The position numbers and the translations under genes were made by a program. A model generated the notes under the pieces. The model saw only the letters and a program-made list of their open reading frames with translations, searched no databases and had not been told where the DNA came from. Below, in pieces: positions 1 through 64,000 of a stretch of DNA of 64,000 nucleotides (position 1 is its first letter; each line of letters begins with the position of its first letter). The stretch is taken from the NCBI RefSeq assembly GCF_006385175.1, contig NZ_VFIY01000004.1, forward strand, positions 620,001 to 684,000, in the 5' to 3' direction. The stretch is from Emcibacter nanhaiensis (GTDB taxonomy: Bacteria; Pseudomonadota; Alphaproteobacteria; Sphingomonadales; Emcibacteraceae).

Positions 1-747
1 CTCGGCTTTACCCTGGCGCGCCATCTCCAGCGTGGCGGTGAATAGCGAGGCCTTGGCCGACCGCATCATGTCATTGCTTTTCAAATCCGCCGGCAGGAAG
101 GCCTCCAGCGACGTCCAGTCCAGCACCTGACCAATCATGTCTCCCAGGCGCTCCAGGGCCTGGTCCAGGGTATAGACCTCGCGCTTATGAATGCGGATAT
201 CGGATACGGATTTCCTGATTTTATGTTCCGCATAGCCTTTCAGCAATTCGTAGAGGCTGAGTTCATAGGTGGCATTGCGGGTAATATGGACAGCTTCCGG
301 CGCGCCGCGCACAAAAACATCCCTGCCCAACTGGTCCCGGGACATGAGCTTGGCGGCGGCGTCCCGCATGGCTTCCAGCCGTTGCAGCTGATAGGTCAGC
401 CTGGCCGCCAGTTCATCGGCGGATAGCTCTTCTTCGCTTTCCTCGATCGGCAGCAACAGGCGGGATTTCAGATAAGCCAGCCAGGCCGCCATCACCAGAT
501 AGTCGGCGGCAACCTCAAGGCGCAGGCGACGGGCTTCGGCGATAAAAACCAGATATTGCTCGACCAGTTCAAGGATCGAGATCTGCTTCAGGTCCACTTT
601 CTGGGTGCGGGACAGGGCAAGCAATACATCCAGCGGGCCTTCGAATCCGCGGATGTCAAGGACAAGACGCTCGGCTTCCTCCATGTCGGATACTGCAGCA
701 GCAGGATCCGCCTGGTCTTCAAAACCGATGTCACCGGTGGTTGCCAT
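1..747 (-). CDS. scpA: Segregation and condensation protein A (partial, C-terminus off the left edge)
   Basis: ScpA is the kleisin subunit that bridges the SMC ATPase heads together with ScpB during chromosome condensation and segregation. Only the first 249 codons lie in the window and the frame is open to base 1. The kleisin N-terminal signature FEGPLDVLLAL is at residues 35-45, followed by helical segments rich in Leu, Glu and Arg (VAADYLVMAAWLAYLKSRLL). The ATG at 747 is chosen because it precedes the acidic leader usual in this family and follows the M50 gene by only 6 bases. It is the last visible gene of the dgt-argS-SPOR-nagZ run; scpB would be expected next, outside the window. Confidence 0.93.
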   Translation of the reverse strand, partial: MATTGDIGFEDQADPAAAVSDMEEAERLVLDIRGFEGPLDVLLALSRTQKVDLKQISILELVEQYLVFIAEARRLRLEVAADYLVMAAWLAYLKSRLLLPIEESEEELSADELAARLTYQLQRLEAMRDAAAKLMSRDQLGRDVFVRGAPEAVHITRNATYELSLYELLKGYAEHKIRKSVSDIRIHKREVYTLDQALERLGDMIGQVLDWTSLEAFLPADLKSNDMMRSAKASLFTATLEMARQGKAE

Positions 748-753
748 ATAGCC

Positions 754-1440
754 TCATATAAAAATCAACGCCTGGGCCAAACTTGCGATAAATTCAGCCG
801 GGGGTCTTATAATGGCGAAAAGCAGATTGAAATTCAATCCCAAGCTTGCGGTGATCATAGGCAGCAGGAAAATCAGCCCGAGCAGGATCCACATGCCGTA
901 GGGCTCAATACGCGCCAGCGGCATCGCCAGGTTGCGCGGCAGCAACCCAACCGCCACCCGCCCGCCATCCAGCGGCGGGATGGGTAGCATGTTGAAGACC
1001 GCCAGAATGGCGTTGATACGCACCAGATTGATCAGGTTGTCACGATACCAGTCGGCCATCATATCCGGCACCACAATATAGAGGTTGAGAAGCAGGCCGC
1101 CCAGCAGCGCCAGCAGAACATTGGCGCCCGGCCCCGCCAGCGCCACCCACACCATATCCGTTTTCGGATTGTTCAGGCGGCTGAAATTAACCGGAACCGG
1201 TTTGGCGTAGCCGAACAGGAACGGCGTTTTTGTCATCAGCAGGATCAACGGCAGTAACACCGTACCGAAGGGATCGATATGGGCTGTCGGGTTAAACGTC
1301 ACCCGGCCCTGCATTTTGGCCGTATCGTCGCCCAGTTTCCAGGCCACCCAGCCATGAGCCGCCTCATGCATGGTAATTGCCAGCAGCAGGGGAATAATCC
1401 ACACGCTGAGCGTGGTCAGGAGCAGAGGCAGGTCGGTCAT
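754..1440 (-). CDS. Site-2 protease family membrane metallopeptidase (M50)
   Basis: A 228-residue integral membrane zinc protease of the M50/S2P family. The zinc motif HEAAH is at residues 25-29 inside the first hydrophobic segment, and the second metal ligand lies in the conserved NMLPIPPLDGG at 150-160. The N-PTAHIDPFGT stretch at 50-60 is typical of the small prokaryotic S2P subgroup (SpoIVFB/Rv-type, no PDZ domain). Several hydrophobic helices make up the rest. The frame can be opened at a TTG (1452) directly after the nagZ stop, but the ATG at 1440 gives the normal N-terminus. The substrate is unknown. It sits between nagZ and scpA, an insertion into an otherwise well-known alphaproteobacterial gene order. 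Confidence 0.88.
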   Translation of the reverse strand: MTDLPLLLTTLSVWIIPLLLAITMHEAAHGWVAWKLGDDTAKMQGRVTFNPTAHIDPFGTVLLPLILLMTKTPFLFGYAKPVPVNFSRLNNPKTDMVWVALAGPGANVLLALLGGLLLNLYIVVPDMMADWYRDNLINLVRINAILAVFNMLPIPPLDGGRVAVGLLPRNLAMPLARIEPYGMWILLGLIFLLPMITASLGLNFNLLFAIIRPPAEFIASLAQALIFI

Positions 1441-1452
1441 ATAATCGGACAA

Positions 1453-2481
1453 TTACTGAACTTTCTTTTCAAGCATGTCGCCGAGCGCCTCGTTCAGCCA
1501 ATTCTGCAGGGATTTTTTGTCGATTTCCCGGGGCATGCGGCGGCGACCAAGGACATCCCGGATCCAGGCTTCATTGGTCGGATTGAAGTCATAAAGAGAT
1601 TTAAGCACATCTTCGCGTTCTTCAAGGGACGCATTGCAATGAAGGACCAGGTCACAGCCGGCACGGAGGGCGCCCTTGGCGTTTTCCGCCGCTGTGCCGC
1701 TGAGTGCCTTCATACTGATGTCGTCGGAAAACAGGACGCCGGTAAATCCGATTTCCTTGCGGATGATCTGCCGTATCAGTTTGGAGGACAGGGTTGCCGG
1801 ATGTTCCGGATCAATGGCGCTGTAGGTCACATGGGCCGTCATGGCGCAGCCCATACCGGACAAGGCCTGGAACGGCACGAAATCCAGGTTACGCAGGTCT
1901 TCCAGTGGCGCCTCCACCACCGGCAGTTCCTCGTGACTGTCCACTTTGGCCCGGCCGTGACCAGGGATATGTTTGATCATCGGCAACACCCCGCCCGAGA
2001 CCAGGCCCTCGCAGGCCGCGATCCCCAAGGCAATGACCTTTGCCGGGTCAGATCCGAAAGACCGGTCACCGATAATGTTGTGCGCGCCCTCAAACAGCAG
2101 ATCCAGCAACGGAAAACAGTCGATGGTGATGCCCAGTTCCGCCAGGTCCATGGCAATCAGGAAGCTGTTGACCGACAGCGCCTCCACAGCCCGGTCGGGA
2201 TCAATTTCATAAAGATCGGCAAAAACTTTCGGCGCCGGCGGTTTGCGCCAGACCTTGGGGTCGAGGCGCACCACCCGGCCCCCTTCCTGGTCGATCAGGA
2301 TCGGAATATCCTCGCGCCCGACAACTTCGCGCATTTCGTCGGTCAGGGCGCGGACCTGGTCCGGGTTCTCGCAATTACGGGCAAACAGGATAAATCCGAA
2401 AGGCTCCAGCTCGCTGAACAGGGACTTTTCCTCTTCAGTCAGCCTGGTGCCGTCACAATCGGTGATTACGGGGCGCGGCAT
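1453..2481 (-). CDS. nagZ: Beta-N-acetylhexosaminidase NagZ
   Basis: A 342-residue cytoplasmic glycoside hydrolase of family 3 that removes N-acetylglucosamine from anhydro-muropeptides in cell-wall recycling. Diagnostic motifs are IDQEGGRV at 63-70, the catalytic loop KHIPGHG...DSH at 170-183 and the SDD motif at 252-254 that carries the nucleophilic aspartate. The length matches the single-domain NagZ form. Its start codon directly follows the stop of the SPOR-domain gene (no gap), so the two are translationally linked. The pairing of a muropeptide-recycling enzyme with a peptidoglycan-binding SPOR protein is common in alphaproteobacteria. Confidence 0.95.
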   Translation of the reverse strand: MPRPVITDCDGTRLTEEEKSLFSELEPFGFILFARNCENPDQVRALTDEMREVVGREDIPILIDQEGGRVVRLDPKVWRKPPAPKVFADLYEIDPDRAVEALSVNSFLIAMDLAELGITIDCFPLLDLLFEGAHNIIGDRSFGSDPAKVIALGIAACEGLVSGGVLPMIKHIPGHGRAKVDSHEELPVVEAPLEDLRNLDFVPFQALSGMGCAMTAHVTYSAIDPEHPATLSSKLIRQIIRKEIGFTGVLFSDDISMKALSGTAAENAKGALRAGCDLVLHCNASLEEREDVLKSLYDFNPTNEAWIRDVLGRRRMPREIDKKSLQNWLNEALGDMLEKKVQ

Positions 2482-3237
2482 TTATTTCTTGACAACCATG
2501 CAGCCCTGGCCGGCCTTTTTCAGCCGGTCGCAGATTTTGTCGGCGTCTTCGCGGGTTTCGATGCTGCCGCCGCGAACCCGATAGAGGACCCCCTTGTCGC
2601 CAAGGTCCACCACCATATAGTCGGGGGTCAGGCCGCCGAGAATATCCGCATGCTTGTCAGACAGGGACGCCCACAGTTTTTCGGCACTGGACAGCTGGCT
2701 GAAGGCACCGAGCTGGATCATAAATTCGCCGGTCGCTGAAATTGCTGCGGATGACGCCGGCGCCGGGGCAGCAGGCGAGACCTGTTCCTCGACCTTGTCG
2801 GCAGAAACTTCGACGCCTTCATCCACCGGCGGGCTGGGCGGCAACGCCACATTCACGTCAGAGGACGCATTCTGGGAAGGTTTGTCCGCCGCAGGACGGT
2901 CCATGGGAATTTCCGAACTGGACGCCAGCACCTCTTCTTTCGCTTCCTCCGTGCCAGCCACATGCTCGAAAATTTCCTTGTCCTGATGCAGCACTTCCAT
3001 GCCGCCCGGATCTTCCGGTTTGACCTTGATCACGGATTTATCGGCCTTGACCACGGGAACCGGTCCCTTGTCCGCGCCCTGCATGTAGCTGTACCAGATC
3101 ACACCGGCAAAAATCGCCAGCACAACCACGGTAATGGCAGCAATAATCATGCGCCGACTGGTCATATTCTCTTCGCCGGCATATTCCTCCGGCAAGGGCT
3201 CCAGCCAGGATGACTTTTCCTTAAGTTCCTCTGCCAT
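2482..3237 (-). CDS. SPOR domain-containing inner-membrane protein
   Basis: A 251-residue bitopic protein. A charged cytoplasmic N-terminus of about 29 residues is followed by one transmembrane helix (residues 30-51), a long low-complexity periplasmic linker rich in Pro, Ala, Glu and Val (about 60-170), and a C-terminal SPOR domain (about 172-250) with the usual FMIQLGAF opening. SPOR domains bind glycan strands lacking stem peptides at the division septum, so a role in cell division or wall remodelling is likely. It is located between argS (31-base gap) and nagZ (no gap) in the same operon. No more precise function can be assigned. Confidence 0.88.
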   Translation of the reverse strand: MAEELKEKSSWLEPLPEEYAGEENMTSRRMIIAAITVVVLAIFAGVIWYSYMQGADKGPVPVVKADKSVIKVKPEDPGGMEVLHQDKEIFEHVAGTEEAKEEVLASSSEIPMDRPAADKPSQNASSDVNVALPPSPPVDEGVEVSADKVEEQVSPAAPAPASSAAISATGEFMIQLGAFSQLSSAEKLWASLSDKHADILGGLTPDYMVVDLGDKGVLYRVRGGSIETREDADKICDRLKKAGQGCMVVKK

Positions 3238-3268
3238 TACTAATCCCCTTTAGGCGTATCAAGTCGTT

Positions 3269-5020
3269 TTACATTTCTGTCAATGGTTCGACACCCAGTA
3301 TATTAAGCCCTGTTGCAACGATATTGGCAAGGGCTGAAATCATCCCCAGGCGGGCCAGGGTCAGTTCCCTGTTATCTTCCAATATAAATTTCAGTCCCGG
3401 ATTGTCGTTGCCCTTATTCCACAGGGCATGGAACTCGGACGCCAGGTCGTAAAGATAGAAGGAAATCCGGTGTGGTTCGTGCGCCAGCGCCGCACTCTCC
3501 ACCAGCCGTGGCCAGCCGGTCATATTCTTCACCAGCGACTGTTCCGCGTCATCGCCAAGCAGGGACAGGTCCGCTTTGGCCAACGCTTCCGGCGAAATAT
3601 CCAGTCCCTCAAACATCTCACAGGCTTTCCGGAGCACGGAATGCACCCGGGCATGGGCATACTGCACATAGAACACCGGGTTGTCCTTGGACTGCTCGGT
3701 CACCTTGGTGAAATCGAAATCAAGCGCCGCATCATTCTTGCGGGTCAGCATGATAAAGCGGACCACATCCTTGCCCACTTCGTCAACCACATCGCGCAGG
3801 GTGACAAAGGTACCGGCGCGTTTGGACATTTTATAAGGCTGGCCGTCCTTCAGCAGGTTTACCAGCTGGCACAGGCGCACATCCAGCTCACCCTTGCCGT
3901 CGGTGATGGCCTTGATGGCCGCCTGCACACGCTTCACATATCCGCCGTGGTCCGCGCCCCAGACATCGATCATATTGTTGAAGCCACGATTCACCTTGTT
4001 GTAGTGATAGGCCACATCGGCGGCAAAATAGGTCCAGGTGCCGTCCGACTTCTGCAGCGGCCGGTCGATATCATCGCCAAACTGTGTCGCTTTGAATAAC
4101 AGCTGCGGGCGTTCTTCCCAGTCGTCGGGCAGTTTGCCCTTCGGCGGTTCCAGCACGCCTTCATAGATCAGGCCCTTTTTGCGCAGTTCCTCGACTGCTT
4201 CCTCAATACCGCCGTTTTCATGCAGCGTTTTTTCCGAGAAAAAGACGTCATGATGAATGCCGAGGACGGACAGGTCCTCCTTGATCATTTCCATCATCTT
4301 GTCGGTGGCGAACTTGCGCACCACCGGCAACCACTCTTCCTCGGACTGATCAACAAACTCATCGCCATATTCGGCCGCCAGCGCCTTGCCCGGCTCGATC
4401 AGATATTCGCCGGGATAGAGGCCCTGCGGGATCTCGCCGATATCATGGCCCAGCGCTTCCTTGTAGCGCAGATAGAGCGAGCGGGCGAGCACGTCGATCT
4501 GGCTGCCCGCATCATTGATATAATATTCCTTGGTGACATCAAAGCCGGCAAAATCCAGCAGTCGTGCCAACGCATCCCCGAAAATGGCGCCGCGGCAATG
4601 GCCGACATGCATGGGGCCGGTCGGGTTGGCGGACACATATTCCACGTTGATCTTTTCCTGCCCGCCGATATCGGAATTGCCATAGTCGTGGCCGGCGGCA
4701 AGAATGACGCCAACCTGGTCACGAATAAATTCCGGTTGCAGGTTGAGGTTGATAAATCCCGGGCCGGCCACAGACACAGAGGCGACCTCCTCCAGCGTTT
4801 CCAGCTTCGTCGCCACCAGCTCGGCGATCTGGCGCGGATTCATTTTCGCCTGCTTGGTCAGAATCATCGCCACATTGGTGGCCATGTCGCCATGGGAGGG
4901 ATCGCGCGGGCTTTCCAGCGTCATATGTGACAGGTCCAGGCCCTCCGGCAGGTCCCCGGACGCCGACAAATCCTCAACTATTACTTTAATTTTATTCTGT
5001 AGGTCTTTGTATATATTCAT
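3269..5020 (-). CDS. argS: Arginine--tRNA ligase
   Basis: A class I aminoacyl-tRNA synthetase of 583 residues that charges tRNA-Arg. The HIGH-type signature is HVGH at 138-141 (within [15 protein letters not shown]) and the KMSKS-type loop is KMSKRAG at 397-403, present although many ArgRS lack a canonical one. An N-terminal Add-1 domain and a C-terminal DALR anticodon-binding domain complete the normal architecture. Its ATG overlaps the dgt stop by 4 bases, indicating coupled translation. Downstream is the SPOR gene. Confidence 0.97.
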
Positions 5021-6219
5021 AATTCAAACATCGTCATGTCAAAGAGTCTTCTATGCTCCATCAGGGCATAATTGTCGGTCATGCCGGCAATGAAATCGGC
5101 TATCAGACGGGCTCTATCCTGTTCATCATGATCAGTCAAGCGTTCCTGCCATTTCTCGGGCAAACATTCCGGTTCCTCCATATACAGAGCGAACAGGTCG
5201 CGGACAACCCTTTTGGCCTTGCTGGTCATGCGGCAGACCTTGAAATGGCGATACATATTCTTCATCAGGAACACTTTCAGTTCCCGGTCGGTCTGCTTCA
5301 TCTCCCCGGAAAAGGCGATCATGCGCCGCCCTGCCCGGCGCACATCATCCACACTTTCCGGCTTATAGTCCATCAGGCGCCGACGGCTTTCCGCCAGGAT
5401 ATCATTGACCATGCGGTTGATCAGCCGGCGGATAATCTCGTGATCGAACCGCCGCTCCTCCAGATCGCCATGGGAGTCATGAACCTCGCGGACCAGTTCC
5501 GCCACCAGGGGAATTTCACAGATTTCATCAATGGTGAACAATTCCGCCCTGAGCCCGTCGGCGATGTCATGGTTGTTATAGGCAATGTCGTCGGCAATGG
5601 CCGCCACCTGGGCCTCGAGGCTGGCATAGGTATGCAGTTCCAGGTCATGCTGGTTGTTATATTCCAGGAAATTCACATGCAGGTGATCCTGCTCCCCCTC
5701 CCGGCACAGCGGCCCGTTATGCTTGGCCAGCCCCTCAAGAGTTTCCCAGGTCAGGTTGAGACCGTCAAATCCGGCATAGCGCTGCTCCAGCCTGGTCACA
5801 ATGCGCAGCGACTGGGCGTTATGGTCAAATCCCTTATAGGGTGCCATCAGGTCATCCAGCGCATCCTCCCCGGCATGACCAAAGGGTGTATGGCCGAAAT
5901 CATGCACCAGCGACAGCGCCTCGGTAATTTCCTCGTTAAGGCCCAGCACCCGGGCGATGGACCGGGCGATCTGCGAGACCTCGATGGAATGGGTCAGCCG
6001 GGTCCGGTAATGGTCGCCCTCATGATAGACGAAAACCTGGGTCTTGTGCTTCAGCCGGCGGAAGGCGCTGGAATGGATGATCCGGTCCCGGTCCCGCTGG
6101 AACGGGGAACGGGTGACGGTTTCCGGCTCGCCGTAGAGCCGGCCGCGACTGTTCTCCGCCAGGCAGGCATAGGGCGCATAATGGTGCTGTGGCTGGAAAA
6201 GTGTGAATTCTGAAGTCAT
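5017..6219 (-). CDS. dgt: Deoxyguanosinetriphosphate triphosphohydrolase-like protein
   Basis: A 400-residue HD-domain enzyme that hydrolyses dNTPs to nucleoside and triphosphate. The metal ligands are visible as R-LTHS (H77), VHD (H106-D107) and the following [14 protein letters not shown]. This is the short 'dGTPase-like' type 2 class found in alphaproteobacteria upstream of argS. It is the first gene of the minus-strand operon, divergent from erpA across about 160 bases; the promoter for the whole operon is expected there. Confidence 0.94.
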
Positions 6220-6296
6220 GGCCTCACGCTGTAATATTCCCTGTTTTACATGACCTTACAGGCTTTTCATGACAATTTCCCGCTTTTTTTGGAATA

Positions 6297-6328
6297 TTGA
6301 CAATTCTTTCAAGAAGCCTACATATACT
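6297..6328 (+). promoter_or_regulatory. Candidate sigma-70 promoter of erpA
   Basis: A perfect TTGACA at 6297-6302 is followed by TATACT at 6323-6328 (20-base spacing) or the weaker CATATA at 6321-6326 (18-base spacing). It lies about 50-80 bases upstream of the erpA ATG. The spacing of the better -10 is longer than ideal, so the call is tentative. Confidence 0.35.
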
Positions 6329-6380
6329 GGGTATAGATAACTCAAAAAGTTACGTGAAATCAGGGCATCAGGACATTAAC

Positions 6381-6722
6381 ATGGGTACCATGGATACGCC
6401 GGTCACCTTATCGGCAAGCGCAGCAAAGCGGATCGCCACGCTGATCCAGAGCGAAGGCAATCCGGAGCTTAAATTCCGTATCGCCGTCAACGGCGGCGGT
6501 TGTTCCGGATTCCAGTATGACTTCAACCTGGTCGAGGACCAGAAAGACGATGACCTCGTCGTCGAACGGGACGGCGTGACCATGCTGGTCGACGGCCTGT
6601 CCCTGCTCTATCTGACCGGCTCCGAAGTGGATTTTGTGGAAGAGCTGGCGGGCTCGATGTTTGTCGTCAAAAACCCCAACGCCACAGCCTCCTGCGGCTG
6701 CGGTTCCTCCTTTGCCGTATAG
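6381..6722 (+). CDS. erpA: Iron-sulfur cluster insertion protein ErpA
   Basis: A 113-residue A-type Fe-S carrier (HesB/IscA family) that delivers clusters to apo-proteins. The three conserved cysteines are C41 (GGGCSGFQY) and C105/C107 (SCGCGSSF). The frame extends upstream to a TTG at 6297, but that codon overlaps a -35-like TTGACA; the ATG at 6381 gives the usual family N-terminus. It is followed after 8 bases by xthA, so the two form a short operon divergent from dgt. The dgt/erpA neighbourhood is a recurrent alphaproteobacterial arrangement. Confidence 0.93.
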   Translation: MGTMDTPVTLSASAAKRIATLIQSEGNPELKFRIAVNGGGCSGFQYDFNLVEDQKDDDLVVERDGVTMLVDGLSLLYLTGSEVDFVEELAGSMFVVKNPNATASCGCGSSFAV

Positions 6723-6730
6723 GGAAATTC

Positions 6731-7507
6731 ATGAAAATAGCCTCCTGGAATGTGAACTCCGTCAAGGCGCGCTTGCCGCGGGTGGTGGAATGGCTCGATG
6801 AATTCAAGCCCGATGTGGTTCTGCTGCAGGAACTGAAATGCGTTGATGAGAATTTCCCGCGCATGGAGATCGAGGACCTGGGCTATAACGTGGAAACCCA
6901 CGGCCAGAAAACCTACAACGGGGTCGCCATCCTGTCCAAATACCCCATTGAAGATGTGATGGTCGGCCTGCCCGGCGACAAATCGGACGAACAGGCCCGT
7001 TATCTGGAGGCGACCGTCAACACCGTGCGGGTCGCCGCCCTCTACCTGCCCAACGGCAATCCGGTGCCGGGCGAGAAATTCGACTATAAACTGGGCTGGA
7101 TGGACCGGCTCATCGCCCGGGCCGGGAAACTTCTGCAAACCGAGGAAGTCTTTGTGCTCGGCGGCGACTACAACGTTTGTCCCAAGGATGAAGACTGTTA
7201 CGCCCCTGAACGGTTTGCCCGGGATGCGCTGTGCATGCCGGAAAGCCGCGATAAATTCTATACCCTGCTTAACCTCGGCCTGACCGATGCCCTCAGGGCC
7301 TTCCATCCCAGCGGCCATAACTATACCTACTGGGATTACCAGGGCGGCGCCTGGCAGAAAGACAACGGCCTCAGGATTGACCATCTGCTGCTTTCCCCCC
7401 AGGCCGCCGACAAGCTCAGGGCCTGCGATGTGGACCGCAAGCCGCGCGGTCGGGAAAAGGCCTCCGACCACACCCCGATCTGGTGTGAACTGGATGTGGC
7501 GGAATAA
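6731..7507 (+). CDS. xthA: Exodeoxyribonuclease III
   Basis: A 258-residue AP endonuclease and 3'-5' exonuclease of base-excision repair (endonuclease/exonuclease/phosphatase fold). Signatures are MKIASWNVNSVKAR at the N-terminus, LLQELK with the metal ligand E34, the GGDYNVCP active-site stretch near 152, and the C-terminal SDHTPIW (catalytic His at about 247). It is translated from an ATG 8 bases after erpA. It ends 1 base before the stop codon of the convergent membrane-protein gene on the other strand. Confidence 0.95.
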   Translation: MKIASWNVNSVKARLPRVVEWLDEFKPDVVLLQELKCVDENFPRMEIEDLGYNVETHGQKTYNGVAILSKYPIEDVMVGLPGDKSDEQARYLEATVNTVRVAALYLPNGNPVPGEKFDYKLGWMDRLIARAGKLLQTEEVFVLGGDYNVCPKDEDCYAPERFARDALCMPESRDKFYTLLNLGLTDALRAFHPSGHNYTYWDYQGGAWQKDNGLRIDHLLLSPQAADKLRACDVDRKPRGREKASDHTPIWCELDVAE

Positions 7508-7508
7508 G

Positions 7509-8474
7509 CTAGCTTCTGTCTATCGCTTGCAGCATCTCGTCCGTCAGGCCGAAACGGTAGCGGAAAGCCAGGCCAAACATACTGCTAAAGACGGCAAAAA
7601 TATAAAATGACAGCAGAATACTGAGCAGGCTTGTCGGCAGCATAATCCAGCTCAGGCTGCTCAGGGCTGTTGAAGCCTCGGGAAGGCTCTCATATTGACC
7701 TTCGGAAAACTCCCCCGCCATGATCATTGCGGGAATCATAGAAACGCCGGTACTGACCAAAGCAGATAGCAGGTAAGTCCCCCAAAGTGGCAGGAAAAGT
7801 CCTTTCAGTTTTGCGCCAAAAGGTACCCGTTCCTGTACTTTGCGTTTATTTCTTTCGTTCATGGCACCTGTAACCAGATCCACGCCGAAACGACTGAAAA
7901 CATAACTCAAAACAAATGTAAATATTACCGACGTCGCCAGAGCGTACAGAAAGAAATATTTCACCAAGGCCGGAAGTTCCTCGTCGAGTGTTCCCATTTC
8001 GGATCGGTCAAAATCAAGCAACCCGCCGGTGACCACAGAAATTAGCAGCACGACAATCATCGACGCTATACCGCCGATAATCCCGATGACAATCAAGCGC
8101 CCGATGTTGCCCCAGACTCCTCTGAAAAAACGCATCAGGCCCGCGGGATATCTCTGGGATAACCCAAGACCTGTCCGCATCCATTCATTCATGACACCGG
8201 CCATTCCCATAATCATCGCTAAAAAAACGGGAATAACCAAAAGAGCGGTTACCTTTCCCACCAAAGCCAAAGGAAGCATTAAGGAGAAAAAATATATGAT
8301 CATTGGTGCCAAAAGTACGCCAGCTGACAACAACAAAAGCCTTACGTTTTGAAATGGAAATAAAAGGCTTCTGCTGAACAAGCCGAGCCCCGGAATGTCA
8401 TATATTTCAAATTGCTCCGGCAGATTGTAATATCCCGGCATCTGATCTTCACTAAACAGATTTGATGGCGTCAT
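7509..8474 (-). CDS. Uncharacterised multi-spanning membrane protein
   Basis: A 321-residue integral membrane protein with about six hydrophobic segments, separated by a positively charged cytoplasmic loop (NERNKRKVQERVPFG). The N-terminal 50 residues are soluble and acidic (LPEQFEIYDIPGLG). I do not recognise a named family; the general pattern resembles small DUF membrane proteins with glycerophosphoryl-diesterase-membrane-like or DUF4013-like helices. The ATG at 8474 is preferred over the upstream GTG at 8489 because a G-rich ribosome binding site lies 6 bases before it. GC content is lower than its neighbours. It faces the gene at 8588 divergently. Confidence 0.75.
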   Translation of the reverse strand: MTPSNLFSEDQMPGYYNLPEQFEIYDIPGLGLFSRSLLFPFQNVRLLLLSAGVLLAPMIIYFFSLMLPLALVGKVTALLVIPVFLAMIMGMAGVMNEWMRTGLGLSQRYPAGLMRFFRGVWGNIGRLIVIGIIGGIASMIVVLLISVVTGGLLDFDRSEMGTLDEELPALVKYFFLYALATSVIFTFVLSYVFSRFGVDLVTGAMNERNKRKVQERVPFGAKLKGLFLPLWGTYLLSALVSTGVSMIPAMIMAGEFSEGQYESLPEASTALSSLSWIMLPTSLLSILLSFYIFAVFSSMFGLAFRYRFGLTDEMLQAIDRS

Positions 8475-8587
8475 CTGATCCCCCCGCACATGTATAGAAT
8501 AAATTGCTTATTTAATCTGGAAGTCTATCTGCTAAACTGAGAAATGCAAGATGTAGGGGAATCTGATGCCTCACAAAGGACACTGTC

Positions 8588-9025
8588 ATGTATGTCTTTC
8601 CCACCGACAAACAGATCGAGGAGTTTACCGCCCGGGATCCGGATCTTCCCATGCTGATGGTCAATCTGGTCAGGTTCCGGGAAAATGCCTTTTACCCGGA
8701 CGGCAGCAGATTTACGCCCTGTTCCGGACAGACTGCCTTTGAGGAAAGATATGCCGGCCCGGCCAGTCAAATTGCCGAAGCCATGGGAGCCAGGCTTGTC
8801 ATCGGTGAAGCGGTACGGCAAATCTTCGTCGGCCCGGAAGATGAAAAATGGCACAGGTTTTACCTGCTGTACTATCCTGAAACACGGATTTTTCTCGACC
8901 TTCTGGTCATGCCGGAATTTCTCGACCTGTCGGTTCACCGGACAGCAGGCAGCCTGGACGCCCGCATGATTATCTGTGATGGCCCTGACGTGCCGAACGG
9001 ACTGATCAAAGATTTCCGTCCATAA
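8588..9025 (+). CDS. DUF1330-like dimeric alpha/beta-barrel protein
   Basis: A 145-residue soluble protein. LPMLMVNLVRFRENA near residues 20-35 and the later FYLLYYPETRIFLDLLVMPEF-D-SVHRTAG resemble the two halves of the DUF1330/EthD-type ferredoxin-like fold, where the second half normally reads YPS-AFLDMV-DPEY--HR. The central insertion (DGSRFTPCSGQTAFEERY) is also typical. The biochemical role is unknown. A ribosome binding site AAAGGA precedes the ATG. The 3' end overlaps the 3' end of the convergent DUF3108 gene by 20 bases. Confidence 0.7.
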   Translation: MYVFPTDKQIEEFTARDPDLPMLMVNLVRFRENAFYPDGSRFTPCSGQTAFEERYAGPASQIAEAMGARLVIGEAVRQIFVGPEDEKWHRFYLLYYPETRIFLDLLVMPEFLDLSVHRTAGSLDARMIICDGPDVPNGLIKDFRP

Positions 9026-9932
9026 ATTCTTCCCGCTCCTCTTTGCCCGATTCCTGTTCCGTTTCGTCGGGATTATTGGTTAGTGTCTCCTCATCGACGA
9101 ACACTTCAATGTCGAGCTTCGACAGATAGACCTTCACTGTGCCCCAGCCGGTGGAAAATTCCCCCCTGACCGGCACCACAAACGGCAGATCCTTCCAGGG
9201 CACAACCCACAGGCTGAAGGTCTGGGGATCCCGGCTTTCCTTCTTGTCTTCATATTCCCGGGTACCGCGAATTTTTCCCGACAGCAGCCGTTCGCTGAAA
9301 CGGCAGACAATGGCATTTCCGTCATAGAGGGATTTGCGGTTCTGCGGCAGATTTTCAATGGTCGGGCAGTTGTAGCTGTATTGCACTGCGGCGGAGCCGT
9401 CGAAGACCGGATCGCTGACATAGTCCTTGCCCTCGCCCAGGGTCTGGATATTTTGCCGGTTTTCCGTGAACAGGCCCAGCATATAGGTCATGGGATCCAC
9501 ATAGGTCCAGAATCTCTCCGGCACCGGCTCGCGTACCCATTTCCGGTCTTCGTTATAGATGCCGATGGTCAGTGGCTCGCCGCTGCCCGGCTCCCGCTCC
9601 AGCAGGTGCTTGTAGTGGGTATCACCCCAATGCCCCTGCTTTTTGTACAGCAACGGCAACATAGAGCCGTCCGCGTTAATCAGCCCCTTGGCGTAGGTGG
9701 TGCTTTCCGCCTCGCTGAAAAAGCTGAGCAACCCCCGGGTCTTGTACGAGACCTCGACCTTGTAGCTGTCCTTGGCCAGGTAAACATGGGAGGTAATGGT
9801 GGAAACCACAAAGCCGCCCCAATAGGCGTGGTAGGTGGCGTTCAGCTTGAACTTCTCAAATTCCTCTCCGGCCCTGACCGGCAAGGGGGCCAGGGAGACC
9901 AGGAGAACCAGGAGGCACATGAGTTTCCTCAT
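9006..9932 (-). CDS. DUF3108 domain-containing secreted protein
   Basis: A 308-residue protein with an N-terminal signal peptide (MRKLMCLLVLLVSLAPLPVRA) and a DUF3108 region: an opening LNATYHAYWGGFVVSTITSH, a central STTYAKGLINADGSMLPL, and a C-terminal FSLWVVPWKDLPFVVPVRG. DUF3108 proteins are periplasmic or outer-membrane-facing and have no assigned activity. The last 20 residues are acidic and low-complexity (TEQESGKEEREEF). The start codon overlaps the stop of the yhhQ gene by 4 bases, so it is the second gene of a two-gene operon. Confidence 0.85.
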   Translation of the reverse strand: MRKLMCLLVLLVSLAPLPVRAGEEFEKFKLNATYHAYWGGFVVSTITSHVYLAKDSYKVEVSYKTRGLLSFFSEAESTTYAKGLINADGSMLPLLYKKQGHWGDTHYKHLLEREPGSGEPLTIGIYNEDRKWVREPVPERFWTYVDPMTYMLGLFTENRQNIQTLGEGKDYVSDPVFDGSAAVQYSYNCPTIENLPQNRKSLYDGNAIVCRFSERLLSGKIRGTREYEDKKESRDPQTFSLWVVPWKDLPFVVPVRGEFSTGWGTVKVYLSKLDIEVFVDEETLTNNPDETEQESGKEEREEFMDGNL

Positions 9933-10660
9933 TTTGCTTCTCCTTCCTCCGGCTCCAGATCGTCGTCGGTGGTTTCCAGACTGAACGGCGTGAAGTCGGT
10001 TTCATAGTCGAAGACATCAATGCCTTCGGCTTTTTTCAAGGCGCCGACAATGCGGTAGGTCACCGGGGTCAGCACCGCTTCCCAGCCGACCTTGAGCAGG
10101 AAATTGCTGATCATCACCTGGATCACGAGGCTGGCATCCCAGACGCCGAGGAAGGCCACCGGATAGAAAATCAGGCTGTCCGCCGCCTGTCCGACGATGG
10201 TCGAGCCGATGGTCCGGGTCCAGAGATGTTTGCCCTTGGTCCAGATTTTCATCCGCGCCATCACATAGGCATTGACGATCTCGCCAACAAAAAAGGCGCT
10301 GAGCGAGGCAAAGACGATGCGCGGCACCTGGCCGAATACGGTGGCATAGATTTCCTGCTGGTCCCAGCCCGGCGCCGGCGGCAGCTCCACCACCACGAAA
10401 CTCATGAAGGAAGCAAAGGCAAGACCGGCGAACCCGGCCCAGATCACCTTGCGGGCGCGGGCGTAGCCATAAACTTCGGTCAACACGTCGCCGAACACAT
10501 AGGACAGCGGGAAAAACAGCACTCCCGCGCCAAACACGAACGGGGTGCCAAAGACCTCCAGCGAGGCCACCTTGGCCGGCCCGATCAGGTTGGAACAGAC
10601 CAGCACGGTGACGAACGCCGCCATCACCAGGTCGTAATATCTGTATCTGTGAAGCCCCAT
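9929..10660 (-). CDS. yhhQ: Queuosine precursor transporter (VUT family, YhhQ)
   Basis: A 243-residue integral membrane protein of the vitamin uptake transporter family; E. coli YhhQ imports 7-cyano-7-deazaguanine for tRNA queuosine synthesis. Recognisable stretches are the N-terminal ASFVTVLVCSNLIGPAK-like helix, FPLSYVFGDVLTEVYGY and the AYVMARMKIWTKGKHLWTRT loop, followed by GQAADSLIFYPVAF. The C-terminal 45 residues form an acidic tail. The ATG at 10660 has only a weak ribosome binding site. I looked for a preQ1 riboswitch in the 148-base leader and did not find one. Confidence 0.9.
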   Translation of the reverse strand: MGLHRYRYYDLVMAAFVTVLVCSNLIGPAKVASLEVFGTPFVFGAGVLFFPLSYVFGDVLTEVYGYARARKVIWAGFAGLAFASFMSFVVVELPPAPGWDQQEIYATVFGQVPRIVFASLSAFFVGEIVNAYVMARMKIWTKGKHLWTRTIGSTIVGQAADSLIFYPVAFLGVWDASLVIQVMISNFLLKVGWEAVLTPVTYRIVGALKKAEGIDVFDYETDFTPFSLETTDDDLEPEEGEAK

Positions 10661-10808
10661 GCTCTGGTTATTTCACCCGGTTACTTAATTGCCTAAAAAC
10701 TCAGTATCTTGTTCTTTTCTTTGGAGCCATTCTGCCTAAAACCGCACTCCCTGTACAGACAAACCAGATAAAACGCCCGGCAAATGAGACAAACTGCGCC
10801 TTTGCGGC

Positions 10809-12302
10809 CTACATGCCCAGTTCCGGATAGAGCTCCGACATCACCATCGACTTGCCGTTGCCGAGCCGGAGCCGGGCATGATCCCGGGTCAGTTGCCGCG
10901 GGCTGTCCACACCGCAGCTGTGGGCGATGATCTTCACTTCCTTTTCCATATTCCTGGCATAGTGATAGACCCGGACCGCCTTGTCTTCCGGATTGAGGCC
11001 ATATTGCAGTTTCTTGTTGTGGGTGGTGATGCCGGTCGGGCAGGTATTCTTGTTGCACTGGAGCGACTGGATGCAGCCGAGCGCGAACATATAGCCGCGG
11101 GCGGAATTGACAAAATCCGCCCCGGCGCAATAGGCCCAGGCCACTTCCGACGGGGTGATCAGCTTGCCGCTGGCACAGACCCGGATCCGCTGCCGCAATC
11201 CCTGCTTCTTCAGGATATCGACCACCTCGGGCAGGCTTTCCCGGATCGGCACGCCCATATTGTCGATCAGGCTCATGGGCGCGGCGCCGGAGCCGCCGTC
11301 GGCGCTGTCGATGGTGATGAAGTCGGGCGCGCTTTCCTCGCCGCGCTTATTGATCTCCTCGCACAGGTCGACGTAGAAACTCTCGTGCCCCATGACGCTT
11401 TTGAAGCCGACCGGTTTACCGGTCACGTCGCGCACATAATGGATCATGTCCAAAAGGTCGCCGACATTTTTGATTTCCGGGTGGCGGTTGGGACTGATCG
11501 CATCTTCCCCCACCGGAATGCCGCGGATTGCGGCGATTTCCGGGGTGACCTTGATGCCGGGCAGGATGCCGCCCTTGCCGGGCTTGGCGCCCTGGCTCAG
11601 CTTGATTTCAATCATTTTGACCTGGTCGTGGCCGCCAACCTTGCGCAGCTTGTCCTCGTCAAACCCGCCTTCCGGCTTGCGCACCCCGAATTTGGCGGTG
11701 CCGATCTGGAACACGATGTCGCAGCCGCCTTCCAGGTGATAGGGCGACAATCCCCCTTCCCCGGTGTTCATCCACACCCCGGCCATTTTCGCCCCCCGGG
11801 ACAAAGCCCGGACCGCCGGCACCGACAGCGCGCCAAAGCTCATGCCGGAAATATTGACCAGAGCGTCAGTTTCATAGGGGTGGCGGCAATGGGGGCCGAT
11901 GGTGACCGGTCCGGCCTCGACCACTTCCTCATCCAGATGGGGGAAAGCGGTGTTGGCGAAATAGACCGTGCCCACGGGCCTGAGGTCGCGGGTGGAGCCG
12001 AAGGCGATGGTGCTGTCCACATCCTTGGCCGCCCGGTAGCACCAGGAGCGTTCGGCGCGGTTAAACGGCATTTCCTCCCGGTCCATGGCGAAAAAATACT
12101 GGCGGAAAAACTCGCCGAGATGCTCGAAGAAATAGCGGAACCGGGCAATGACCGGGAAATTGCGCCGGAGCGTGCTTTCGGTCTGGGTCTTGTCGACCAC
12201 ATAGAGAATGGCGACCCAGATGACCCCGGTGCCGACCACGAACAGGAACAGATAGGCCAGTACTTCGATGAAATTTATGGACAGCGTGGAGAAATTTTCC
12301 AT
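10809..12302 (-). CDS. FMN-binding glutamate synthase family protein
   Basis: A 497-residue protein with one N-terminal transmembrane helix (about residues 10-34) and a C-terminal glutamate-synthase alpha-subunit TIM barrel (GltB2/GlxD type). Family motifs are NISGMSFGALS, GEGGLSPYHL, the lysine-rich KLSQGAKPGKGG, SADGGSGAAP and the cysteine set CIQSLQCNKNTCPTGIT that would hold a 3Fe-4S cluster. Stand-alone members lack the glutaminase domain and their substrate is unproven. The ATG at 12302 is chosen over the GTG at 12311 because AAGGGG lies 8 bases upstream of it. The gene is isolated, with no gltD-type partner nearby. Confidence 0.9.
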   Translation of the reverse strand: MENFSTLSINFIEVLAYLFLFVVGTGVIWVAILYVVDKTQTESTLRRNFPVIARFRYFFEHLGEFFRQYFFAMDREEMPFNRAERSWCYRAAKDVDSTIAFGSTRDLRPVGTVYFANTAFPHLDEEVVEAGPVTIGPHCRHPYETDALVNISGMSFGALSVPAVRALSRGAKMAGVWMNTGEGGLSPYHLEGGCDIVFQIGTAKFGVRKPEGGFDEDKLRKVGGHDQVKMIEIKLSQGAKPGKGGILPGIKVTPEIAAIRGIPVGEDAISPNRHPEIKNVGDLLDMIHYVRDVTGKPVGFKSVMGHESFYVDLCEEINKRGEESAPDFITIDSADGGSGAAPMSLIDNMGVPIRESLPEVVDILKKQGLRQRIRVCASGKLITPSEVAWAYCAGADFVNSARGYMFALGCIQSLQCNKNTCPTGITTHNKKLQYGLNPEDKAVRVYHYARNMEKEVKIIAHSCGVDSPRQLTRDHARLRLGNGKSMVMSELYPELGM

Positions 12303-12378
12303 GACACACACCCCTTGTTTTTCAAAAGCTTACACTGAACGGGGAGGTTTTAAAATGAAAAACCAAGAAGCCCCTTCT

Positions 12379-12786
12379 TTAGGACCCGGGTAGTCCATAA
12401 AAATGTGCCATCGCATAAAAGAGAGCCGCCAAAGTCACGTGCGACCCACTATATGAGAAAGCAAACTGCGAAACCCTTTTATGGTAGGCTGACAATTGGA
12501 AACGCTTTTTTTCAAACCACCATACGGCTAGCGAGATTAGCGGCGCAAAAAACAACATGAATGCGGCCGTTAATGAATGCATTCCTGACCATACATGCAC
12601 ATCCATCAAATAGTAGAGCAACATTGTAACCAGCCATCCATAGCAGCCGAACACGATAAATAAAGAAAATATTGGTGGAGAAGAAATTCGCGCCCTTCTC
12701 ATCCTATGAGCCAGCCAAAGGAACAAAGACAGCCCTGCCAAAGGCAGTAGGATGTGAATTAATATCAACTTTGCAGATTCGGTCAT
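12379..12786 (-). CDS. Small membrane protein of unknown function
   Basis: A 135-residue protein with four predicted hydrophobic helices (about residues 6-25, 36-60, 68-90 and 112-130) and basic loops (RMRRARI, KKRFQLSAYHKR) indicating cytoplasmic sides. No family is recognised. It has lower GC than its neighbours. It lies between the terminator of kynU and the glutamate-synthase-like gene, in the same direction as both, with 76 bases to the latter. Confidence 0.65.
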   Translation of the reverse strand: MTESAKLILIHILLPLAGLSLFLWLAHRMRRARISSPPIFSLFIVFGCYGWLVTMLLYYLMDVHVWSGMHSLTAAFMLFFAPLISLAVWWFEKKRFQLSAYHKRVSQFAFSYSGSHVTLAALFYAMAHFYGLPGS

Positions 12787-12830
12787 TATTTGCCCCCAAT
12801 TTTCACTTACTTATCCTACCCAATTTTGCA

Positions 12831-12865
12831 GCAAAAAAAAGCCCCGGTGCATTTCCACCAGGGCT
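12831..12865 (-). terminator. Rho-independent terminator of kynU
   Basis: On the minus strand an AGCCC-GGTG / CACC-GGGCT stem (10 pairs with one mismatch, 5-base loop) at 12840-12865 runs into eight T residues (plus-strand A-run 12833-12840). It lies 28 bases after the kynU stop codon. Confidence 0.85.
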
Positions 12866-12892
12866 CGAGTTGGACAGTAATGCCGTGACGGA

Positions 12893-14128
12893 TCAGGTCA
12901 CAGCAGCCTTTGCCTGATATTCAGGCAAATTCCATAAATTCTTCTGCATGATGTCCTGGAGCATTTCGACCGTGTCCCAGATATCACTGTAGCGGACATA
13001 AAGCGGGGCGAAACCAAAACGCAGGATATCCGGCGCCCGGAAGTCGCCGATGATGTTGCGCTCGATCAGGGCCTGCATGATGGGATAGCCATAGTCATGG
13101 GTCAGGGAAACCTGGCTGCCGCGCACCTCGGCATCGCGGGGACTGACGACCTCGAAGCCGCAGCCGTCGAGTTTTTCCTCTACCAACTGGATGAACATAT
13201 CCCCGAGCCGTTTCGATTTCTCCCGCAGCATGCCCATGTCGGCCCGGGCCATCAGGTCGACGCCTTCCTCCAGTAAGGACATGGACAGGATCGGCTGGGT
13301 GCCGGTCATCATCTGCCAGATATCCTCGGCCGGTTCATAATCGCGGGTGAAGTCGAACGGCGCCTTGTGGCTCCACCAGCCGTCCAGCGGCTGCCGGAAC
13401 CGGCCCTGGTGACGTTTGGCCACATAGACAAAGGCCGGGGCACCCGGCCCGCCGTTGAGATACTTATAGCCGCAACCAACCGCAAAATCCGCCTTCCAGT
13501 CGCCCAGGTCCACCGGCACCGCCCCGGCGGAATGGGCCAGGTCCCAGACCACCAGCGCGCCGACAGAGCGGGCCTTTTCCATGATCGCTTTCACATCCAG
13601 GATCTGCCCGGTCTTGTAATGGACATGGACCAGCGAGACCACGGCCACATCCTCGGTAATCGCGTCGATCAGCTGTTCGCGCTCGGCAAAAATCACCTCA
13701 TGGCCATAGCCAAGATGCTTGCACAGGCCTTGGGCCACATAATTGTCGGTGGGAAAATTGGAGCCTTCCATCAGGATCTTGCGCCGGTCCGCCTTCATGT
13801 CGAGCGCCAGGCTCAGCACCTTGAACAGGTTGAGGCTGGTATTGTCGCAGACGATGACCTCGCCCTGATCGGCGCCGATCAGACCGGCGATCTTATTCCC
13901 GATCCGCTGGCCCATCTCGAACCAGCCGGCCTTGTTCCAGCTTTTAATCAGGTCCCGGCCCCATTCCTGCTCCACCACCCGGCGGGCGCGTTCTTTCGAG
14001 CTTTTCGGCAGCGGTCCAAGACTGTTGCCATCCAGGTAAATCACATCTTCAGGTAACTCGAATTCCGCGCGAAAGGATGCCAGGGGATCGGTGCGATCCA
14101 GATCTTCAAACTGTTCCCGGGTCAGCAT
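12893..14128 (-). CDS. kynU: Kynureninase
   Basis: A 411-residue PLP enzyme (aminotransferase fold) that cleaves L-kynurenine to anthranilate and L-alanine. IYLDGNSLGPLPK is at 30-42, the cofactor-pocket WDLAHSAG at 195-202 and the PLP-binding lysine K222 in GCGYKYLNGGPGAP. The length is normal for the bacterial enzyme. It is divergent from the formamidase gene, and together with kynA at 15191 it completes the tryptophan-to-anthranilate route. A strong terminator follows it. Confidence 0.97.
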   Translation of the reverse strand: MLTREQFEDLDRTDPLASFRAEFELPEDVIYLDGNSLGPLPKSSKERARRVVEQEWGRDLIKSWNKAGWFEMGQRIGNKIAGLIGADQGEVIVCDNTSLNLFKVLSLALDMKADRRKILMEGSNFPTDNYVAQGLCKHLGYGHEVIFAEREQLIDAITEDVAVVSLVHVHYKTGQILDVKAIMEKARSVGALVVWDLAHSAGAVPVDLGDWKADFAVGCGYKYLNGGPGAPAFVYVAKRHQGRFRQPLDGWWSHKAPFDFTRDYEPAEDIWQMMTGTQPILSMSLLEEGVDLMARADMGMLREKSKRLGDMFIQLVEEKLDGCGFEVVSPRDAEVRGSQVSLTHDYGYPIMQALIERNIIGDFRAPDILRFGFAPLYVRYSDIWDTVEMLQDIMQKNLWNLPEYQAKAAVT

Positions 14129-14227
14129 TCAGCACTACTCCTTATCAAAACTCTCATTTTCAATTCTGCCAATGACAACCCCTGAAGCATCATCTATCTT
14201 TTAACCCCACGGGAAAATTTACCATTC

Positions 14228-14263
14228 TTTTTCCTGTCAGTAATTTTTTTCTGACAGGAAAAA
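14228..14263. promoter_or_regulatory. Large palindrome between kynU and the formamidase gene
   Basis: Perfect 13-base arms (TTTTTCCTGTCAG at 14228-14240 and its reverse complement at 14251-14263) are separated by a 10-base AT-rich spacer. It lies about 100 bases from the kynU start and 64 bases from the formamidase start. Neither strand shows a T-run in terminator position, so an operator for a dimeric regulator of both genes is the best reading. Confidence 0.6.
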
Positions 14264-14326
14264 ACAGCAAAAACTGCGCCTGTGGGCGGAATAAACAGTT
14301 AAAAATTTTATGGGGATCAAAAGACT

Positions 14327-15199
14327 GTGGCGAAAGATATCTGGCGCGACTGGGACAGGGAAAAACTTGAGCGGGAATATTCGCCAAGCAGCTGCATTGA
14401 CGACATCAAAGTCTATATCAAGATGTATAATGAGCTCAGCGCAAAAGGCCGGGAAGCCTGCGCCAAAAACCTGCTGGCCGACGTCAGATACGGGCCGGAG
14501 GAGCGCTCGGTCATGGATGTTTTCGTCCCCGACGGCGACGGCCCCTTCCCGGTCCATGTGTTTATCCACGGCGGCTACTGGCAGATGCTGTCAAAATTGG
14601 AAAGCAGCTTTGCCGCCCCCAATTTTATCGACCAGGATATCATCTTCATTGCCCTCGATTATACCCTGGCGCCGGAAGCCACCATGCCGGAGATCATCGA
14701 GCAGACCCGACGCGGCCTGATCAGCATCCTGAAAACCGCCCATAACTTCAAAGGTGACCCCGGGAATGTTTCCATTTCCGGCAGCTCGGCCGGCGGCCAC
14801 CTCGCCGCGGAGATGCTCAGCACCGACTGGCCGGCATGGGGATTTGACAGCTGCCCGCTGAAGGCCGCCCTGCTCGTCAGCGGCGTATTTGACGTGCGCC
14901 CGCTGGTCCATACCTATGTCAACGACCCGCTGGGGCTCGACGAGCCAACCGCCGAGGCCTGCAGCCCGATGTTTCACCTGCCGGAGCACAGCTGCCCGAT
15001 ACTTGTGACCTATGGCGAAAATGAAACCGCCGAGTTCAAGCGCCAGAGCGAGGATTATTTCCGCGCCATGCTGGCAAAAGGCGCGAGCGGGGAATGTTTT
15101 GAACTCCCCGTCGTCAATCACTTCGATATTGTCATGGAACTCAACCGGCCGGACAGCCTGCTGTTCCGGAAACTAGAGGCCCTGATCCGTTCAGAGTGA
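14327..15199 (+). CDS. Alpha/beta hydrolase, probable AFMID-type kynurenine formamidase
   Basis: A 290-residue alpha/beta hydrolase with the oxyanion motif HGGYW at 81-85, the nucleophile elbow GSSAGG at 152-157 (S154) and a likely catalytic histidine H265 (VVNHFDIV). HGGXW with GxSAGG is the pattern of arylformamidases of the eukaryotic AFMID type. Between kynU and kynA it most likely hydrolyses N-formylkynurenine to kynurenine and formate, taking the place of the usual metal-dependent KynB. The start is a GTG; the overlapping ATG at 14310 is out of frame. Its last 9 bases overlap the 3' end of convergent kynA. Confidence 0.85.
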   Translation: MAKDIWRDWDREKLEREYSPSSCIDDIKVYIKMYNELSAKGREACAKNLLADVRYGPEERSVMDVFVPDGDGPFPVHVFIHGGYWQMLSKLESSFAAPNFIDQDIIFIALDYTLAPEATMPEIIEQTRRGLISILKTAHNFKGDPGNVSISGSSAGGHLAAEMLSTDWPAWGFDSCPLKAALLVSGVFDVRPLVHTYVNDPLGLDEPTAEACSPMFHLPEHSCPILVTYGENETAEFKRQSEDYFRAMLAKGASGECFELPVVNHFDIVMELNRPDSLLFRKLEALIRSE

Positions 15200-16036
15200 G
15201 GTGCGGACCGACCAGAGTTCGGGGAAGAATTGCAGCTCGAGCGCCTTGGACAGATAACTGACCCCGCCGGTGCCGCCGGTGCCGCGCCGGTAGCCGATCA
15301 CCCGCTCCACCGTTTTCAGGTGGCTGAAGCGCCAGCTCTGGAACCGATGTTCCAGGTCGACCAGTTTTTCGGCCAGCTCATAAAGATCCCAGTATTTGTC
15401 GGCCATGGCGTAAACCTGCTGCCAGACCTGCTCCACCTCTGCGGAGGCCACATAGGGCTCGCTCCAGTCCCGGCTGAGCTTGTCGGTGGGAACATTGAAG
15501 CCACGATCATAGAGCAGCTTCAGGGTCAGGTCATAAATGCTCGGCGTATCCAGTGCCGCCCTGACCTGGCGGTAGATTTCCGGATGAGCCTTGTGCACCT
15601 CGACCATGCCCGGGTTCTTGTTGCCCAGCGAAAATTCGATGATCCGGTACTGGTAGGACTGGAACCCGCTGCTCTGGCCAAGCGAGTCCCGGAACTTGAG
15701 GTAATCGCTCGGCGTCATGGTGGCGAGGATGTTCCAGGACTGAATCAGCTGTTCCTGGATGCGGGCGATGCGGCTGATCATCTTGAACGCCGGGCCAAGC
15801 TCATCCCGGCGGATCTGTTCCATGGCGCCAGTCAGTTCATGGATCGATAGCTTCATCCACAGTTCGGAGGCCTGATGAATGATGATAAACATCATCTCGT
15901 CATGCTGGTCGCTGCGCAGGGTCTGGCAGTCGAGCAACTTGTCGAGACCAAGATACTGGCCGTAGCTGACATCCTGGTCCCAGTGGATATCTTCCCCGGT
16001 CAGGTCGACAGCGCCGGGTTTGTAAGTCTCACTCAT
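15191..16036 (-). CDS. kynA: Tryptophan 2,3-dioxygenase
   Basis: A 281-residue heme dioxygenase that opens the indole ring of L-tryptophan to give N-formylkynurenine. Characteristic stretches are YGQYLGLDKLL near the N-terminus, FIIIHQASELWMKL, QSWNILATMTPSDYLKFR, and the substrate-binding RGTGGTGGVSYL near the C-terminus. The length equals typical bacterial TDO. It is convergent with the formamidase gene and 24 bases downstream of the leucine dehydrogenase gene on the same strand, so it could also be read from that transcript. Confidence 0.97.
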   Translation of the reverse strand: MSETYKPGAVDLTGEDIHWDQDVSYGQYLGLDKLLDCQTLRSDQHDEMMFIIIHQASELWMKLSIHELTGAMEQIRRDELGPAFKMISRIARIQEQLIQSWNILATMTPSDYLKFRDSLGQSSGFQSYQYRIIEFSLGNKNPGMVEVHKAHPEIYRQVRAALDTPSIYDLTLKLLYDRGFNVPTDKLSRDWSEPYVASAEVEQVWQQVYAMADKYWDLYELAEKLVDLEHRFQSWRFSHLKTVERVIGYRRGTGGTGGVSYLSKALELQFFPELWSVRTSL

Positions 16037-16059
16037 CAGGTTCCCCTCTGATTGCCCAA

Positions 16060-17127
16060 TCAGGCTGCTTTGCCCGCCCGGTTGCGCACACGGCCCGCCT
16101 CAATGATTTCCTCGGCCAGTTCGTCGGCAATCACATTGGTCGGGCGGTTCTCTTCGTCCGAGCGACGATAGATGGTCATCAGGGTATTGTAAATATTGGA
16201 CACTTTTTCACGCACCCAATCCACATCATATTTGCCGCGCGCCTCGGCGGAGACATTGATGATGCCGCCAGCGTTGATCACATAGTCGGGTGCATAGAGG
16301 ATACCGCGCTCTTTCAGCATACGGCCGTGTTCGTCGCGGGCCAGCTGGTTATTGGCGGCCCCGGCAACAATCGCGGTTTTCAGGGTGGGAATGGTATCGT
16401 CATTCAATACCGCGCCCAAGGCGCAGGGCGCCAGCACATCACAGTCCACCGACAGGATTTCAGCGGGGGCAACGACCGTGGCGCCGAATTCGGCGACCGC
16501 GCGGTCGATGGACGGCTGGTGAATGTCCGACACCACCAGTTTCGCCCCGGCTTCATGCAGGAAGCGGCACAGGTAATACCCCACATGACCCAGGCCCTGG
16601 ACGGCAACGGTCATGCCGTCCATGTCTTCCTTGCCCAACTTGTATTTGACAGCGGCGCGAATGCCATTGAAGACGCCCTCGGCGGTAAAGGGAGACGGAT
16701 CGCCGGAGGCATGTTCGCCTTCGCTGAGGCCGATCACGTGGCTGGTTTCCCGGGCGACGGTTTCCATATCTTCCACGGAAATACCAACGTCTTCCGCAGC
16801 AATATATTTACCTCCCAGGCTTTCCACCATGCGACCGAAGGCGCGGAACATTTCCTCGCTCTTGTCGCTGTGGGGATTGCCGATAATGACGGATTTACCG
16901 CCGCCCAGGTCCAGACCGGCCACGGCATTCTTGTAGCTCATGCCGCGGGAAAGACGAAGCACATCGGCGATGGCGTCCATTTCATTGTCATAGGGCCACA
17001 TGCGACAACCACCGGCCGCCGGGCCGAGGGTGGTGTCGTGCATGGCGATAATCGCCTTCATGCCGGTTTCCTTGTCGTGCAGGTAAACAAGCTGTTCGTG
17101 TCCTTTGAACTGGTTTGCTTCGATCAT
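16060..17127 (-). CDS. Leucine dehydrogenase (Glu/Leu/Phe/Val dehydrogenase family)
   Basis: A 355-residue NAD-dependent amino-acid dehydrogenase. The family signature TTLGPAAGGCRMWPY lies at about 33-47, the catalytic lysine is in MSYKNAVAGLDLGGGKSVI, and the Rossmann motif is GLGHVGYYL. The length is that of the short Leu/Phe/Val branch rather than glutamate dehydrogenase. Substrate could be Leu, Val or Phe; adjacency to an indolepyruvate oxidoreductase favours a role in oxidative deamination of branched or aromatic amino acids. The ATG at 17127 follows a GTG that also could start. It probably shares a transcript with the oxidoreductase gene upstream. Confidence 0.88.
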   Translation of the reverse strand: MIEANQFKGHEQLVYLHDKETGMKAIIAMHDTTLGPAAGGCRMWPYDNEMDAIADVLRLSRGMSYKNAVAGLDLGGGKSVIIGNPHSDKSEEMFRAFGRMVESLGGKYIAAEDVGISVEDMETVARETSHVIGLSEGEHASGDPSPFTAEGVFNGIRAAVKYKLGKEDMDGMTVAVQGLGHVGYYLCRFLHEAGAKLVVSDIHQPSIDRAVAEFGATVVAPAEILSVDCDVLAPCALGAVLNDDTIPTLKTAIVAGAANNQLARDEHGRMLKERGILYAPDYVINAGGIINVSAEARGKYDVDWVREKVSNIYNTLMTIYRRSDEENRPTNVIADELAEEIIEAGRVRNRAGKAA

Positions 17128-17177
17128 CACTCTGACTTTCTCTTTTGGTGCAGATTTGCGGTTTGTGTGCCCGGCAT

Positions 17178-20100
17178 TCAGGCCGGGATTTTCTCTTCGG
17201 TTTTGGCAGCAGAAGAAACGGCGCCGGTTTCCAGGTCACTCAACAGACCGGCAAGCTTCTCTTTCTGTTCGTGGAGGTTGCGCTCCTTGACATGGCCATA
17301 GCCGCGGATGTCTTTCGGGAAAGAGGCAATGTCCACGCACAGCTGGTAATTATCTTTATTCAGCCGCTTCATGATCTCTTCCACCACCAGCTGATATTCC
17401 CTGATCAGCTGGCGCTCCTGGCGACGCTCCTCGGTATAACCGAAAATATCGAGGGCAGTGCCGCGCAGGCCCTTGAATTTGGCCAGCACACCGAAAGCTT
17501 TCAGCATCCAGGGTCCGAACTCGCGTTTTTTCGGCAGACCGGTGGCCTTGTCCTTCTTCTCCAGGATCGGCGGGGCCAGATGGAACTGCAGCTTGTAGTC
17601 GCCCTCAAACTGGGCTTCCAGCTTTTTCAGGAACTTGCCGTTGCTGTACAGCCGCGCCACTTCATACTCATCCTTGTAAGCCATCAGCTTGTGGTAGAAA
17701 CGGGCCACGGCCTCGCTGAGATCGCCCACCCGACCAAATAACTCAGACTCTCTCGCCCGCACCCGGTTCACCAGGTCGGTATATTTGCGGGCATAGGCCG
17801 CATTCTGGTAGGCGGTCAGGTAATTCTCCCGCTTCTCAATCACCTCATCCAGGGTATCAGCGATATGTTCGTGGCTGGACGGATCCAGCAGCGGACGGAC
17901 CACCTCTTCCACCTGTTCCGGAGCATGGGCGGCCAGCCGGCCGCAGGCAAAGGTTTTCAGGTTCTGCTCCACGGCGACGCCGTTGAGTTCGATGGCCCGT
18001 TTCAGGGACTCATAGCCCAGCGGAATCAGGCCCTTCTGCCAGGCATAGCCCAGCATGAAGATATTGGTAGCGATGGAATCGCCCAGCAGATGGGTGGCAA
18101 TTTCTGTGGCTTCAATGAAGTAACGACCGTCGTCCTTGGTGTGCTCGGCAATGGCTTTCTTCAGCGCCTCTTCCTTGAAGTCGATATTGTTGTGCTCGAC
18201 GAAGGACGACACCGGGATCCGGTGCGCATTGATCACCGCACGGGTCTTGTTCTTCTGGATGGCCTCTACAGCCTGCGGGCTTGCCGCCACCACCATGTCG
18301 CAGGCCAGCAGCAGATGCGCACCGCCGGTCAGGATATGCGGGGTGCGCAGTTCATTCATATCCGGACCAAGCCGCACATGGGACAGCACCGCGCCGCCCT
18401 TCTGCGCAAGGCCGGCCATATCCAGGATCGAGCTGGCCTTGCCTTCCACATGGGCCGCCATGCCAAGCAGCGCGCCGATGGTCAGCACGCCGGTGCCGCC
18501 AACACCGGACACCATAATGTTATAGGCATGCTCCAGTTCCGGAACGGCCGGCTCGGGAATATGCTCCAGCAGCGCTTCAAAGCCGGTGGCCCTGGTCTTA
18601 CGCAGCTTGCCGCCGTAGACACTGACGAAGGACGGGCAGAAGCCGTTTACACAGCTGTAGTCCTTGTTGCAGCTCGACTGGTTGATGGTGCGCTTGCGGC
18701 CATACTCGGTTTCCAGCGGCTCGACAGAGACGCAGTTGGATTTCACGGAACAATCGCCGCAGCCTTCGCAGACCGCGTCGTTGATGAACACCCGGCGATC
18801 CGGGTCTGGGAACAGGCCGCGCTTGCGGCGACGGCGTTTTTCCGCCGCACAGGTCTGGTCGTAAATGATGACCGTGCAGCCTTCGGTGTTACGGGCTTCT
18901 TCCTGAATGGCGGGCAGCTCGTCCCGGTGCAGCACCGGAATATGGGCCGGAATACCACTGCGGTCGTCATAGCGGCTCAGGTCCTCGGTCAGGATCCAGA
19001 TTTTCTTCGCCCCTTCGCCGGCCATCTGGGAGGCAATGCCGGGCACCGTCAGCTGACCGTCATGGGGCTGGCCGCCGGTCATGGCAACCGCATCGTTATA
19101 GAGGATCTTGTAGGTGATATTCACCCCGGCCGCGATAGACTGGCGCACGGCCAGCACGCCGGAATGAAAATAGGTGCCATCGCCGAGGTTGGCAAAGATA
19201 TGCTTTTCCTTGGTAAAGGGCGCCTGACCAACCCACGGCACACCCTCGCCGCCCATCTGGGTAAAGGTGGACGTATTGCGGTCCATCCACAGCGCCATGA
19301 TGTGACAGCCGATCCCGGCCGCCGCCCGGCTGCCTTCCGGCACCTTGGTGGAGGTGTTGTGGGGACAGCCGGAGCAGAAATAGGGCGTGCGCGCCAGCGG
19401 CGTCGCATAGTTTTTCTGCATGTCCTCGCGGCGATTGAAGAATTCGAGCCGTTCTTCGATATGCTCGTTACGGTAAAAACGGGAAATCCGGTCGGCAATC
19501 ACATGGGTAATCAGGCCGACGCTGAGGCCGTTTTCCGGCGGCAGAAGCCACTGGCCCTTCTCGTCATATTTACCGACCACCCGCGGGCGGATATCCGCCG
19601 GCATGTTGAACAGCTGCTGCTTGAGCTGGTTTTCAATCAGTTCGCGCTTTTCCTCGACAATCAGGATTTCCTCAAGACCGGTACAGAAATTGCGCACCCC
19701 GTCCGGCTCCAGCGGCCAGGGCATGCCTACTTTATAGACGCGCAGGCCAATCTGCTCGGCCACGTCCTGGTCAATACCCAGTTCAAACAGGGCCTGGCGC
19801 ACATCGCCATAGCTCTTGCCGCTGGTGATGATGCCGAAGCGCGGCTTTGAGCTGTCCATGACAATCTGGTCGACCTTGTTCTTTTTGACAAAGGCCAGGG
19901 CGGCAAACAGCTTGTAGCGCTGCAGGCGGTAGTCCTGTTCTTTCCACACATCGTTGGGACGAATATGCACACCGCCCGGCGGCATTTCGAATTCGGTGGC
20001 GTCAGGGAACAGGATTTCCCGCTGTTCGCGGCTCAGGTCTACGGTCGCCGTGGTCTCGGCCGTCTCGCTGGTCACCTTGAAGGCAGTCCAGCAGCCGGAG

Positions 20101-20675
20101 TAGCGGGACATGGCAATGCCGAGCAGGCCGTATTCGACAAATTCCTGGATGTCGGTCGGATAGAGCATCGGCAGCATGGTCGCATAGAAGCTGTGGTCGG
20201 ACTGATGCGGCAGGGTGGAGGATTTGGCGGAATGGTCGTCCCCGGCAATGGCCAGGACGCCGCCATGAGGACTGGTGCCGGCGGCATTGGCGTGACGGAA
20301 GGTATCGCCGGTGCGGTCCACGCCCGGGCCCTTGCCGTACCAGATCCCGAACACGCCGTCATAGTTGGCGCCTTTGAAGATATTAACCTGCTGGGTGCCC
20401 CAGACGGCCGTGGCCGCCAGTTCTTCGTTGAGACCCGGCTGAAAATGAACATCATTGGCGTCCAGGATTTTCTTGGCCTTCATGATGGCCTGGTCATAGC
20501 CGCCGAGCGGGGAGCCGCGATACCCGGAAATGAACCCGGCCGTGTTCAGACCGGCAGCCTGGTCACGCCAGCGCTGCACGATGGGAATACGCACCAGAGC
20601 CTGGGTTCCGGACATGAAAGCGCTGCCGCTTTCCAGCATATATTTATCGTCAAGTGAGATAAGATCTTTTTTCAC
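17178..20675 (-). CDS. Indolepyruvate ferredoxin oxidoreductase, fused alpha-beta type
   Basis: A 1165-residue thiamine-diphosphate enzyme that oxidatively decarboxylates aryl-pyruvates to acyl-CoA. Domains in order are an N-terminal pyrimidine-binding region (GFISGYRGSPLGGYDQ), a TPP-binding region (FCSGCPHNTST, then LGDGTYFHSG), a cysteine-rich segment (VCEGCGDCSVKSNC ... SSCNKDYSCVNGFCP) and a C-terminal gamma-type domain (SGVGGTGVLTIGALLGMAA). This single-chain architecture is the aerobic proteobacterial form. The GTG at 20675 is chosen because GGAG lies 7 bases upstream; a TTG further up has no such site. It is divergent from an Lrp-type regulator. Confidence 0.93.
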   Translation of the reverse strand: MKKDLISLDDKYMLESGSAFMSGTQALVRIPIVQRWRDQAAGLNTAGFISGYRGSPLGGYDQAIMKAKKILDANDVHFQPGLNEELAATAVWGTQQVNIFKGANYDGVFGIWYGKGPGVDRTGDTFRHANAAGTSPHGGVLAIAGDDHSAKSSTLPHQSDHSFYATMLPMLYPTDIQEFVEYGLLGIAMSRYSGCWTAFKVTSETAETTATVDLSREQREILFPDATEFEMPPGGVHIRPNDVWKEQDYRLQRYKLFAALAFVKKNKVDQIVMDSSKPRFGIITSGKSYGDVRQALFELGIDQDVAEQIGLRVYKVGMPWPLEPDGVRNFCTGLEEILIVEEKRELIENQLKQQLFNMPADIRPRVVGKYDEKGQWLLPPENGLSVGLITHVIADRISRFYRNEHIEERLEFFNRREDMQKNYATPLARTPYFCSGCPHNTSTKVPEGSRAAAGIGCHIMALWMDRNTSTFTQMGGEGVPWVGQAPFTKEKHIFANLGDGTYFHSGVLAVRQSIAAGVNITYKILYNDAVAMTGGQPHDGQLTVPGIASQMAGEGAKKIWILTEDLSRYDDRSGIPAHIPVLHRDELPAIQEEARNTEGCTVIIYDQTCAAEKRRRRKRGLFPDPDRRVFINDAVCEGCGDCSVKSNCVSVEPLETEYGRKRTINQSSCNKDYSCVNGFCPSFVSVYGGKLRKTRATGFEALLEHIPEPAVPELEHAYNIMVSGVGGTGVLTIGALLGMAAHVEGKASSILDMAGLAQKGGAVLSHVRLGPDMNELRTPHILTGGAHLLLACDMVVAASPQAVEAIQKNKTRAVINAHRIPVSSFVEHNNIDFKEEALKKAIAEHTKDDGRYFIEATEIATHLLGDSIATNIFMLGYAWQKGLIPLGYESLKRAIELNGVAVEQNLKTFACGRLAAHAPEQVEEVVRPLLDPSSHEHIADTLDEVIEKRENYLTAYQNAAYARKYTDLVNRVRARESELFGRVGDLSEAVARFYHKLMAYKDEYEVARLYSNGKFLKKLEAQFEGDYKLQFHLAPPILEKKDKATGLPKKREFGPWMLKAFGVLAKFKGLRGTALDIFGYTEERRQERQLIREYQLVVEEIMKRLNKDNYQLCVDIASFPKDIRGYGHVKERNLHEQKEKLAGLLSDLETGAVSSAAKTEEKIPA

Positions 20676-20814
20676 TGCCCTACTCCAATTTCTCAACCAA
20701 CCCTAAATTTGAATTATTTTTGCATATTTTTTGCGAAATTAAGTTTCTTTTTTGAATTGTTTACAGTAGTTTTGGCTATATTTTTGCCTTTTTGAAGAAC
20801 ATTGAGAAAAAATA

Positions 20815-21291
20815 ATGCTTGATAAATTGAACGACATTGACCGTAAAATCCTGGCCACCCTGCAACAGGACGCCAGCCTGACCAACACGGAACTTGCCGA
20901 CAAGGTGGGGCTCTCTACCGCGCCGTGCTGGCGCCGGGTGAAGAGGCTTGAAGAACTTGGCCTGATCGACGGCCGGGTCGCCATCCTGAATCCGGAAAAG
21001 CTCGGTCTGCATATTGTCACCTTCGCCAATGTGAAACTGTCCCACCACAAGGACAATGCGCTCGAGGAGTTCGAGAAACTGATCGAAGTCTATCCGGAAG
21101 TGACTGAATGCTACACCATCAGCGGCTCCATGGACTATGTCCTGAAAATCGTCACCACCGATATGGCGGCCTACGAGAACTTCCTGCGCCAGAAACTGCT
21201 CAAAATGGAGATGGTCAACGAAGTGCATTCCCGTTTTGCCGTCACCAAGGTCAAATATACAACAGCTCTGCCGCTCAAAATCTCTAAATAA
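20815..21291 (+). CDS. Lrp/AsnC family transcriptional regulator
   Basis: A 158-residue regulator with an N-terminal winged helix-turn-helix (LNDIDRKILATLQQDASLTNTELADKVGLS, then CWRRVKRLEELGLI) and a C-terminal RAM/ligand-binding domain containing YTISGSMDYVLKIVTTD. Its divergent placement against the indolepyruvate oxidoreductase-leucine dehydrogenase unit makes it the likely amino-acid-responsive regulator of that unit. The intergenic region has three TTTTTGC tracts (20717, 20728, 20781) that may be part of its binding array. Confidence 0.93.
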   Translation: MLDKLNDIDRKILATLQQDASLTNTELADKVGLSTAPCWRRVKRLEELGLIDGRVAILNPEKLGLHIVTFANVKLSHHKDNALEEFEKLIEVYPEVTECYTISGSMDYVLKIVTTDMAAYENFLRQKLLKMEMVNEVHSRFAVTKVKYTTALPLKISK

Positions 21292-21394
21292 AGCTTTTTG
21301 ACAATTCAAACAATCGTTTGATTTTTATATTGCCCTGTCTCCCTATCTGATTTAGACTCCCGGTCATTCCATAAAATTCTGCCGGGAGACAATC

Positions 21395-22582
21395 ATGAGA
21401 GACGCCGTTATCGTATCCACAGCCCGCACGCCTATCGGGCGCGCCTTCAAGGGAGCCTTCAACAACACCAAATCGCCGACCATGGGGGGCCATGTGGTGC
21501 GTGAAGCCGTCAAACGTTCCGGTCTCGACGGGGCGGAGATCGAAGATGTGATCATGGGCTCCGCCCTGCCCTGCGGCACCTCCGGCTATAATATTGGCCG
21601 TCTTGCCGCGGTCGCAGCCGGACTGCCGGTCACAGTTTCCGGAATGACCATGGACCGGCAATGTTCTTCCGGCCTTATGTCCATTGCCACAGCAGCAAAA
21701 CAGATCATTTGTGACGGTATGAATGCCGCAGTGGGGGCCGGACTCGACAGTATTTCCCTGGTGCAGAACCAGGGCTTTAAATGGATGATGGAGAGCGCCG
21801 ACCCGAAGGTACTGGAAATCAACCAGAATGCCTATATGCCCATGCTGCAGACGGCGGAAGTGGTGGCCCAAAAATACAAGATCAGCCGTGATGCCCAGGA
21901 TGAATATTCCCTGCTCAGCCAGCAGCGCACCGCCATGGCCCAGCATGAAGGCAAATTCGATGATGAGATCGTGCCCCTGCCGACAGTCAAGCTGGTCAAG
22001 GACAGGGAAACCGGTGAGGTCTCCGAAGTCGCCGTGACCCTGGAAAAGGATGAGGGCAACCGGCCGGAAACCTCCCTGGAGAGCCTGCAGTCGCTGCAGC
22101 CGGTGATCGAAGGCGGTTCTATTACCGCCGGCAACGCCAGCCAGCTGTCTGACGGCGCCTCCGCCTGTGTACTGATGGAAGGCAAGCTCGCCGAACAAAA
22201 GGGCATCGAACCGCTCGGCATCTATCGCGGCATGGCCGTGGCCGGCTGCCCGCCGGAAGAAATGGGGATCGGCCCGATCTATGCCATTCCCAAGCTGCTG
22301 AGCCAGGCGGACCTGACCATCAATGACATCGGCCTGTGGGAACTGAACGAAGCCTTTGCCGTGCAGGCGCTATACTGTCGGGATCATCTCGGCATCGATC
22401 CGGAGATCTACAATGTCAACGGCGGCGCCATTTCCATCGGCCACCCCTACGGCATGAGCGGATCCCGCATGGTCGGCCATGCCCTGATCGAAGGCAAGCG
22501 CCGCGGCGCCAAATATGTGGTGGTGACAATGTGCGTCGGTGGCGGCATGGGCGCCGCCGGCCTGTTTGAAGTAGTACAATAA
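21395..22582 (+). CDS. Acetyl-CoA C-acyltransferase (thiolase)
   Basis: A 395-residue type I thiolase for beta-oxidation or acetoacetyl-CoA metabolism. The acyl-accepting cysteine is C90 in [10 protein letters not shown], the catalytic histidine H350 is in [12 protein letters not shown], and the second cysteine C380 is in [15 protein letters not shown]. The N-terminus [20 protein letters not shown] is family-typical. It stands alone, without a 3-hydroxyacyl-CoA dehydrogenase partner next to it, so the exact chain-length preference is open. It follows the Lrp gene by about 100 bases and may be a separate unit. Confidence 0.93.
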
Positions 22583-22639
22583 GAAGTATCTTAGTACAGG
22601 GAGACCAACTTCTAAGCAGACAAAACTGGGGACATTGAT

Positions 22640-24757
22640 ATGGAACGGACAATCTATCGGGCCTGCCCGCTGTGCGAGGCCATCTGCGGACTGGAAATCA
22701 AGACCAGGGACCGGGAGATTGTCTCGATCCGCGGTGACAGGGACGACCCTTTCAGCCGTGGCCATATCTGCCCCAAGGCCGTCGCCCTCCAGGACATTCA
22801 GGACGACCCGGACCGGTTGCGCCGGCCCCTGAAGAAAATCGGGAATGGCTGGCAGGAAATCGGCTGGGACGAGGCCCTGGACGAGGTCACCGAACGCCTG
22901 TTCAGCCTGCGCGAGGCCCACGGCCCTGACTCCCTCGGCATCTATCTCGGCAATCCCAATGTGCATAACCTGGGCGCCATGACCCACGGCCCCCTTTTCT
23001 ATAAAATGCTGCGCACAAAAAACCGCTATTCCGCCACGTCCGTCGACCAGTTGCCGCACCAGCTGGTCAGCTACCTGATGTATGGTCATCAGTTCCTCCT
23101 GCCGGTGCCGGATATCGATCATACCGACTATATGCTGATCCTGGGCGCCAATCCGCTGGTGTCCAACGGCAGCATGATGACCTGTCCGGATGTCAAGGCC
23201 CGTCTCAAAGCGATCCAGGAGCGGGGCGGCAAAGTCGTCGTCATCGATCCGCGCCGCAGCGAAACCGCCCGGATGGCCGACCACCATCATTTCATCCGGC
23301 CGGGCGGCGATACCGCCCTGCTGCTGGCCCTGCTGAAAATCCTGCTGGAGACGGTCAATCCGGATCGACGATCGCACCTGTCAGGCCATCTGGAAAAGCT
23401 GGACCAGGTAGAGGATATGCTGGCCTCCGTTGAGATAGCCGACTGCGCCGCCTCGTGCGGCATTGCAGTTGGGGATATCCAGTCGATTGCCGACGACCTG
23501 GCGACAGCCGGCAAGGCCGCCTGCTATGGGCGGCTTGGCGTCAGTGTCACCGAGAACGGCACCCTCAATCACTGGCTGATCCAGATGATCAATATCGTCA
23601 CCGGCAACCTGGACCGGGTCGGCGGCACCCTCGTCACTGATCCGGCTGTCGATCTGGTCGGCATGCGTTTGATGGGCCCCGGCGGCTACGGCCGCTGGCG
23701 CAGCCGGGTCAATAACCTGCCGGAAGCCTGCAGCGAACTGCCGGTCTCGGAGCTGGCCACGGAGATCCTGACCCCGGGCGACGGTCAGATCCGGGGTCTG
23801 ATTACCACGGCCGGCAATCCGGTGCTCAGCACCCCCAACGGCCGCAAGCTGGATGACGCGCTCGAGCAACTGGACTTCATGGTGTCGATCGACCTTTACC
23901 TCAATGAAACTACCCGCCATGCCGACATTATCCTGCCGCCAACGGCGCCGCTGGAACATGATCACTATGACATCAGCTTCCTGGCGCTGGCCGTACGCAA
24001 TGTTACCCGCTACAGCGAAGCGGTCTTTGACAAGCCGGAGGGGACGCTGCATGAATGGGAAATTTTCGACCAGCTGACCCGGCGCATGACGGCAAAGATG
24101 GATGCCCCGGTCACGACCAGAAGCCGCGCCCCGGCCCGAATGGTCAATCTCAGTCTCGCCTATGGCCCCTATGGCAAACGCCGCCGCGCAGAGGCGGGCC
24201 TCAGCCTCAAAAAGCTGCAAAATAGTCCCCACGGCATCGACTTGGGCCCGCTGAAGCCAGGATTGCTGAAAAAACTGCGAACCAGGGGACAGAAGATCGA
24301 CTGCCTTCCAGACCTGATCCGCGAAGGCCTGACCGCGTTCCTCAAGGACCTCACCTCACGTCCCAAAGAAGGTCTGTTGCTGATCGGTCGGCGCCACCTG
24401 CGCTCCAACAACAGCTGGATGCACAATTACGAACGGCTGGTCAAAGGCAAGGAGCGCTGCACCCTGCTGGTGCATCCGGATGACATGGCCAGATGCGGGC
24501 TTACCGATGGGGACTATGCCCTGCTTCAGTCACGGGTGGCCAAGCAAAAAGTTCTGGTGGAAGCCTCGGAAGAGATGATGCCCGGGACCGTCAGCCTGCC
24601 CCACGGCTGGGGCCACAACCGTGCGGGCCTCCGTCTAGCCGTCGCTGCGGAACATGCAGGCGTGAGCGTGAATGATTTTACCGATGAGATGCAGCGTGAT
24701 CCGATCGCCGGGACCTCCGCCCTCAACGGTGTGTCGGTCCGCCTGTCCCCCATATAA
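22640..24757 (+). CDS. Molybdopterin-dependent oxidoreductase (formate dehydrogenase-like)
   Basis: A 705-residue DMSO-reductase-superfamily protein. A 4Fe-4S cluster site is formed by C9, C12, C16 and C44 (CPLCEAIC ... HICPKA). The molybdopterin domain includes YSATSVDQLPHQ, LILGANPLVSNGSMM and VVIDPRRSETA, and the C-terminal dinucleotide-binding domain includes LLIGRRHLRSNNSWMHN and SLPHGWGHNRAG. There is no twin-arginine signal, so it is cytoplasmic. No electron-transfer subunit or accessory gene lies beside it; the physiological substrate is unknown. It starts 57 bases after the thiolase. Confidence 0.88.
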   Translation: MERTIYRACPLCEAICGLEIKTRDREIVSIRGDRDDPFSRGHICPKAVALQDIQDDPDRLRRPLKKIGNGWQEIGWDEALDEVTERLFSLREAHGPDSLGIYLGNPNVHNLGAMTHGPLFYKMLRTKNRYSATSVDQLPHQLVSYLMYGHQFLLPVPDIDHTDYMLILGANPLVSNGSMMTCPDVKARLKAIQERGGKVVVIDPRRSETARMADHHHFIRPGGDTALLLALLKILLETVNPDRRSHLSGHLEKLDQVEDMLASVEIADCAASCGIAVGDIQSIADDLATAGKAACYGRLGVSVTENGTLNHWLIQMINIVTGNLDRVGGTLVTDPAVDLVGMRLMGPGGYGRWRSRVNNLPEACSELPVSELATEILTPGDGQIRGLITTAGNPVLSTPNGRKLDDALEQLDFMVSIDLYLNETTRHADIILPPTAPLEHDHYDISFLALAVRNVTRYSEAVFDKPEGTLHEWEIFDQLTRRMTAKMDAPVTTRSRAPARMVNLSLAYGPYGKRRRAEAGLSLKKLQNSPHGIDLGPLKPGLLKKLRTRGQKIDCLPDLIREGLTAFLKDLTSRPKEGLLLIGRRHLRSNNSWMHNYERLVKGKERCTLLVHPDDMARCGLTDGDYALLQSRVAKQKVLVEASEEMMPGTVSLPHGWGHNRAGLRLAVAAEHAGVSVNDFTDEMQRDPIAGTSALNGVSVRLSPI

Positions 24758-24846
24758 GATTTTCCTCAAATATAACTCTTGCAACCGCCATTGCCCTGGC
24801 TTAACTTTGCCCCGATCTAGCGCATATAGAATAATTAGGAAAGTTA

Positions 24847-25425
24847 ATGCCAGGCGATCGTTTACTGCGATTAATGGATATTGAAGAGTTCAGGCAAACT
24901 GCTCTTCCATTGCACGATGAAATGCTGTCCCTGTGGGAAGAACTCAGGGGTAGTCCGGAAAATGCCCCCCCGGCCCGCAAGGACTTCAGCCTGACCAAAG
25001 TCGGCGGCAAGGCAAAATATATTTCTGTTACCGAATTGACACCGGAGGGGCGCCTGAGACTGCGGCTGTCCAGCACCCTGTTCGATGAGACTACTGGGGT
25101 TGCCGCCTCCGGACAATATTTTGACGACATCATGAGCCCGCGGGACGCCGCACAACTGCAGCCACTGATAAGCGCCGCCATCACCACTCCCTGCGGCCTT
25201 TATACCGACCAGACAGTGGTGCTCGCCTCCGGCGCAACATTCCTTGCCAAAAGTCTTTATCTGCCCTGTTACAATGAGGGACAGCCGTCCAGCGTGATTG
25301 GGACAGTGCATGCCGATGAACAGGGCATGAAATACCTCAGGGGCGGCCAGCAATTTGTCATCAGTGAGCGCCAGCTCAACGAAGCCTTTTTTATTGACCT
25401 GGGCTATGGGCTACCCTCGCTGTAG
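24847..25425 (+). CDS. PAS domain-containing protein (PAS_5-like)
   Basis: A 192-residue soluble protein. After about 30 residues with LHDEMLSLWEELRG it shows the pattern of alphaproteobacterial PAS_5 proteins: a lead-in (ARKDFSLTKVGGKAKYISV), strands RLRLRLSSTLFDETTG and a central DIMSPRDAAQLQPLISAAI helix. No output domain is attached. A good ribosome binding site (AGGAAAG) precedes the ATG. Such stand-alone PAS proteins are common and mostly uncharacterised. Confidence 0.7.
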   Translation: MPGDRLLRLMDIEEFRQTALPLHDEMLSLWEELRGSPENAPPARKDFSLTKVGGKAKYISVTELTPEGRLRLRLSSTLFDETTGVAASGQYFDDIMSPRDAAQLQPLISAAITTPCGLYTDQTVVLASGATFLAKSLYLPCYNEGQPSSVIGTVHADEQGMKYLRGGQQFVISERQLNEAFFIDLGYGLPSL

Positions 25426-25553
25426 AAGCAATATCCAACACCTTACGATATTGACTTATGTCTCTCTTTTCTGAAGGCACAGACCAGTAAAAATGCCTCT
25501 GTAAGCCGTGAACCAGGCGTCATATATATGCATATGCAATGATGTAAAGAAAC

Positions 25554-25567
25554 CTGACAAATGTCAG
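25554..25567. promoter_or_regulatory. Palindrome upstream of the sigma-54 promoter
   Basis: CTGACA-AA-TGTCAG (6-base arms) lies 64 bases upstream of the -24 element, in the position expected for an enhancer-binding protein site. The function is inferred from position only. Confidence 0.4.
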
Positions 25568-25630
25568 AATTCCTTACACTTTCCATTATGTCTTTTATTC
25601 TAACCCACTAATATTATGAGACTATTTCAT

Positions 25631-25646
25631 TGGCACAGTAATTGCT
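25631..25646 (+). promoter_or_regulatory. Sigma-54 (RpoN) promoter of the PEP-CTERM gene
   Basis: TGGCAC at 25631-25636 and TTGCT at 25642-25646 match the -24/-12 consensus, with GG and GC separated by exactly 10 bases. The predicted start of transcription is near 25657, giving a leader of about 31 bases before the ATG at 25688. RpoN control of PEP-CTERM genes through PrsK/PrsR is known in other proteobacteria. Confidence 0.8.
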
Positions 25647-25687
25647 AGTGTCCGAGGACATATAATTTAACGAGTGGGAAAATTGAT

Positions 25688-26338
25688 ATGAGTATCGCAA
25701 AAACCATTAAAGCCGGTTTGCTGGCAGCAAGCTTCGCCCTCGCAGGAGCTTTGTCTGCCGACGCGACCGTTATCTGGGACCAGAGCCCCGATACAACGGG
25801 GGGAAGCTCAACCAGCAACACCTGGACAAACAATTCGGACGGTCAGAACTTCGCGGAAATCGTAAATTTCGGCCAAGGTGGCACACTGACCGGGATAGAT
25901 ATCTTCAGTTATGATGGGTATGGCAGCGTCGGCGGTGCGGTCACCATCAGGATCTGGGCCGATGATGGCGGGCTACCGGGCGCCCTGATCACCAGCATTG
26001 ATTCAGAGATCGCCACCATCGACACCGAAGCCACCTCCCTGGTTTCGGTTAGCCGCAAATACGCCGAATTTGACTTCGCCTTTGACGCCGGCAGCTTCTG
26101 GATCGGCATGTCCGGAACCGGCTATACATTGGGCCAGACAGGCCTGGATAACATTATCGATGACAGAATGGCACAGTTCAGTGGTGAAACCTATTCCCAC
26201 CTGGCTTCTGTTACCGGGGACATGGCCTTCCGCCTGCACGGCGAACTCGGCGATGTCGAAGTGCCGGAACCGGCCCCGCTGGCCCTGTTGGGTCTCGGCC
26301 TTATCGGCCTGGGGATTGCCCGCAAGCGCAACGCCTGA
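25688..26338 (+). CDS. PEP-CTERM sorting domain-containing protein
   Basis: A 216-residue exported protein. It has an N-terminal signal peptide (about residues 1-25, ending near LSADA), a beta-rich middle starting with a VIWDQSPDTTGGSSTSNTW stretch resembling 'choice-of-anchor' surface modules, and a C-terminal sorting tail: VPEP at 192-195, a hydrophobic helix and the basic end ARKRNA. The tail is recognised by an exosortase (EpsH/XrtA), not encoded here; cargo of this system is usually tied to exopolysaccharide. A sigma-54 promoter precedes the gene and a strong terminator follows. Confidence 0.93.
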   Translation: MSIAKTIKAGLLAASFALAGALSADATVIWDQSPDTTGGSSTSNTWTNNSDGQNFAEIVNFGQGGTLTGIDIFSYDGYGSVGGAVTIRIWADDGGLPGALITSIDSEIATIDTEATSLVSVSRKYAEFDFAFDAGSFWIGMSGTGYTLGQTGLDNIIDDRMAQFSGETYSHLASVTGDMAFRLHGELGDVEVPEPAPLALLGLGLIGLGIARKRNA

Positions 26339-26356
26339 TCTGGAAACATCTCCATT

Positions 26357-26390
26357 AAAAAAGGCCGGGATTTGCCCGGCCTTTTCTTTT
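26357..26390. terminator. Bidirectional terminator between the PEP-CTERM gene and argG
   Basis: A perfect 9-bp stem AAGGCCGGG/CCCGGCCTT (26361-26383, 5-base loop) has A residues before it and TTTCTTTT after it. It can stop the PEP-CTERM transcript on the plus strand and argG on the minus strand. Confidence 0.9.
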
Positions 26391-26404
26391 GCTAAATTCA
26401 GTTC

Positions 26405-27637
26405 TTATTCATAGGCCGGCGGAATGTCCGCATCGCCACGCTTTTTCTGCAGGCGCAGGCGCAGGGCGTTGAGCTTGATGAAGCCTTCCGCATCGCGCTG
26501 GTCATACACCTGGTCTTCCTCGAAGGTCACATGCTCCATGCTGTACAGCGACTTGGGTGACTTGCGGCCGACCAGGGTGGCGCTGCCCTTATAGAGTTTC
26601 AGGCGTACAGTGCCTTCCACATGCTCCTGGGACTTGTCGATCAGGGCCTGCAGCATTTCCCGCTCGGGTGAGAACCAGAAGCCGTTGTAGATCAGTTCCG
26701 CATATTTCGGCATCAACTCGTCTTTCAGGTGCATGGCGCCCCGGTCGAGGGTGATGCTTTCCATGCCCCGGTGCGCGGTCAGCAGGATGGTACCGCCCGG
26801 TGTCTCGTAAATACCGCGGCTCTTCATGCCGACAAACCGGTTTTCCAGCAGGTCAAGACGGCCGATGCCGTTGGCCCCGCCCAGTTCGTTGAGCTTGGTC
26901 AGGATTTCAGCCGGTGACATTTTCACGCCGTCGATGGCCACCGGATCGCCCTTCTTGAAGTCGATCTCGATATAGGTCGGAGTGTCGGGGGCTTCCTCCG
27001 GGGACACAATGCGGTTGTAGACATATTCCGGGGCCTCGGTCCAGGGATCTTCCAGCGCCTTGCCCTCGCTGGAGGTGTGCAGCAGGTTGGCGTCAACCGA
27101 GAACGGCGCCTCGCCGCGCTTGTCCTTGGCGATCGGGATCTGGTGCTTTTCCGCATAGTCGATCAGCTTGGTACGGCTGTTGAGGTCCCATTCGCGCCAG
27201 GGAGCGATGACCTTGATGTCCGGGTTGAGGGCATAATAGCCGAGCTCGAACCGCACCTGGTCGTTGCCCTTGCCTGTCGCACCGTGGCAGACCGCATCGG
27301 CGCCAGTGGCCTTGGCGATTTCGATCTGGCGCTTGGCAATCAGCGGGCGGGCGATGGAGGTGCCGAGCAGGTAAACCCCTTCATAAAGGGCATTGGCCCG
27401 GAACATGGGGAACACATAGTCGCGGACGAATTCCTCGCGCAGATCCTCGATATAGATTTCCTTGCAGCCGAACATTTCCGCTTTCTTGCGGGCCGGCTCC
27501 AGTTCCTCACCCTGGCCCAGGTCGGCGGTGAAAGTCACCACTTCGCAGTCATAGGTCTCCTGCAGCCATTTCAGGATAATCGAGGTATCCAGACCGCCGG
27601 AATAGGCCAGCACCACTTTATTGATTTTTTCAGTCAT
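26405..27637 (-). CDS. argG: Argininosuccinate synthase
   Basis: A 410-residue ATP-dependent ligase joining citrulline and aspartate in arginine synthesis. The PP-loop AYSGGLDTS is at residues 11-19; further signatures are [13 protein letters not shown] and [16 protein letters not shown]. The ATG at 27637 gives the canonical [15 protein letters not shown] start; seven additional codons upstream are not needed. The gene is monocistronic, between a bidirectional terminator and the minus-strand terminator of the small RNA-like element at 27725. Confidence 0.97.
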
Positions 27638-27724
27638 CAGGGGGCATCCTTTACTCAATTTTCTGTCCAGTGAATACTCTGACGCCCGGGTGAGGTCAAC
27701 TGAAAAGCCAAGGGAGATTAACAG

Positions 27725-27890
27725 AAAAAAAGGCTGCCGCCCGGAGGACGGCAGCCAGCCCTTCTACGGAGGATAGCTATTAATGTGTGGTCTAATAACT
27801 ATCTAGGGTTAGGTGTTTCCAAAAGCGCAGGCAACACGCTTCAGGTTTCACAAGATATGACCCCCGGGGAGGTAAAACCCGCTAACCCTA
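27725..27890 (-). ncRNA. Candidate small RNA, copy 1 of a two-member family
   Basis: Read on the minus strand, a hairpin (27803-27772, 11-bp stem with one U-G wobble, loop containing CCACACA) is followed by a 15-base linker starting CTCCGTAG and then a second 11-bp hairpin (27756-27732) running into seven U residues, a Rho-independent terminator. A TTTACA (27917-27912) and TTGAAT (27895-27890) with 16-base spacing could be its promoter. An 87-base 5' part is framed by TAGGGTTAG and its complement (27890-27882, 27812-27804). It may alternatively be the structured 3' end of the TonB receptor transcript. The conserved part is shared with copy 2 at 33622. Confidence 0.6.
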
Positions 27891-27930
27891 TTCAAAATTT
27901 TCTTCGGCAATTGTAAAAAACTGTGTGATT

Positions 27931-30900
27931 TCAGAAACGTGCTTCCACGCCGAAATACATATAAGGCCCCAGAACATCATAGAAATTGGGGAAAGTATTG
28001 GCCTGTTGCTGGCTCTCGCCGACTGGGGTTGGCTGATTGTTGAATAAATTATCCACACCACCACGCAATGTCACATTTTCCCCGATGTGATATTTCAAAT
28101 ACAGATCAAAATAATGTTCAGCGGAAAGCGCCGGCACCGCCAGATCCGCAGGATCAATCCCGCTTAACTGGCTACCTGTCCTGACACCACTGAGATATCG
28201 CCACCTCACGGTCAGACTCATGGGGCCAGTATTCCATGTGGTCATTTGTGTGAAGCGGAACCTAGGATGAGGATCGCCGCAATGCAGACCAAAGTAACCG
28301 GCACAATCATAGCCAACCAGTCCGTTCGCAGCCTGGAGCTTATAATCGAACACGAAAGAGCCCTGAAAATAGATATCCAGGCTGTCATTGTTGCTCATCA
28401 AACCGCCCCCCAGTTCAGTGTAAAAAAACATCTGGGCGTCGAGGCCTGAGGTTTTTGCCTTTCCCTGGTTTGTCAGTTGGGCTTCCACATAGTCTATGTT
28501 GCCACCATCCAGGCGATGGATCGCATTGCAATAGGGGTTATTGGGATCTGAACCGGAGTAGCAGAGCTCCAGAACATTGCTGGTGCCTCCGGCCAAAACA
28601 TCTATCATGTCATAGATGTTTATGTTGTAATAATCCAACGTCACCTGGAAGTTCTCAATAAAGTCCGGCTCAAACACAGCACCAAGAGTAAATGTATTTG
28701 AATGTTCCTCCTCGAGATTAGGGTTACCACCGTAAACACTTCTAACCTGACTGCTCACCGGCGAAAATTTTCCGGTCTGACCAATCGGTACCCCCGTTGT
28801 TTCGCACAAGGTATCTATGTCGCCGTAGACATCGTAAAAACTATCCGCACAGGGGTCAGATGCGGGAAGGAAATTTTCGTAAGTTGCCGTGTAAAGTTCA
28901 CTTATACTGGGAGCCCTGACAGCACGCTGAAACTGGCCCCGGAAACTCAAGTTCTTTGTTGGCTTCCAGAATATCCCCCCGGCAAAAGAGACCGCGCTGC
29001 TCGAGGTACTAAACTCGGAAAAACGAAAGGCGCCCGATACCTCCAGCTGTTGTCCGCCCGACATCTGCGCCAGCAAAGGAATGCTGAATTCGCCGAACAG
29101 GCTGACCACATCATAGGCGCCGCTAAGATTCTGGCTCTGATTAAATCCCAGTGAATCATCACTGGACAAATAATCATCTATCGATCGACGGAGGGATTCC
29201 CTGCGCCAGTCCACACCAATCAGATATTTCATATCCTCCAGGGGGGCTTTGGCAATGTTGCCAGATAACGCCAGGCTTGCGACATGGCGCTGATATTTTG
29301 TCTTGCTTAGCACATCAATGCTTATGTAATCCGCAGCTGCACCTGTTACATTTCCCTGGCCAAAAATATTGACCGGAAAGCACCCGTCATCCCGTGCTGC
29401 CTCATCAGCACATACATATTTCCCATTTACCATCTCGATATCCAGGGCATGTCTTAACCGAGTTGAGGAAATGTCATTCACGCTGAATTCATTGTGGCTG
29501 TAATTGCTGAAATTATAGTGGGCCAACAGGCTCAAATGATCGGAAAATTTTATATCCGTCCCCAATACAACATTAAACGTATCCCTGTCGTTTTCCTGTC
29601 GCCGGGGTCCTATTTCAACAAACCTGCGCGCCAGAAAAGGAATTAAGGCCTTGCCGTCACTCTCAAAAAGCAGCCTGCCGGAAGTCATTTCGTCAGGTAC
29701 GCCCACAACGGCGACCGGTGTCCCATCGTCATTCCAAAGCGGTTCCGAGCCGACTACATTGCCCTGACCATCGTAGACCAGAGACAAGGCCTGTCGAGCC
29801 TGTACTGGGTTACCATTCAGGTCAAACAACAGGGCGCCCATACTGTCGCGTGCCTGCATCAGAGTCCCGGTTCCATACCAGTCGATTCCCTGCAACGCCA
29901 GTTTTGCCTGGTCGGACAGGAAAGGATTTTCAACAGGGACAGTCACATCGCCGATAAATGCCGGCGTCGGGGCCAGTTCAGTATCCACCCTGTTGTGAAC
30001 ATAAATCGACTGCAGGTACACATTGGCTGACTCTGACAGATCATAATCGCCGCCAAAGGTAATCATCCACCTTTTTTGGGGTACCTGGAGGTAGTTGGCC
30101 GGTGCATAGTTATAGGCATCCGTCAGGCGGTCATAAGTCTTGATTTCTCCTTCAGGCGTAAAAGTAGAGAGCCCCGGATACGGTCCCGATCCTGACACAT
30201 CATAAATAAGAGTGTCCGGGATCGCCGAACTCCCGGACCGAACCAGTCCCGGGATTCCCCCTTCGTCCGGCGACAGGGGAATTCCAAAACCATATTTCTC
30301 ATCCACGCTACCCGGTTCAATATAATAATCCGTCAAGGCGAAGGTGGAAAAATCGCGGCTCTCCTGCAACAGGGATTCCCGCTCGAGATAACCGATATGG
30401 AAGAAAAAATTCCCCCTGCCCTGTCCAATCTCCTGACCATAGACCATATCCCAGTTTGCCTTGTCTGCATCCCCTTGACTGGAGACTTTCTGCTGGGCGT
30501 CAACCAGAAATCCGTTGAAATCATCTTTCAGGACAAAATTTACCACGCCGGATATGGCATCGGATCCATAGACCGCCGACGTCCCGCCGGTAACGATTTC
30601 AACCTGCTCCAGAAGAATAGTGGGTATGGCGTTGAGATCGACTACGCCATCTTCGTCGCTGGGCGCATAGCGCCGGCCGTTGACCAGAACCAGTGTTCTC
30701 ACCGGTCCAAGCCCCCTCAGGTCTACAGTGACAGTCCCGTTGCCGGGATTATTGGAATGTGCCGTCAGTCCCGGAATGACCTGGGGATAGCGGTTCAGCG
30801 CATTTTCCACATTCACCGTTCCGGTAGTGGAAATCATTTCCGCATCGACGATTGAGAGAGGATTAGCCGTGGTCAGTTCCCGTCGCTTTAGCTGCGACCC

Positions 30901-31377
30901 GGTGATGACCAGCTCTTCCAGGAGTTTCTTTTCAACTGCGGGCTTCTGTTCGTCCAGGGAACGGACCATACTATCAAGGGCGATATTCCTTGCTTCCCGG
31001 CGCCGCTCACGCTCCAGCTTTTCCTGTTTCAAGCGCAATTCACGGGCACGCTCCTTGTCGAAACGAATAATGATCGTGTTGTCCGGATTTCGGTAGGCCC
31101 TGAATGGGGTATCCTGAAGCAAGATAGAGAGAGCTTCATTTGTGGCAAGCTTTCCGCTTAGCGGCGCCGCTGTGTAGTTGCTGGTTATATCATAGGGAAA
31201 GATGATCTGTTCCCCGGTCACCCGGGCAAAAATCAACAAAGCTTCCGCCAGGCTGTTCTGTTTGATCGAAAAATCAACCAGCTGCCTGTTCTCCTCTGCA
31301 GCGTAAACAGGCGGCACAAGAGATACCGAATACATTGACACCATCGTCAATGTGCCCATAAGCCGACCGGCGCGCAC
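27931..31377 (-). CDS. TonB-dependent receptor with N-terminal STN signalling domain
   Basis: A 1148-residue outer-membrane transporter. After a signal peptide (cleaved near PPVYAAEE) comes an STN secretin/TonB short domain (about 30-110: LVDFSIKQNSLAEALLIFA ... NTIIIRF), a charged helical linker of about 45 residues, the plug with TGSQLKRRELTTANPL and VTGGTSAVYGSDAISGVVNFVL, and a long barrel ending in a terminal phenylalanine. The STN domain signals substrate binding to FecR. The GTG at 31377 is chosen because AGGAG lies 7 bases upstream; the TTG further up lacks one. The ligand is unknown. Confidence 0.93.
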   Translation of the reverse strand: MRAGRLMGTLTMVSMYSVSLVPPVYAAEENRQLVDFSIKQNSLAEALLIFARVTGEQIIFPYDITSNYTAAPLSGKLATNEALSILLQDTPFRAYRNPDNTIIIRFDKERARELRLKQEKLERERRREARNIALDSMVRSLDEQKPAVEKKLLEELVITGSQLKRRELTTANPLSIVDAEMISTTGTVNVENALNRYPQVIPGLTAHSNNPGNGTVTVDLRGLGPVRTLVLVNGRRYAPSDEDGVVDLNAIPTILLEQVEIVTGGTSAVYGSDAISGVVNFVLKDDFNGFLVDAQQKVSSQGDADKANWDMVYGQEIGQGRGNFFFHIGYLERESLLQESRDFSTFALTDYYIEPGSVDEKYGFGIPLSPDEGGIPGLVRSGSSAIPDTLIYDVSGSGPYPGLSTFTPEGEIKTYDRLTDAYNYAPANYLQVPQKRWMITFGGDYDLSESANVYLQSIYVHNRVDTELAPTPAFIGDVTVPVENPFLSDQAKLALQGIDWYGTGTLMQARDSMGALLFDLNGNPVQARQALSLVYDGQGNVVGSEPLWNDDGTPVAVVGVPDEMTSGRLLFESDGKALIPFLARRFVEIGPRRQENDRDTFNVVLGTDIKFSDHLSLLAHYNFSNYSHNEFSVNDISSTRLRHALDIEMVNGKYVCADEAARDDGCFPVNIFGQGNVTGAAADYISIDVLSKTKYQRHVASLALSGNIAKAPLEDMKYLIGVDWRRESLRRSIDDYLSSDDSLGFNQSQNLSGAYDVVSLFGEFSIPLLAQMSGGQQLEVSGAFRFSEFSTSSSAVSFAGGIFWKPTKNLSFRGQFQRAVRAPSISELYTATYENFLPASDPCADSFYDVYGDIDTLCETTGVPIGQTGKFSPVSSQVRSVYGGNPNLEEEHSNTFTLGAVFEPDFIENFQVTLDYYNINIYDMIDVLAGGTSNVLELCYSGSDPNNPYCNAIHRLDGGNIDYVEAQLTNQGKAKTSGLDAQMFFYTELGGGLMSNNDSLDIYFQGSFVFDYKLQAANGLVGYDCAGYFGLHCGDPHPRFRFTQMTTWNTGPMSLTVRWRYLSGVRTGSQLSGIDPADLAVPALSAEHYFDLYLKYHIGENVTLRGGVDNLFNNQPTPVGESQQQANTFPNFYDVLGPYMYFGVEARF

Positions 31378-31460
31378 GAATTTACTCCTGCCCAACTGCA
31401 AACACCTTCCCCTAGATATAAATCCCCCAATCAGACATGAACCGGCTATCGGTTGACCGG

Positions 31461-32582
31461 TCAGGCCTCCGTTATAAAAGTCACAAACGGCGTCACCTTT
31501 ATTACCTTGACTGGGAAGGCATCTTCAACTGCATTAATAAAGGCGTCAAAATCATTGATATCAAAAGCACCCCCCATCTTCATTTGTTTTATCGCCTGGT
31601 CTGTTATGATGATTTTCTTATTTGTATAGCGCGCCATTTCATTGACGATCTCCGACAAAGGCTGCCCCCGGAACAATATCTTCCCCTGTCGGGAGAAAAC
31701 CAAACGTTCAAGATCAAGCTGGCTGGCCTGTCCAACGGGTCCCAGATGTCCGTCGTAGGCAAACATTTTTTGTCCGCCGGTGACAAAATAAGAGCTATCT
31801 TCACCCCCCTCTGCCGTCTGTTTAATCTCCTCCAGATCCGATTCCTGATGCACTGCCACGGTGCCTTCAATGACAATCACCTCCACCTTGTCTTCGCGGT
31901 CATAAACACTGAAGGACGTGCCCACAGCCTGGGCTGTTCCATATTCTGTCTCGACGACAAACGGGCGGCTGGGGTCCTTTTCCACATCAAAGATTGCCTC
32001 GCCCCTGAGCAGCACCACCTTGCGCAGATTTTTGGTATATTCCTCCCGCAACAGACTGTCCGTGTTCATAAATACATGGGATCCGTCGGCAAGGATAATC
32101 CGGCTCTGCTCTCCTACATCCGTCCTGTAGGTGCCTTCAGGCAGATAACGGCTGTAACCGTAATAGGACATCGCCACCGTCACCAACACCGCAAGCGTCG
32201 CCGCGATCCGGGCGAAGGTCCGTGAAAATGCCCACCCATTGTTTTTTGTCGCTGCGGCAGTCGACAGGTAAGTTATATTTGTCCCGTCTGCATCACTGCT
32301 GTCTCTGCCGGAAAGAGATATATCCCCATCACTTTCCTCTGTTTTGAGTGCGCTGAAGTCAAGACCATCCATATCGGCAAGCGATAAGTCGTCCTCCAGC
32401 ATGTCTTCCACATCGAGCCAGAAAGAAGCAACCTGCTCATAGACTTCCCGATGGCGTTCATCCTGTTCATACCAAGTCAGGAATTGGTCGCGGAGTTCGT
32501 CGTTGCCGGCGTCCTCCTGCAGGCGCATAAACCACTGCCGCGCCTGATCTTCCAGATCCTGGTGTTTTTCTTTTTCGTCCAC
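31461..32582 (-). CDS. FecR family anti-sigma/signal transducer
   Basis: A 373-residue inner-membrane protein. It has an N-terminal DUF4880 cytoplasmic domain (about 8-60, ARQWFMRLQEDAGNDEL ... WYEQDERHREVYEQ), a long acidic linker, one transmembrane helix at 124-144, a periplasmic FecR domain (about 155-270, with ILADGSHVFMNTDS) and a C-terminal DUF4974-like domain (FRGQPLSEIVNEMARYTNKKI). It would receive the signal from the STN domain of the receptor and control the ECF sigma factor. It lies 6 bases after the sigma gene and 83 bases before the receptor gene. Confidence 0.92.
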   Translation of the reverse strand: MDEKEKHQDLEDQARQWFMRLQEDAGNDELRDQFLTWYEQDERHREVYEQVASFWLDVEDMLEDDLSLADMDGLDFSALKTEESDGDISLSGRDSSDADGTNITYLSTAAATKNNGWAFSRTFARIAATLAVLVTVAMSYYGYSRYLPEGTYRTDVGEQSRIILADGSHVFMNTDSLLREEYTKNLRKVVLLRGEAIFDVEKDPSRPFVVETEYGTAQAVGTSFSVYDREDKVEVIVIEGTVAVHQESDLEEIKQTAEGGEDSSYFVTGGQKMFAYDGHLGPVGQASQLDLERLVFSRQGKILFRGQPLSEIVNEMARYTNKKIIITDQAIKQMKMGGAFDINDFDAFINAVEDAFPVKVIKVTPFVTFITEA

Positions 32583-32588
32583 AATAAC

Positions 32589-33185
32589 TCACCGTATCAT
32601 TCTTATTTTCGCTGCATTATCCCCGCTCACACCCTTGCCATCTCTTTTTTCCTGCCGGATGGCTGTCTGGGGCCTCTGGAGCAGCCTCATATAATGCTGG
32701 CAATCCCGCATTCCTTTCAGCACGTGCTTTTCAGCAGTACTGATCGAAATGTCGAGTTTTTCCGCTATTTCCTTGTAGCTATGTTTGTTTATTACTCTCA
32801 GTGTAAAAGCCCTGCGGCATTTGGGAGGCAACTGATCGACAGCCTCGCAGAACAACTGATATTCCTGTTTGGAATTCAGGGCCTGATCAGCCAGGGGTTC
32901 AGCGCATTTGACGTCCAGTAGCTCGCCGTCCACGGAATTCTCGAACTTGACGATTTTCCGCCGCCGCAGCGTTTTCATGGCCAGGTTATGGGCAATCCTG
33001 TACAGGAAAGCTTTGGGCGACTGTATCTCCTCCGGGTTCTTCGCATTATGGAACCGAAGGAAGGCTTCCTGGGCGACTTCCTCGGCTTCATTTTCAGAAC
33101 GCAGAAATTTATACACATACCCCTTCAGGTTTTGGCTATGTTCTCTGTAGAGCTCCTCCAGAACTGTATTCCGGTTATTTTCCAT
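32589..33185 (-). CDS. ECF-family RNA polymerase sigma factor (FecI-like)
   Basis: A 198-residue sigma-70 family protein with region 2 (LYREHSQNLKGYVYKFLRSENEAEEVAQEAFLR-like) and region 4 (LPPKCRRAFTLRVINKHSYKEIAEKLDISISTAEKHV-like helix-turn-helix). With the FecR and STN-TonB genes immediately downstream it forms a complete cell-surface signalling cassette. A C-terminal extension of about 25 basic residues is present. The start is the ATG at 33185 behind AAAGG. Its own promoter must lie in the AT-rich region above 33186. Confidence 0.93.
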   Translation of the reverse strand: MENNRNTVLEELYREHSQNLKGYVYKFLRSENEAEEVAQEAFLRFHNAKNPEEIQSPKAFLYRIAHNLAMKTLRRRKIVKFENSVDGELLDVKCAEPLADQALNSKQEYQLFCEAVDQLPPKCRRAFTLRVINKHSYKEIAEKLDISISTAEKHVLKGMRDCQHYMRLLQRPQTAIRQEKRDGKGVSGDNAAKIRMIR

Positions 33186-33449
33186 AACCTTTGTCCATTT
33201 CCGGGAAGATATTTTCTGCCGGATTATACTCCGTTCCTTTCACTAGCTTCCTCCGCATGAGCTTTTATTATATTGTGGAATTTATATCCTAGCCCCATTC
33301 AAACCACCCACACATTATCCTGAGACCAAGCGAAAAAAAATTGCGACGGAAGGCCTCAACCAGCACTCAAACCGCAGAAATTCCACAGCCTGATCGTAAT
33401 TTTAAAAAAAATAAAAGTCTATTAGCGGGTTTATCGCTGTCAGGAGTCT
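33186..33449. other. AT-rich non-coding region upstream of the ECF sigma gene
   Basis: No gene is visible. The stretch contains a 10-base inverted repeat TGTGGAATTT/AAATTCCACA (about 33275 and 33379), roughly 94 bases apart, which may be chance. It should hold the promoter of the sigma-FecR-receptor operon. Confidence 0.4.
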
Positions 33450-33617
33450 ATGTTTCTTATGGACGGTCGGAAAAGTAACAATAGATCACAAAATTTTGTA
33501 TCTGAACGATATATCGAGAGAGCAGAATATTTCGATTTTCATGCCCACCGCACAGTCCGCCCGCAAAAGCAGAATAATTGCTGGCGGATTACAGAAACGA
33601 CTCACCCTGAAAAATAA
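33450..33617 (+). CDS. Possible 55-residue small protein
   Basis: An ATG preceded by AGGAG (only 3 bases away, tighter than usual; the in-frame ATG at 33459 would be an alternative) opens 55 codons rich in Arg, Asn and Gln, with RAEYFDFHAHRTVRPQKQ in the middle, ending just before the small-RNA-like element copy 2 (which is on the other strand). No family is recognised, and the low GC makes a chance reading frame quite possible. Confidence 0.25.
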   Translation: MFLMDGRKSNNRSQNFVSERYIERAEYFDFHAHRTVRPQKQNNCWRITETTHPEK

Positions 33618-33621
33618 TATT

Positions 33622-33745
33622 AAAAAAGGCTGCAGCTTTTTCAAGCTGCAGCCAGTTCTCCTACGGAGGATAGCTATTTCTGTGTGGGAAAATAGCTATC
33701 AAAGGAACTTGATGTGGTAATACCCCCGTACCGCGTCGGTAAATC
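33622..33745 (-). ncRNA. Candidate small RNA, copy 2 of a two-member family
   Basis: On the minus strand, a perfect 11-bp hairpin (33700-33669, 10-base loop with CCACACA) is followed by a 15-base linker beginning CTCCGTAG and a perfect 11-bp hairpin (33653-33628) capped by a GAAA tetraloop and followed by six U residues. Layout, spacing, loop and linker match copy 1 at 27725, while the terminator stem has a different sequence with pairing kept. The part further 5' is not conserved with copy 1; the 5' end given here (about 33745) is a guess. No open reading frame explains the conservation. Confidence 0.6.
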
Positions 33746-33899
33746 AAACAAACTTTTATATATTTGAATAAATCGAAATATTATTCGGTTTATTTGCTGT
33801 AATTACGGATATCACAACCTTTAACAGATTGCCAGTATATTATAACAGATATAAGTCTCAAAGGTCCCCGTACAAGGCTTTATCGCATATTTAGGTTAA

Positions 33900-34055
33900 T
33901 TCGTCGTAAAAGCAGAAATTTCATCCCTAACCAGCCTAACAGTCCTGGCCGACAGCCTGCCGGAATGGAACGATCTGCCCCCTGGAACGCTCTTGGGTGA
34001 CACCGTCTATTACTCCGCCGCCAGCCGGCCAAAGAAGTTACTGAAAGTTGACACC
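33900..34055 (+). pseudogene. Remnant of a beta-propeller (SMP-30/NHL-like) protein C-terminus
   Basis: A stop-free stretch without a start codon translates to a protein-like segment containing LADSLPEWNDLPPG, TLLGDTVYYSAASRP and a trailing KKLLKVD. The pattern 'hPEWND-P-G---GD-hYY-A-S' resembles the last blade of six-bladed propeller lactonase/NHL proteins. It is GC-rich with host-like codons inside an AT-rich region. An in-frame stop (33897) precedes it, and the frame drifts into the Sel1 gene. This is best read as the relic of a gene once beside the receptor cassette. Confidence 0.4.
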
Positions 34056-34116
34056 TTCGAAAAGCAATTGCTAGTCTGTGTTGTCGAACAAACAACAACT
34101 CACATTGGGGGAATCT

Positions 34117-35061
34117 ATGAAGATTAAATTTGCTCTTCTGCTCATCCTTTCCGGCTTTCTGTCTCTTCCTGCATTCGCGGAAAAAAGTTACAAAACAATG
34201 GAGAACGTCAACGGTTTGGGAGCGATCTTTGGTGGGCGCTACGCCATTATAGAGTACAACTATTCTCAGGGTGTAGAAGTAGGGTTTTTGATTGATACAG
34301 AGCCAGAACCGGTCCCTGACAATGCGCTCGAAGAATGGCTGGAAGCTCTCGAGGTGATTGGGTTCAAAAGATGGTTCCACATCGCCTATGAAAAAGTTGT
34401 TACAGAAAAATCTCTCCACAGCCCCTATGAAAAATCGAGAACAAAAAAAGGCACACCTACTCAGATAAGATATGTCTCCATGCTGAGGGAATCCCCGATG
34501 CCTCCGCCGCTGTCGGGAGAAGCCTTTGACTCGGAGAATCCTGAGCATCTCCGACAAAAGGACTGGTTCATAGAAAAGTCAAAAGTAGCTTCAGACGAGG
34601 AAACCTTATTTCTTGCCTTGATCAACATTCTTGGAGTTGGCACTTGTGTGAACGATGAACTGGCAATGGAGTTACTAAACGGCTTGGCTAACAAAGGTTA
34701 TGGCAGGGCCTCCTTTGTCCTCTCCAAAATTTATGAAGACAATGAGGACACGGCGGAGTTTCTCGCCAGCATTCAAAGAGATGAAAAAACATCTATGAAC
34801 TGGCTTCTCAAGGCAGCCAGGGAAGGTCACCTGGATAGCCAGATCACACTGGCCAACTATTACCTCAAAGGAAAAAGAGTAGAGAAGAGCCTTAAAGACG
34901 CATATGTCTGGGCGCGGACTGCTGCTTTGTCGGATAGGCGCAACGGTAGTGCTACACTTAAAAAAATCAACAAAAGATATGATAGCAGGAAACAGCAGAA
35001 ATACCTGGAGGCTTCATACGACTCCTGGCCGTTACGAGAAGAGGTCAAAATCGCCGAATAG
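34117..35061 (+). CDS. Secreted Sel1-repeat protein
   Basis: A 314-residue protein with a clear signal peptide (MKIKFALLLILSGFLSLPAFA). The middle shows no known domain; the C-terminal half (about 185-290) contains Sel1/TPR-like helical repeats such as MNWLLKAAREGHLDSQITLANYYLKG followed by the usual DAYVWARTAAL ending. Such solenoids mediate protein-protein contacts. The ATG at 34117 has GGGGGA upstream; an earlier ATG at 34078 lacks a signal peptide in register. GC is lower than that of the core genes, suggesting acquisition. Confidence 0.85.
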   Translation: MKIKFALLLILSGFLSLPAFAEKSYKTMENVNGLGAIFGGRYAIIEYNYSQGVEVGFLIDTEPEPVPDNALEEWLEALEVIGFKRWFHIAYEKVVTEKSLHSPYEKSRTKKGTPTQIRYVSMLRESPMPPPLSGEAFDSENPEHLRQKDWFIEKSKVASDEETLFLALINILGVGTCVNDELAMELLNGLANKGYGRASFVLSKIYEDNEDTAEFLASIQRDEKTSMNWLLKAAREGHLDSQITLANYYLKGKRVEKSLKDAYVWARTAALSDRRNGSATLKKINKRYDSRKQQKYLEASYDSWPLREEVKIAE

Positions 35062-35072
35062 GCTCAAATAAA

Positions 35073-35101
35073 CGGGCTTCAGAATAAAATTCTGAAGCCC
35101 G
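35073..35101. terminator. Terminator between the Sel1 gene and thiC
   Basis: A perfect 13-bp stem (CGGGCTTCAGAAT and its complement) with a 3-base loop. On the minus strand it is followed by TTTATTT and so is best suited to end the thiC transcript, whose stop codon is 33 bases before it; it can also block the plus-strand Sel1 transcript. Confidence 0.85.
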
Positions 35102-35133
35102 TGACAACTTCCGGACAGGTCACCAACGGCTTA

Positions 35134-37056
<1,923 letters not shown>

Positions 37057-37057
37057 T

Positions 37058-37141
37058 CATTCCTTCCCTCCGCCGGTATCACCCGGATCAGGTTCTAAGG
37101 GTCGGCACATTCCGCCTCTCAGCCGCATCGGCACCCCTAGG
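37058..37141 (-). promoter_or_regulatory. TPP riboswitch (THI element) of thiC
   Basis: On the minus strand the aptamer reads GGGGTGCC, then GCTGAGA, then GAACCTGATCCGGGT, ending ACCGGCGGAGGGAA, the hallmark sequence blocks of the thiamine-pyrophosphate aptamer. P1 can form between ATTCCT and AGGAAT at its ends. A downstream TTTCCTCC (about 37038-37031) can pair with the GGAGGGAA at the aptamer's 3' end, which may be the switching helix. Confidence 0.95.
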
Positions 37142-37225
37142 AATTCTCGTCCCCATTAGATATTGAAAGCGGCGGGTAATTCAAGAAAATATTGCAAATA
37201 TCCTTAAACAGTCTATCTAGGGCCC

Positions 37226-37687
37226 ATGATCACTGACATCAAAGAACTCAAAGCACAACTCAGGACCGGCCAGCGCCTGCTTGGCCTCGACCTCGGCAGC
37301 AAGACTATCGGCCTTGCCCTCAGCGATGTCATGCTCAGCATCGCCAGCCCCATGGAAACCATCCGGCGCAAGAAATTCACGACGGATTCGGAACGGCTGC
37401 TGCAGATCATCAAGGAACAGAATGTGGGCGGCCTGGTGCTCGGCCTGCCCATGAACATGGACGGCTCAGAGGGTCCCCGCTGCCAGTCGACCCGCCAGTT
37501 TGCCGCCAACATGCTGGAAAAGATCGACATCCCGATCATCTTCTGGGATGAGCGCATGTCGACCATGGCGGTAACCCGCACGTTGCTTGATGCAGACGCC
37601 AGCCGCAAACGGCGCAGCGAGCTGGTCGACAAGATGGCCGCTTCCTATATTCTGCAGGGCGCACTTGATCATCTTTCAAACCTGTAA
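37226..37687 (+). CDS. ruvX: Holliday junction resolvase-like protein / pre-16S rRNA nuclease
   Basis: A 153-residue RNase H-fold protein of the YqgF family. Motif I is [17 protein letters not shown] (D22), the middle has [12 protein letters not shown] with SEGPR, and the later [13 protein letters not shown] carries the conserved Glu. YqgF processes the 5' end of 16S rRNA in E. coli. It is divergent from thiC and followed by pyrB after 77 bases. Confidence 0.93.
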
Positions 37688-37764
37688 ACTCTTCTTGCCT
37701 GCTTAGGCGAAAGCCCCTATAAAATAGCTCTTCAGTGATAACGAGAACATATAAGGACTGAAGC

Positions 37765-38751
37765 ATGTCAAAGGCCGCCCTCTCCCCCACGGCGACGAGC
37801 GAACTTTTCCCGCACAAACACCTTCTGGGGATAGAAGGGTTGAAGGAAAAGGAAATCACCCAGATCCTCGATGTGGCTGATCAATATGCCGAACAGAACC
37901 GGCAGACCAATAAGAAGAAAAGCATTCTCCGCGGCCTGACCCAGATTAACCTGTTTTTCGAAAATTCCACCCGCACCCGCATGTCCTTTGAACTGGCGGG
38001 CAAGCGACTGGGCGCCGATGTCATCAACATGTCCACCTCGACTTCGTCGCTGAAAAAGGGCGAGACCCTGCTGGACACCGCGCTGACGCTCAACGCCATG
38101 CAGCCGGACCTGCTGGTGGTGCGGCACGGCCAGTCCGGCGCCGTCAACCTGCTGAGCCAGAAAGTGGATTGTGCTGTCCTCAACGCCGGCGACGGCCGCC
38201 ACGAACATCCGACCCAGGCGCTGCTGGACGCCATGACCATTCGCCGGCGCAAGGGCCGCCTCGCCCGCCTGACCGTGGCGATCTGCGGCGACATTTCCCA
38301 CAGCCGGGTGGCCCGCTCCAATATTCACCTGCTGACCACCATGGGCGCGCGCGTGCGCCTCATCGGCCCGCCGACCCTGATCCCGGCCAAGGCGGAACGG
38401 CTGGGTGTAGAGGTTTTCTATGACATGAAAGAAGGACTGAAGGATTGTGACATCGTCATGATGCTCCGGGTCCAGACCGAGCGCATGCAGGGCGGTTACT
38501 TCCCCTCCATCAGCGAATTCTTCACCCTCTACGGCCTGGATTACGACAAGCTGAGCGTGGCCAAGGAAGACGCCCTGATCATGCATCCCGGTCCCATGAA
38601 CCGCGGGGTGGAGATTGACGCTGCCGTGGCCGACGACCTGACCCGCAGCGCTATTCAGGAACAGGTGGAAATGGGGGTTGCCGTGCGCATGGCCTGCCTC
38701 GACCTGCTGACCCGGGAAAAGCGCATGAAGGAAGAGGAGACGGGCCAATGA
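37765..38751 (+). CDS. pyrB: Aspartate carbamoyltransferase catalytic subunit
   Basis: A 328-residue enzyme of de novo pyrimidine synthesis that carbamoylates aspartate. The carbamoyl-phosphate site [13 protein letters not shown] (STRT 68-71), the HPTQALLD motif and MHPGPMNRG near the C-terminus are intact. No pyrI regulatory subunit is present; instead the stop codon overlaps the start of the dihydroorotase-like gene by 4 bases. This suggests a class A ATCase in which PyrB is held in a complex with an inactive dihydroorotase partner. AAGGA lies upstream of the ATG. Confidence 0.96.
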
Positions 38752-40034
38752 TTACTCACGTTCTCTATGATAACGCCCGCCTGCTCGATCCGGCCAGCGG
38801 CCTCGACATCCACGGCCAGCTCCTGACCGAAGACGGCAGGATCATCGCCCTCGGCGAAAAAGTCGACCTCCGGGGCGCTGACGTCGACATCATCGACTGC
38901 GGCGGCCACTGCCTGGCCCCGGGCCTGATTGACATGCGGGTCTTTGTCGGCATTCCCGGCGCCGACTATCGCGACACCATTTTCAACACCGGCGAAGCGG
39001 CCGCCTATGGCGGGGTCACCACCGTCTGTGTGCAGCCGGTCACCCAGCCGATAATCGATGACATGGCCCGGGTGGAATATCTCATGAGCCGGGCCCGGGA
39101 CGCCGCCGTCAATTTCATTCCCCTGCCTGCCGCCACCAAACAACTGGCCGGCGAGGAAATGACAGAAATCGGCCTGATGAGCCGGGCCGGCATCAAGGCC
39201 TTCACCGACGGCAATGTCAGCATCGCCAATGCCTCGCTGATGACCCGCATCCTCAAATATATGAAATATTTCGATGCCCTGTTGATCCAGCATCTGGCGG
39301 AGCCCAGCCTTGCAGGCAGCGGCTGCATGAATTCCGGTGAACTGGCCACCCGGCTGGGCCTGCCCGGCATTCCGACCGAGGCTGAAACCATCATGCTGGA
39401 ACGGGATCTGCGCCTGCTGAAAAAAATCGGCACCCGTTATCATGCGGCCCAGATTACCTGCCAGGACAGTATCGAGGTACTGAAGGCAGCCAAGGCCAGC
39501 GGCATGAAGGCAACGGCCGGTGTCTCTGTGGCCCATCTGGCCCTCAATGAATTCGCCATCGAGGATTACCGCACCTTCGCCAAGGTCTCCCCGCCGCTGC
39601 GATGTGAAGACGACCGCGTCGCCGTGGTCGAGGCGCTGAAGGACGGCACCATTGACGTAATCGTCTCCAGCCACGATCCGGAAGATCCCGAAAGCAAGCG
39701 GGTACCGTTCGAGCAGGCCGAAGCCGGTGTCATCGGACTTGAGACCATGCTGCCGGTGACCTTGGAAATGTATCACAACGGGCAAATGGACCTGTTGAAG
39801 ATCCTCGAGAAAATGACCGTCAACCCGGCCCGCATCCTGGGACTGGGCAGCGGCGTCCTGAAAGAAGGCGCGCCGGCGGACCTGTGCCTGTTTGACCTCA
39901 ACTCACCGCACCGGATCGATCCGGACAAGCTGCCGAGCATTACCAAAAACACCCCCTTCGACGGCAAGCCGGTCCAGGGACGTGTTCTGCGTACCGTGGT
40001 CGGCGGCAAAACCGTGTTCGAACACAAGGGGTGA
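38748..40034 (+). CDS. Dihydroorotase-like subunit PyrC' (metal ligands lost)
   Basis: A 428-residue amidohydrolase of the dihydroorotase class I fold. The usual HxH metal motif after 'PGLID' is replaced by R64 and F66 ([10 protein letters not shown]), and the late catalytic Asp in the 'TDHAPH' motif is replaced (VSSHDPED). One histidine (LLIQHLAEP) and the general layout persist. The protein is therefore probably catalytically inactive, like PyrC'/PyrX of pseudomonads, which stabilises PyrB. A genuine dihydroorotase should be elsewhere in the genome. Translation is coupled to pyrB through a 4-base overlap. Confidence 0.88.
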
Positions 40035-40040
40035 TACGCG

Positions 40041-40637
40041 ATGGAACTTGAGCCTATCATTCTGATCGCGGCGCTGGCCGGCGGTTATCTGTTGGGAAGC
40101 ATTCCCTTTGGACTGGTGCTGACCCGTCTCGCCGGTCATGGGGATATCCGCAACATCGGGTCAGGCAATATTGGCGCGACCAATGTGTTGCGCACCGGCA
40201 ACAAGTTTCTCGCCTTCCTGACCGTGATCCTGGACGGCGGCAAAGGGGCGGCAGCCGCCCTGATCGCGGAATATCTGACCCCGGGCGCCGGCCTGTTTGC
40301 CGGTGGTGCGGCATTTATCGGCCATATCTACCCGGTGTGGCTGAAGTTCAGGGGCGGCAAGGGCATGGCCACTTTTCTCGGCACCATGCTGGCGCTGAGC
40401 TGGCCGGCGGGCATCGCCTGCTGCCTGACCTGGCTGGTCATCGCCCTGACTTTCCGCATCTCTTCCCTGTCGGCGCTGGTGGCCGCCCTCTTGTCGCCAC
40501 TCTATTCTTACTATATATCTGGAACTGGACTTGCTATTTTAAGTTGTATATTGTGTGTTCTGATCTTCCTCAGACACAAGGACAACATCAAACGCCTGCT
40601 CCAGGGCACGGAACCGAGGATCGGTAAAAAGTCCTGA
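40041..40637 (+). CDS. plsY: Glycerol-3-phosphate acyltransferase PlsY
   Basis: A 198-residue membrane enzyme that transfers an acyl group from acyl-phosphate to glycerol-3-phosphate, the first step of phospholipid synthesis. Signature loops are GSIPFGLVLTRL, NIGSGNIGATNVLR, DGGKGAAAAL and KFRGGKGMATFLG, separated by hydrophobic helices, in the normal order. It starts 6 bases after the pyrC' stop, in the same operon. The C-terminal basic cytoplasmic tail is usual. Confidence 0.96.
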   Translation: MELEPIILIAALAGGYLLGSIPFGLVLTRLAGHGDIRNIGSGNIGATNVLRTGNKFLAFLTVILDGGKGAAAALIAEYLTPGAGLFAGGAAFIGHIYPVWLKFRGGKGMATFLGTMLALSWPAGIACCLTWLVIALTFRISSLSALVAALLSPLYSYYISGTGLAILSCILCVLIFLRHKDNIKRLLQGTEPRIGKKS

Positions 40638-40659
40638 GCGCCTCAGCCCGGGATTTTTT

Positions 40660-41784
40660 GTGACCGCCAAACCAGCACACCTTTCTGACCAGGAAAAACT
40701 CAAACGGCTGCGTCTCAGCCGCACCGACCGGATCGGCCCGGTGACATTTCGCGAATTGCTCGGCGTCTATGGCGATGCGGGCACCGCCCTTGAAGCCCTG
40801 CCCGAGCTGTCCCGCCGCGGCGGACGGAAAAAGCCGTTGCTGCCGCCGTCTGAGGAGGCCCTTCATGCCGAACTGGAACGGCTGCATAAACTGAGCGGGA
40901 ATATGGTCGTCTGCGGCGATACAGCCTATCCCGAACGGCTCGCCGCCATCGACAGCGCCCCGCCGGTGCTGATGACGCTGGGCCGAACCGACCTGCTGAA
41001 GAACAAAGGTTTCGGCATTGTCGGCGCCCGCAATGCCTCCGCCGCCGGCATGAAACTGGCCCGGGACTTTGCCCGTGAACTGGGTGAACAGGGCCTGACC
41101 ATCGTGTCCGGTATGGCCCGGGGCATCGATACTGCTGTCCATCAGGGTTCGCTCACGACCGGCACCATTGCGGTGCTGGCCGGCGGTATCGACGAACCCT
41201 ACCCCCGGGAAAATATCCCGCTCTACGAAGAACTCATCGACAAGGGCCTGGTGATCTCGGAAATGCCGCTCGGCATCCAGCCCCAGGCCCGGCATTTTCC
41301 CCGCCGTAACCGCATCATCTCCGGCCTGTCTTCGGGCGTGTTGGTCGTGGAGGCCACTGTCCGGTCCGGCTCCCTGATCACCGCCCGGCAGGCGGCGGAA
41401 CAGGGTCGCGAGGTCTTCGCCGTCCCCGGTCACCCGCTCGACCCCCGTGCCCGCGGCCCCAACAGCTTGATTCGTGACGGCGCCACCCTCACTGAATCTG
41501 TAAACGATATTCTCGAAAGTCTGGAACAGCAACGACTGCCGCAGCCGGTTGAAATTGTTGATAGCCCGTCCAAATCCCCGCCCCCCGCCGGGCTATCCTC
41601 TGCATCTTTTGACTCGGCAAAGCTTGCAATTCGCGAAAAATTAAGCCATACCGCTGTACCCATAGACGATTTGATCCGATTGTCGGGCGTAGAGACGGCG
41701 GAACTTCAGACGATCCTTCTGGAACTTGAACTCGCCGGTGAAATTGTCCGACATCCGGGAAACAGGGTAGCATTTGTTAAGTAA
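40660..41784 (+). CDS. dprA: DNA-processing protein DprA
   Basis: A 374-residue protein that protects incoming single-stranded DNA and loads RecA during transformation. An N-terminal SAM/HhH-like region (LKRLRLSRTDRIGPVTFRELL) is followed by the Rossmann fold core (GIVGARNASAAG, IVSGMARGIDTAVHQG, VLAGGIDEPYPREN, SGVLVVEATVRSGSLITAR) and a C-terminal winged-helix (AVPIDDLIRLSGVETAELQTILLELELAG). The start is a GTG. The DprA-TopA order is widely conserved. Confidence 0.94.
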   Translation: MTAKPAHLSDQEKLKRLRLSRTDRIGPVTFRELLGVYGDAGTALEALPELSRRGGRKKPLLPPSEEALHAELERLHKLSGNMVVCGDTAYPERLAAIDSAPPVLMTLGRTDLLKNKGFGIVGARNASAAGMKLARDFARELGEQGLTIVSGMARGIDTAVHQGSLTTGTIAVLAGGIDEPYPRENIPLYEELIDKGLVISEMPLGIQPQARHFPRRNRIISGLSSGVLVVEATVRSGSLITARQAAEQGREVFAVPGHPLDPRARGPNSLIRDGATLTESVNDILESLEQQRLPQPVEIVDSPSKSPPPAGLSSASFDSAKLAIREKLSHTAVPIDDLIRLSGVETAELQTILLELELAGEIVRHPGNRVAFVK

Positions 41785-41897
41785 TTTGTGTTAAACCCCT
41801 GCAAAACTAGAGAAATATTCGGAATACGGAATCCGGGACCAAGTAACGCGTTTCCCCATCTCCTGCTCCGGGAACATCCAGAACAAAGCCTGATTGC

Positions 41898-44444
41898 ATG
41901 AAAACTGTAGTTGTAGAATCCCCGGCCAAGGCCAAAACCATCAACAAATATCTGGGCAAGGACTATGAAGTTCTCGCCAGCTTCGGCCATGTGCGCGACC
42001 TGCCGTCCAAGGACGGCTCCGTCAAACCCGACGAAGATTTCGCCATGGAATGGGAAGTGGACAGCGACAGCAAAAAGCGCATCAAGGATATTGCCGACGC
42101 GGTCAAAAAGTCCGACGCCCTGATCCTCGCCACCGACCCGGACCGTGAAGGAGAAGCCATCAGCTGGCATGTTCTGGAACTGCTGAAAAGCAAGCGCGGC
42201 GTCCTCAAGGACCAGGAAGTGAAGCGTGTGGTGTTCAATGAGATCACCAAAAGCGCCATCCTCAACGCCATGGAACATCCCCGCGATATCGACACCCCGC
42301 TGGTGGAGGCCTACCTCGCCCGCCGGGCGCTGGATTACCTGGTGGGCTTTACCCTGTCCCCGGTGCTGTGGCGCAAACTGCCAGGCTCCCGCTCCGCCGG
42401 CCGCGTGCAATCCGTGGCCCTGCGCCTGATCTGCGACCGGGAACTGGAGATTGAAGCCTTCCGGGCCGAGGAATACTGGAATATTGTCGCCACCCTGCAA
42501 AACAGCGAAAAGATTCCCTTCGAGGCCCGGCTGAGTTTCCTGGACGGCGAGAAAGTCCAGAAATTCACCCTGACCAATGAAGCTGATGCCATGGCGGCAA
42601 AAGCCAAGATCGAAGCCGCCAAATTCTCCGTCCAGTCCGTGGAGAGCAAACCGGCCCGCCGTTTTCCGGCACCGCCATTCACCACCTCGACGCTGCAGCA
42701 GGAAGCCGCCCGCAAGCTCGGCTTCAACGCGACCCGCACCATGCGCACCGCCCAGAAGCTCTATGAGGGCGCCAACCTGGGCGGCGAGACCGTGGGCCTG
42801 ATCACCTATATGCGTACCGACGGCGTGACCCTGGCCCAGGAAGCGATCCAGGGCGCGCGATCCGTGATCGGCCGCGACTTCGGCGACAAATACCTGCCGA
42901 AAAGCCCGCGCATGTATAAATCCAAGGCCAAGAACGCCCAGGAAGCCCATGAAGCGATCCGTCCGACCGACCTTGGCCGCCTGCCGAAAGACATGGTAAA
43001 ATACCTGGATGACGACCAGGCCCGGCTTTATGAGCTGATCTGGAAACGCACCATCGCCTGCCAGATGAGTGAAGCGGTCATGGAACGCACCACCGTCGAC
43101 CTGCTGTCCGGCGACGGCCAACAGGGCCTGCGCGCGACCGGCACGGTACAGATTTTCGACGGCTTTCTGACCCTCTACCAGGAAGGCCGCGACGACGAAG
43201 ACGACGAGGAAAACGGCAAACGCCTGCCCAAACTGGCCAACGGCGAATCCGTGAACCAGGAAAAAGTCGAGGCCAGCCAGCATTTCACCGAGCCGCCGCC
43301 GCGCTTCTCGGAAGCCAGCCTGGTGAAGAAAATGGAAGAGCTCGGCATCGGCCGGCCGTCCACCTACGCCTCTATCCTGCAGGTGCTGCGCGACCGCAAC
43401 TATGTGGTCATGGACAAAAACCGTTTTATTCCCGAAGACAAGGGCCGTGTGGTCATCGCCTTTCTGGAAAATTTCTTCGGCAAATATGTGGAATATGATT
43501 TCACCGCCGACATGGAAGAGCTGCTCGACAAGATTTCCGCCGGCGACATTCCGTGGAAAAAGGTCCTGGCCGACTTCTGGCGCGAATTCAGCAAGGCCGT
43601 GGACGGCACCAAGGACCTGCGGGTCTCTGAAGTGCTGGAAACCCTGAACAATGTGCTGGCGCCCTATATCTTCCCCGAACGGGAAGACGGGTCCGATCCG
43701 CGCAGCTGCCCCAAATGCAAGGAAGGCCAGCTCAGCCTCAAGACCGGCAAGTTCGGCGCCTTTATCGGCTGCTCCAACTATCCGGACTGTGATTACACCC
43801 GCCATATGAAAACCGGCAACGGCGAAAATGGCGAGGAAGCGGCCGAGGAAGGCCCGAAAGTCCTGGGCATTGATCCGGAAAGCGGCATGGAAGTCACCGT
43901 GCGCACCGGCCGTTTCGGTCCCTATATCCAGCTCGGCGAGCCGGTCGACAAAAAGGAAAAACCAAAGCGCGCCAGCATCCCCAAGGGCATGTCGCCGGAC
44001 AGCGTCGATCTGGAGCGGGCGCTCAAGCTGCTGTCCCTGCCCCGTGAAGTGGGCAAGCATCCGGAAGACGGCGAACCGATCACAACCGCCATCGGCCGCT
44101 ACGGTCCCTATGTGGCCCATAACCGGGTCTTTGTCAGCCTCAAGGATCCGGAAGAGGTCTTCACGCTCGGCATCAACCGGGCTGTGGAACTGATCGCCGA
44201 AGGCGCGAAGAAAAAGAAAGCGCCCGAGGCGCTGAAAGAACTGGGTCCCCATCCCGAGGACAAGGAACCTGTAATGGTCATGGACGGCCGTTACGGCCCC
44301 TATGTGAAGCATAAACGTATAAATGCCACAATTCCCAAGGATAAAGACCCCCAGACAATAACAATGGAAGAAGCCGTTGAGCTTCTGAAGGCGCGTGCCG
44401 CCAAAGGCAAAAAGAAAAGCACACGCAAGAAAAAAAGCGCCTGA
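41898..44444 (+). CDS. topA: DNA topoisomerase I
   Basis: An 848-residue type IA topoisomerase relaxing negative supercoils. The N-terminal Toprim domain starts KTVVVESPAKAKTINKYLG and has the acidic TDPDREGEAISWH; the active-site tyrosine is Y304 in LITYMRTDGV. A C-terminal zinc-ribbon CPKCKEGQLSLKTGKFGAFIGC-type repeat (four cysteines, near residues 604-635) is followed by further glycine-rich TOPRIM C-terminal repeats without cysteines and a basic lysine tail. It precedes rnr by 15 bases. Confidence 0.96.
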   Translation: MKTVVVESPAKAKTINKYLGKDYEVLASFGHVRDLPSKDGSVKPDEDFAMEWEVDSDSKKRIKDIADAVKKSDALILATDPDREGEAISWHVLELLKSKRGVLKDQEVKRVVFNEITKSAILNAMEHPRDIDTPLVEAYLARRALDYLVGFTLSPVLWRKLPGSRSAGRVQSVALRLICDRELEIEAFRAEEYWNIVATLQNSEKIPFEARLSFLDGEKVQKFTLTNEADAMAAKAKIEAAKFSVQSVESKPARRFPAPPFTTSTLQQEAARKLGFNATRTMRTAQKLYEGANLGGETVGLITYMRTDGVTLAQEAIQGARSVIGRDFGDKYLPKSPRMYKSKAKNAQEAHEAIRPTDLGRLPKDMVKYLDDDQARLYELIWKRTIACQMSEAVMERTTVDLLSGDGQQGLRATGTVQIFDGFLTLYQEGRDDEDDEENGKRLPKLANGESVNQEKVEASQHFTEPPPRFSEASLVKKMEELGIGRPSTYASILQVLRDRNYVVMDKNRFIPEDKGRVVIAFLENFFGKYVEYDFTADMEELLDKISAGDIPWKKVLADFWREFSKAVDGTKDLRVSEVLETLNNVLAPYIFPEREDGSDPRSCPKCKEGQLSLKTGKFGAFIGCSNYPDCDYTRHMKTGNGENGEEAAEEGPKVLGIDPESGMEVTVRTGRFGPYIQLGEPVDKKEKPKRASIPKGMSPDSVDLERALKLLSLPREVGKHPEDGEPITTAIGRYGPYVAHNRVFVSLKDPEEVFTLGINRAVELIAEGAKKKKAPEALKELGPHPEDKEPVMVMDGRYGPYVKHKRINATIPKDKDPQTITMEEAVELLKARAAKGKKKSTRKKKSA

Positions 44445-44459
44445 CCGGCGCAGGAAAAA

Positions 44460-46739
44460 ATGACAGATAAAAAACACATCCCCTTCCCGACCCGGGAAGA
44501 GGTACTCGAGTTCCTCAGGAACAACCCGGACAGGCAGACAAAACGAGAGCTTGCCCGGGCCTTTCACGTGCGCGGCGAAGACCGCATCCTCCTGAAACAT
44601 ATGTTGAAGGAGTTGAAGGACGAAGGCCTGCTGAAAAAAGGCCATAAAAAACAGATCCACCCCGATGACGGCCTGCCGCCGGTCTCGGTGATTGAAATCA
44701 CCGGGCTCGACAAGATGGGCGACCTCAAGGCCCAGCCGACAAGCTGGGAAGAGGAAGGCCCGCCGCCAGCAATTATCCTGCACGCCCATGAAACCAAGGG
44801 CCATATCGGCGTCGGCGACCGGGTCCTGGCCCGGCTCAGCCGCGACCGCGACAACAAGTCCGGCTATGTGGCCAAAATCATCCGCAAGCTGGAAAGCAGC
44901 GGCGGCCTGGTGATGGGCTTTTTCCGCCAGCAGGACGACAATATCGCCATCGTTGTCCCCACCGACAAGAAAAACCGCGACACCTATGTGATCGGCCGCA
45001 AGGACTGGCAGGGCGCCAAGGACGGCGAACTGGTCATGGTCGAAACCCGCAAGGCCCGCCGGGCCCGGGGCGAACCGAAGCCGGCCCGGGTGCGCGAATG
45101 CCTCGGCGCCATGGACGAACCGCGCTCCATCAGCCTGATTGCGGTCCACGCCCACGGCATTCCGGTGGATTTCAGCGACGAGGCGGTCAAGGAAGCCGAC
45201 AAGTCCGAAGTCCCGGCCATGGAGCCGGGCCGCGAGGACCTGCGCGGGATTCCGCTGGTCACCATTGACCCGTTTGACGCCCGCGACCATGACGACGCCA
45301 TCTGGGCCGAGCTGGACAAGGATCCCAACAATGAAGGCGGCTGGCATGTGATTGTCGCCATTGCCGACGTGGCCCGCTATGTGCGGCCCGGCTCGGCGCT
45401 GGACAAGGACGCCCGCACACGGGGCAACAGCGTCTATTTCCCCGACCGGGTGGTCCCCATGCTGCCCGAAAGGCTGTCCAACGGCCTGTGCTCGCTCAAG
45501 GAGGGCGAGGACCGCTACTGCATGGCCGTGCACATGTGGTTCGCGAAAAACGGCAAAAAACTGCGCCATAAATTCGTACGCGGCCTGATGCGCTCCGCCG
45601 CCGGCCTCTCTTACGAAGAATATCAGCGGGCGGTTGATGGCGACGTCAGCGACAGGGCCAAGCCGATTATGGATACAGTGATCAAGCCGCTGTGGGGCGC
45701 CTTTGACTGCCTGATGAAGGGCCGCCATCACCGCGAGCCGCTGGAGCTGGAAATGCTCGAGCGCAAGGTCACCATTGGCGAAGACGGCCATATTGAAAGC
45801 ATTGTGCCCCGCATTGTGCTGCCAGCCCACAAGCTGGTCGAGGAATTCATGATCCAGGCCAATGTGAGCGCCGCCCAGCAGCTCAGGCACAAGGACTGGC
45901 CCTGCATGTACCGGGTGCACGAGCCGCCGAGCCTGGAAAAACTGGAGGCGCTCCGCGAATTCCTCGAGAGCCTGGATTACAGCCTCGCCAGGGGCCAGGT
46001 GATGAAGCCCAGGGTGTTCAACACCATCCTGCGCAAGGTCGACGACACGCCGCAGGAGGAAGTGATCAACACCGTGATTCTGCGGACCCAGTCTCAGGCG
46101 GTCTATTCCCCCGACAACCTCGGCCATTTCGGCCTGTCGCTGGCGGAATACGCCCATTTCACCTCGCCGATCCGCCGTTATTCCGACGTGATGGTGCACC
46201 GGGCCCTGGTCAGCGCCCTCAAGCTCGGCGACGACGGACTGAGCAAGGAAGACCGGGCGCAGTTCGAGGAAACCGCCCAGCATATCTCCGATACCGAACG
46301 CCGCGCCATGCTGGCGGAGCGGGAATCGCTTGATCGTTATGTGGCCGCCTATATGAAGGATCATGTGGGCGATATGTTTGACGGCACCATCAGTGGCGTC
46401 AGCCGCGCCGGCCTGTTTGTCACCCTGCTGGAAAGCGGCGGCGACGGCCTGGTGCCGGTCTCCTCCCTGGTCGGCGACTATTTCCGCCATGATCCCGATT
46501 TGCACATGCTGGAAGGGGAATATACCAATATCGTCTACCAGCTGGGCGACAAGGTCACGGTCCGGCTCCGGGAAGCGAATCCGGTCACCGGCGGGCTGAT
46601 GCTGGAACTGATCGACGAGGAACTGCTGCAGGCGGGGCGCAAGGGGGCTAAAACCAGAGGCCGGCGCGGCCGGGCAAAGCCGCAAAAAAGCCCCAAAGGG
46701 CGGGCAAAACCATCGCCCGGGGGCCGGAGACAGCGGTAA
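44460..46739 (+). CDS. rnr: Ribonuclease R
   Basis: A 759-residue RNB-family 3'-5' exoribonuclease. Domains in order are an N-terminal helix-turn-helix-like region, two cold-shock/OB regions, the catalytic RNB domain (metal-binding aspartates in IDPFDARDHDDA, residues 269-280; later PIRRYSDVMVHRAL) and a C-terminal S1 domain (VGDMFDGTISGVSRAGLFVTL) ending in a basic tail rich in Lys, Arg and Gly. RNase R degrades structured RNA. It is the last gene of the run from dprA. Confidence 0.95.
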   Translation: MTDKKHIPFPTREEVLEFLRNNPDRQTKRELARAFHVRGEDRILLKHMLKELKDEGLLKKGHKKQIHPDDGLPPVSVIEITGLDKMGDLKAQPTSWEEEGPPPAIILHAHETKGHIGVGDRVLARLSRDRDNKSGYVAKIIRKLESSGGLVMGFFRQQDDNIAIVVPTDKKNRDTYVIGRKDWQGAKDGELVMVETRKARRARGEPKPARVRECLGAMDEPRSISLIAVHAHGIPVDFSDEAVKEADKSEVPAMEPGREDLRGIPLVTIDPFDARDHDDAIWAELDKDPNNEGGWHVIVAIADVARYVRPGSALDKDARTRGNSVYFPDRVVPMLPERLSNGLCSLKEGEDRYCMAVHMWFAKNGKKLRHKFVRGLMRSAAGLSYEEYQRAVDGDVSDRAKPIMDTVIKPLWGAFDCLMKGRHHREPLELEMLERKVTIGEDGHIESIVPRIVLPAHKLVEEFMIQANVSAAQQLRHKDWPCMYRVHEPPSLEKLEALREFLESLDYSLARGQVMKPRVFNTILRKVDDTPQEEVINTVILRTQSQAVYSPDNLGHFGLSLAEYAHFTSPIRRYSDVMVHRALVSALKLGDDGLSKEDRAQFEETAQHISDTERRAMLAERESLDRYVAAYMKDHVGDMFDGTISGVSRAGLFVTLLESGGDGLVPVSSLVGDYFRHDPDLHMLEGEYTNIVYQLGDKVTVRLREANPVTGGLMLELIDEELLQAGRKGAKTRGRRGRAKPQKSPKGRAKPSPGGRRQR

Positions 46740-46784
46740 AGCGGCCTGGAGGAGTTTTTTTTGGGGGAAATCCCTGATCTGCTC

Positions 46785-46812
46785 TTGACTTCAGCCGCAA
46801 TAACTGTATTTT
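46785..46812 (+). promoter_or_regulatory. Promoter of rpmG
   Basis: TTGACT (46785-46790) and TATTTT (46807-46812) are 16 bases apart and lie about 78 bases before the rpmG start, between rnr and rpmG. Confidence 0.5.
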
Positions 46813-46889
46813 CCGCTCAATCAATTTTGTAGAATTTTAAGGCCTGAAGTGCTTTGGGCCTGATAGCTTAAGGAAACGGGACCAGAACA

Positions 46890-47057
46890 ATGGCAAAACC
46901 CGCAAGTGTAAAAATCAAACTCGTCAGCTCAGCTGGCACAGGCTACTTTTACGTCACCAAAAAGAATCCGCGCAACATCACGGAAAAAATGGTCATGCGC
47001 AAATATGACCCCGTTGTGCGCAAGCATGTGGAATTCAAGGAAGCGAAAATCAAATAA
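46890..47057 (+). CDS. rpmG: 50S ribosomal protein L33
   Basis: A 55-residue ribosomal protein starting [20 protein letters not shown] and ending EFKEAKIK. The [21 protein letters not shown] segment is typical of the alphaproteobacterial cysteine-free form of L33, so it needs no zinc. It follows rnr with its own promoter and is closed by a strong terminator. Confidence 0.97.
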
Positions 47058-47086
47058 GATTTTGGTTCCTGACCGAATTTGTCGAG

Positions 47087-47117
47087 CCGGCCGGTGGAGT
47101 TGTCCCCGGCCGGTTTT
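47087..47117 (+). terminator. Rho-independent terminator of rpmG
   Basis: A perfect CCGGCCGG palindromic pair (47087-47094 and 47106-47113) forms an 8-bp stem with an 11-base loop followed by TTTTCGTTT. Confidence 0.9.
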
Positions 47118-47131
47118 CGTTTGTGGAATAC

Positions 47132-47470
47132 CTAGTGACTGATCAGAGTTCGTCGGCAGCTGCTACTTTGATTAGCCCTTTCAAGATCAAGATATATATC
47201 TGAGAATTCATACCCAATATCGTAGAATTGCGTTTTAAGGTCCTCTTCGGTTTGCCCTCTATCTCTTAATTGTTCTTTTAGTTTTGCAACACCTTCAGCG
47301 CATTTCCTATATCTTTCATAAAGACCATCAGGCCAGTCTTTTAGCCCCATTGAATCAATATGTTCAATTGCTTCGAAAAACCTTCCGCACCAATCTTTAT
47401 GGGAAAACATCAAAATATTTAAAGCAATCTTGTAGTGCTTACAATGGTTGTCATATTTTAAATTTATCAT
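47132..47470 (-). CDS. Hypothetical protein, AT-rich
   Basis: A 112-residue soluble protein, mostly helical and charged (LYERYRKCAEGVAKLKEQLRDRGQTEEDLKT), with several cysteines and histidines near the N-terminus (NHCKHYK, KDWCGRFF). No family is recognised. The ATG at 47470 is preferred over the upstream extension, which would run through a terminator hairpin. GC is far below that of the neighbouring core genes, suggesting recent acquisition. Confidence 0.6.
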   Translation of the reverse strand: MINLKYDNHCKHYKIALNILMFSHKDWCGRFFEAIEHIDSMGLKDWPDGLYERYRKCAEGVAKLKEQLRDRGQTEEDLKTQFYDIGYEFSDIYLDLERANQSSSCRRTLISH

Positions 47471-47503
47471 ATATAACTCTCTATAAAATAAGGGTTTAAA
47501 ACA

Positions 47504-47539
47504 AAAAAGGGCCCGACGCACACAAGCGCCAGCCCTTTC
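47504..47539 (-). terminator. Minus-strand terminator hairpin in front of the small hypothetical gene
   Basis: On the minus strand AAAGGGC (47539-47533) pairs with GCCCTTT (47513-47507), with inner GCGC-like pairs, followed by a run of six T. It lies only 34 bases upstream of the gene at 47470 and belongs to no visible upstream gene, so it may be an attenuator or the end of an unknown short transcript. Confidence 0.55.
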
Positions 47540-47540
47540 T

Positions 47541-47802
47541 CTAATGATGCTCTACTATAGCAGAAAAGTCTTAATATTCTATTTACGTGTTATTAACCAT
47601 GGAAAATATTTTTCCACCATCTGTCACTTCTTTACGATTTAGTGGAATTTTCCGGGCCAGATTTCGTTTATGAATTAGAGAAACAAATACTCCCGTATAA
47701 TTACAAGATATTCGGACGAGTAGCATTCACGCTTCACAAAAAAGCACTTATAAGTATAATATGTAACGTTATTTTCTATTTAAAAGACAAGGATTCAGAG
47801 TG
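47541..47802. other. AT-rich intergenic region
   Basis: No gene or repeat is visible in these 262 bases. They should contain the promoter for the plus-strand membrane protein at 47803 and possibly one directed towards the terminator at 47539. Confidence 0.4.
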
Positions 47803-48420
47803 ATGGCTTGGCTAAAAAAGGCACTAAACATTGCTTTGGCCATAGCTCTTCTAGGCGGCATAGGTTATTTCGCTTGGCTACTGTTTAGTAAGTTTTTTCA
47901 TTTTCTCAGCGAAGCCGACCCCTCCGTATTCGCTGCTGTAGTTGGTGCTATCGCAACTGTTCTTGTGGGATTAGGCGGGGTTTTCCTTACACAAATTCAG
48001 CTAAGGAAAAGAGCTGCTGATGAAGCGCATCGCTCCATAAAAGTAGAATTCTATAAAGAGTTCCTTGATGTTGTTGCCAAAATGATAGTTGGCAATAGTG
48101 ATAATGTAGATATCACTCCTCCCAGCGAGCAAGAACTTGTCAAATACCTAGTGGAGTTCAAAACCAACATTATGCTTTGGGGTTCCCCCCAAGTTATAAA
48201 CGCCACTTTAAAATTTAGCGAGATGTCCAGCACTGGTAAGGGGAATATGTTTTTTTGCTTGGATGAATTATATCGCGCTATCAGAGATGACATTGGTCTA
48301 AGTAACAAGGGGTTAGACAATCGTCAATTGATTAAGATGTATTTGAGTGATCCGTCTGAACTGGATGATCCAGAGAAGTTACAGGCCATTCTCAGCGAAC
48401 TAGAAACTGATGAAAATTAG
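47803..48420 (+). CDS. Hypothetical membrane protein, AT-rich
   Basis: A 205-residue protein with two N-terminal transmembrane helices (about 8-30 and 44-66, the second FAAVVGAIATVLVGLGGVFLTQI) followed by a basic RKRAADEAHR junction and a soluble helical domain. The layout 'TM-TM-QxxxRK---H--K---Y' resembles small phage- or island-borne membrane proteins of unknown function; I cannot name a family. Its codon use and GC are unlike the core genes. Either the ATG at 47803 or the GTG one codon earlier may be used. Confidence 0.65.
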   Translation: MAWLKKALNIALAIALLGGIGYFAWLLFSKFFHFLSEADPSVFAAVVGAIATVLVGLGGVFLTQIQLRKRAADEAHRSIKVEFYKEFLDVVAKMIVGNSDNVDITPPSEQELVKYLVEFKTNIMLWGSPQVINATLKFSEMSSTGKGNMFFCLDELYRAIRDDIGLSNKGLDNRQLIKMYLSDPSELDDPEKLQAILSELETDEN

Positions 48421-48431
48421 TATTCTGATTT

Positions 48432-49013
48432 TCACTCCCCCCCTCTTCCCATCTCGCGCATCTTCTCAATCCACCCCTTGCGCTTGTCGTCGCTAACCGC
48501 CTCGACCATGCCGAACAGGGTGTCGCGGACCGGGCTGATGCCGCAGAACTTGAGGATATTGCGTTTCAGGTTCTTCAGGCTGTGGGCCATGAAAAACCAG
48601 CGGTAGGCGAAGGCGGGCATGCCCATGGTCACCACAATCCGGGCCGATTTGTCCTTCAGTTTCTTGACCGGCCAGCCGCCCTCCTTGCTTTCATAAGCGA
48701 AACCGGGGCGCAATGTCTGCTCGAGAAAGCCCTTGAACAACGCCGGCAGGCCGCCGAGCCACAGCGGGAAGATAAGGACGATATGATCGGCCCAGTCGAT
48801 ATCCTTCTGGGCGGTATGAATGGCGGGACAGGGCGCGCCGTGGTAATAATCCTCCATGGACTGCAGTATGGGAAAGTCGAGCGTCGACACCTTGAGGGTG
48901 CGCACGTCATGGCCGCCGTCCCGGGCGCCCTCCCCATACGCCTCGGCCAAGGCATGGCACAGATGGTCCGCCAGGTCCGGATGGCCGTCGATGATCAGGA
49001 TGTTCCTGGGCAT
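48432..49013 (-). CDS. NAD(P)H-dependent oxidoreductase (flavodoxin-like fold)
   Basis: A 193-residue FMN-binding protein of the NQO/KefF/MdaB group. The N-terminus NILIIDGHPDLADHLCHALAEAY has the phosphate-binding loop; DHIVLIFPLWLGGLPALFKGFLEQTL is the classic second motif; VTMGMPAFAYRWFF follows. Family members reduce quinones. It lies on the other strand from the AT-rich membrane gene and has normal host GC. Confidence 0.88.
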   Translation of the reverse strand: MPRNILIIDGHPDLADHLCHALAEAYGEGARDGGHDVRTLKVSTLDFPILQSMEDYYHGAPCPAIHTAQKDIDWADHIVLIFPLWLGGLPALFKGFLEQTLRPGFAYESKEGGWPVKKLKDKSARIVVTMGMPAFAYRWFFMAHSLKNLKRNILKFCGISPVRDTLFGMVEAVSDDKRKGWIEKMREMGRGGE

Positions 49014-49028
49014 GCCTTTTCCCCTTTT

Positions 49029-49048
49029 GTCATTCCTGCGAAGGCAGG
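49029..49048 (+). repeat. Truncated palindromic repeat unit
   Basis: GTCATTCCTGCGAAGGCAGG, a shortened copy of the unit found at 49558-49584 (lacking AATCCAG). It flanks the gene at 49086 on its downstream side. Confidence 0.75.
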
Positions 49049-49085
49049 GCGATGAAAAGTTTGAGTTTTATTTTCAAGATAGAAC

Positions 49086-49541
49086 TCAAAATTCGTTCAG
49101 ATATACAACTCCATTTTTGTGACTTATAAACAGCTCCACTTCTATTCCTTCACGTTCAGACTCATCCGTTGGCAACGGTTTCGTATAAGCTATGCATACT
49201 GGCCCATTTAGTGGTAAAAAGGCTCTTATGCCGAGCGGAGACCCTTGGGAAACATGAAAGTTCACTTTCGCCAGTTCTTCAATATTTCTAGTTTCGCACC
49301 CCGGAAAAGACCTAAAATCCGGGTAGTCAAAAACATATACTTTGCCAAAGTAGCCGTTTTTAAAATCGTTGACGCTTTCGGTATATTTCGCCTCGTCCCA
49401 AAATGAGAAATCTTGACCCGTTAATTCCTCAACCGAGTCTTTCACCGGATCCTGAACCAGTAAATACACAAAATAAGTAGCCAAACACCCCCAACAGAAA
49501 AATAGCAGAGTGAAAAATGGTAAAATCAGTTTCTTAAACAT
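49086..49541 (-). CDS. Hypothetical membrane-anchored protein flanked by palindromic repeats
   Basis: A 151-residue protein with an N-terminal transmembrane or signal-anchor helix (about 5-28, ending in a WGCLATYFVYLL stretch that might include a lipobox-like Cys) and a soluble domain containing EELTGQDFSFWDEAKYTESVNDF and CIAYTKPLPTDESE. No family is recognised. The ATG at 49541 is preferred. GC is low. Repeat units on both sides suggest that the gene entered, or was moved, as a unit. Confidence 0.6.
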   Translation of the reverse strand: MFKKLILPFFTLLFFCWGCLATYFVYLLVQDPVKDSVEELTGQDFSFWDEAKYTESVNDFKNGYFGKVYVFDYPDFRSFPGCETRNIEELAKVNFHVSQGSPLGIRAFLPLNGPVCIAYTKPLPTDESEREGIEVELFISHKNGVVYLNEF

Positions 49542-49557
49542 AGCCCTTCCCCCATTC

Positions 49558-49650
49558 GTCATTCCTGCGGAGGCAGGAATCCAGTCCCATTATAAAACAT
49601 ATCGTCTGCCGCCGCCATTGTCTGGATCCCCGCCTGCGCGGGGATGACGG
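49558..49650. repeat. Inverted pair of palindromic repeats (BIME-like)
   Basis: Two units in opposite orientation, 49558-49584 (GTCATTCCTGC...) and 49622-49650 (...GCGGGGATGACGG), share about 22 of 27 positions when one is reversed. Each unit is itself a hairpin (for example ATCCCCGC/GCGGGGAT). They resemble the 'GTCATTCC-GCG---GCGGGAATCCAG' intergenic repeats common in proteobacterial genomes. They lie between glpK and the gene at 49086. Confidence 0.8.
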
Positions 49651-49656
49651 CCATAT

Positions 49657-51153
49657 TTATTCCGAAAATACCTTGGCCGCATTCACCGCCCGCTGCCAGC
49701 CGGACAGCAGGCGGACCCGCTCCAGCTCCGCCATGGCCGGGCTGAACTGTTGTTCCTGCTGCCAGACCTTGCCGATCTCCTCCGGCCCGCCAAAAATACC
49801 TGCCTTAATCCCTGCAAGAAAAGCCGCCCCCAGCGCCGTGGTTTCCATGACCCGGGGACGGCTGACCTCCAGGCCGAGGATATCTGACAAATATTGCAAC
49901 ACCCAGTCATTGCCGACCATGCCGCCGTCCACCTTCAGGCGGCCCGGCGCCACACCGTCCTGCTGCATGGCGGCGAGCAGGTCGGCAGTCTGGTAACAGA
50001 CCGATTCCAGCGCCGCGCGGACGATCTCCGCCTGGCCGGTGGCCCGGGTCATGCCGAACAGCGCCCCCCGCACCTCCGGTTGCCAGTGCGGCGCGCCAAG
50101 GCCGGTAAAGGCCGGCACCAGGTAAACCCCGGCATTATCGCCGAGCGACCTCGCCACCCCCTCGCTGTCCGGGGCAGTTTTGATGAATTTCATCTGATCC
50201 CGGAGCCACTGCACCGCCGCCCCCGCGACAAAGATCGAGCCCTCCAGCGCATAACTCACCTGCCCCTTGAGCCTGTATCCCACTGTAGTCAATAATCTAT
50301 TCTGTGACGTCACGGCGTCAGCGCCGGTATTGAGCAGCATAAAGCAGCCGGTGCCGTAGGTGCTTTTGATATCGCCCGGCGCAAAACAACACTGGCCGAA
50401 GGCAGCCGCCTGCTGGTCGCCGGCCACCCCGCTGATCGGGATCGCCTCGTCAAACAGGCCCCTGGCCGTCACGCCATAGTCAGCGGCGCAGTCCCGCACC
50501 TCCGGCAGCAGGCTTTTGGGAATGGCGAACATCAGCAGCAGTTCCTCATCCCATTGCTGGCTGTGGATGTTGAACAGGCTGGTGCGGCTGGCATTGGTGG
50601 CGTCGGTGGCATGGACCCTGCCGCCGGTCAGTTTCCAGATCAGGTAGCTGTCGACGGTGCCGAAGGCGAGCTTTCCCTTTTTGGCCCTCTCCCGCGCCCC
50701 GTCCACATTGTCGAGGATCCATTTGATCTTGCTGGCGGAAAAATAGGGATCAAGCAGCAGGCCGGTGCGCTTGGTGATCTCCGGTTCCTGCCCGGCCGCC
50801 TTCATGTCCCGGCACAGGCCGGCGGTACGCCGGTCCTGCCAGACGATGGCGTTATGGATCGCCTCGCCCGTATCCCGGTCCCAGATCAGCGTGGTTTCCC
50901 GCTGGTTGGTGAGGCCGAGGGCGGCAATGCGGCCGCCGCGGTCGATGGCTTCCCTGACCGCCATGCGCGCCACCCGGTAGGTCACCTCCCACAGGTCCTC
51001 GGGCCGGTGTTCGACCATGCCGTCGCCGGGATAGAGCTGCGGAAATTCCTGCTGGGCCTGGGCGATAACAGTGGCGCGATTGTCAAACACAATCGCCCGG
51101 CTGCTGGTGGTGCCCTGGTCCAGGGCGAGGATCATAGGCTGTTGTCCGTTCAT
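49657..51153 (-). CDS. glpK: Glycerol kinase
   Basis: A 498-residue FGGY-family kinase phosphorylating glycerol. Signatures are [16 protein letters not shown] at the N-terminus, [42 protein letters not shown] and [13 protein letters not shown]; the C-terminus has [12 protein letters not shown]. The frame stays open far upstream across the fumC gene, but the ATG at 51153 gives the usual N-terminus. No glpF, glpD or glpR lies next to it. It is divergent from fumC over 144 bases. Confidence 0.96.
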
Positions 51154-51297
51154 TGAAAGCTCCCGGTTCCCCTGCCTTTGTCCGAGTGTACCCCGAAGCA
51201 TCCACCGTGGCCAGAGAGCAGCTTGGGGAAATCTTCCTTTTTCGCGGCGCGGTATTGGCTTATGCTTTGAAAAAAGTTCCGGGATGAGGAGCAGACC

Positions 51298-52680
51298 ATG
51301 ATTGAGACCCGCACAGAAACAGACAGCCTCGGCGCCATTGAAGTGCCGGCCGGCAGCTACTGGGGCGCCCAGACCCAGCGCTCGCTGGAGAATTTCAAAA
51401 TCGGCGGCGAAAAGATGCCGGCGCCGCTGATCCGGGCTCTGGCCCTGCAAAAGAAATGTGCCGCCCTTGCCAATATGGAGCTCGGACTGCTGGGTGAAGC
51501 CAAAGGCAAGGCGATTATCAAAGCCGCCGGGGAAATCATATCTGGAAAAATGCTTGACCAGTTCCCGCTGGTGGTGTGGCAGACCGGCTCCGGCACCCAG
51601 AGCAACATGAACGCCAATGAAGTGATTGCCGGGCGGGCCAACGAGATCCTCACCGGCACGCGCGGCGGCAAGGAACCGGTCCACCCCAATGACGATGTCA
51701 ACAAAGGCCAGAGCTCCAACGACAGCTTCCCGACGGCCATGTCGCTGGCGGCAGCCCTGCAGGTCGAGGAACGGCTGATTCCGACCCTGGTTCACTTTAT
51801 GCATCACCTTAAGAAAAAGTCAGATGAGTTTGCTTCTATTGTCAAAATTGGACGAACTCATACCCAGGATGCGACTCCTGTTACCCTGGGACAGGAGTTC
51901 TCCGGCTATCAGCGGCAGATGGAGCTCGGCCTTGCCCGGCTCCAGGACAGCCTGCCGCGCGTGATGGAGCTTGCCCAGGGCGGCACCGCGGTCGGCACCG
52001 GCCTCAACGCCCACCCGGATTTCGCCCGGCTGTTTGTCGAAAATATCAACCGGGAGACCGGCTTCAGCTTTACCAGCGCGAAGAATAAATTCGAGGCCAT
52101 TGCCGCCCACGATGCGCTGGTGGAGCTGTCCGGCGTACTCAATGTCATCGCCACCGGCTGCATGAAGATCGCCAACGACATCCGCTTCCTCGCCAGCGGG
52201 CCGCGCTCCGGCCTTGGCGAGCTGATCCTGCCCGCCAACGAACCCGGCTCCTCGATCATGCCGGGCAAGGTCAACCCGACCCAGTGCGAGGCCCTGACCC
52301 AGGTCGCGGCCCAGGTGATGGGCAATCATGTCGCCGTCACGGTGGCCGGCGCAGGCGGCCATTTCGAACTCAATGCCTTCAAGCCGGTGATCATTTATAA
52401 TGTGCTGCAGTCAATCCGCCTGCTCACGGACGCCTGCCTGAGCTTTACCGACAACTGCCTGGTCGGAATCGAAGCCAATGAGGAACGCATCACCGAACTG
52501 CTGGAACAGTCGCTGATGCTGGTCACTGCGCTTAATCCCCATATCGGCTATGACAATGCCGCGAAGATCGCCAAGAAGGCCCATGCGGAAAAGATCACGT
52601 TGCGGGAAGCGGCCCAGGATCTGGGGCTGGTGACAGCGGAAGAGTTCGACCAGTGGGTTAACCCCAAAAAGATGGTCTGA
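51298..52680 (+). CDS. fumC: Fumarate hydratase class II
   Basis: A 460-residue iron-independent fumarase interconverting fumarate and malate. Signatures are [14 protein letters not shown], the [17 protein letters not shown] loop and the lyase signature [15 protein letters not shown] at 317-331. A stretch of about 95 bases (51805-51900) that encodes the TQDATP loop uses noticeably AT-richer codons than the rest of the gene. GAGGAG precedes the ATG. It ends 3 bases before the stop codon of the convergent pleD gene. Confidence 0.97.
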
Positions 52681-52683
52681 GAC

Positions 52684-54054
52684 CTAGTCTTCGATGGTGC
52701 AGACTTTGTTGCGGCCACCGTTTTTGGCCTGATACAGAGCCTCATCGGCGGCAACCAGCAGCTTGGTGCTGGACTGGCGGCTCTCTCCGGTGCGGGCGAT
52801 GCCGATACTGACCGTCACGTTGATCGGTTCCTCGGAACCGGAAATTTCGAACGGCACCTCGGCGACACTGCGGCGCAGGCGTTCGGCGACAAAATAGGCG
52901 AATTCCAGATCGGTTTCATTCATGACCACGACGAATTCCTCGCCGCCGAAGCGGGCCGCCAGATCAATACCGCGGATATTGTTGCTGATGCGTTTGGCAA
53001 ATTCATGCAGCACTTCGTCGCCGGAGGCATGGCCGTAGGTGTCGTTGATGATCTTGAAATGGTCCAGGTCCATCATCAGCAGCGAGACGTTGGAGCGCTT
53101 GTCATTGTCCGGCGACATCAGGTTGTCCAGATGCGAGGACAGGAAATGGCGGTTGTACAGGCCGGTGACCGCGTCAGTCATGGCCATTTCCATGCTTTTC
53201 TTCATGTTGCGGCGCAGACGGGCGGCATAGCGCTTCTGGCGCAGCTGGGACTTGGTGCGGGCCACCAGTTCGTTACTGTCGATGGGACGGGTGATGTAAT
53301 CGGTGACCCCGATTTCCATGGCCCGGACCATCTGGTTGTCGTCGCCTTCATCCACCAGCACCAGAATCGGCGTGTGGCGGGTCTTTTCCGTCGAGCGGAG
53401 CAGCGAGCACAATCTCAACCCGTCCACATTTTTCAGACTCAGGCTGATGATAAACAGGTCGTATTTTTCCAGGTTCGGCGTCGTGATCTCGCCGCTTTCC
53501 ACATCATCCACATCCACCTGCACCAGGTCACCCAGATAGCGACCAATGCGGTCGGCGACCCGGCCGTAATCCTCTATCAACAGGGCCTTGGCGTTGGCGA
53601 TACTGACCGGACCGGTTTCATTGGACAGATTGACGCCGAAATTCTCGCCGGTGGATTCGCGCATCCTGAGCTCGTCCATGAGCATTTTCAGGCGCACCAG
53701 GGAACGCACCCGGGCAAACAGCGGCGTATCCTGCACCGGCTTGGTCAGGAAATCATCGGCCCCGGCTTCCAGGCCCGCGACCCGGTCCTTGGGCTGGTCA
53801 AGGGCGGTCACCATAACCACCGGAATATGGGCTGATTTGGGATTTTCGCGGATGCGGCGGCAGACTTCGAAACCGTCCATGCCGGGCATCATCACATCCA
53901 GCAGTACGATATCCGGCTGCTCTTTATCGATCACCTCCAGCGCCTCTTCGCCGTTCATGGCCGTCAGGACGTCAAAATATTCGCTGGAAAGCTTGGCTTC
54001 CAACAACTTCACATTCTGGACGACATCATCAACAACAAGTACTCGGGCGGTCAT
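52684..54054 (-). CDS. pleD: PleD-type response regulator diguanylate cyclase
   Basis: A 456-residue protein with two receiver domains and a GGDEF domain. REC1 (about 3-118, phospho-acceptor in VLLDVMMPGMDG) is followed by a degenerate REC2 (about 155-270) and a C-terminal cyclase with GGEEF near residue 368. The product-inhibition I-site RGID lies five residues before GGEEF. PleD makes c-di-GMP during the swarmer-to-stalked transition in Caulobacter. It follows divK by 9 bases on the same strand, the arrangement known from Caulobacter. Confidence 0.96.
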   Translation of the reverse strand: MTARVLVVDDVVQNVKLLEAKLSSEYFDVLTAMNGEEALEVIDKEQPDIVLLDVMMPGMDGFEVCRRIRENPKSAHIPVVMVTALDQPKDRVAGLEAGADDFLTKPVQDTPLFARVRSLVRLKMLMDELRMRESTGENFGVNLSNETGPVSIANAKALLIEDYGRVADRIGRYLGDLVQVDVDDVESGEITTPNLEKYDLFIISLSLKNVDGLRLCSLLRSTEKTRHTPILVLVDEGDDNQMVRAMEIGVTDYITRPIDSNELVARTKSQLRQKRYAARLRRNMKKSMEMAMTDAVTGLYNRHFLSSHLDNLMSPDNDKRSNVSLLMMDLDHFKIINDTYGHASGDEVLHEFAKRISNNIRGIDLAARFGGEEFVVVMNETDLEFAYFVAERLRRSVAEVPFEISGSEEPINVTVSIGIARTGESRQSSTKLLVAADEALYQAKNGGRNKVCTIED

Positions 54055-54063
54055 ACCGGGGCG

Positions 54064-54429
54064 TTATCCTGCGAATTTTTTGACGGTTTCAATAAACTGG
54101 CTAACGGAAATCGGCTTGGCGATATAAGCCTCACAGCCACCGTCGCGAATTTTTTCCTCGTCCCCCTTCATGGCGAATGCCGTCACGGCAATCACCGGAA
54201 TGGACCTCAGGTCATCGTCTTCCTTGATCCATTTGGTTACTTCCAGGCCCGATACCTCCGGAAGCTGAATATCCATGAGAATAAGGTCCGGGCTTTCAGT
54301 ACGTGCAAGTTCAAGCGCCTTCATGCCTTCCTGAGTCTGAATAGTCTCGTAACCGTGAGCTTCCAGAAGGTCACAGAAGAGTTTCATATTGAGTTCGTTG
54401 TCTTCCACTACTAAAATCTTTTTAGGCAT
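54064..54429 (-). CDS. divK: Single-domain response regulator DivK
   Basis: A 121-residue receiver protein. [20 protein letters not shown], the phospho-acceptor [29 protein letters not shown] and the terminal [13 protein letters not shown] are typical of DivK. In alphaproteobacteria DivK conveys the PleC/DivJ signal to the cell-cycle pathway leading to CtrA. It is first in a divK-pleD operon, divergent from the DUF3572 gene. Confidence 0.96.
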
Positions 54430-54502
54430 AATCTGTCCCGTACTTCATTTATCGTTGGGCATTTTGTCACTGAATTGCCGAATATTTATTAACCTTTGCC
54501 TC

Positions 54503-54562
54503 GTTGTATAACAACATCTTATGAAAAAGCAGTTAACAAGATATAGTCATTTAACAAGAAAT
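54503..54562. promoter_or_regulatory. Palindrome and direct repeats between divK and the DUF3572 gene
   Basis: GTTGT-ATA-ACAAC (54503-54515) is followed by two copies of TTAACAAGAWAT (54533 and 54551) exactly 18 bases apart. They lie in the 168-base divergent region and are candidate regulator sites; no regulator can be named. TTAA-N7-TTAA, the CtrA pattern, is not present. Confidence 0.35.
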
Positions 54563-54597
54563 ACTTATATTCCTCTCTACAAACCGGAACAAGCCCC

Positions 54598-54876
54598 ATG
54601 ATGCAGGAACAGGCTGAACTTATTGCCCTGGAGGCTCTGACCTTCATTGCCGAAGACGAACAGGCCTTTATTGCCTTTCTGCGACTTTCCGGCTTTGACC
54701 GGGAAACCCTGACCGCCGCCGCCGGAGATCCTTCCGTTCTGGGCAGCGTCCTGGATTTCCTGCTGCAGGACGAGAAGAGGCTGCTTGCTTTCTGCGACAG
54801 CCGCAACATGCCCCCTGATCGCCCGGCCCGGGCCCGGCTGTCTCTGCCCGGGGCTGAATATCTAAAAAACATCTAA
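54598..54876 (+). CDS. DUF3572 family protein
   Basis: A 92-residue, all-helical small protein specific to alphaproteobacteria. ALEALTFIAEDEQAFIAFLRLSGFD and VLDFLLQDEKRLLAFC are the two conserved blocks. The function is unknown. It is the first gene of a compact plus-strand run DUF3572-HAD-ROK-dinB with gaps of 13, 0 and 1 bases; its place next to divK/pleD is conserved in related genomes as far as I recall. Confidence 0.85.
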   Translation: MMQEQAELIALEALTFIAEDEQAFIAFLRLSGFDRETLTAAAGDPSVLGSVLDFLLQDEKRLLAFCDSRNMPPDRPARARLSLPGAEYLKNI

Positions 54877-54889
54877 AAGTTATATTGCC

Positions 54890-55543
54890 ATGCAACATGC
54901 GATTACACAAATCAAAAGTCTAAACCTTGATCCGACCCGGCCGCTGCTGGTCACAGACGCAGATGAGGTTTTGCTGGATTTTGCCGATATTTTCAAACGC
55001 TACCTGGCATCACGGGACCTCTATATGGCGGAAGAAGGCTATGCCCTGTATGGCAACATCCGCGACAAAAACACCGACAAACTGCTGCCCAAAGAGCAAA
55101 TGCCCGTCCTGCTGGAGGAGTTTTTCGATTATTCGGTCGACCAGCAGGACCTTGTGCCCGGCGCCCGGGAAAATCTGGACGCCCTGTCGGCACATTGCCA
55201 GATCGTGGTCCTGACCAATCTGCCCCATCAGTTTGGTGAACGACGACGCAGCCTGTTCAGGAAACACGACATTCACCACCCAATCGTCACCAACAGCGGC
55301 CCGAAAGGTCCGGCAGTGGCGGAAATTTCAAGCGGTATCAGCCATCCCGTTGTTTTCATTGATGATATTTCCCGGCACATCACGTCGGTGGCGGAGCATG
55401 TGCCGGACTCTTTCCGGCTCCATTATGTGGCTGACGAAGCCCTCGGCAAGCTGGTGGAGAAGGCCGGGGACAGTCATCATCGCTGTGAAGACTGGGATCA
55501 TATCCGCGAGCTGGTCATGGGCCATATCGGGGACCTGAAATAG
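54890..55543 (+). CDS. HAD-superfamily hydrolase
   Basis: A 217-residue phosphatase-like protein. The nucleophile motif is LLVTDADEVLLDF (DxDE), motif II is IVVLTNLP, motif III is the lysine in SGPKGPAV, and motif IV is VVFIDDISRHI. The substrate is unknown. It directly abuts the ROK kinase gene (no gap), so both products may act on the same sugar-phosphate pool. Confidence 0.8.
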   Translation: MQHAITQIKSLNLDPTRPLLVTDADEVLLDFADIFKRYLASRDLYMAEEGYALYGNIRDKNTDKLLPKEQMPVLLEEFFDYSVDQQDLVPGARENLDALSAHCQIVVLTNLPHQFGERRRSLFRKHDIHHPIVTNSGPKGPAVAEISSGISHPVVFIDDISRHITSVAEHVPDSFRLHYVADEALGKLVEKAGDSHHRCEDWDHIRELVMGHIGDLK

Positions 55544-56446
55544 ATGCGCATCGGTATCGACCTCGGCGGCACCAAGACAGAAGTCATTGCCCTGGAGGAT
55601 GACGGCGATATCCTGCACCGGGAACGGGTTGCCACACCGAAAGATGATTACAAGGCCACCCTGAAAACCATCCGGCATCTGGTCGGGTCCACCGAACATA
55701 TCCTCGGCCTCCGCGGCACGGTCGGCGTCGGTATCCCCGGCGCCATCTCGCCGCGCACCGGCCTGGTCAAAAATGCCAACTCCACCTGGCTCAACGGCCA
55801 GCCGCTGCCGCAGGATCTGGAAAAGCTGCTGGAACGGGACGTCCGGGTGGAAAATGACGCCAACTGCCTGGCCGTCTCGGAAGCGGTGGACGGCGCGGCC
55901 GCCGGCGCGGAAACCGTCTTTGCCGTGATCATCGGCACCGGGGTCGGCGCCGGCCTGTATATGAACGGCCAGCCGCTGGTCGGCCGCAACGCCATTGCCG
56001 GCGAATGGGGCCATAACCCCCTGCCCTGGCCGGACCTGGCCCAAGGCGAATGGCCCGGCCCGGCGTGCTATTGCGGCCGGACCGGCTGTATTGAAACCTT
56101 CCTGTCCGGTCCCGGCCTGCAGAGCCAGCATCCGGACCAGCTGCCGCCTGAGGAAATCGTCAACCGGGCGCTGGCCGGGGAGACACACTGCCGCGACCTG
56201 GTTGAACGCTATGAACTGCGCCTCGCCCGCGCCCTGGCCCATGTCATCAATATCCTTGACCCGGAAGTGATCGTGCTGGCCGGCGGCCTGTCGCAGATCG
56301 ACAGTCTTTACGAACACATCCCCCACCTGTGGCAGGAATATGTCTTCTCGGACCATTGCGATACTCCGTTGCGAAGGGCCAAACACGGCACCTCGAGCGG
56401 TGTGCGCGGCGCGGCCTGGCTGTGGCCGTTGGGCCAGGACAGCTGA
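55544..56446 (+). CDS. ROK family sugar kinase
   Basis: A 300-residue kinase. The ATP motif is [15 protein letters not shown], the sugar motif is [12 protein letters not shown], the phosphate-2 loop is [12 protein letters not shown], and the ROK zinc site is [18 protein letters not shown] preceded by [10 protein letters not shown]. This pattern fits fructokinase or N-acetylglucosamine kinase; which one cannot be decided. With nagZ elsewhere in the window a GlcNAc role is possible but unproven. It is the third gene of the run ahead of dinB. Confidence 0.9.
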
Positions 56447-56447
56447 C

Positions 56448-57701
56448 ATGCAGACGGTCTGTCGCGACTGTTTCCATGAATATGAGCGGGAGTGCGATGG
56501 CCCCTGCCCCCGTTGCGACAGCCCGCGCCAGCTCCGCCATGAAGAGCTTTTCGGGCTCACCATCGCCCACATCGACTGCGACGCCTTTTATGCCAGCATC
56601 GAAAAGCGTGACAATCCGGACCTGCTCAGCAAACCCCTGATCATCGGCGGCGGACATCGCGGGGTGGTCTCCACAGCCTGTTACCTCGCCCGGGGGTTTG
56701 GCATCCATTCCGCCATGCCCATGTTCAAGGCCAATAGACTGTGCCCCAATGCCGTCGTGATGCCGCCGAACATGAAAAAATATGCCGCCGTCAGCGCCGA
56801 AATCAGGGAAATCTTTGACCAGTTGACCCCCTTGGTGGAACCGCTCAGCATAGACGAGGCGTTCCTCGACCTCACCGGCACGGAGAAACTGCACCACGCC
56901 ACGGCGGCGGCAAGCCTCGCCCGGGCGGCAAAGCAGATCGAGGACAAAATCGGCATCACCGTCTCGGTGGGGCTGAGCTATAATAAATTTCTCGCCAAAA
57001 TGGCTTCTGACCTCAACAAACCGCGTGGCTTTTCCGTGATCGGTCGGGCCGAGGCGCCGTCCTTCCTGGCCCGCCAGCCCATTTCCAAGATGTGGGGCGT
57101 TGGCAAAGTCACCCAGGCCAAGATGAAACGCAGCGGCATCACCACCATCGGCCAGTTGCAGCATATGGGCAAGCATGACCTGATGAAGGCTTACGGCATT
57201 CTCGGGGAACGGCTATATCACTTCAGTCGCGGCGAGGACGTGCGCATCGTGAGTTCTGAAAGCAAGGTCAAAAGCATCTCCAACGAGATCACCCTGGACA
57301 CGGACATTGCGGACTATCAGACCCTGCGCAAGCTGCTCTGGCCGCTGTGTGAGAAAGTCTCCGGCCGGCTCAAGGCCAAACAGCTGGCCGGCTGGACCGT
57401 CACGCTCAAGCTCAAAACCGCCAACTTCCGCCAGGTCAGCCGTTCCCTGTCTCTGGACAGCCCGACCCGCATGGCGGAAACCATCTTCGAGACCGGGTTA
57501 CATCTGTTGAAGCCGGAATGCCAGGGCCTGGAATACCGCCTGATCGGCATCGGCGTCGGCAACCTGTGCAGCGAAGACGGCGCCGATCAGCCGGACCTGG
57601 TGGACAGCGGCAAGACCCGGAAACTGGAAGCGGAAAAGGCCATGGACAAGATCCGCGGCCGCTTCGGATCGGATGTGATCAAAAAGGGTAGAAACCTCTG
57701 A
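56448..57701 (+). CDS. dinB: DNA polymerase IV with N-terminal cysteine cluster
   Basis: A 417-residue Y-family translesion polymerase. Before the catalytic core (HIDCDAFYASIEKRDNP, SIDEAFLDL, then GVGKVTQAKM as the helix-hairpin-helix) are about 28 extra residues with C5-x2-C8 and C20-x2-C23, probably a small zinc ribbon. This extension is common in alphaproteobacterial DinB. The ATG at 56448 is required to include it; longer openings overlap the ROK gene. The C-terminal little-finger domain is complete and ends without an obvious clamp motif. Confidence 0.93.
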   Translation: MQTVCRDCFHEYERECDGPCPRCDSPRQLRHEELFGLTIAHIDCDAFYASIEKRDNPDLLSKPLIIGGGHRGVVSTACYLARGFGIHSAMPMFKANRLCPNAVVMPPNMKKYAAVSAEIREIFDQLTPLVEPLSIDEAFLDLTGTEKLHHATAAASLARAAKQIEDKIGITVSVGLSYNKFLAKMASDLNKPRGFSVIGRAEAPSFLARQPISKMWGVGKVTQAKMKRSGITTIGQLQHMGKHDLMKAYGILGERLYHFSRGEDVRIVSSESKVKSISNEITLDTDIADYQTLRKLLWPLCEKVSGRLKAKQLAGWTVTLKLKTANFRQVSRSLSLDSPTRMAETIFETGLHLLKPECQGLEYRLIGIGVGNLCSEDGADQPDLVDSGKTRKLEAEKAMDKIRGRFGSDVIKKGRNL

Positions 57702-57726
57702 ATATTAACCATATTCCCGAATTTTT

Positions 57727-57744
57727 TGCCGCTTCCGGGCGGCA
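57727..57744. promoter_or_regulatory. Palindrome upstream of the second sigma-54 promoter
   Basis: TGCCGC-TTCCGG-GCGGCA is an 18-base symmetric site, 73 bases upstream of the -24 element at 57818. It could be an enhancer-binding site, or the stem of a weak terminator for dinB, though no T-run follows it. Confidence 0.3.
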
Positions 57745-57817
57745 GATATTTCCGGCCCCACCTCGATCCATATTCTCTTTCTCCATTTTACCTCTTAAAT
57801 TCAATAACTTAATATGT

Positions 57818-57832
57818 TGGCACACTCCTTGC
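57818..57832 (+). promoter_or_regulatory. Sigma-54 (RpoN) promoter of the GGDEF gene
   Basis: TGGCAC (57818-57823) and TTGC (57829-57832) fit the -24/-12 consensus, with GG and GC exactly 10 bases apart. The predicted start of transcription is near 57844, giving a 5' leader of about 35 bases before the ATG at 57879. Confidence 0.75.
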
Positions 57833-57878
57833 GATGTAGTGAAGCGGAGATAAGTATTTATAGAGTGAGGACAACATC

Positions 57879-58631
57879 ATGACCCATATTTCCCTGCCTA
57901 CAGCGGACGGCACGTCTCTTCGGAACGGTGCGAAATATAATGATGCCATGACCCGCATGGCCGGTGAATTGATCGAAAAGTTCCGCGTATCCCCTGCCGG
58001 CCTGACCACCGGCAGTTGGTCCCTGCTGACTGAAATCCTCGACTTTGCGGTCGAAGCCGAACAGACCATCGCCGAGCAGAACCGCAAGATCGAGGAGCTG
58101 GAATCGCTCGCCATCAGTGATCCGCTGACAGGACTGCTGAACCGGCGCGGGCTGGAGATGGAACTGGATCATGCCGTCGCCCGCAACCGGCGCCATGCCG
58201 AACCGGGGCTGTTTGTTTACATCGACCTGGATAACTTCAAGGAAATCAATGACAGCTATGGCCACGCCGCCGGCGACGCCCTGATCCGCCATGTGGCTCA
58301 CCTGCTCAAGGGCTCGATCCGCCAGACCGACTATGCCGGTCGCCTCGGCGGCGATGAGTTCGGCCTGTTGCTCAGCCATTGCGACAGCAAGCAGTTTTCT
58401 GCCGCTCACCTGCTCTACATCCGTCGCCGACTGGAGAAAAGCCCGCTTGAGTTCGAAGGCCTGACCCTGCGGGCGGGCGCCAGCTTCGGCATTGCCCGCA
58501 TCACACCGGACAGCAACCGCGAAGACATCCTGAACCAGGCCGACGAACAGATGTATTTCGATAAAAGGGCGCGCCGCCGGGCGAAAGAGGACCTGTCCCA
58601 AATTATGGCAGTCGGCGCTATGGCCGAATAA
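57879..58631 (+). CDS. Diguanylate cyclase (GGDEF domain)
   Basis: A 250-residue cytosolic protein. The first 75 residues have no known sensor domain but include a coiled-coil-like helix (AEQTIAEQNRKIEELESLA). The GGDEF domain (about 80-245) starts DPLTGLLNRRGLEMELDH and has a canonical GGDEF; an RQTD I-site lies five residues before it. It should synthesise c-di-GMP with product inhibition. It is alone behind a sigma-54 promoter, so expression depends on RpoN and an unknown activator. Confidence 0.93.
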   Translation: MTHISLPTADGTSLRNGAKYNDAMTRMAGELIEKFRVSPAGLTTGSWSLLTEILDFAVEAEQTIAEQNRKIEELESLAISDPLTGLLNRRGLEMELDHAVARNRRHAEPGLFVYIDLDNFKEINDSYGHAAGDALIRHVAHLLKGSIRQTDYAGRLGGDEFGLLLSHCDSKQFSAAHLLYIRRRLEKSPLEFEGLTLRAGASFGIARITPDSNREDILNQADEQMYFDKRARRRAKEDLSQIMAVGAMAE

Positions 58632-58683
58632 TTGCGCCTGCAGCCCTGCTCGGGTCTTTTCAAGTCCGCTCAAGAACGGTAAT

Positions 58684-58714
58684 GTCTTCCGGTAAGAATA
58701 ACTTTCCGGAAGAC
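58684..58714 (+). promoter_or_regulatory. Hairpin covering the ridA ribosome binding site
   Basis: GTCTTCCGG at 58684-58692 is perfectly complementary to CCGGAAGAC at 58706-58714. After a T-T mismatch, AAG and CTT add three more pairs around a 5-base loop. The GGAAGA in the 3' arm is the Shine-Dalgarno of the gene at 58719, so the hairpin hides it. It could equally be a DNA operator; no T-run follows, so it is no terminator. Confidence 0.6.
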
Positions 58715-58718
58715 CATC

Positions 58719-59189
58719 ATGACCAACATCTACGAACAACGCCTTGCCGAGCTCGGCATTACCCTGCCTACCCCTGCCAAACCGGTTGCCAATTATGTCC
58801 CCTATGTGGCCAGCGGCACCCTGGTGTCCATCTCCGGCCAGATCCCCATGGGCGCAGACGGCAAACTCGCCTTTGTCGGCAAGGTCGGACAGGACGTGGA
58901 TGAGGAAACCGCCAGAGAGGCCGCCCGCCTCTGTGCCATCAACATCATCGCCCAGGCCAGGGCGGCCTGCGACGGGAATCTCAGCCGGGTGCGCCGGATT
59001 ATCAAGCTGGGCGCCTTTGTCAACTGCATCGACGGCTTCGGCGGCCAGCCGGGCATCGTCAACGGCGCCTCCGACCTGATGGTGGAAGTGTTTGGCGAGG
59101 AAGGGAAACACAGCCGTTCTGCTGTCGGCACCAACGCTCTTCCCCTTAATGTTCCTGTGGAAATTGATGCACTTATCGAAATTTCCTAA
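58719..59189 (+). CDS. RidA family protein
   Basis: A 156-residue protein of the RidA/YjgF/YER057c superfamily, the longer clade (about 155 residues, N-terminal EQRLAELGITLPTPAKPVANYVP) rather than the archetypal 128-residue form. Conserved blocks are LVSISGQIPMGADG, AARLCAINIIAQARAACDGNLSRVRRI and EVFGEEGKHSRSAVGTNALPLNVPVEID, whose Arg would bind the carboxylate of an imine substrate. RidA proteins hydrolyse reactive enamines/imines; the substrate of this clade is uncertain. Its ribosome binding site is in a hairpin. Confidence 0.88.
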   Translation: MTNIYEQRLAELGITLPTPAKPVANYVPYVASGTLVSISGQIPMGADGKLAFVGKVGQDVDEETAREAARLCAINIIAQARAACDGNLSRVRRIIKLGAFVNCIDGFGGQPGIVNGASDLMVEVFGEEGKHSRSAVGTNALPLNVPVEIDALIEIS

Positions 59190-59222
59190 TGTGATTTATT
59201 AGGATAGGAAAGACGATACCCT

Positions 59223-60371
59223 ATGGCCACCGTCCGCATTATCGACAGTCTTTCCAAGATCGATGCCGAAAGCTGGAACGCCTGCGCCCTGCAGGCGGAC
59301 AGCGGCCACAACCCCTTTGTTTCCCATGAATTCCTCCGGGCGCTGGAAGCCAGCGGCTGCGCCACGGCCGAGACCGGCTGGCTCGGCCAGCACATCATTA
59401 TTGAGGATAATGACCGGGTCATCGGGGTCATGCCGCTGTATCTGAAAAGCCATTCCTACGGCGAATATGTCTTTGACCACAGCTGGGCCAACGCTTACGA
59501 GCGCGCCGGCGGGCGTTATTATCCCAAACTGCAGAGCTCCGTCCCCTTCAGCCCGGTCACCAGCCCGCGGCTGATGGTGCATCCGGCCGCGGACCGGCAG
59601 GAGACCGGCCGCCTGCTGACCCGGGCCGCGATCCAGCGCTGCCAGGACCTGGACCTGTCCTCCCTGCATGTCACCTTCGCGCCGGAAGACGAGTGGCAGC
59701 TGATGGCCGACTGCGGCATGCTGCAACGCCAGGACCAGCAGTTCCACTGGCTCAATGACGGTTATCAGAGCTTTGACGACTTTCTCGCCGCCCTCTCGTC
59801 GCGCAAGCGCAAGAATATCCGCAAGGAACGCCGGGAAGCGCTCTCGGGCGGCGTCACCATCGAGCGACTGACTGGTAAAGAGATCACAGAGGAGCACTGG
59901 GACCATTATTTCAGCTTCTATATGGATACGGCCAACCGCAAATGGGGACGGCCCTACCTCAACCGGGAGTTTTTCAGCCGGCTCGGGGAGAGCCTCGCGG
60001 ACCGGATCCTGCTGGTCATGTGCCGGCGCGCCGGTCACTATATGGCCGGGGCGCTGAACCTGGTGGGCGATGATACACTGTATGGCCGCTACTGGGGGGC
60101 CATAGAAGATCATCGCTTCCTGCATTTCGAGGTCTGCTACTACCAGGCCATCGACTATGCCATTGAGAAGGACCTTGCCAAGGTGGAGGCCGGCGCACAG
60201 GGCGAACATAAACTGGCCCGAGGCTATGTGCCGTCAAAGACCTATAGCGCGCACTGGATTGGCGATGAAAGCTTCCGCGAGGCGATAGATCGTTTCCTGC
60301 GCCAGGAACGGGGCCAGGTGGAAGGTGAAATGGACTTTCTGGAACATTTCACCCCGTTCAAAAAAGGCTGA
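59223..60371 (+). CDS. FemAB-like GNAT acyltransferase (peptidoglycan biosynthesis-related, COG3146)
   Basis: A 382-residue protein with two GNAT-like halves. The N-terminal VSHEFLRALEASGCA and the middle HWLNDGYQSFDDFLAALSSRKRKNIRKERREA, followed by YLNREFFSRLGE and GALNLVGDDTLYGRYWG, are typical of the DUF482/'GNAT family N-acetyltransferase' group. The activity is unproven; amide-bond formation with an aminoacyl or acyl donor is inferred from the family. It is 33 bases after ridA in the same direction. Confidence 0.85.
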   Translation: MATVRIIDSLSKIDAESWNACALQADSGHNPFVSHEFLRALEASGCATAETGWLGQHIIIEDNDRVIGVMPLYLKSHSYGEYVFDHSWANAYERAGGRYYPKLQSSVPFSPVTSPRLMVHPAADRQETGRLLTRAAIQRCQDLDLSSLHVTFAPEDEWQLMADCGMLQRQDQQFHWLNDGYQSFDDFLAALSSRKRKNIRKERREALSGGVTIERLTGKEITEEHWDHYFSFYMDTANRKWGRPYLNREFFSRLGESLADRILLVMCRRAGHYMAGALNLVGDDTLYGRYWGAIEDHRFLHFEVCYYQAIDYAIEKDLAKVEAGAQGEHKLARGYVPSKTYSAHWIGDESFREAIDRFLRQERGQVEGEMDFLEHFTPFKKG

Positions 60372-60391
60372 ACAGAAAAGGCCGGACAGAC

Positions 60392-60829
60392 TTACTCCTG
60401 AGCGCCGCCCTCTTCGGGTTGTTCTTTCTTCTTCACTTCTTCAAAATCGCCAAGGCCGCAACTCGGCCCCGGGATGCCTGAAGTGTTATCGAACACGGTG
60501 ATAATGTCCACATTGCAAAGCTGGTTGATGCTGACCTTGTAGGCGAAGGATTTCTCAAATCCGAGACGCGGGCAGCGGCGCGGCAGCTTGTTGAGGTAGA
60601 TCTTCTTGCCCTTCATATGGAAGAGAATATGCTGGTCGTCCAGAACCTGGGTATGGTCGATGAAGCTTATGGGAACGCATTTCCGCACATCTCCGGTCCG
60701 TTCGTATTTGGCAAGTGCTTCAGGTTCTTCCGCGGCGGGCTTTTCTGCCCCGTCTTCGGCAGCTGCGGCGACCCCGGCAATGCTTCCCATTGCCAGCACC
60801 AGTGCCAGAATGAATGATTTCGTCTTCAT
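60392..60829 (-). CDS. DUF6491-type exported protein
   Basis: A 145-residue protein with a signal peptide (MKTKSFILALVLAMGSIAGVAAAA) and a small domain with four cysteines (RKCVPISFID, RRCPRLGFEKSF, NQLCNVDII, GPSCGLGDFEEV), the pattern of DUF6491. The C-terminal tail is acidic and low-complexity. The function is unknown. It is convergent with the FemAB-like gene (20-base gap) and sits downstream of the clpA terminator. Confidence 0.8.
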   Translation of the reverse strand: MKTKSFILALVLAMGSIAGVAAAAEDGAEKPAAEEPEALAKYERTGDVRKCVPISFIDHTQVLDDQHILFHMKGKKIYLNKLPRRCPRLGFEKSFAYKVSINQLCNVDIITVFDNTSGIPGPSCGLGDFEEVKKKEQPEEGGAQE

Positions 60830-60923
60830 CGGATATCTCCTCTCACTACCCTCGCCCGAAGGATATCTTCTATCTTTAGCAGGGTCAAACTTAACCTAGG
60901 GTGAATTGCGATTGGGATATCAG

Positions 60924-60961
60924 AAAATAAAAAAGGGACAGGCGGTTAATCCTGTCCCTTT
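60924..60961 (-). terminator. Terminator of clpA
   Basis: A perfect 11-bp stem AAAGGGACAGG/CCTGTCCCTTT (60932-60942 and 60951-60961) with an 8-base loop, with a T-rich run downstream on the minus strand. It lies 24 bases after the clpA stop codon. Confidence 0.9.
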
Positions 60962-60984
60962 AATCGGTTTGATCGTGCAGTGTC

Positions 60985-63294
60985 CTATTTGACCAGCTCT
61001 TCCGGCTTGTCGGCGCCGCCAGTGGGTTTGGGCAGCAGGTTGCCAGGTACAATGTCGAAGCTGAGCTCGCCGTCCTTGACCCGGACGGTGACATCGCCGC
61101 CGCCGACCAGCTTGCCGAACAGCAGTTCGTTGGCCAGCGGTTTCTTGATGTGCTCCTGGATCACCCGTTTCAGCGGCCGGGCGCCATAATGGCGGTCATA
61201 GCCCTTGTCGGCGAGCCAGGTACGGGCAGCCGGGGTGAGCTCGATGTGGACCTGGCGGTCTTCAAGCTGCATTTCCAGCTCCAGGATAAATTTGTCGACA
61301 ACCCGGTTGATCACGTCCGGCGGCAATGAGGAGAACGGCACAATGGCGTCCAGGCGGTTGCGGAATTCCGGGGTGAACAGGCGCTTGATGGCTTCCTCGT
61401 CATCACCTTCGCGGACACTGGAGCCGAAACCGATGGCTTCCTTGCTCATCTCGGTCGCGCCGGCGTTGGTGGTCATCACCAACACCACGTTGCGGAAATC
61501 GATCTTCTTGCCGTTGCTGTCAGTGAGCTTGCCGTGATCCATCACCTGCAACAGGATATTGAACAGGTCCGGATGGGCTTTCTCGATCTCGTCCAGCAGA
61601 AGCACACAATGGGGCGACTGGTCCACGGCATCGGTCAGCAGGCCGCCCTGGTCATAGCCCACGTAGCCCGGCGGCGCGCCGATCAGGCGGGACACACTAT
61701 GGCGCTCCATATATTCGGACATGTCGAACCGATGCAGCTCCACGCCCAGCAGGCCGGCCAGCTGTTTGGTGACTTCGGTCTTGCCGACCCCGGTCGGGCC
61801 GCTGAAGAGGTAACAACCGATCGGCTTGTCGCCTTCGCGCAGACCGGCCCGGCTCAGCTTGATGGCATCGGCCAGCACTTCGATGGCCTTGTCCTGGCCA
61901 AAGACCACACGCTTGAGGTCGGTCTCCAGGCTCTTTAGGATGGCCATATCGTCCTTGGACACTGATTTCGGGGGAATGCGGGCCATTTTGGAGACCACAT
62001 TCTCCACATCCTCGACAGTAATCACTTTCTTGCGCTTGGCCGACGGCAGCAGCTTCTGAGAAGCGCCAACCTCGTCGATCACATCAATGGCCTTGTCGGG
62101 CATCTTGCGCTCGTTGATATAGCGGGCGGACAGCTCCACAGCGGCATCAATCACGTCGTCGGAATATTTCACGTCATGATGCTCTTCGAAATATTTTTTC
62201 AGCCCCTTGAGGATATCCTTGGTTTCCTGGATGGTCGGTTCGACCACATCGATTTTCTGGAACCGGCGCAGCAGGGCGCGGTCCTTTTCGAAATAGGAGC
62301 GGAATTCCTTGTAGGTTGTGGAACCGATACAGCGCAGGGCGCCGCTGGCCAGGGCCGGTTTCAGCAGGTTGGAGGCGTCCATGGCGCCGCCGCTGGTGGC
62401 CCCTGCCCCGATAATGGTGTGGATCTCGTCAATAAACAGGATCGCGCCGTCATGCTCTTCCACTTCGCGGATCACTGTCTTCAGGCGTTCCTCAAAATCG
62501 CCGCGGTAGCGGGTACCGGCCAGAAGCGCGCCCATGTCCAGGCTGTAGATGGTCGCCGTCTCCAGCACATCCGGCACGTCCTTTTCCACAATGCGCCGGG
62601 CCAGGCCCTCGGCAATCGCGGTTTTGCCCACACCGGGATCGCCCACATAGAGCGGGTTGTTTTTGGAGCGGCGGCACAGCACCTGGATGGTGCGGTTGAT
62701 TTCGTCGTCGCGGCCGATCAGCGGATCGATCTTGCCGTCCCGGGCTTTCTGGTTCAGGTCGACACAATATTTGTCGAGCGCCGTATCGCCCATGGCTTCG
62801 TCGATCATTTCCTCATCTTCGGCGCCGCTGGGCGGACGGGGATCGCTGTGCTGGGCCGATTTGGCCAGACCGTGGGAAATATAGCTCACCGCATCGAGGC
62901 GGGTCATGTCATGCTGTTGCAGGAAATAAACCGCATGGCTTTCCCGTTCGGAAAACAGCCCGACCAAGACATTGGCGCCGGTCACTTCTTCCCGGCCGGA
63001 ACTCTGGACATGCAGGATGGCGCGCTGGATCACCCGCTGGAAACCGGCGGTTGGCGAGGCATCCTCGTCGCTATCGGTAACGATATTTTTCAGTTCGACA
63101 TCGAGATAGGCTTTGATTTCGGCGCGGAGCTGCGGGATGTTGACATCGCAGGCCCGAAGCACCGCCACTGCATCCTGGTCATCCAGCAGCCCGAGCAGCA
63201 GATGTTCCAACGTGGCAAATTCATGATTGCGACTGTTGGCCTCGCTGATGGCGCGATGTAAAGTCCGTTCCAGGTTAGGTGAAAATGTCGGCAC
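60985..63294 (-). CDS. clpA: ATP-dependent Clp protease ATP-binding subunit ClpA
   Basis: A 769-residue AAA+ unfoldase feeding ClpP. Domains in order are the double Clp-N domain (about 1-145), AAA1 (Walker [14 protein letters not shown], Walker B ILFIDEIH) and AAA2 (Walker [14 protein letters not shown], Walker [14 protein letters not shown]). There is no ClpB-type middle domain, and the ClpP-binding IGF-type loop ([13 protein letters not shown]) is present. It follows clpS by 39 bases on the same strand, giving the usual adaptor-unfoldase pair. Confidence 0.97.
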
Positions 63295-63333
63295 GATGAT
63301 TTCCTATCTTCAAAGTATGGTCAATACTGCTTA

Positions 63334-63660
63334 CTATTCCTTTTCCAGCGTACACTGCAGCGGATGTTGGTTTCGGCGAGCATAATCGACCACCTTATTC
63401 ACCTTGGTTTCCGCTACTTCAAAACTATATACGCCACACACTCCAACCCCTTTCTGGTGAACCTGAAGCATAATTTGTACTGCTTCGGTTTCATTCTTGC
63501 CGAAAATGGTTTGCAGTACGTGAACCACAAAATCCATGGGCGTGTAATCGTCATTCAGCATCAGGACCTTGTACAAAGAAGGTTTCTTTGTCTTCGGCGA
63601 TGTCTTTGTCAGAATACCTGTTTCGGTATTCCCCTGTCCGTCCTTGTTCTCGTCGCTCAT
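63334..63660 (-). CDS. clpS: ATP-dependent Clp protease adapter protein ClpS
   Basis: A 108-residue adaptor that presents N-end-rule substrates to Clp[21 protein letters not shown], with the NDDYT pocket residues, and [25 protein letters not shown] are intact. The N-terminal 25 residues are a flexible polar extension. It is the first gene of clpS-clpA; its promoter lies in the AT-rich stretch 63661-63835. Confidence 0.97.
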
Positions 63661-63834
63661 TGGCCAATCGCATCAAACACTTTGGTTACTATATTCTAGT
63701 TAGAACGATGAAACGGGTTTTAAAGATACAAGAAGATAAAAAATCACTCAAAATCGATCCTAGAATAGTAAAATTTATAGCATTAACGAACAGTAAATGG
63801 AATCACCTATTCGTTGAAATATAACGTGCACAAA

Positions 63835-63863
63835 TAAAAAAAGGCCCGGGGAAACCGGGCCTT
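63835..63863 (-). terminator. Terminator of the phasin gene
   Basis: On the minus strand a stem AAGGCCCGG/CCGGGCCTT (plus strand 63841-63849 and 63855-63863) with a short loop is followed by a T-run. It lies 24 bases after the phasin stop. Confidence 0.85.
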
Positions 63864-63886
63864 AATTCCTCAGTAGAAAAATCTGA

Positions 63887-64000
63887 TTAGCCAGCCAGCG
63901 GCAGGTTCAGTTTTTCAGCAACGGCTTCATAACGTGCTTTCAGAGGTTCCATCACTTCGCCTGTGGCTTTGGTTGCTACTTCGTTCAGACGAGTGCTCTC
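63887..64000 (-). CDS. Phasin family protein (partial, N-terminus off the right edge)
   Basis: Only the last 37 codons are inside the window. They read ESTRLNEVATKATGEV and EPLKARYEAVAEKLNL, ending PLAG. This amphipathic helix ending is typical of alphaproteobacterial phasin/PhaP-like proteins that coat polyhydroxyalkanoate granules. Whether PHA is produced cannot be judged from this fragment. Confidence 0.7.
   Translation of the reverse strand, partial: ESTRLNEVATKATGEVMEPLKARYEAVAEKLNLPLAG

Follow-up and report, generated by a model that had tools for sequence, protein, structure and literature searches.

Two paralogous small RNAs as a candidate noncoding arm of a FecI/FecR/TonB-receptor regulon in Emcibacter nanhaiensis

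Introduction

FecI/FecR/TonB cassettes are widespread nutrient-sensing systems. In FecI/FecR/FecA signalling, the ECF sigma factor, FecR and the TonB receptor stand together in a cassette, and the sigma promoter lies upstream of receptors, as at the locus described here. According to a 2022 review of cell-surface signalling, transcription of fecIR and hasI is not autoregulated, and sRNAs are not mentioned (PMC9249621). The sRNA feedback loop predicted below departs from the system as reviewed, and no description of a built-in sRNA brake for FecI/FecR-type signalling was found in the literature searched.

Feedback by sRNAs is established for another kind of ECF sigma factor. RybB, MicA and MicL of E. 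coli are made by sigmaE, repress outer-membrane protein mRNAs and form part of the negative feedback on the sigma response (PMC12249550). The arrangement predicted here is similar in that an ECF-sigma-made sRNA would act against an outer-membrane protein mRNA in a negative feedback. It is different in its probable driver, a FecI/FecR-type signalling sigma instead of an envelope-stress sigma, in the predicted direct pairing with the sigma's own leader, and in its unrelated sequence.

In architecture, the alphaR8 family (MmgR of S. meliloti, SisA-D of Caulobacter; Rfam RF00519, suhB/mmgR) shares with the RNAs described here the alphaproteobacterial plan of a 5' hairpin, an exposed CCUCC anti-Shine-Dalgarno core and a terminator, as well as the occurrence of paralogous siblings. 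SisA pairs at the ribosome-binding site (RBS) upstream of a TonB receptor start codon, resulting in repression (PMC12559287).

Two RNA elements with one plan

The window, the 64,000-nt stretch of E. nanhaiensis DNA analysed, contains two elements on the minus strand.

27725..27803, minus strand: core of sRNA copy 1, with hairpin loop GACCACACAU, seed linker CUCCGUAGAAGGGCU and a Rho-independent terminator
33622..33700, minus strand: core of sRNA copy 2, with loop UCCCACACAG, linker CUCCGUAGGAGAACU and a terminator

The positions and the common plan given in a preliminary description were both borne out by the sequence. Each copy consists of an 11-bp stem, a 10-nt loop containing CCACACA, a 15-nt unpaired linker with CUCCGUAG, an 11-bp terminator stem and a U-run; the parts read in order GATAGTTATTA-GACCACACAT-TAATAGCTATC-CTCCGTAGAAGGGCT-GGCTGCCGTCC-TCC-GGGCGGCAGCC-T7 in copy 1 and GATAGCTATTT-TCCCACACAG-AAATAGCTATC-CTCCGTAGGAGAACT-GGCTGCAGCTT-GAAA-AAGCTGCAGCC-T6 in copy 2, whose linker could also form a 4-bp mini-hairpin (CUCC/GGAG). 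The two wobble pairs reported for copy 1 are present, the first of them joining 27798 to 27777, one base away from the 27799 originally given. Compared with shuffled sequences, the minus strands fold at -40.4 kcal/mol (z -4.3, copy 1) and -39.3 kcal/mol (z -6.8, copy 2). On the plus strand copy 1 folds less well (z -2.5) and copy 2 almost equally well (z -5.7); the asymmetry between strands is thus real, but modest.

Homologues and covariation

A covariance model (R1), whose training set included copy 1 (93.2 bits) and copy 2 (98.0 bits), recovered nine members at 51-101 bits in six of 32 Emcibacteraceae genomes, three of them outside the training set (67, 62 and 51 bits). No member outside the family was met among the other alphaproteobacterial genomes sampled with the same model. 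Weaker matches there (at most 37 bits) turned out on inspection to be generic terminators, with one true alphaR8 RNA (L183). A scan of 84,980 species returned three family contigs, two of them named Emcibacter, and six chance matches. A second match of the first search pattern in one relative (G001, locus L009) lacked the hairpin and was set aside as chance.

The linker CUCCGUAG and the loop CACACA are near-invariant among homologues and the stems covary, with two-sided changes at 10 of 21 base pairs, a number reached in 0/500 shuffles. The covariation score was 0.374 against 0.131 +/- 0.029 in shuffles (0/500), with 95.7% of pair cells paired, in an alignment of the nine members that was fitted to the structure and so favours the score. 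Selection on RNA structure, for which the two window copies alone were insufficient proof, is borne out by these homologues, in which the stems are kept.

The cassette and its ECF-type promoters

An ECF sigma factor, a FecR protein and a TonB receptor lie adjacent between the two elements.

27931..31401, minus strand: TonB-dependent receptor with STN, plug and barrel, start codon uncertain
31461..32582, minus strand: FecR-type anti-sigma factor
32589..33185, minus strand: ECF sigma factor with domains Sigma70_r2 and Sigma70_r4_2
33175..33258, minus strand: 27-codon leader ORF MRRKLVKGTEYNPAENIFPEMDKGYGK overlapping the ECF start, assigned from sequence

The order is the same in two relatives (G002, G008) and, as judged by ORF layout, in G001; similar short leader ORFs in G008 and G001 stop before the ECF start. 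Orthologues of the sigma factor (61-68% identity) were found only in G002, G001 and G008, so that with the window genome (G000) exactly four of the 32 family genomes have it, all of them sRNA-bearing; the remaining two sRNA-bearing genomes, in which no orthologue was found, are 64-69% complete.

A rare 29-nt ECF-type motif precedes the copy-1-type elements and the cassette TonB-receptor genes.

27854..27882, minus strand: ECF-type promoter of copy 1, GCGGGTTTTACCTCCCCGGGGGTCATATC, 29-nt motif
33425..33453, plus strand: divergent ECF-type promoter, leading away from the ECF gene and towards copy 2, to which it is antisense

When the matrices are built from the other genomes alone, these are the best and second-best sites of the 64 kb on both strands, at 20.9 and 16.1 bits, the best non-site reaching 10.6. 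The copy-1-type promoter is likewise the top site of its locus in G000, G001, G008 and G030, falls within the top three in G002, and ranks second with only 10.5 bits in G037 (leave-one-genome-out). Sites upstream of TonB receptors outside the training set scored 17.2 (G001), 23.8 (G008) and 19.8 bits (C16 of G000), with the background mostly below 13.5. A strict version of the pattern also matches some genomes without an ECF orthologue, and its genome-wide counts are too low to prove regulon specificity. G002 and G008 have the divergent promoter in the same place with respect to the ECF gene; in G001 it is weaker.

From its promoter, copy 1 would yield a transcript of ~120-130 nt beginning ~45 nt ahead of the hairpin, probably under the cassette's own ECF sigma. 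The genes next to the sRNAs vary between genomes (argG, an acyltransferase gene, a TPP-enzyme gene, a Mg-chelatase gene), and in at least three of these genomes (G002, G001 and G037) a terminator-like hairpin stands between the sRNA promoter and the gene upstream of it, both of which argue for independent transcription of copy-1-type elements. Copy 2 lacks an ECF promoter on the strand that encodes it. The reading as two paralogous small RNAs, proposed from the window alone, now has six genomes, differing contexts, a promoter belonging to the copy-1 type and covarying stems behind it and is the best supported by the sequences.

Predicted targets and mechanism

Pairing of linkers and loops points to two mRNAs, the ECF sigma mRNA leader (target A) and that of a distant TonB receptor (target B).

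33249..33257, minus strand: ECF-leader site UGCGGAGGA, a predicted sRNA target that would form 9 bp with UCCUCCGUA, one of them G.U
33307..33314, minus strand: ECF-leader stretch UGUGUGGG, complement of the copy 2 loop CCCACACA, a weak match
C16:20013-22916: distant TonB receptor gene, MKSDFSSRLKYGVSA..., target B

For both window copies, the ECF-leader site is the second-best of 57 genes scanned, and it has counterparts in four genomes, with pairing of 9-16 bp; the loop match is rated weak because it is not conserved in other ECF leaders. Pairing with the RBS of the distant TonB receptor is predicted to extend over 10-13 bp. Six of the seven linkers place the ECF leader and the TonB RBS at ranks 1 and 2 among the 18-57 genes scanned per linker, all of them genes from sampled genome stretches. 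The linker of G008 ranks the ECF leader first, the TonB gene lying outside the ranked loci. Of 500 shuffled leaders, no more than 9 paired equally well. One G001 sRNA has the linker AUAGAC, which lengthens the pairing with the ECF leader GUCUAUCUGCGGAGGA to 16 bp, and the other (GUAGAAGU) pairs with the TonB RBS over 13 bp. In G000 and G002, a hairpin loop within the TonB leader has 8 nt that match the copy 1 loop as well, a kissing-loop match that is absent from G001 and G008.

As the linker core has an anti-Shine-Dalgarno sequence, some RBS matching is expected, and the rank of the TonB target is not independent, as this target came from a seed-complement search. The same RBS, CUACGGAGG, occurs unchanged in each of the 13 receptor orthologues found, and since nine of these come from genomes without a detectable sRNA, the sRNA alone fails to explain its conservation. 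The ECF orthologue occurs only alongside the sRNA, and its site is therefore without an sRNA-free control. No further same-seed sRNA was found in relatives with the receptor but without a model match; same-seed pattern matches there were mainly the antisense of the receptor leader.

We propose that the elements are paralogous sRNAs, each transcribed on its own and acting by base pairing, and that they make up the noncoding arm of a regulon for cell-surface signalling of the FecI/FecR/TonB-receptor type. The active ECF sigma would transcribe copy 1 together with TonB-receptor genes having the same promoter, and the unpaired linker UCCUCCGUAG with its flanking bases, possibly along with the CCACACA loop, would pair with mRNAs. 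Pairing at target A, where a short upstream ORF begins (in G000 and G008 this ORF runs up to or into the ECF start), would lower sigma synthesis and close a negative feedback; pairing at the RBS of target B would repress a competing receptor. To this model of a sigma-activated, RBS-blocking sRNA as a whole, with negative feedback and receptor cross-repression, we assign a probability of roughly 0.7. It draws on the computed conservation and covariation of the RNA, the common rare promoter motif, the co-occurrence with the ECF gene and the orthologous complementary sites; expression of the sRNAs, recognition of the promoter motif by this ECF sigma, repression as the outcome and the part of copy 2, which would depend on a different promoter, are extrapolated from these.

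Antisense transcription at copy 2

An addition to this model, not an alternative, is that an antisense RNA started at the divergent ECF promoter controls copy 2 or acts jointly with it, and could serve as a sponge for both sRNAs. The predicted antisense RNA carries CUACGGAGG and UGUGUGGG and thereby mimics the sRNA target sites, and the promoter site is conserved opposite copy 2 in G000 and G002. It would resemble CrfA of Caulobacter, the sponge for SisA-D, in its complementarity to anti-Shine-Dalgarno seeds, with the difference that CrfA is a separate trans-encoded RNA and the putative transcript here a full antisense. The divergent promoter also occurs in G008 and weakly in G001, both without copy 2, and may thus serve otherwise, for instance by occluding the ECF promoter; we regard the sponge as a doubtful, if possible, extension. 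Somewhat less probable still is the most elaborate version, in which a FecI-type sigma drives an sRNA family that pairs directly with the sigma's leader ORF region (RNA autoregulation) and grips a rival receptor mRNA at two points (RBS and kissing loop), paralogues divide the targets as the two G001 pairings would suggest, and the ECF-driven antisense RNA opposite copy 2 is the sponge that tunes the sRNAs.

Relation to alphaR8 RNAs and to terminators

That no known family fits, as first stated, holds for membership: Rfam matched neither window locus at gathering or relaxed thresholds, and the best of the nine members reached 25.4 bits with RF00519, below its gathering cut-off of 41 bits, the other eight not being listed at E up to 10. 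The architecture, however, does resemble alphaR8/MmgR/SisA, with a hairpin 5' and a Rho-independent terminator 3' of the core; of the alphaR8 mode of action, with Hfq on TonB-receptor mRNA close to the RBS, the pairing is predicted here. The elements might then be chiefly generic anti-Shine-Dalgarno RNAs of this type acting on many TonB-receptor mRNAs, with an incidental ECF-leader match, and the plan shared with the TonB-receptor RBS repressors SisA-D (PMC12559287) and the 25.4-bit score speak for this. The single-stranded 10-mer core UUUCCUCCCU of alphaR8 is nevertheless absent, the core here being CCUCCGUAG, with CCUCCG(U/C)AG in all nine members; each of the four near-complete sRNA-bearing genomes has a separate RF00519 copy above the cut-off. 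The strong 11-bp hairpin, the conserved CACACA loop, the ECF-type promoter and the site in an ECF/FecR/TonB cassette also set the Emcibacteraceae sRNAs apart from alphaR8. Genome-wide, TACGGAGG sites before ATG are few and their enrichment is not clearly above control, leaving a broad regulon unsupported, and the ECF-leader pairing extends to 16 bp in G001, so we consider the generic reading unlikely.

That the elements are mere transcription terminators with an accessory stem, closing the TonB operon and an upstream gene at their 3' ends, and no separate regulators, would suit the place of copy 1 directly downstream of the TonB receptor gene and the strong terminator at its end, but is highly improbable given the near-invariant linker and loop, the covariation of 7 of 11 pairs in the 5' hairpin, a promoter between gene and element, the separate terminator-like hairpins upstream of that promoter in three genomes and the varying gene contexts.

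Significance

The sRNA arm of the cassette, if true, would explain what keeps such a strong receptor response within bounds and how a choice is made among many TonB receptors. The sRNA paralogues would provide a compact case of variable linkers tracking different targets.

Structure and distribution of the RNA elements

Both minus-strand elements proposed in the preliminary description were found, copy 1 at 27725-27803 and copy 2 at 33622-33700, and both fold far better than dinucleotide shuffles; its claim of selection on RNA is borne out by covariation in nine homologues. The first U.G wobble of copy 1 exists, albeit one base from the reported position, the real pair being 27798 with 27777. 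That no known family fits agrees with the Rfam search, which gave no match at either locus. The suggested covariance-model search of relatives, run as a pattern search followed by models R1 and R2, uncovered nine members in 6 of the 32 genomes from the window genome's own family, taken to be the Emcibacteraceae: two each in the window genome (G000) and its relatives G002 and G001, and one each in G008, G030 and G037. Outside this family, sampling of 298 genomes in the order and 385 in the class gave no convincing member.

In the nine-member alignment, which was fitted to the model and is biased towards structure, 95.7% of pair cells are paired and 10 of 21 pairs show two-sided changes, values equalled by none of 500 shuffles; slid controls nonetheless collapse. 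Outside the stems, the loop CACACA and CCUCCG(U/C)AG 3' of the hairpin are (nearly) invariant. The interpretation as two paralogous small RNAs (sRNAs) holds.

Gene context and promoters

Read along the transcribed strand, the loci in G000 and G002 run from copy 2 through ECF sigma, FecR, TonB receptor(s) and copy 1 to argG. The orthologous cassettes of G008 and G001 have one element at their far end. An ECF sigma orthologue (61-68% identity) occurs in exactly G000, G001, G002 and G008. In G030 and G037 (69% and 64% complete, both without a detected ECF orthologue), the element lies outside any ECF/FecR/TonB cassette within the stretch read. Features at and around the cassette are:

25688-26338, plus strand, protein with PEP-CTERM motif
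33175-33258, minus strand, leader ORF of 27 codons that overlaps the start of the ECF sigma
33425-33453, plus strand, divergent ECF-type promoter that four genomes conserve, adjoining the ECF gene
35134-36999, minus strand, thiC
37048-37148, minus strand, TPP riboswitch upstream of thiC (RF00059, 80 bits)

A 29-nt ECF-type promoter motif, approximately GYGGGTTTT-N10-AGGGTCWTAG, precedes every copy-1-type element. Using matrices trained on other genomes only, the sites at 27854-27882 (-, 20.9 bits) and 33425-33453 (+, 16.1 bits) ranked first and second in the 64 kb on both strands, followed by 10.6 bits; the G037 site was weak (10.5 bits, rank 2). TonB-receptor genes in G001, G008 and G000 contig 16 are preceded by motif sites absent from all training. 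A terminator-like hairpin between the upstream gene and the sRNA promoter in G002, G001 and G037 indicates a separate transcription unit there.

The 33425-33453 promoter faces away from the ECF gene, with counterparts in G002, G008 and, weaker, G001, and would give a transcript antisense to copy 2 in G000 and G002. A conserved TAATAGACTTTTA block on its reverse side may serve the ECF gene itself as promoter, making autoregulation by occlusion possible.

Predicted targets

Searching for TACGGAGG before ATG returned one gene type in each of the four near-complete sRNA genomes, a TonB receptor (MKSDF(S/T)SRLKYGVSA...) with the RBS CUUCUACGGAGGA or CUUCCUACGGAGGA, predicted to pair with copy 1 over 13 bp in G000 and G002. 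In these two genomes, the receptor's leader contains a hairpin with an eight-base match between its loop region and the loop of copy 1 (AUGUGUGG with CCACACAU; UGUGUGGA with UCCACACA). The RBS CTACGGAGG is identical in 13 of 13 orthologues, nine of them from genomes without detectable sRNA, and its conservation therefore has another cause or an undetected partner. Leaders of these MKSD receptors (L106-L116) are conserved and structured even where the sRNA is absent, and contain the repeats CTGTTTTT/AAAAACAG and ATTGTG/CACAAT. Beside the predicted target receptor in G000 lies one further gene:

L177:1-2230 (contig 16), minus strand, second TonB-receptor-like gene, identified by its N-terminus alone and preceded at 70 bp by an ECF-type promoter (19.8 bits with the left-out matrix)

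Independently, seed complements were found 65-84 nt upstream of the ECF start in G000 (UGCGGAGGA), G002 (UUUUUACGGAGGA), G008 (UGUCUACGGAG) and G001 (GUCUAUCUGCGGAGGA), all genomes carrying the sRNA, so that these sites are seen only alongside it. The variable linker of one G001 sRNA lengthens the predicted pairing to 16 bp. The site sits among the opening codons of a short ORF in G000, G008 and G001; this ORF overlaps, abuts or closely precedes the ECF start, an arrangement that suggests translational coupling.

Among the genes in the sequence stretches covered, the ECF and TonB-receptor mRNAs were the best two for 6 of 7 linkers; the G008 linker ranked the ECF mRNA first, its TonB gene being outside the ranked set. 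Shuffling the leaders gave equally good pairing in at most 9 of 500 cases. The seed has the sequence of an anti-Shine-Dalgarno element, which makes part of the predicted pairing generic.

Relation to known systems

In the alphaR8 sRNAs (MmgR, SisA-D; RF00519), an exposed CCUCC core mediates repression of a TonB receptor (PMC12559287). The general plan is alike, but the core differs; membership was rejected on this ground, on a best score of 25.4 bits where the cut-off is 41, and on separate RF00519 hits in family genomes (57.2 bits in G000). Descent from alphaR8 is possible. Additional alphaR8-like CCTCCCTAG-terminator elements under the Rfam cut-off were observed at L038 and L185 (G000 contigs 5 and 4), and the Emcibacteraceae may hold several diverged alphaR8-like paralogues.

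In sigmaE sRNA systems, an ECF sigma drives an sRNA acting on outer-membrane protein mRNA, with feedback (PMC12249550), the same logic as predicted here. A review of FecI-type signalling describes fecIR and hasI as not autoregulated and does not mention sRNA (PMC9249621). The elements are best explained as a new RNA family, a sigma-driven feedback sRNA pair that would belong to a FecI/FecR/TonB regulon, with expression, sigma specificity and sign of regulation predicted from sequence, and whose regulatory logic would be a new variant of a known one.
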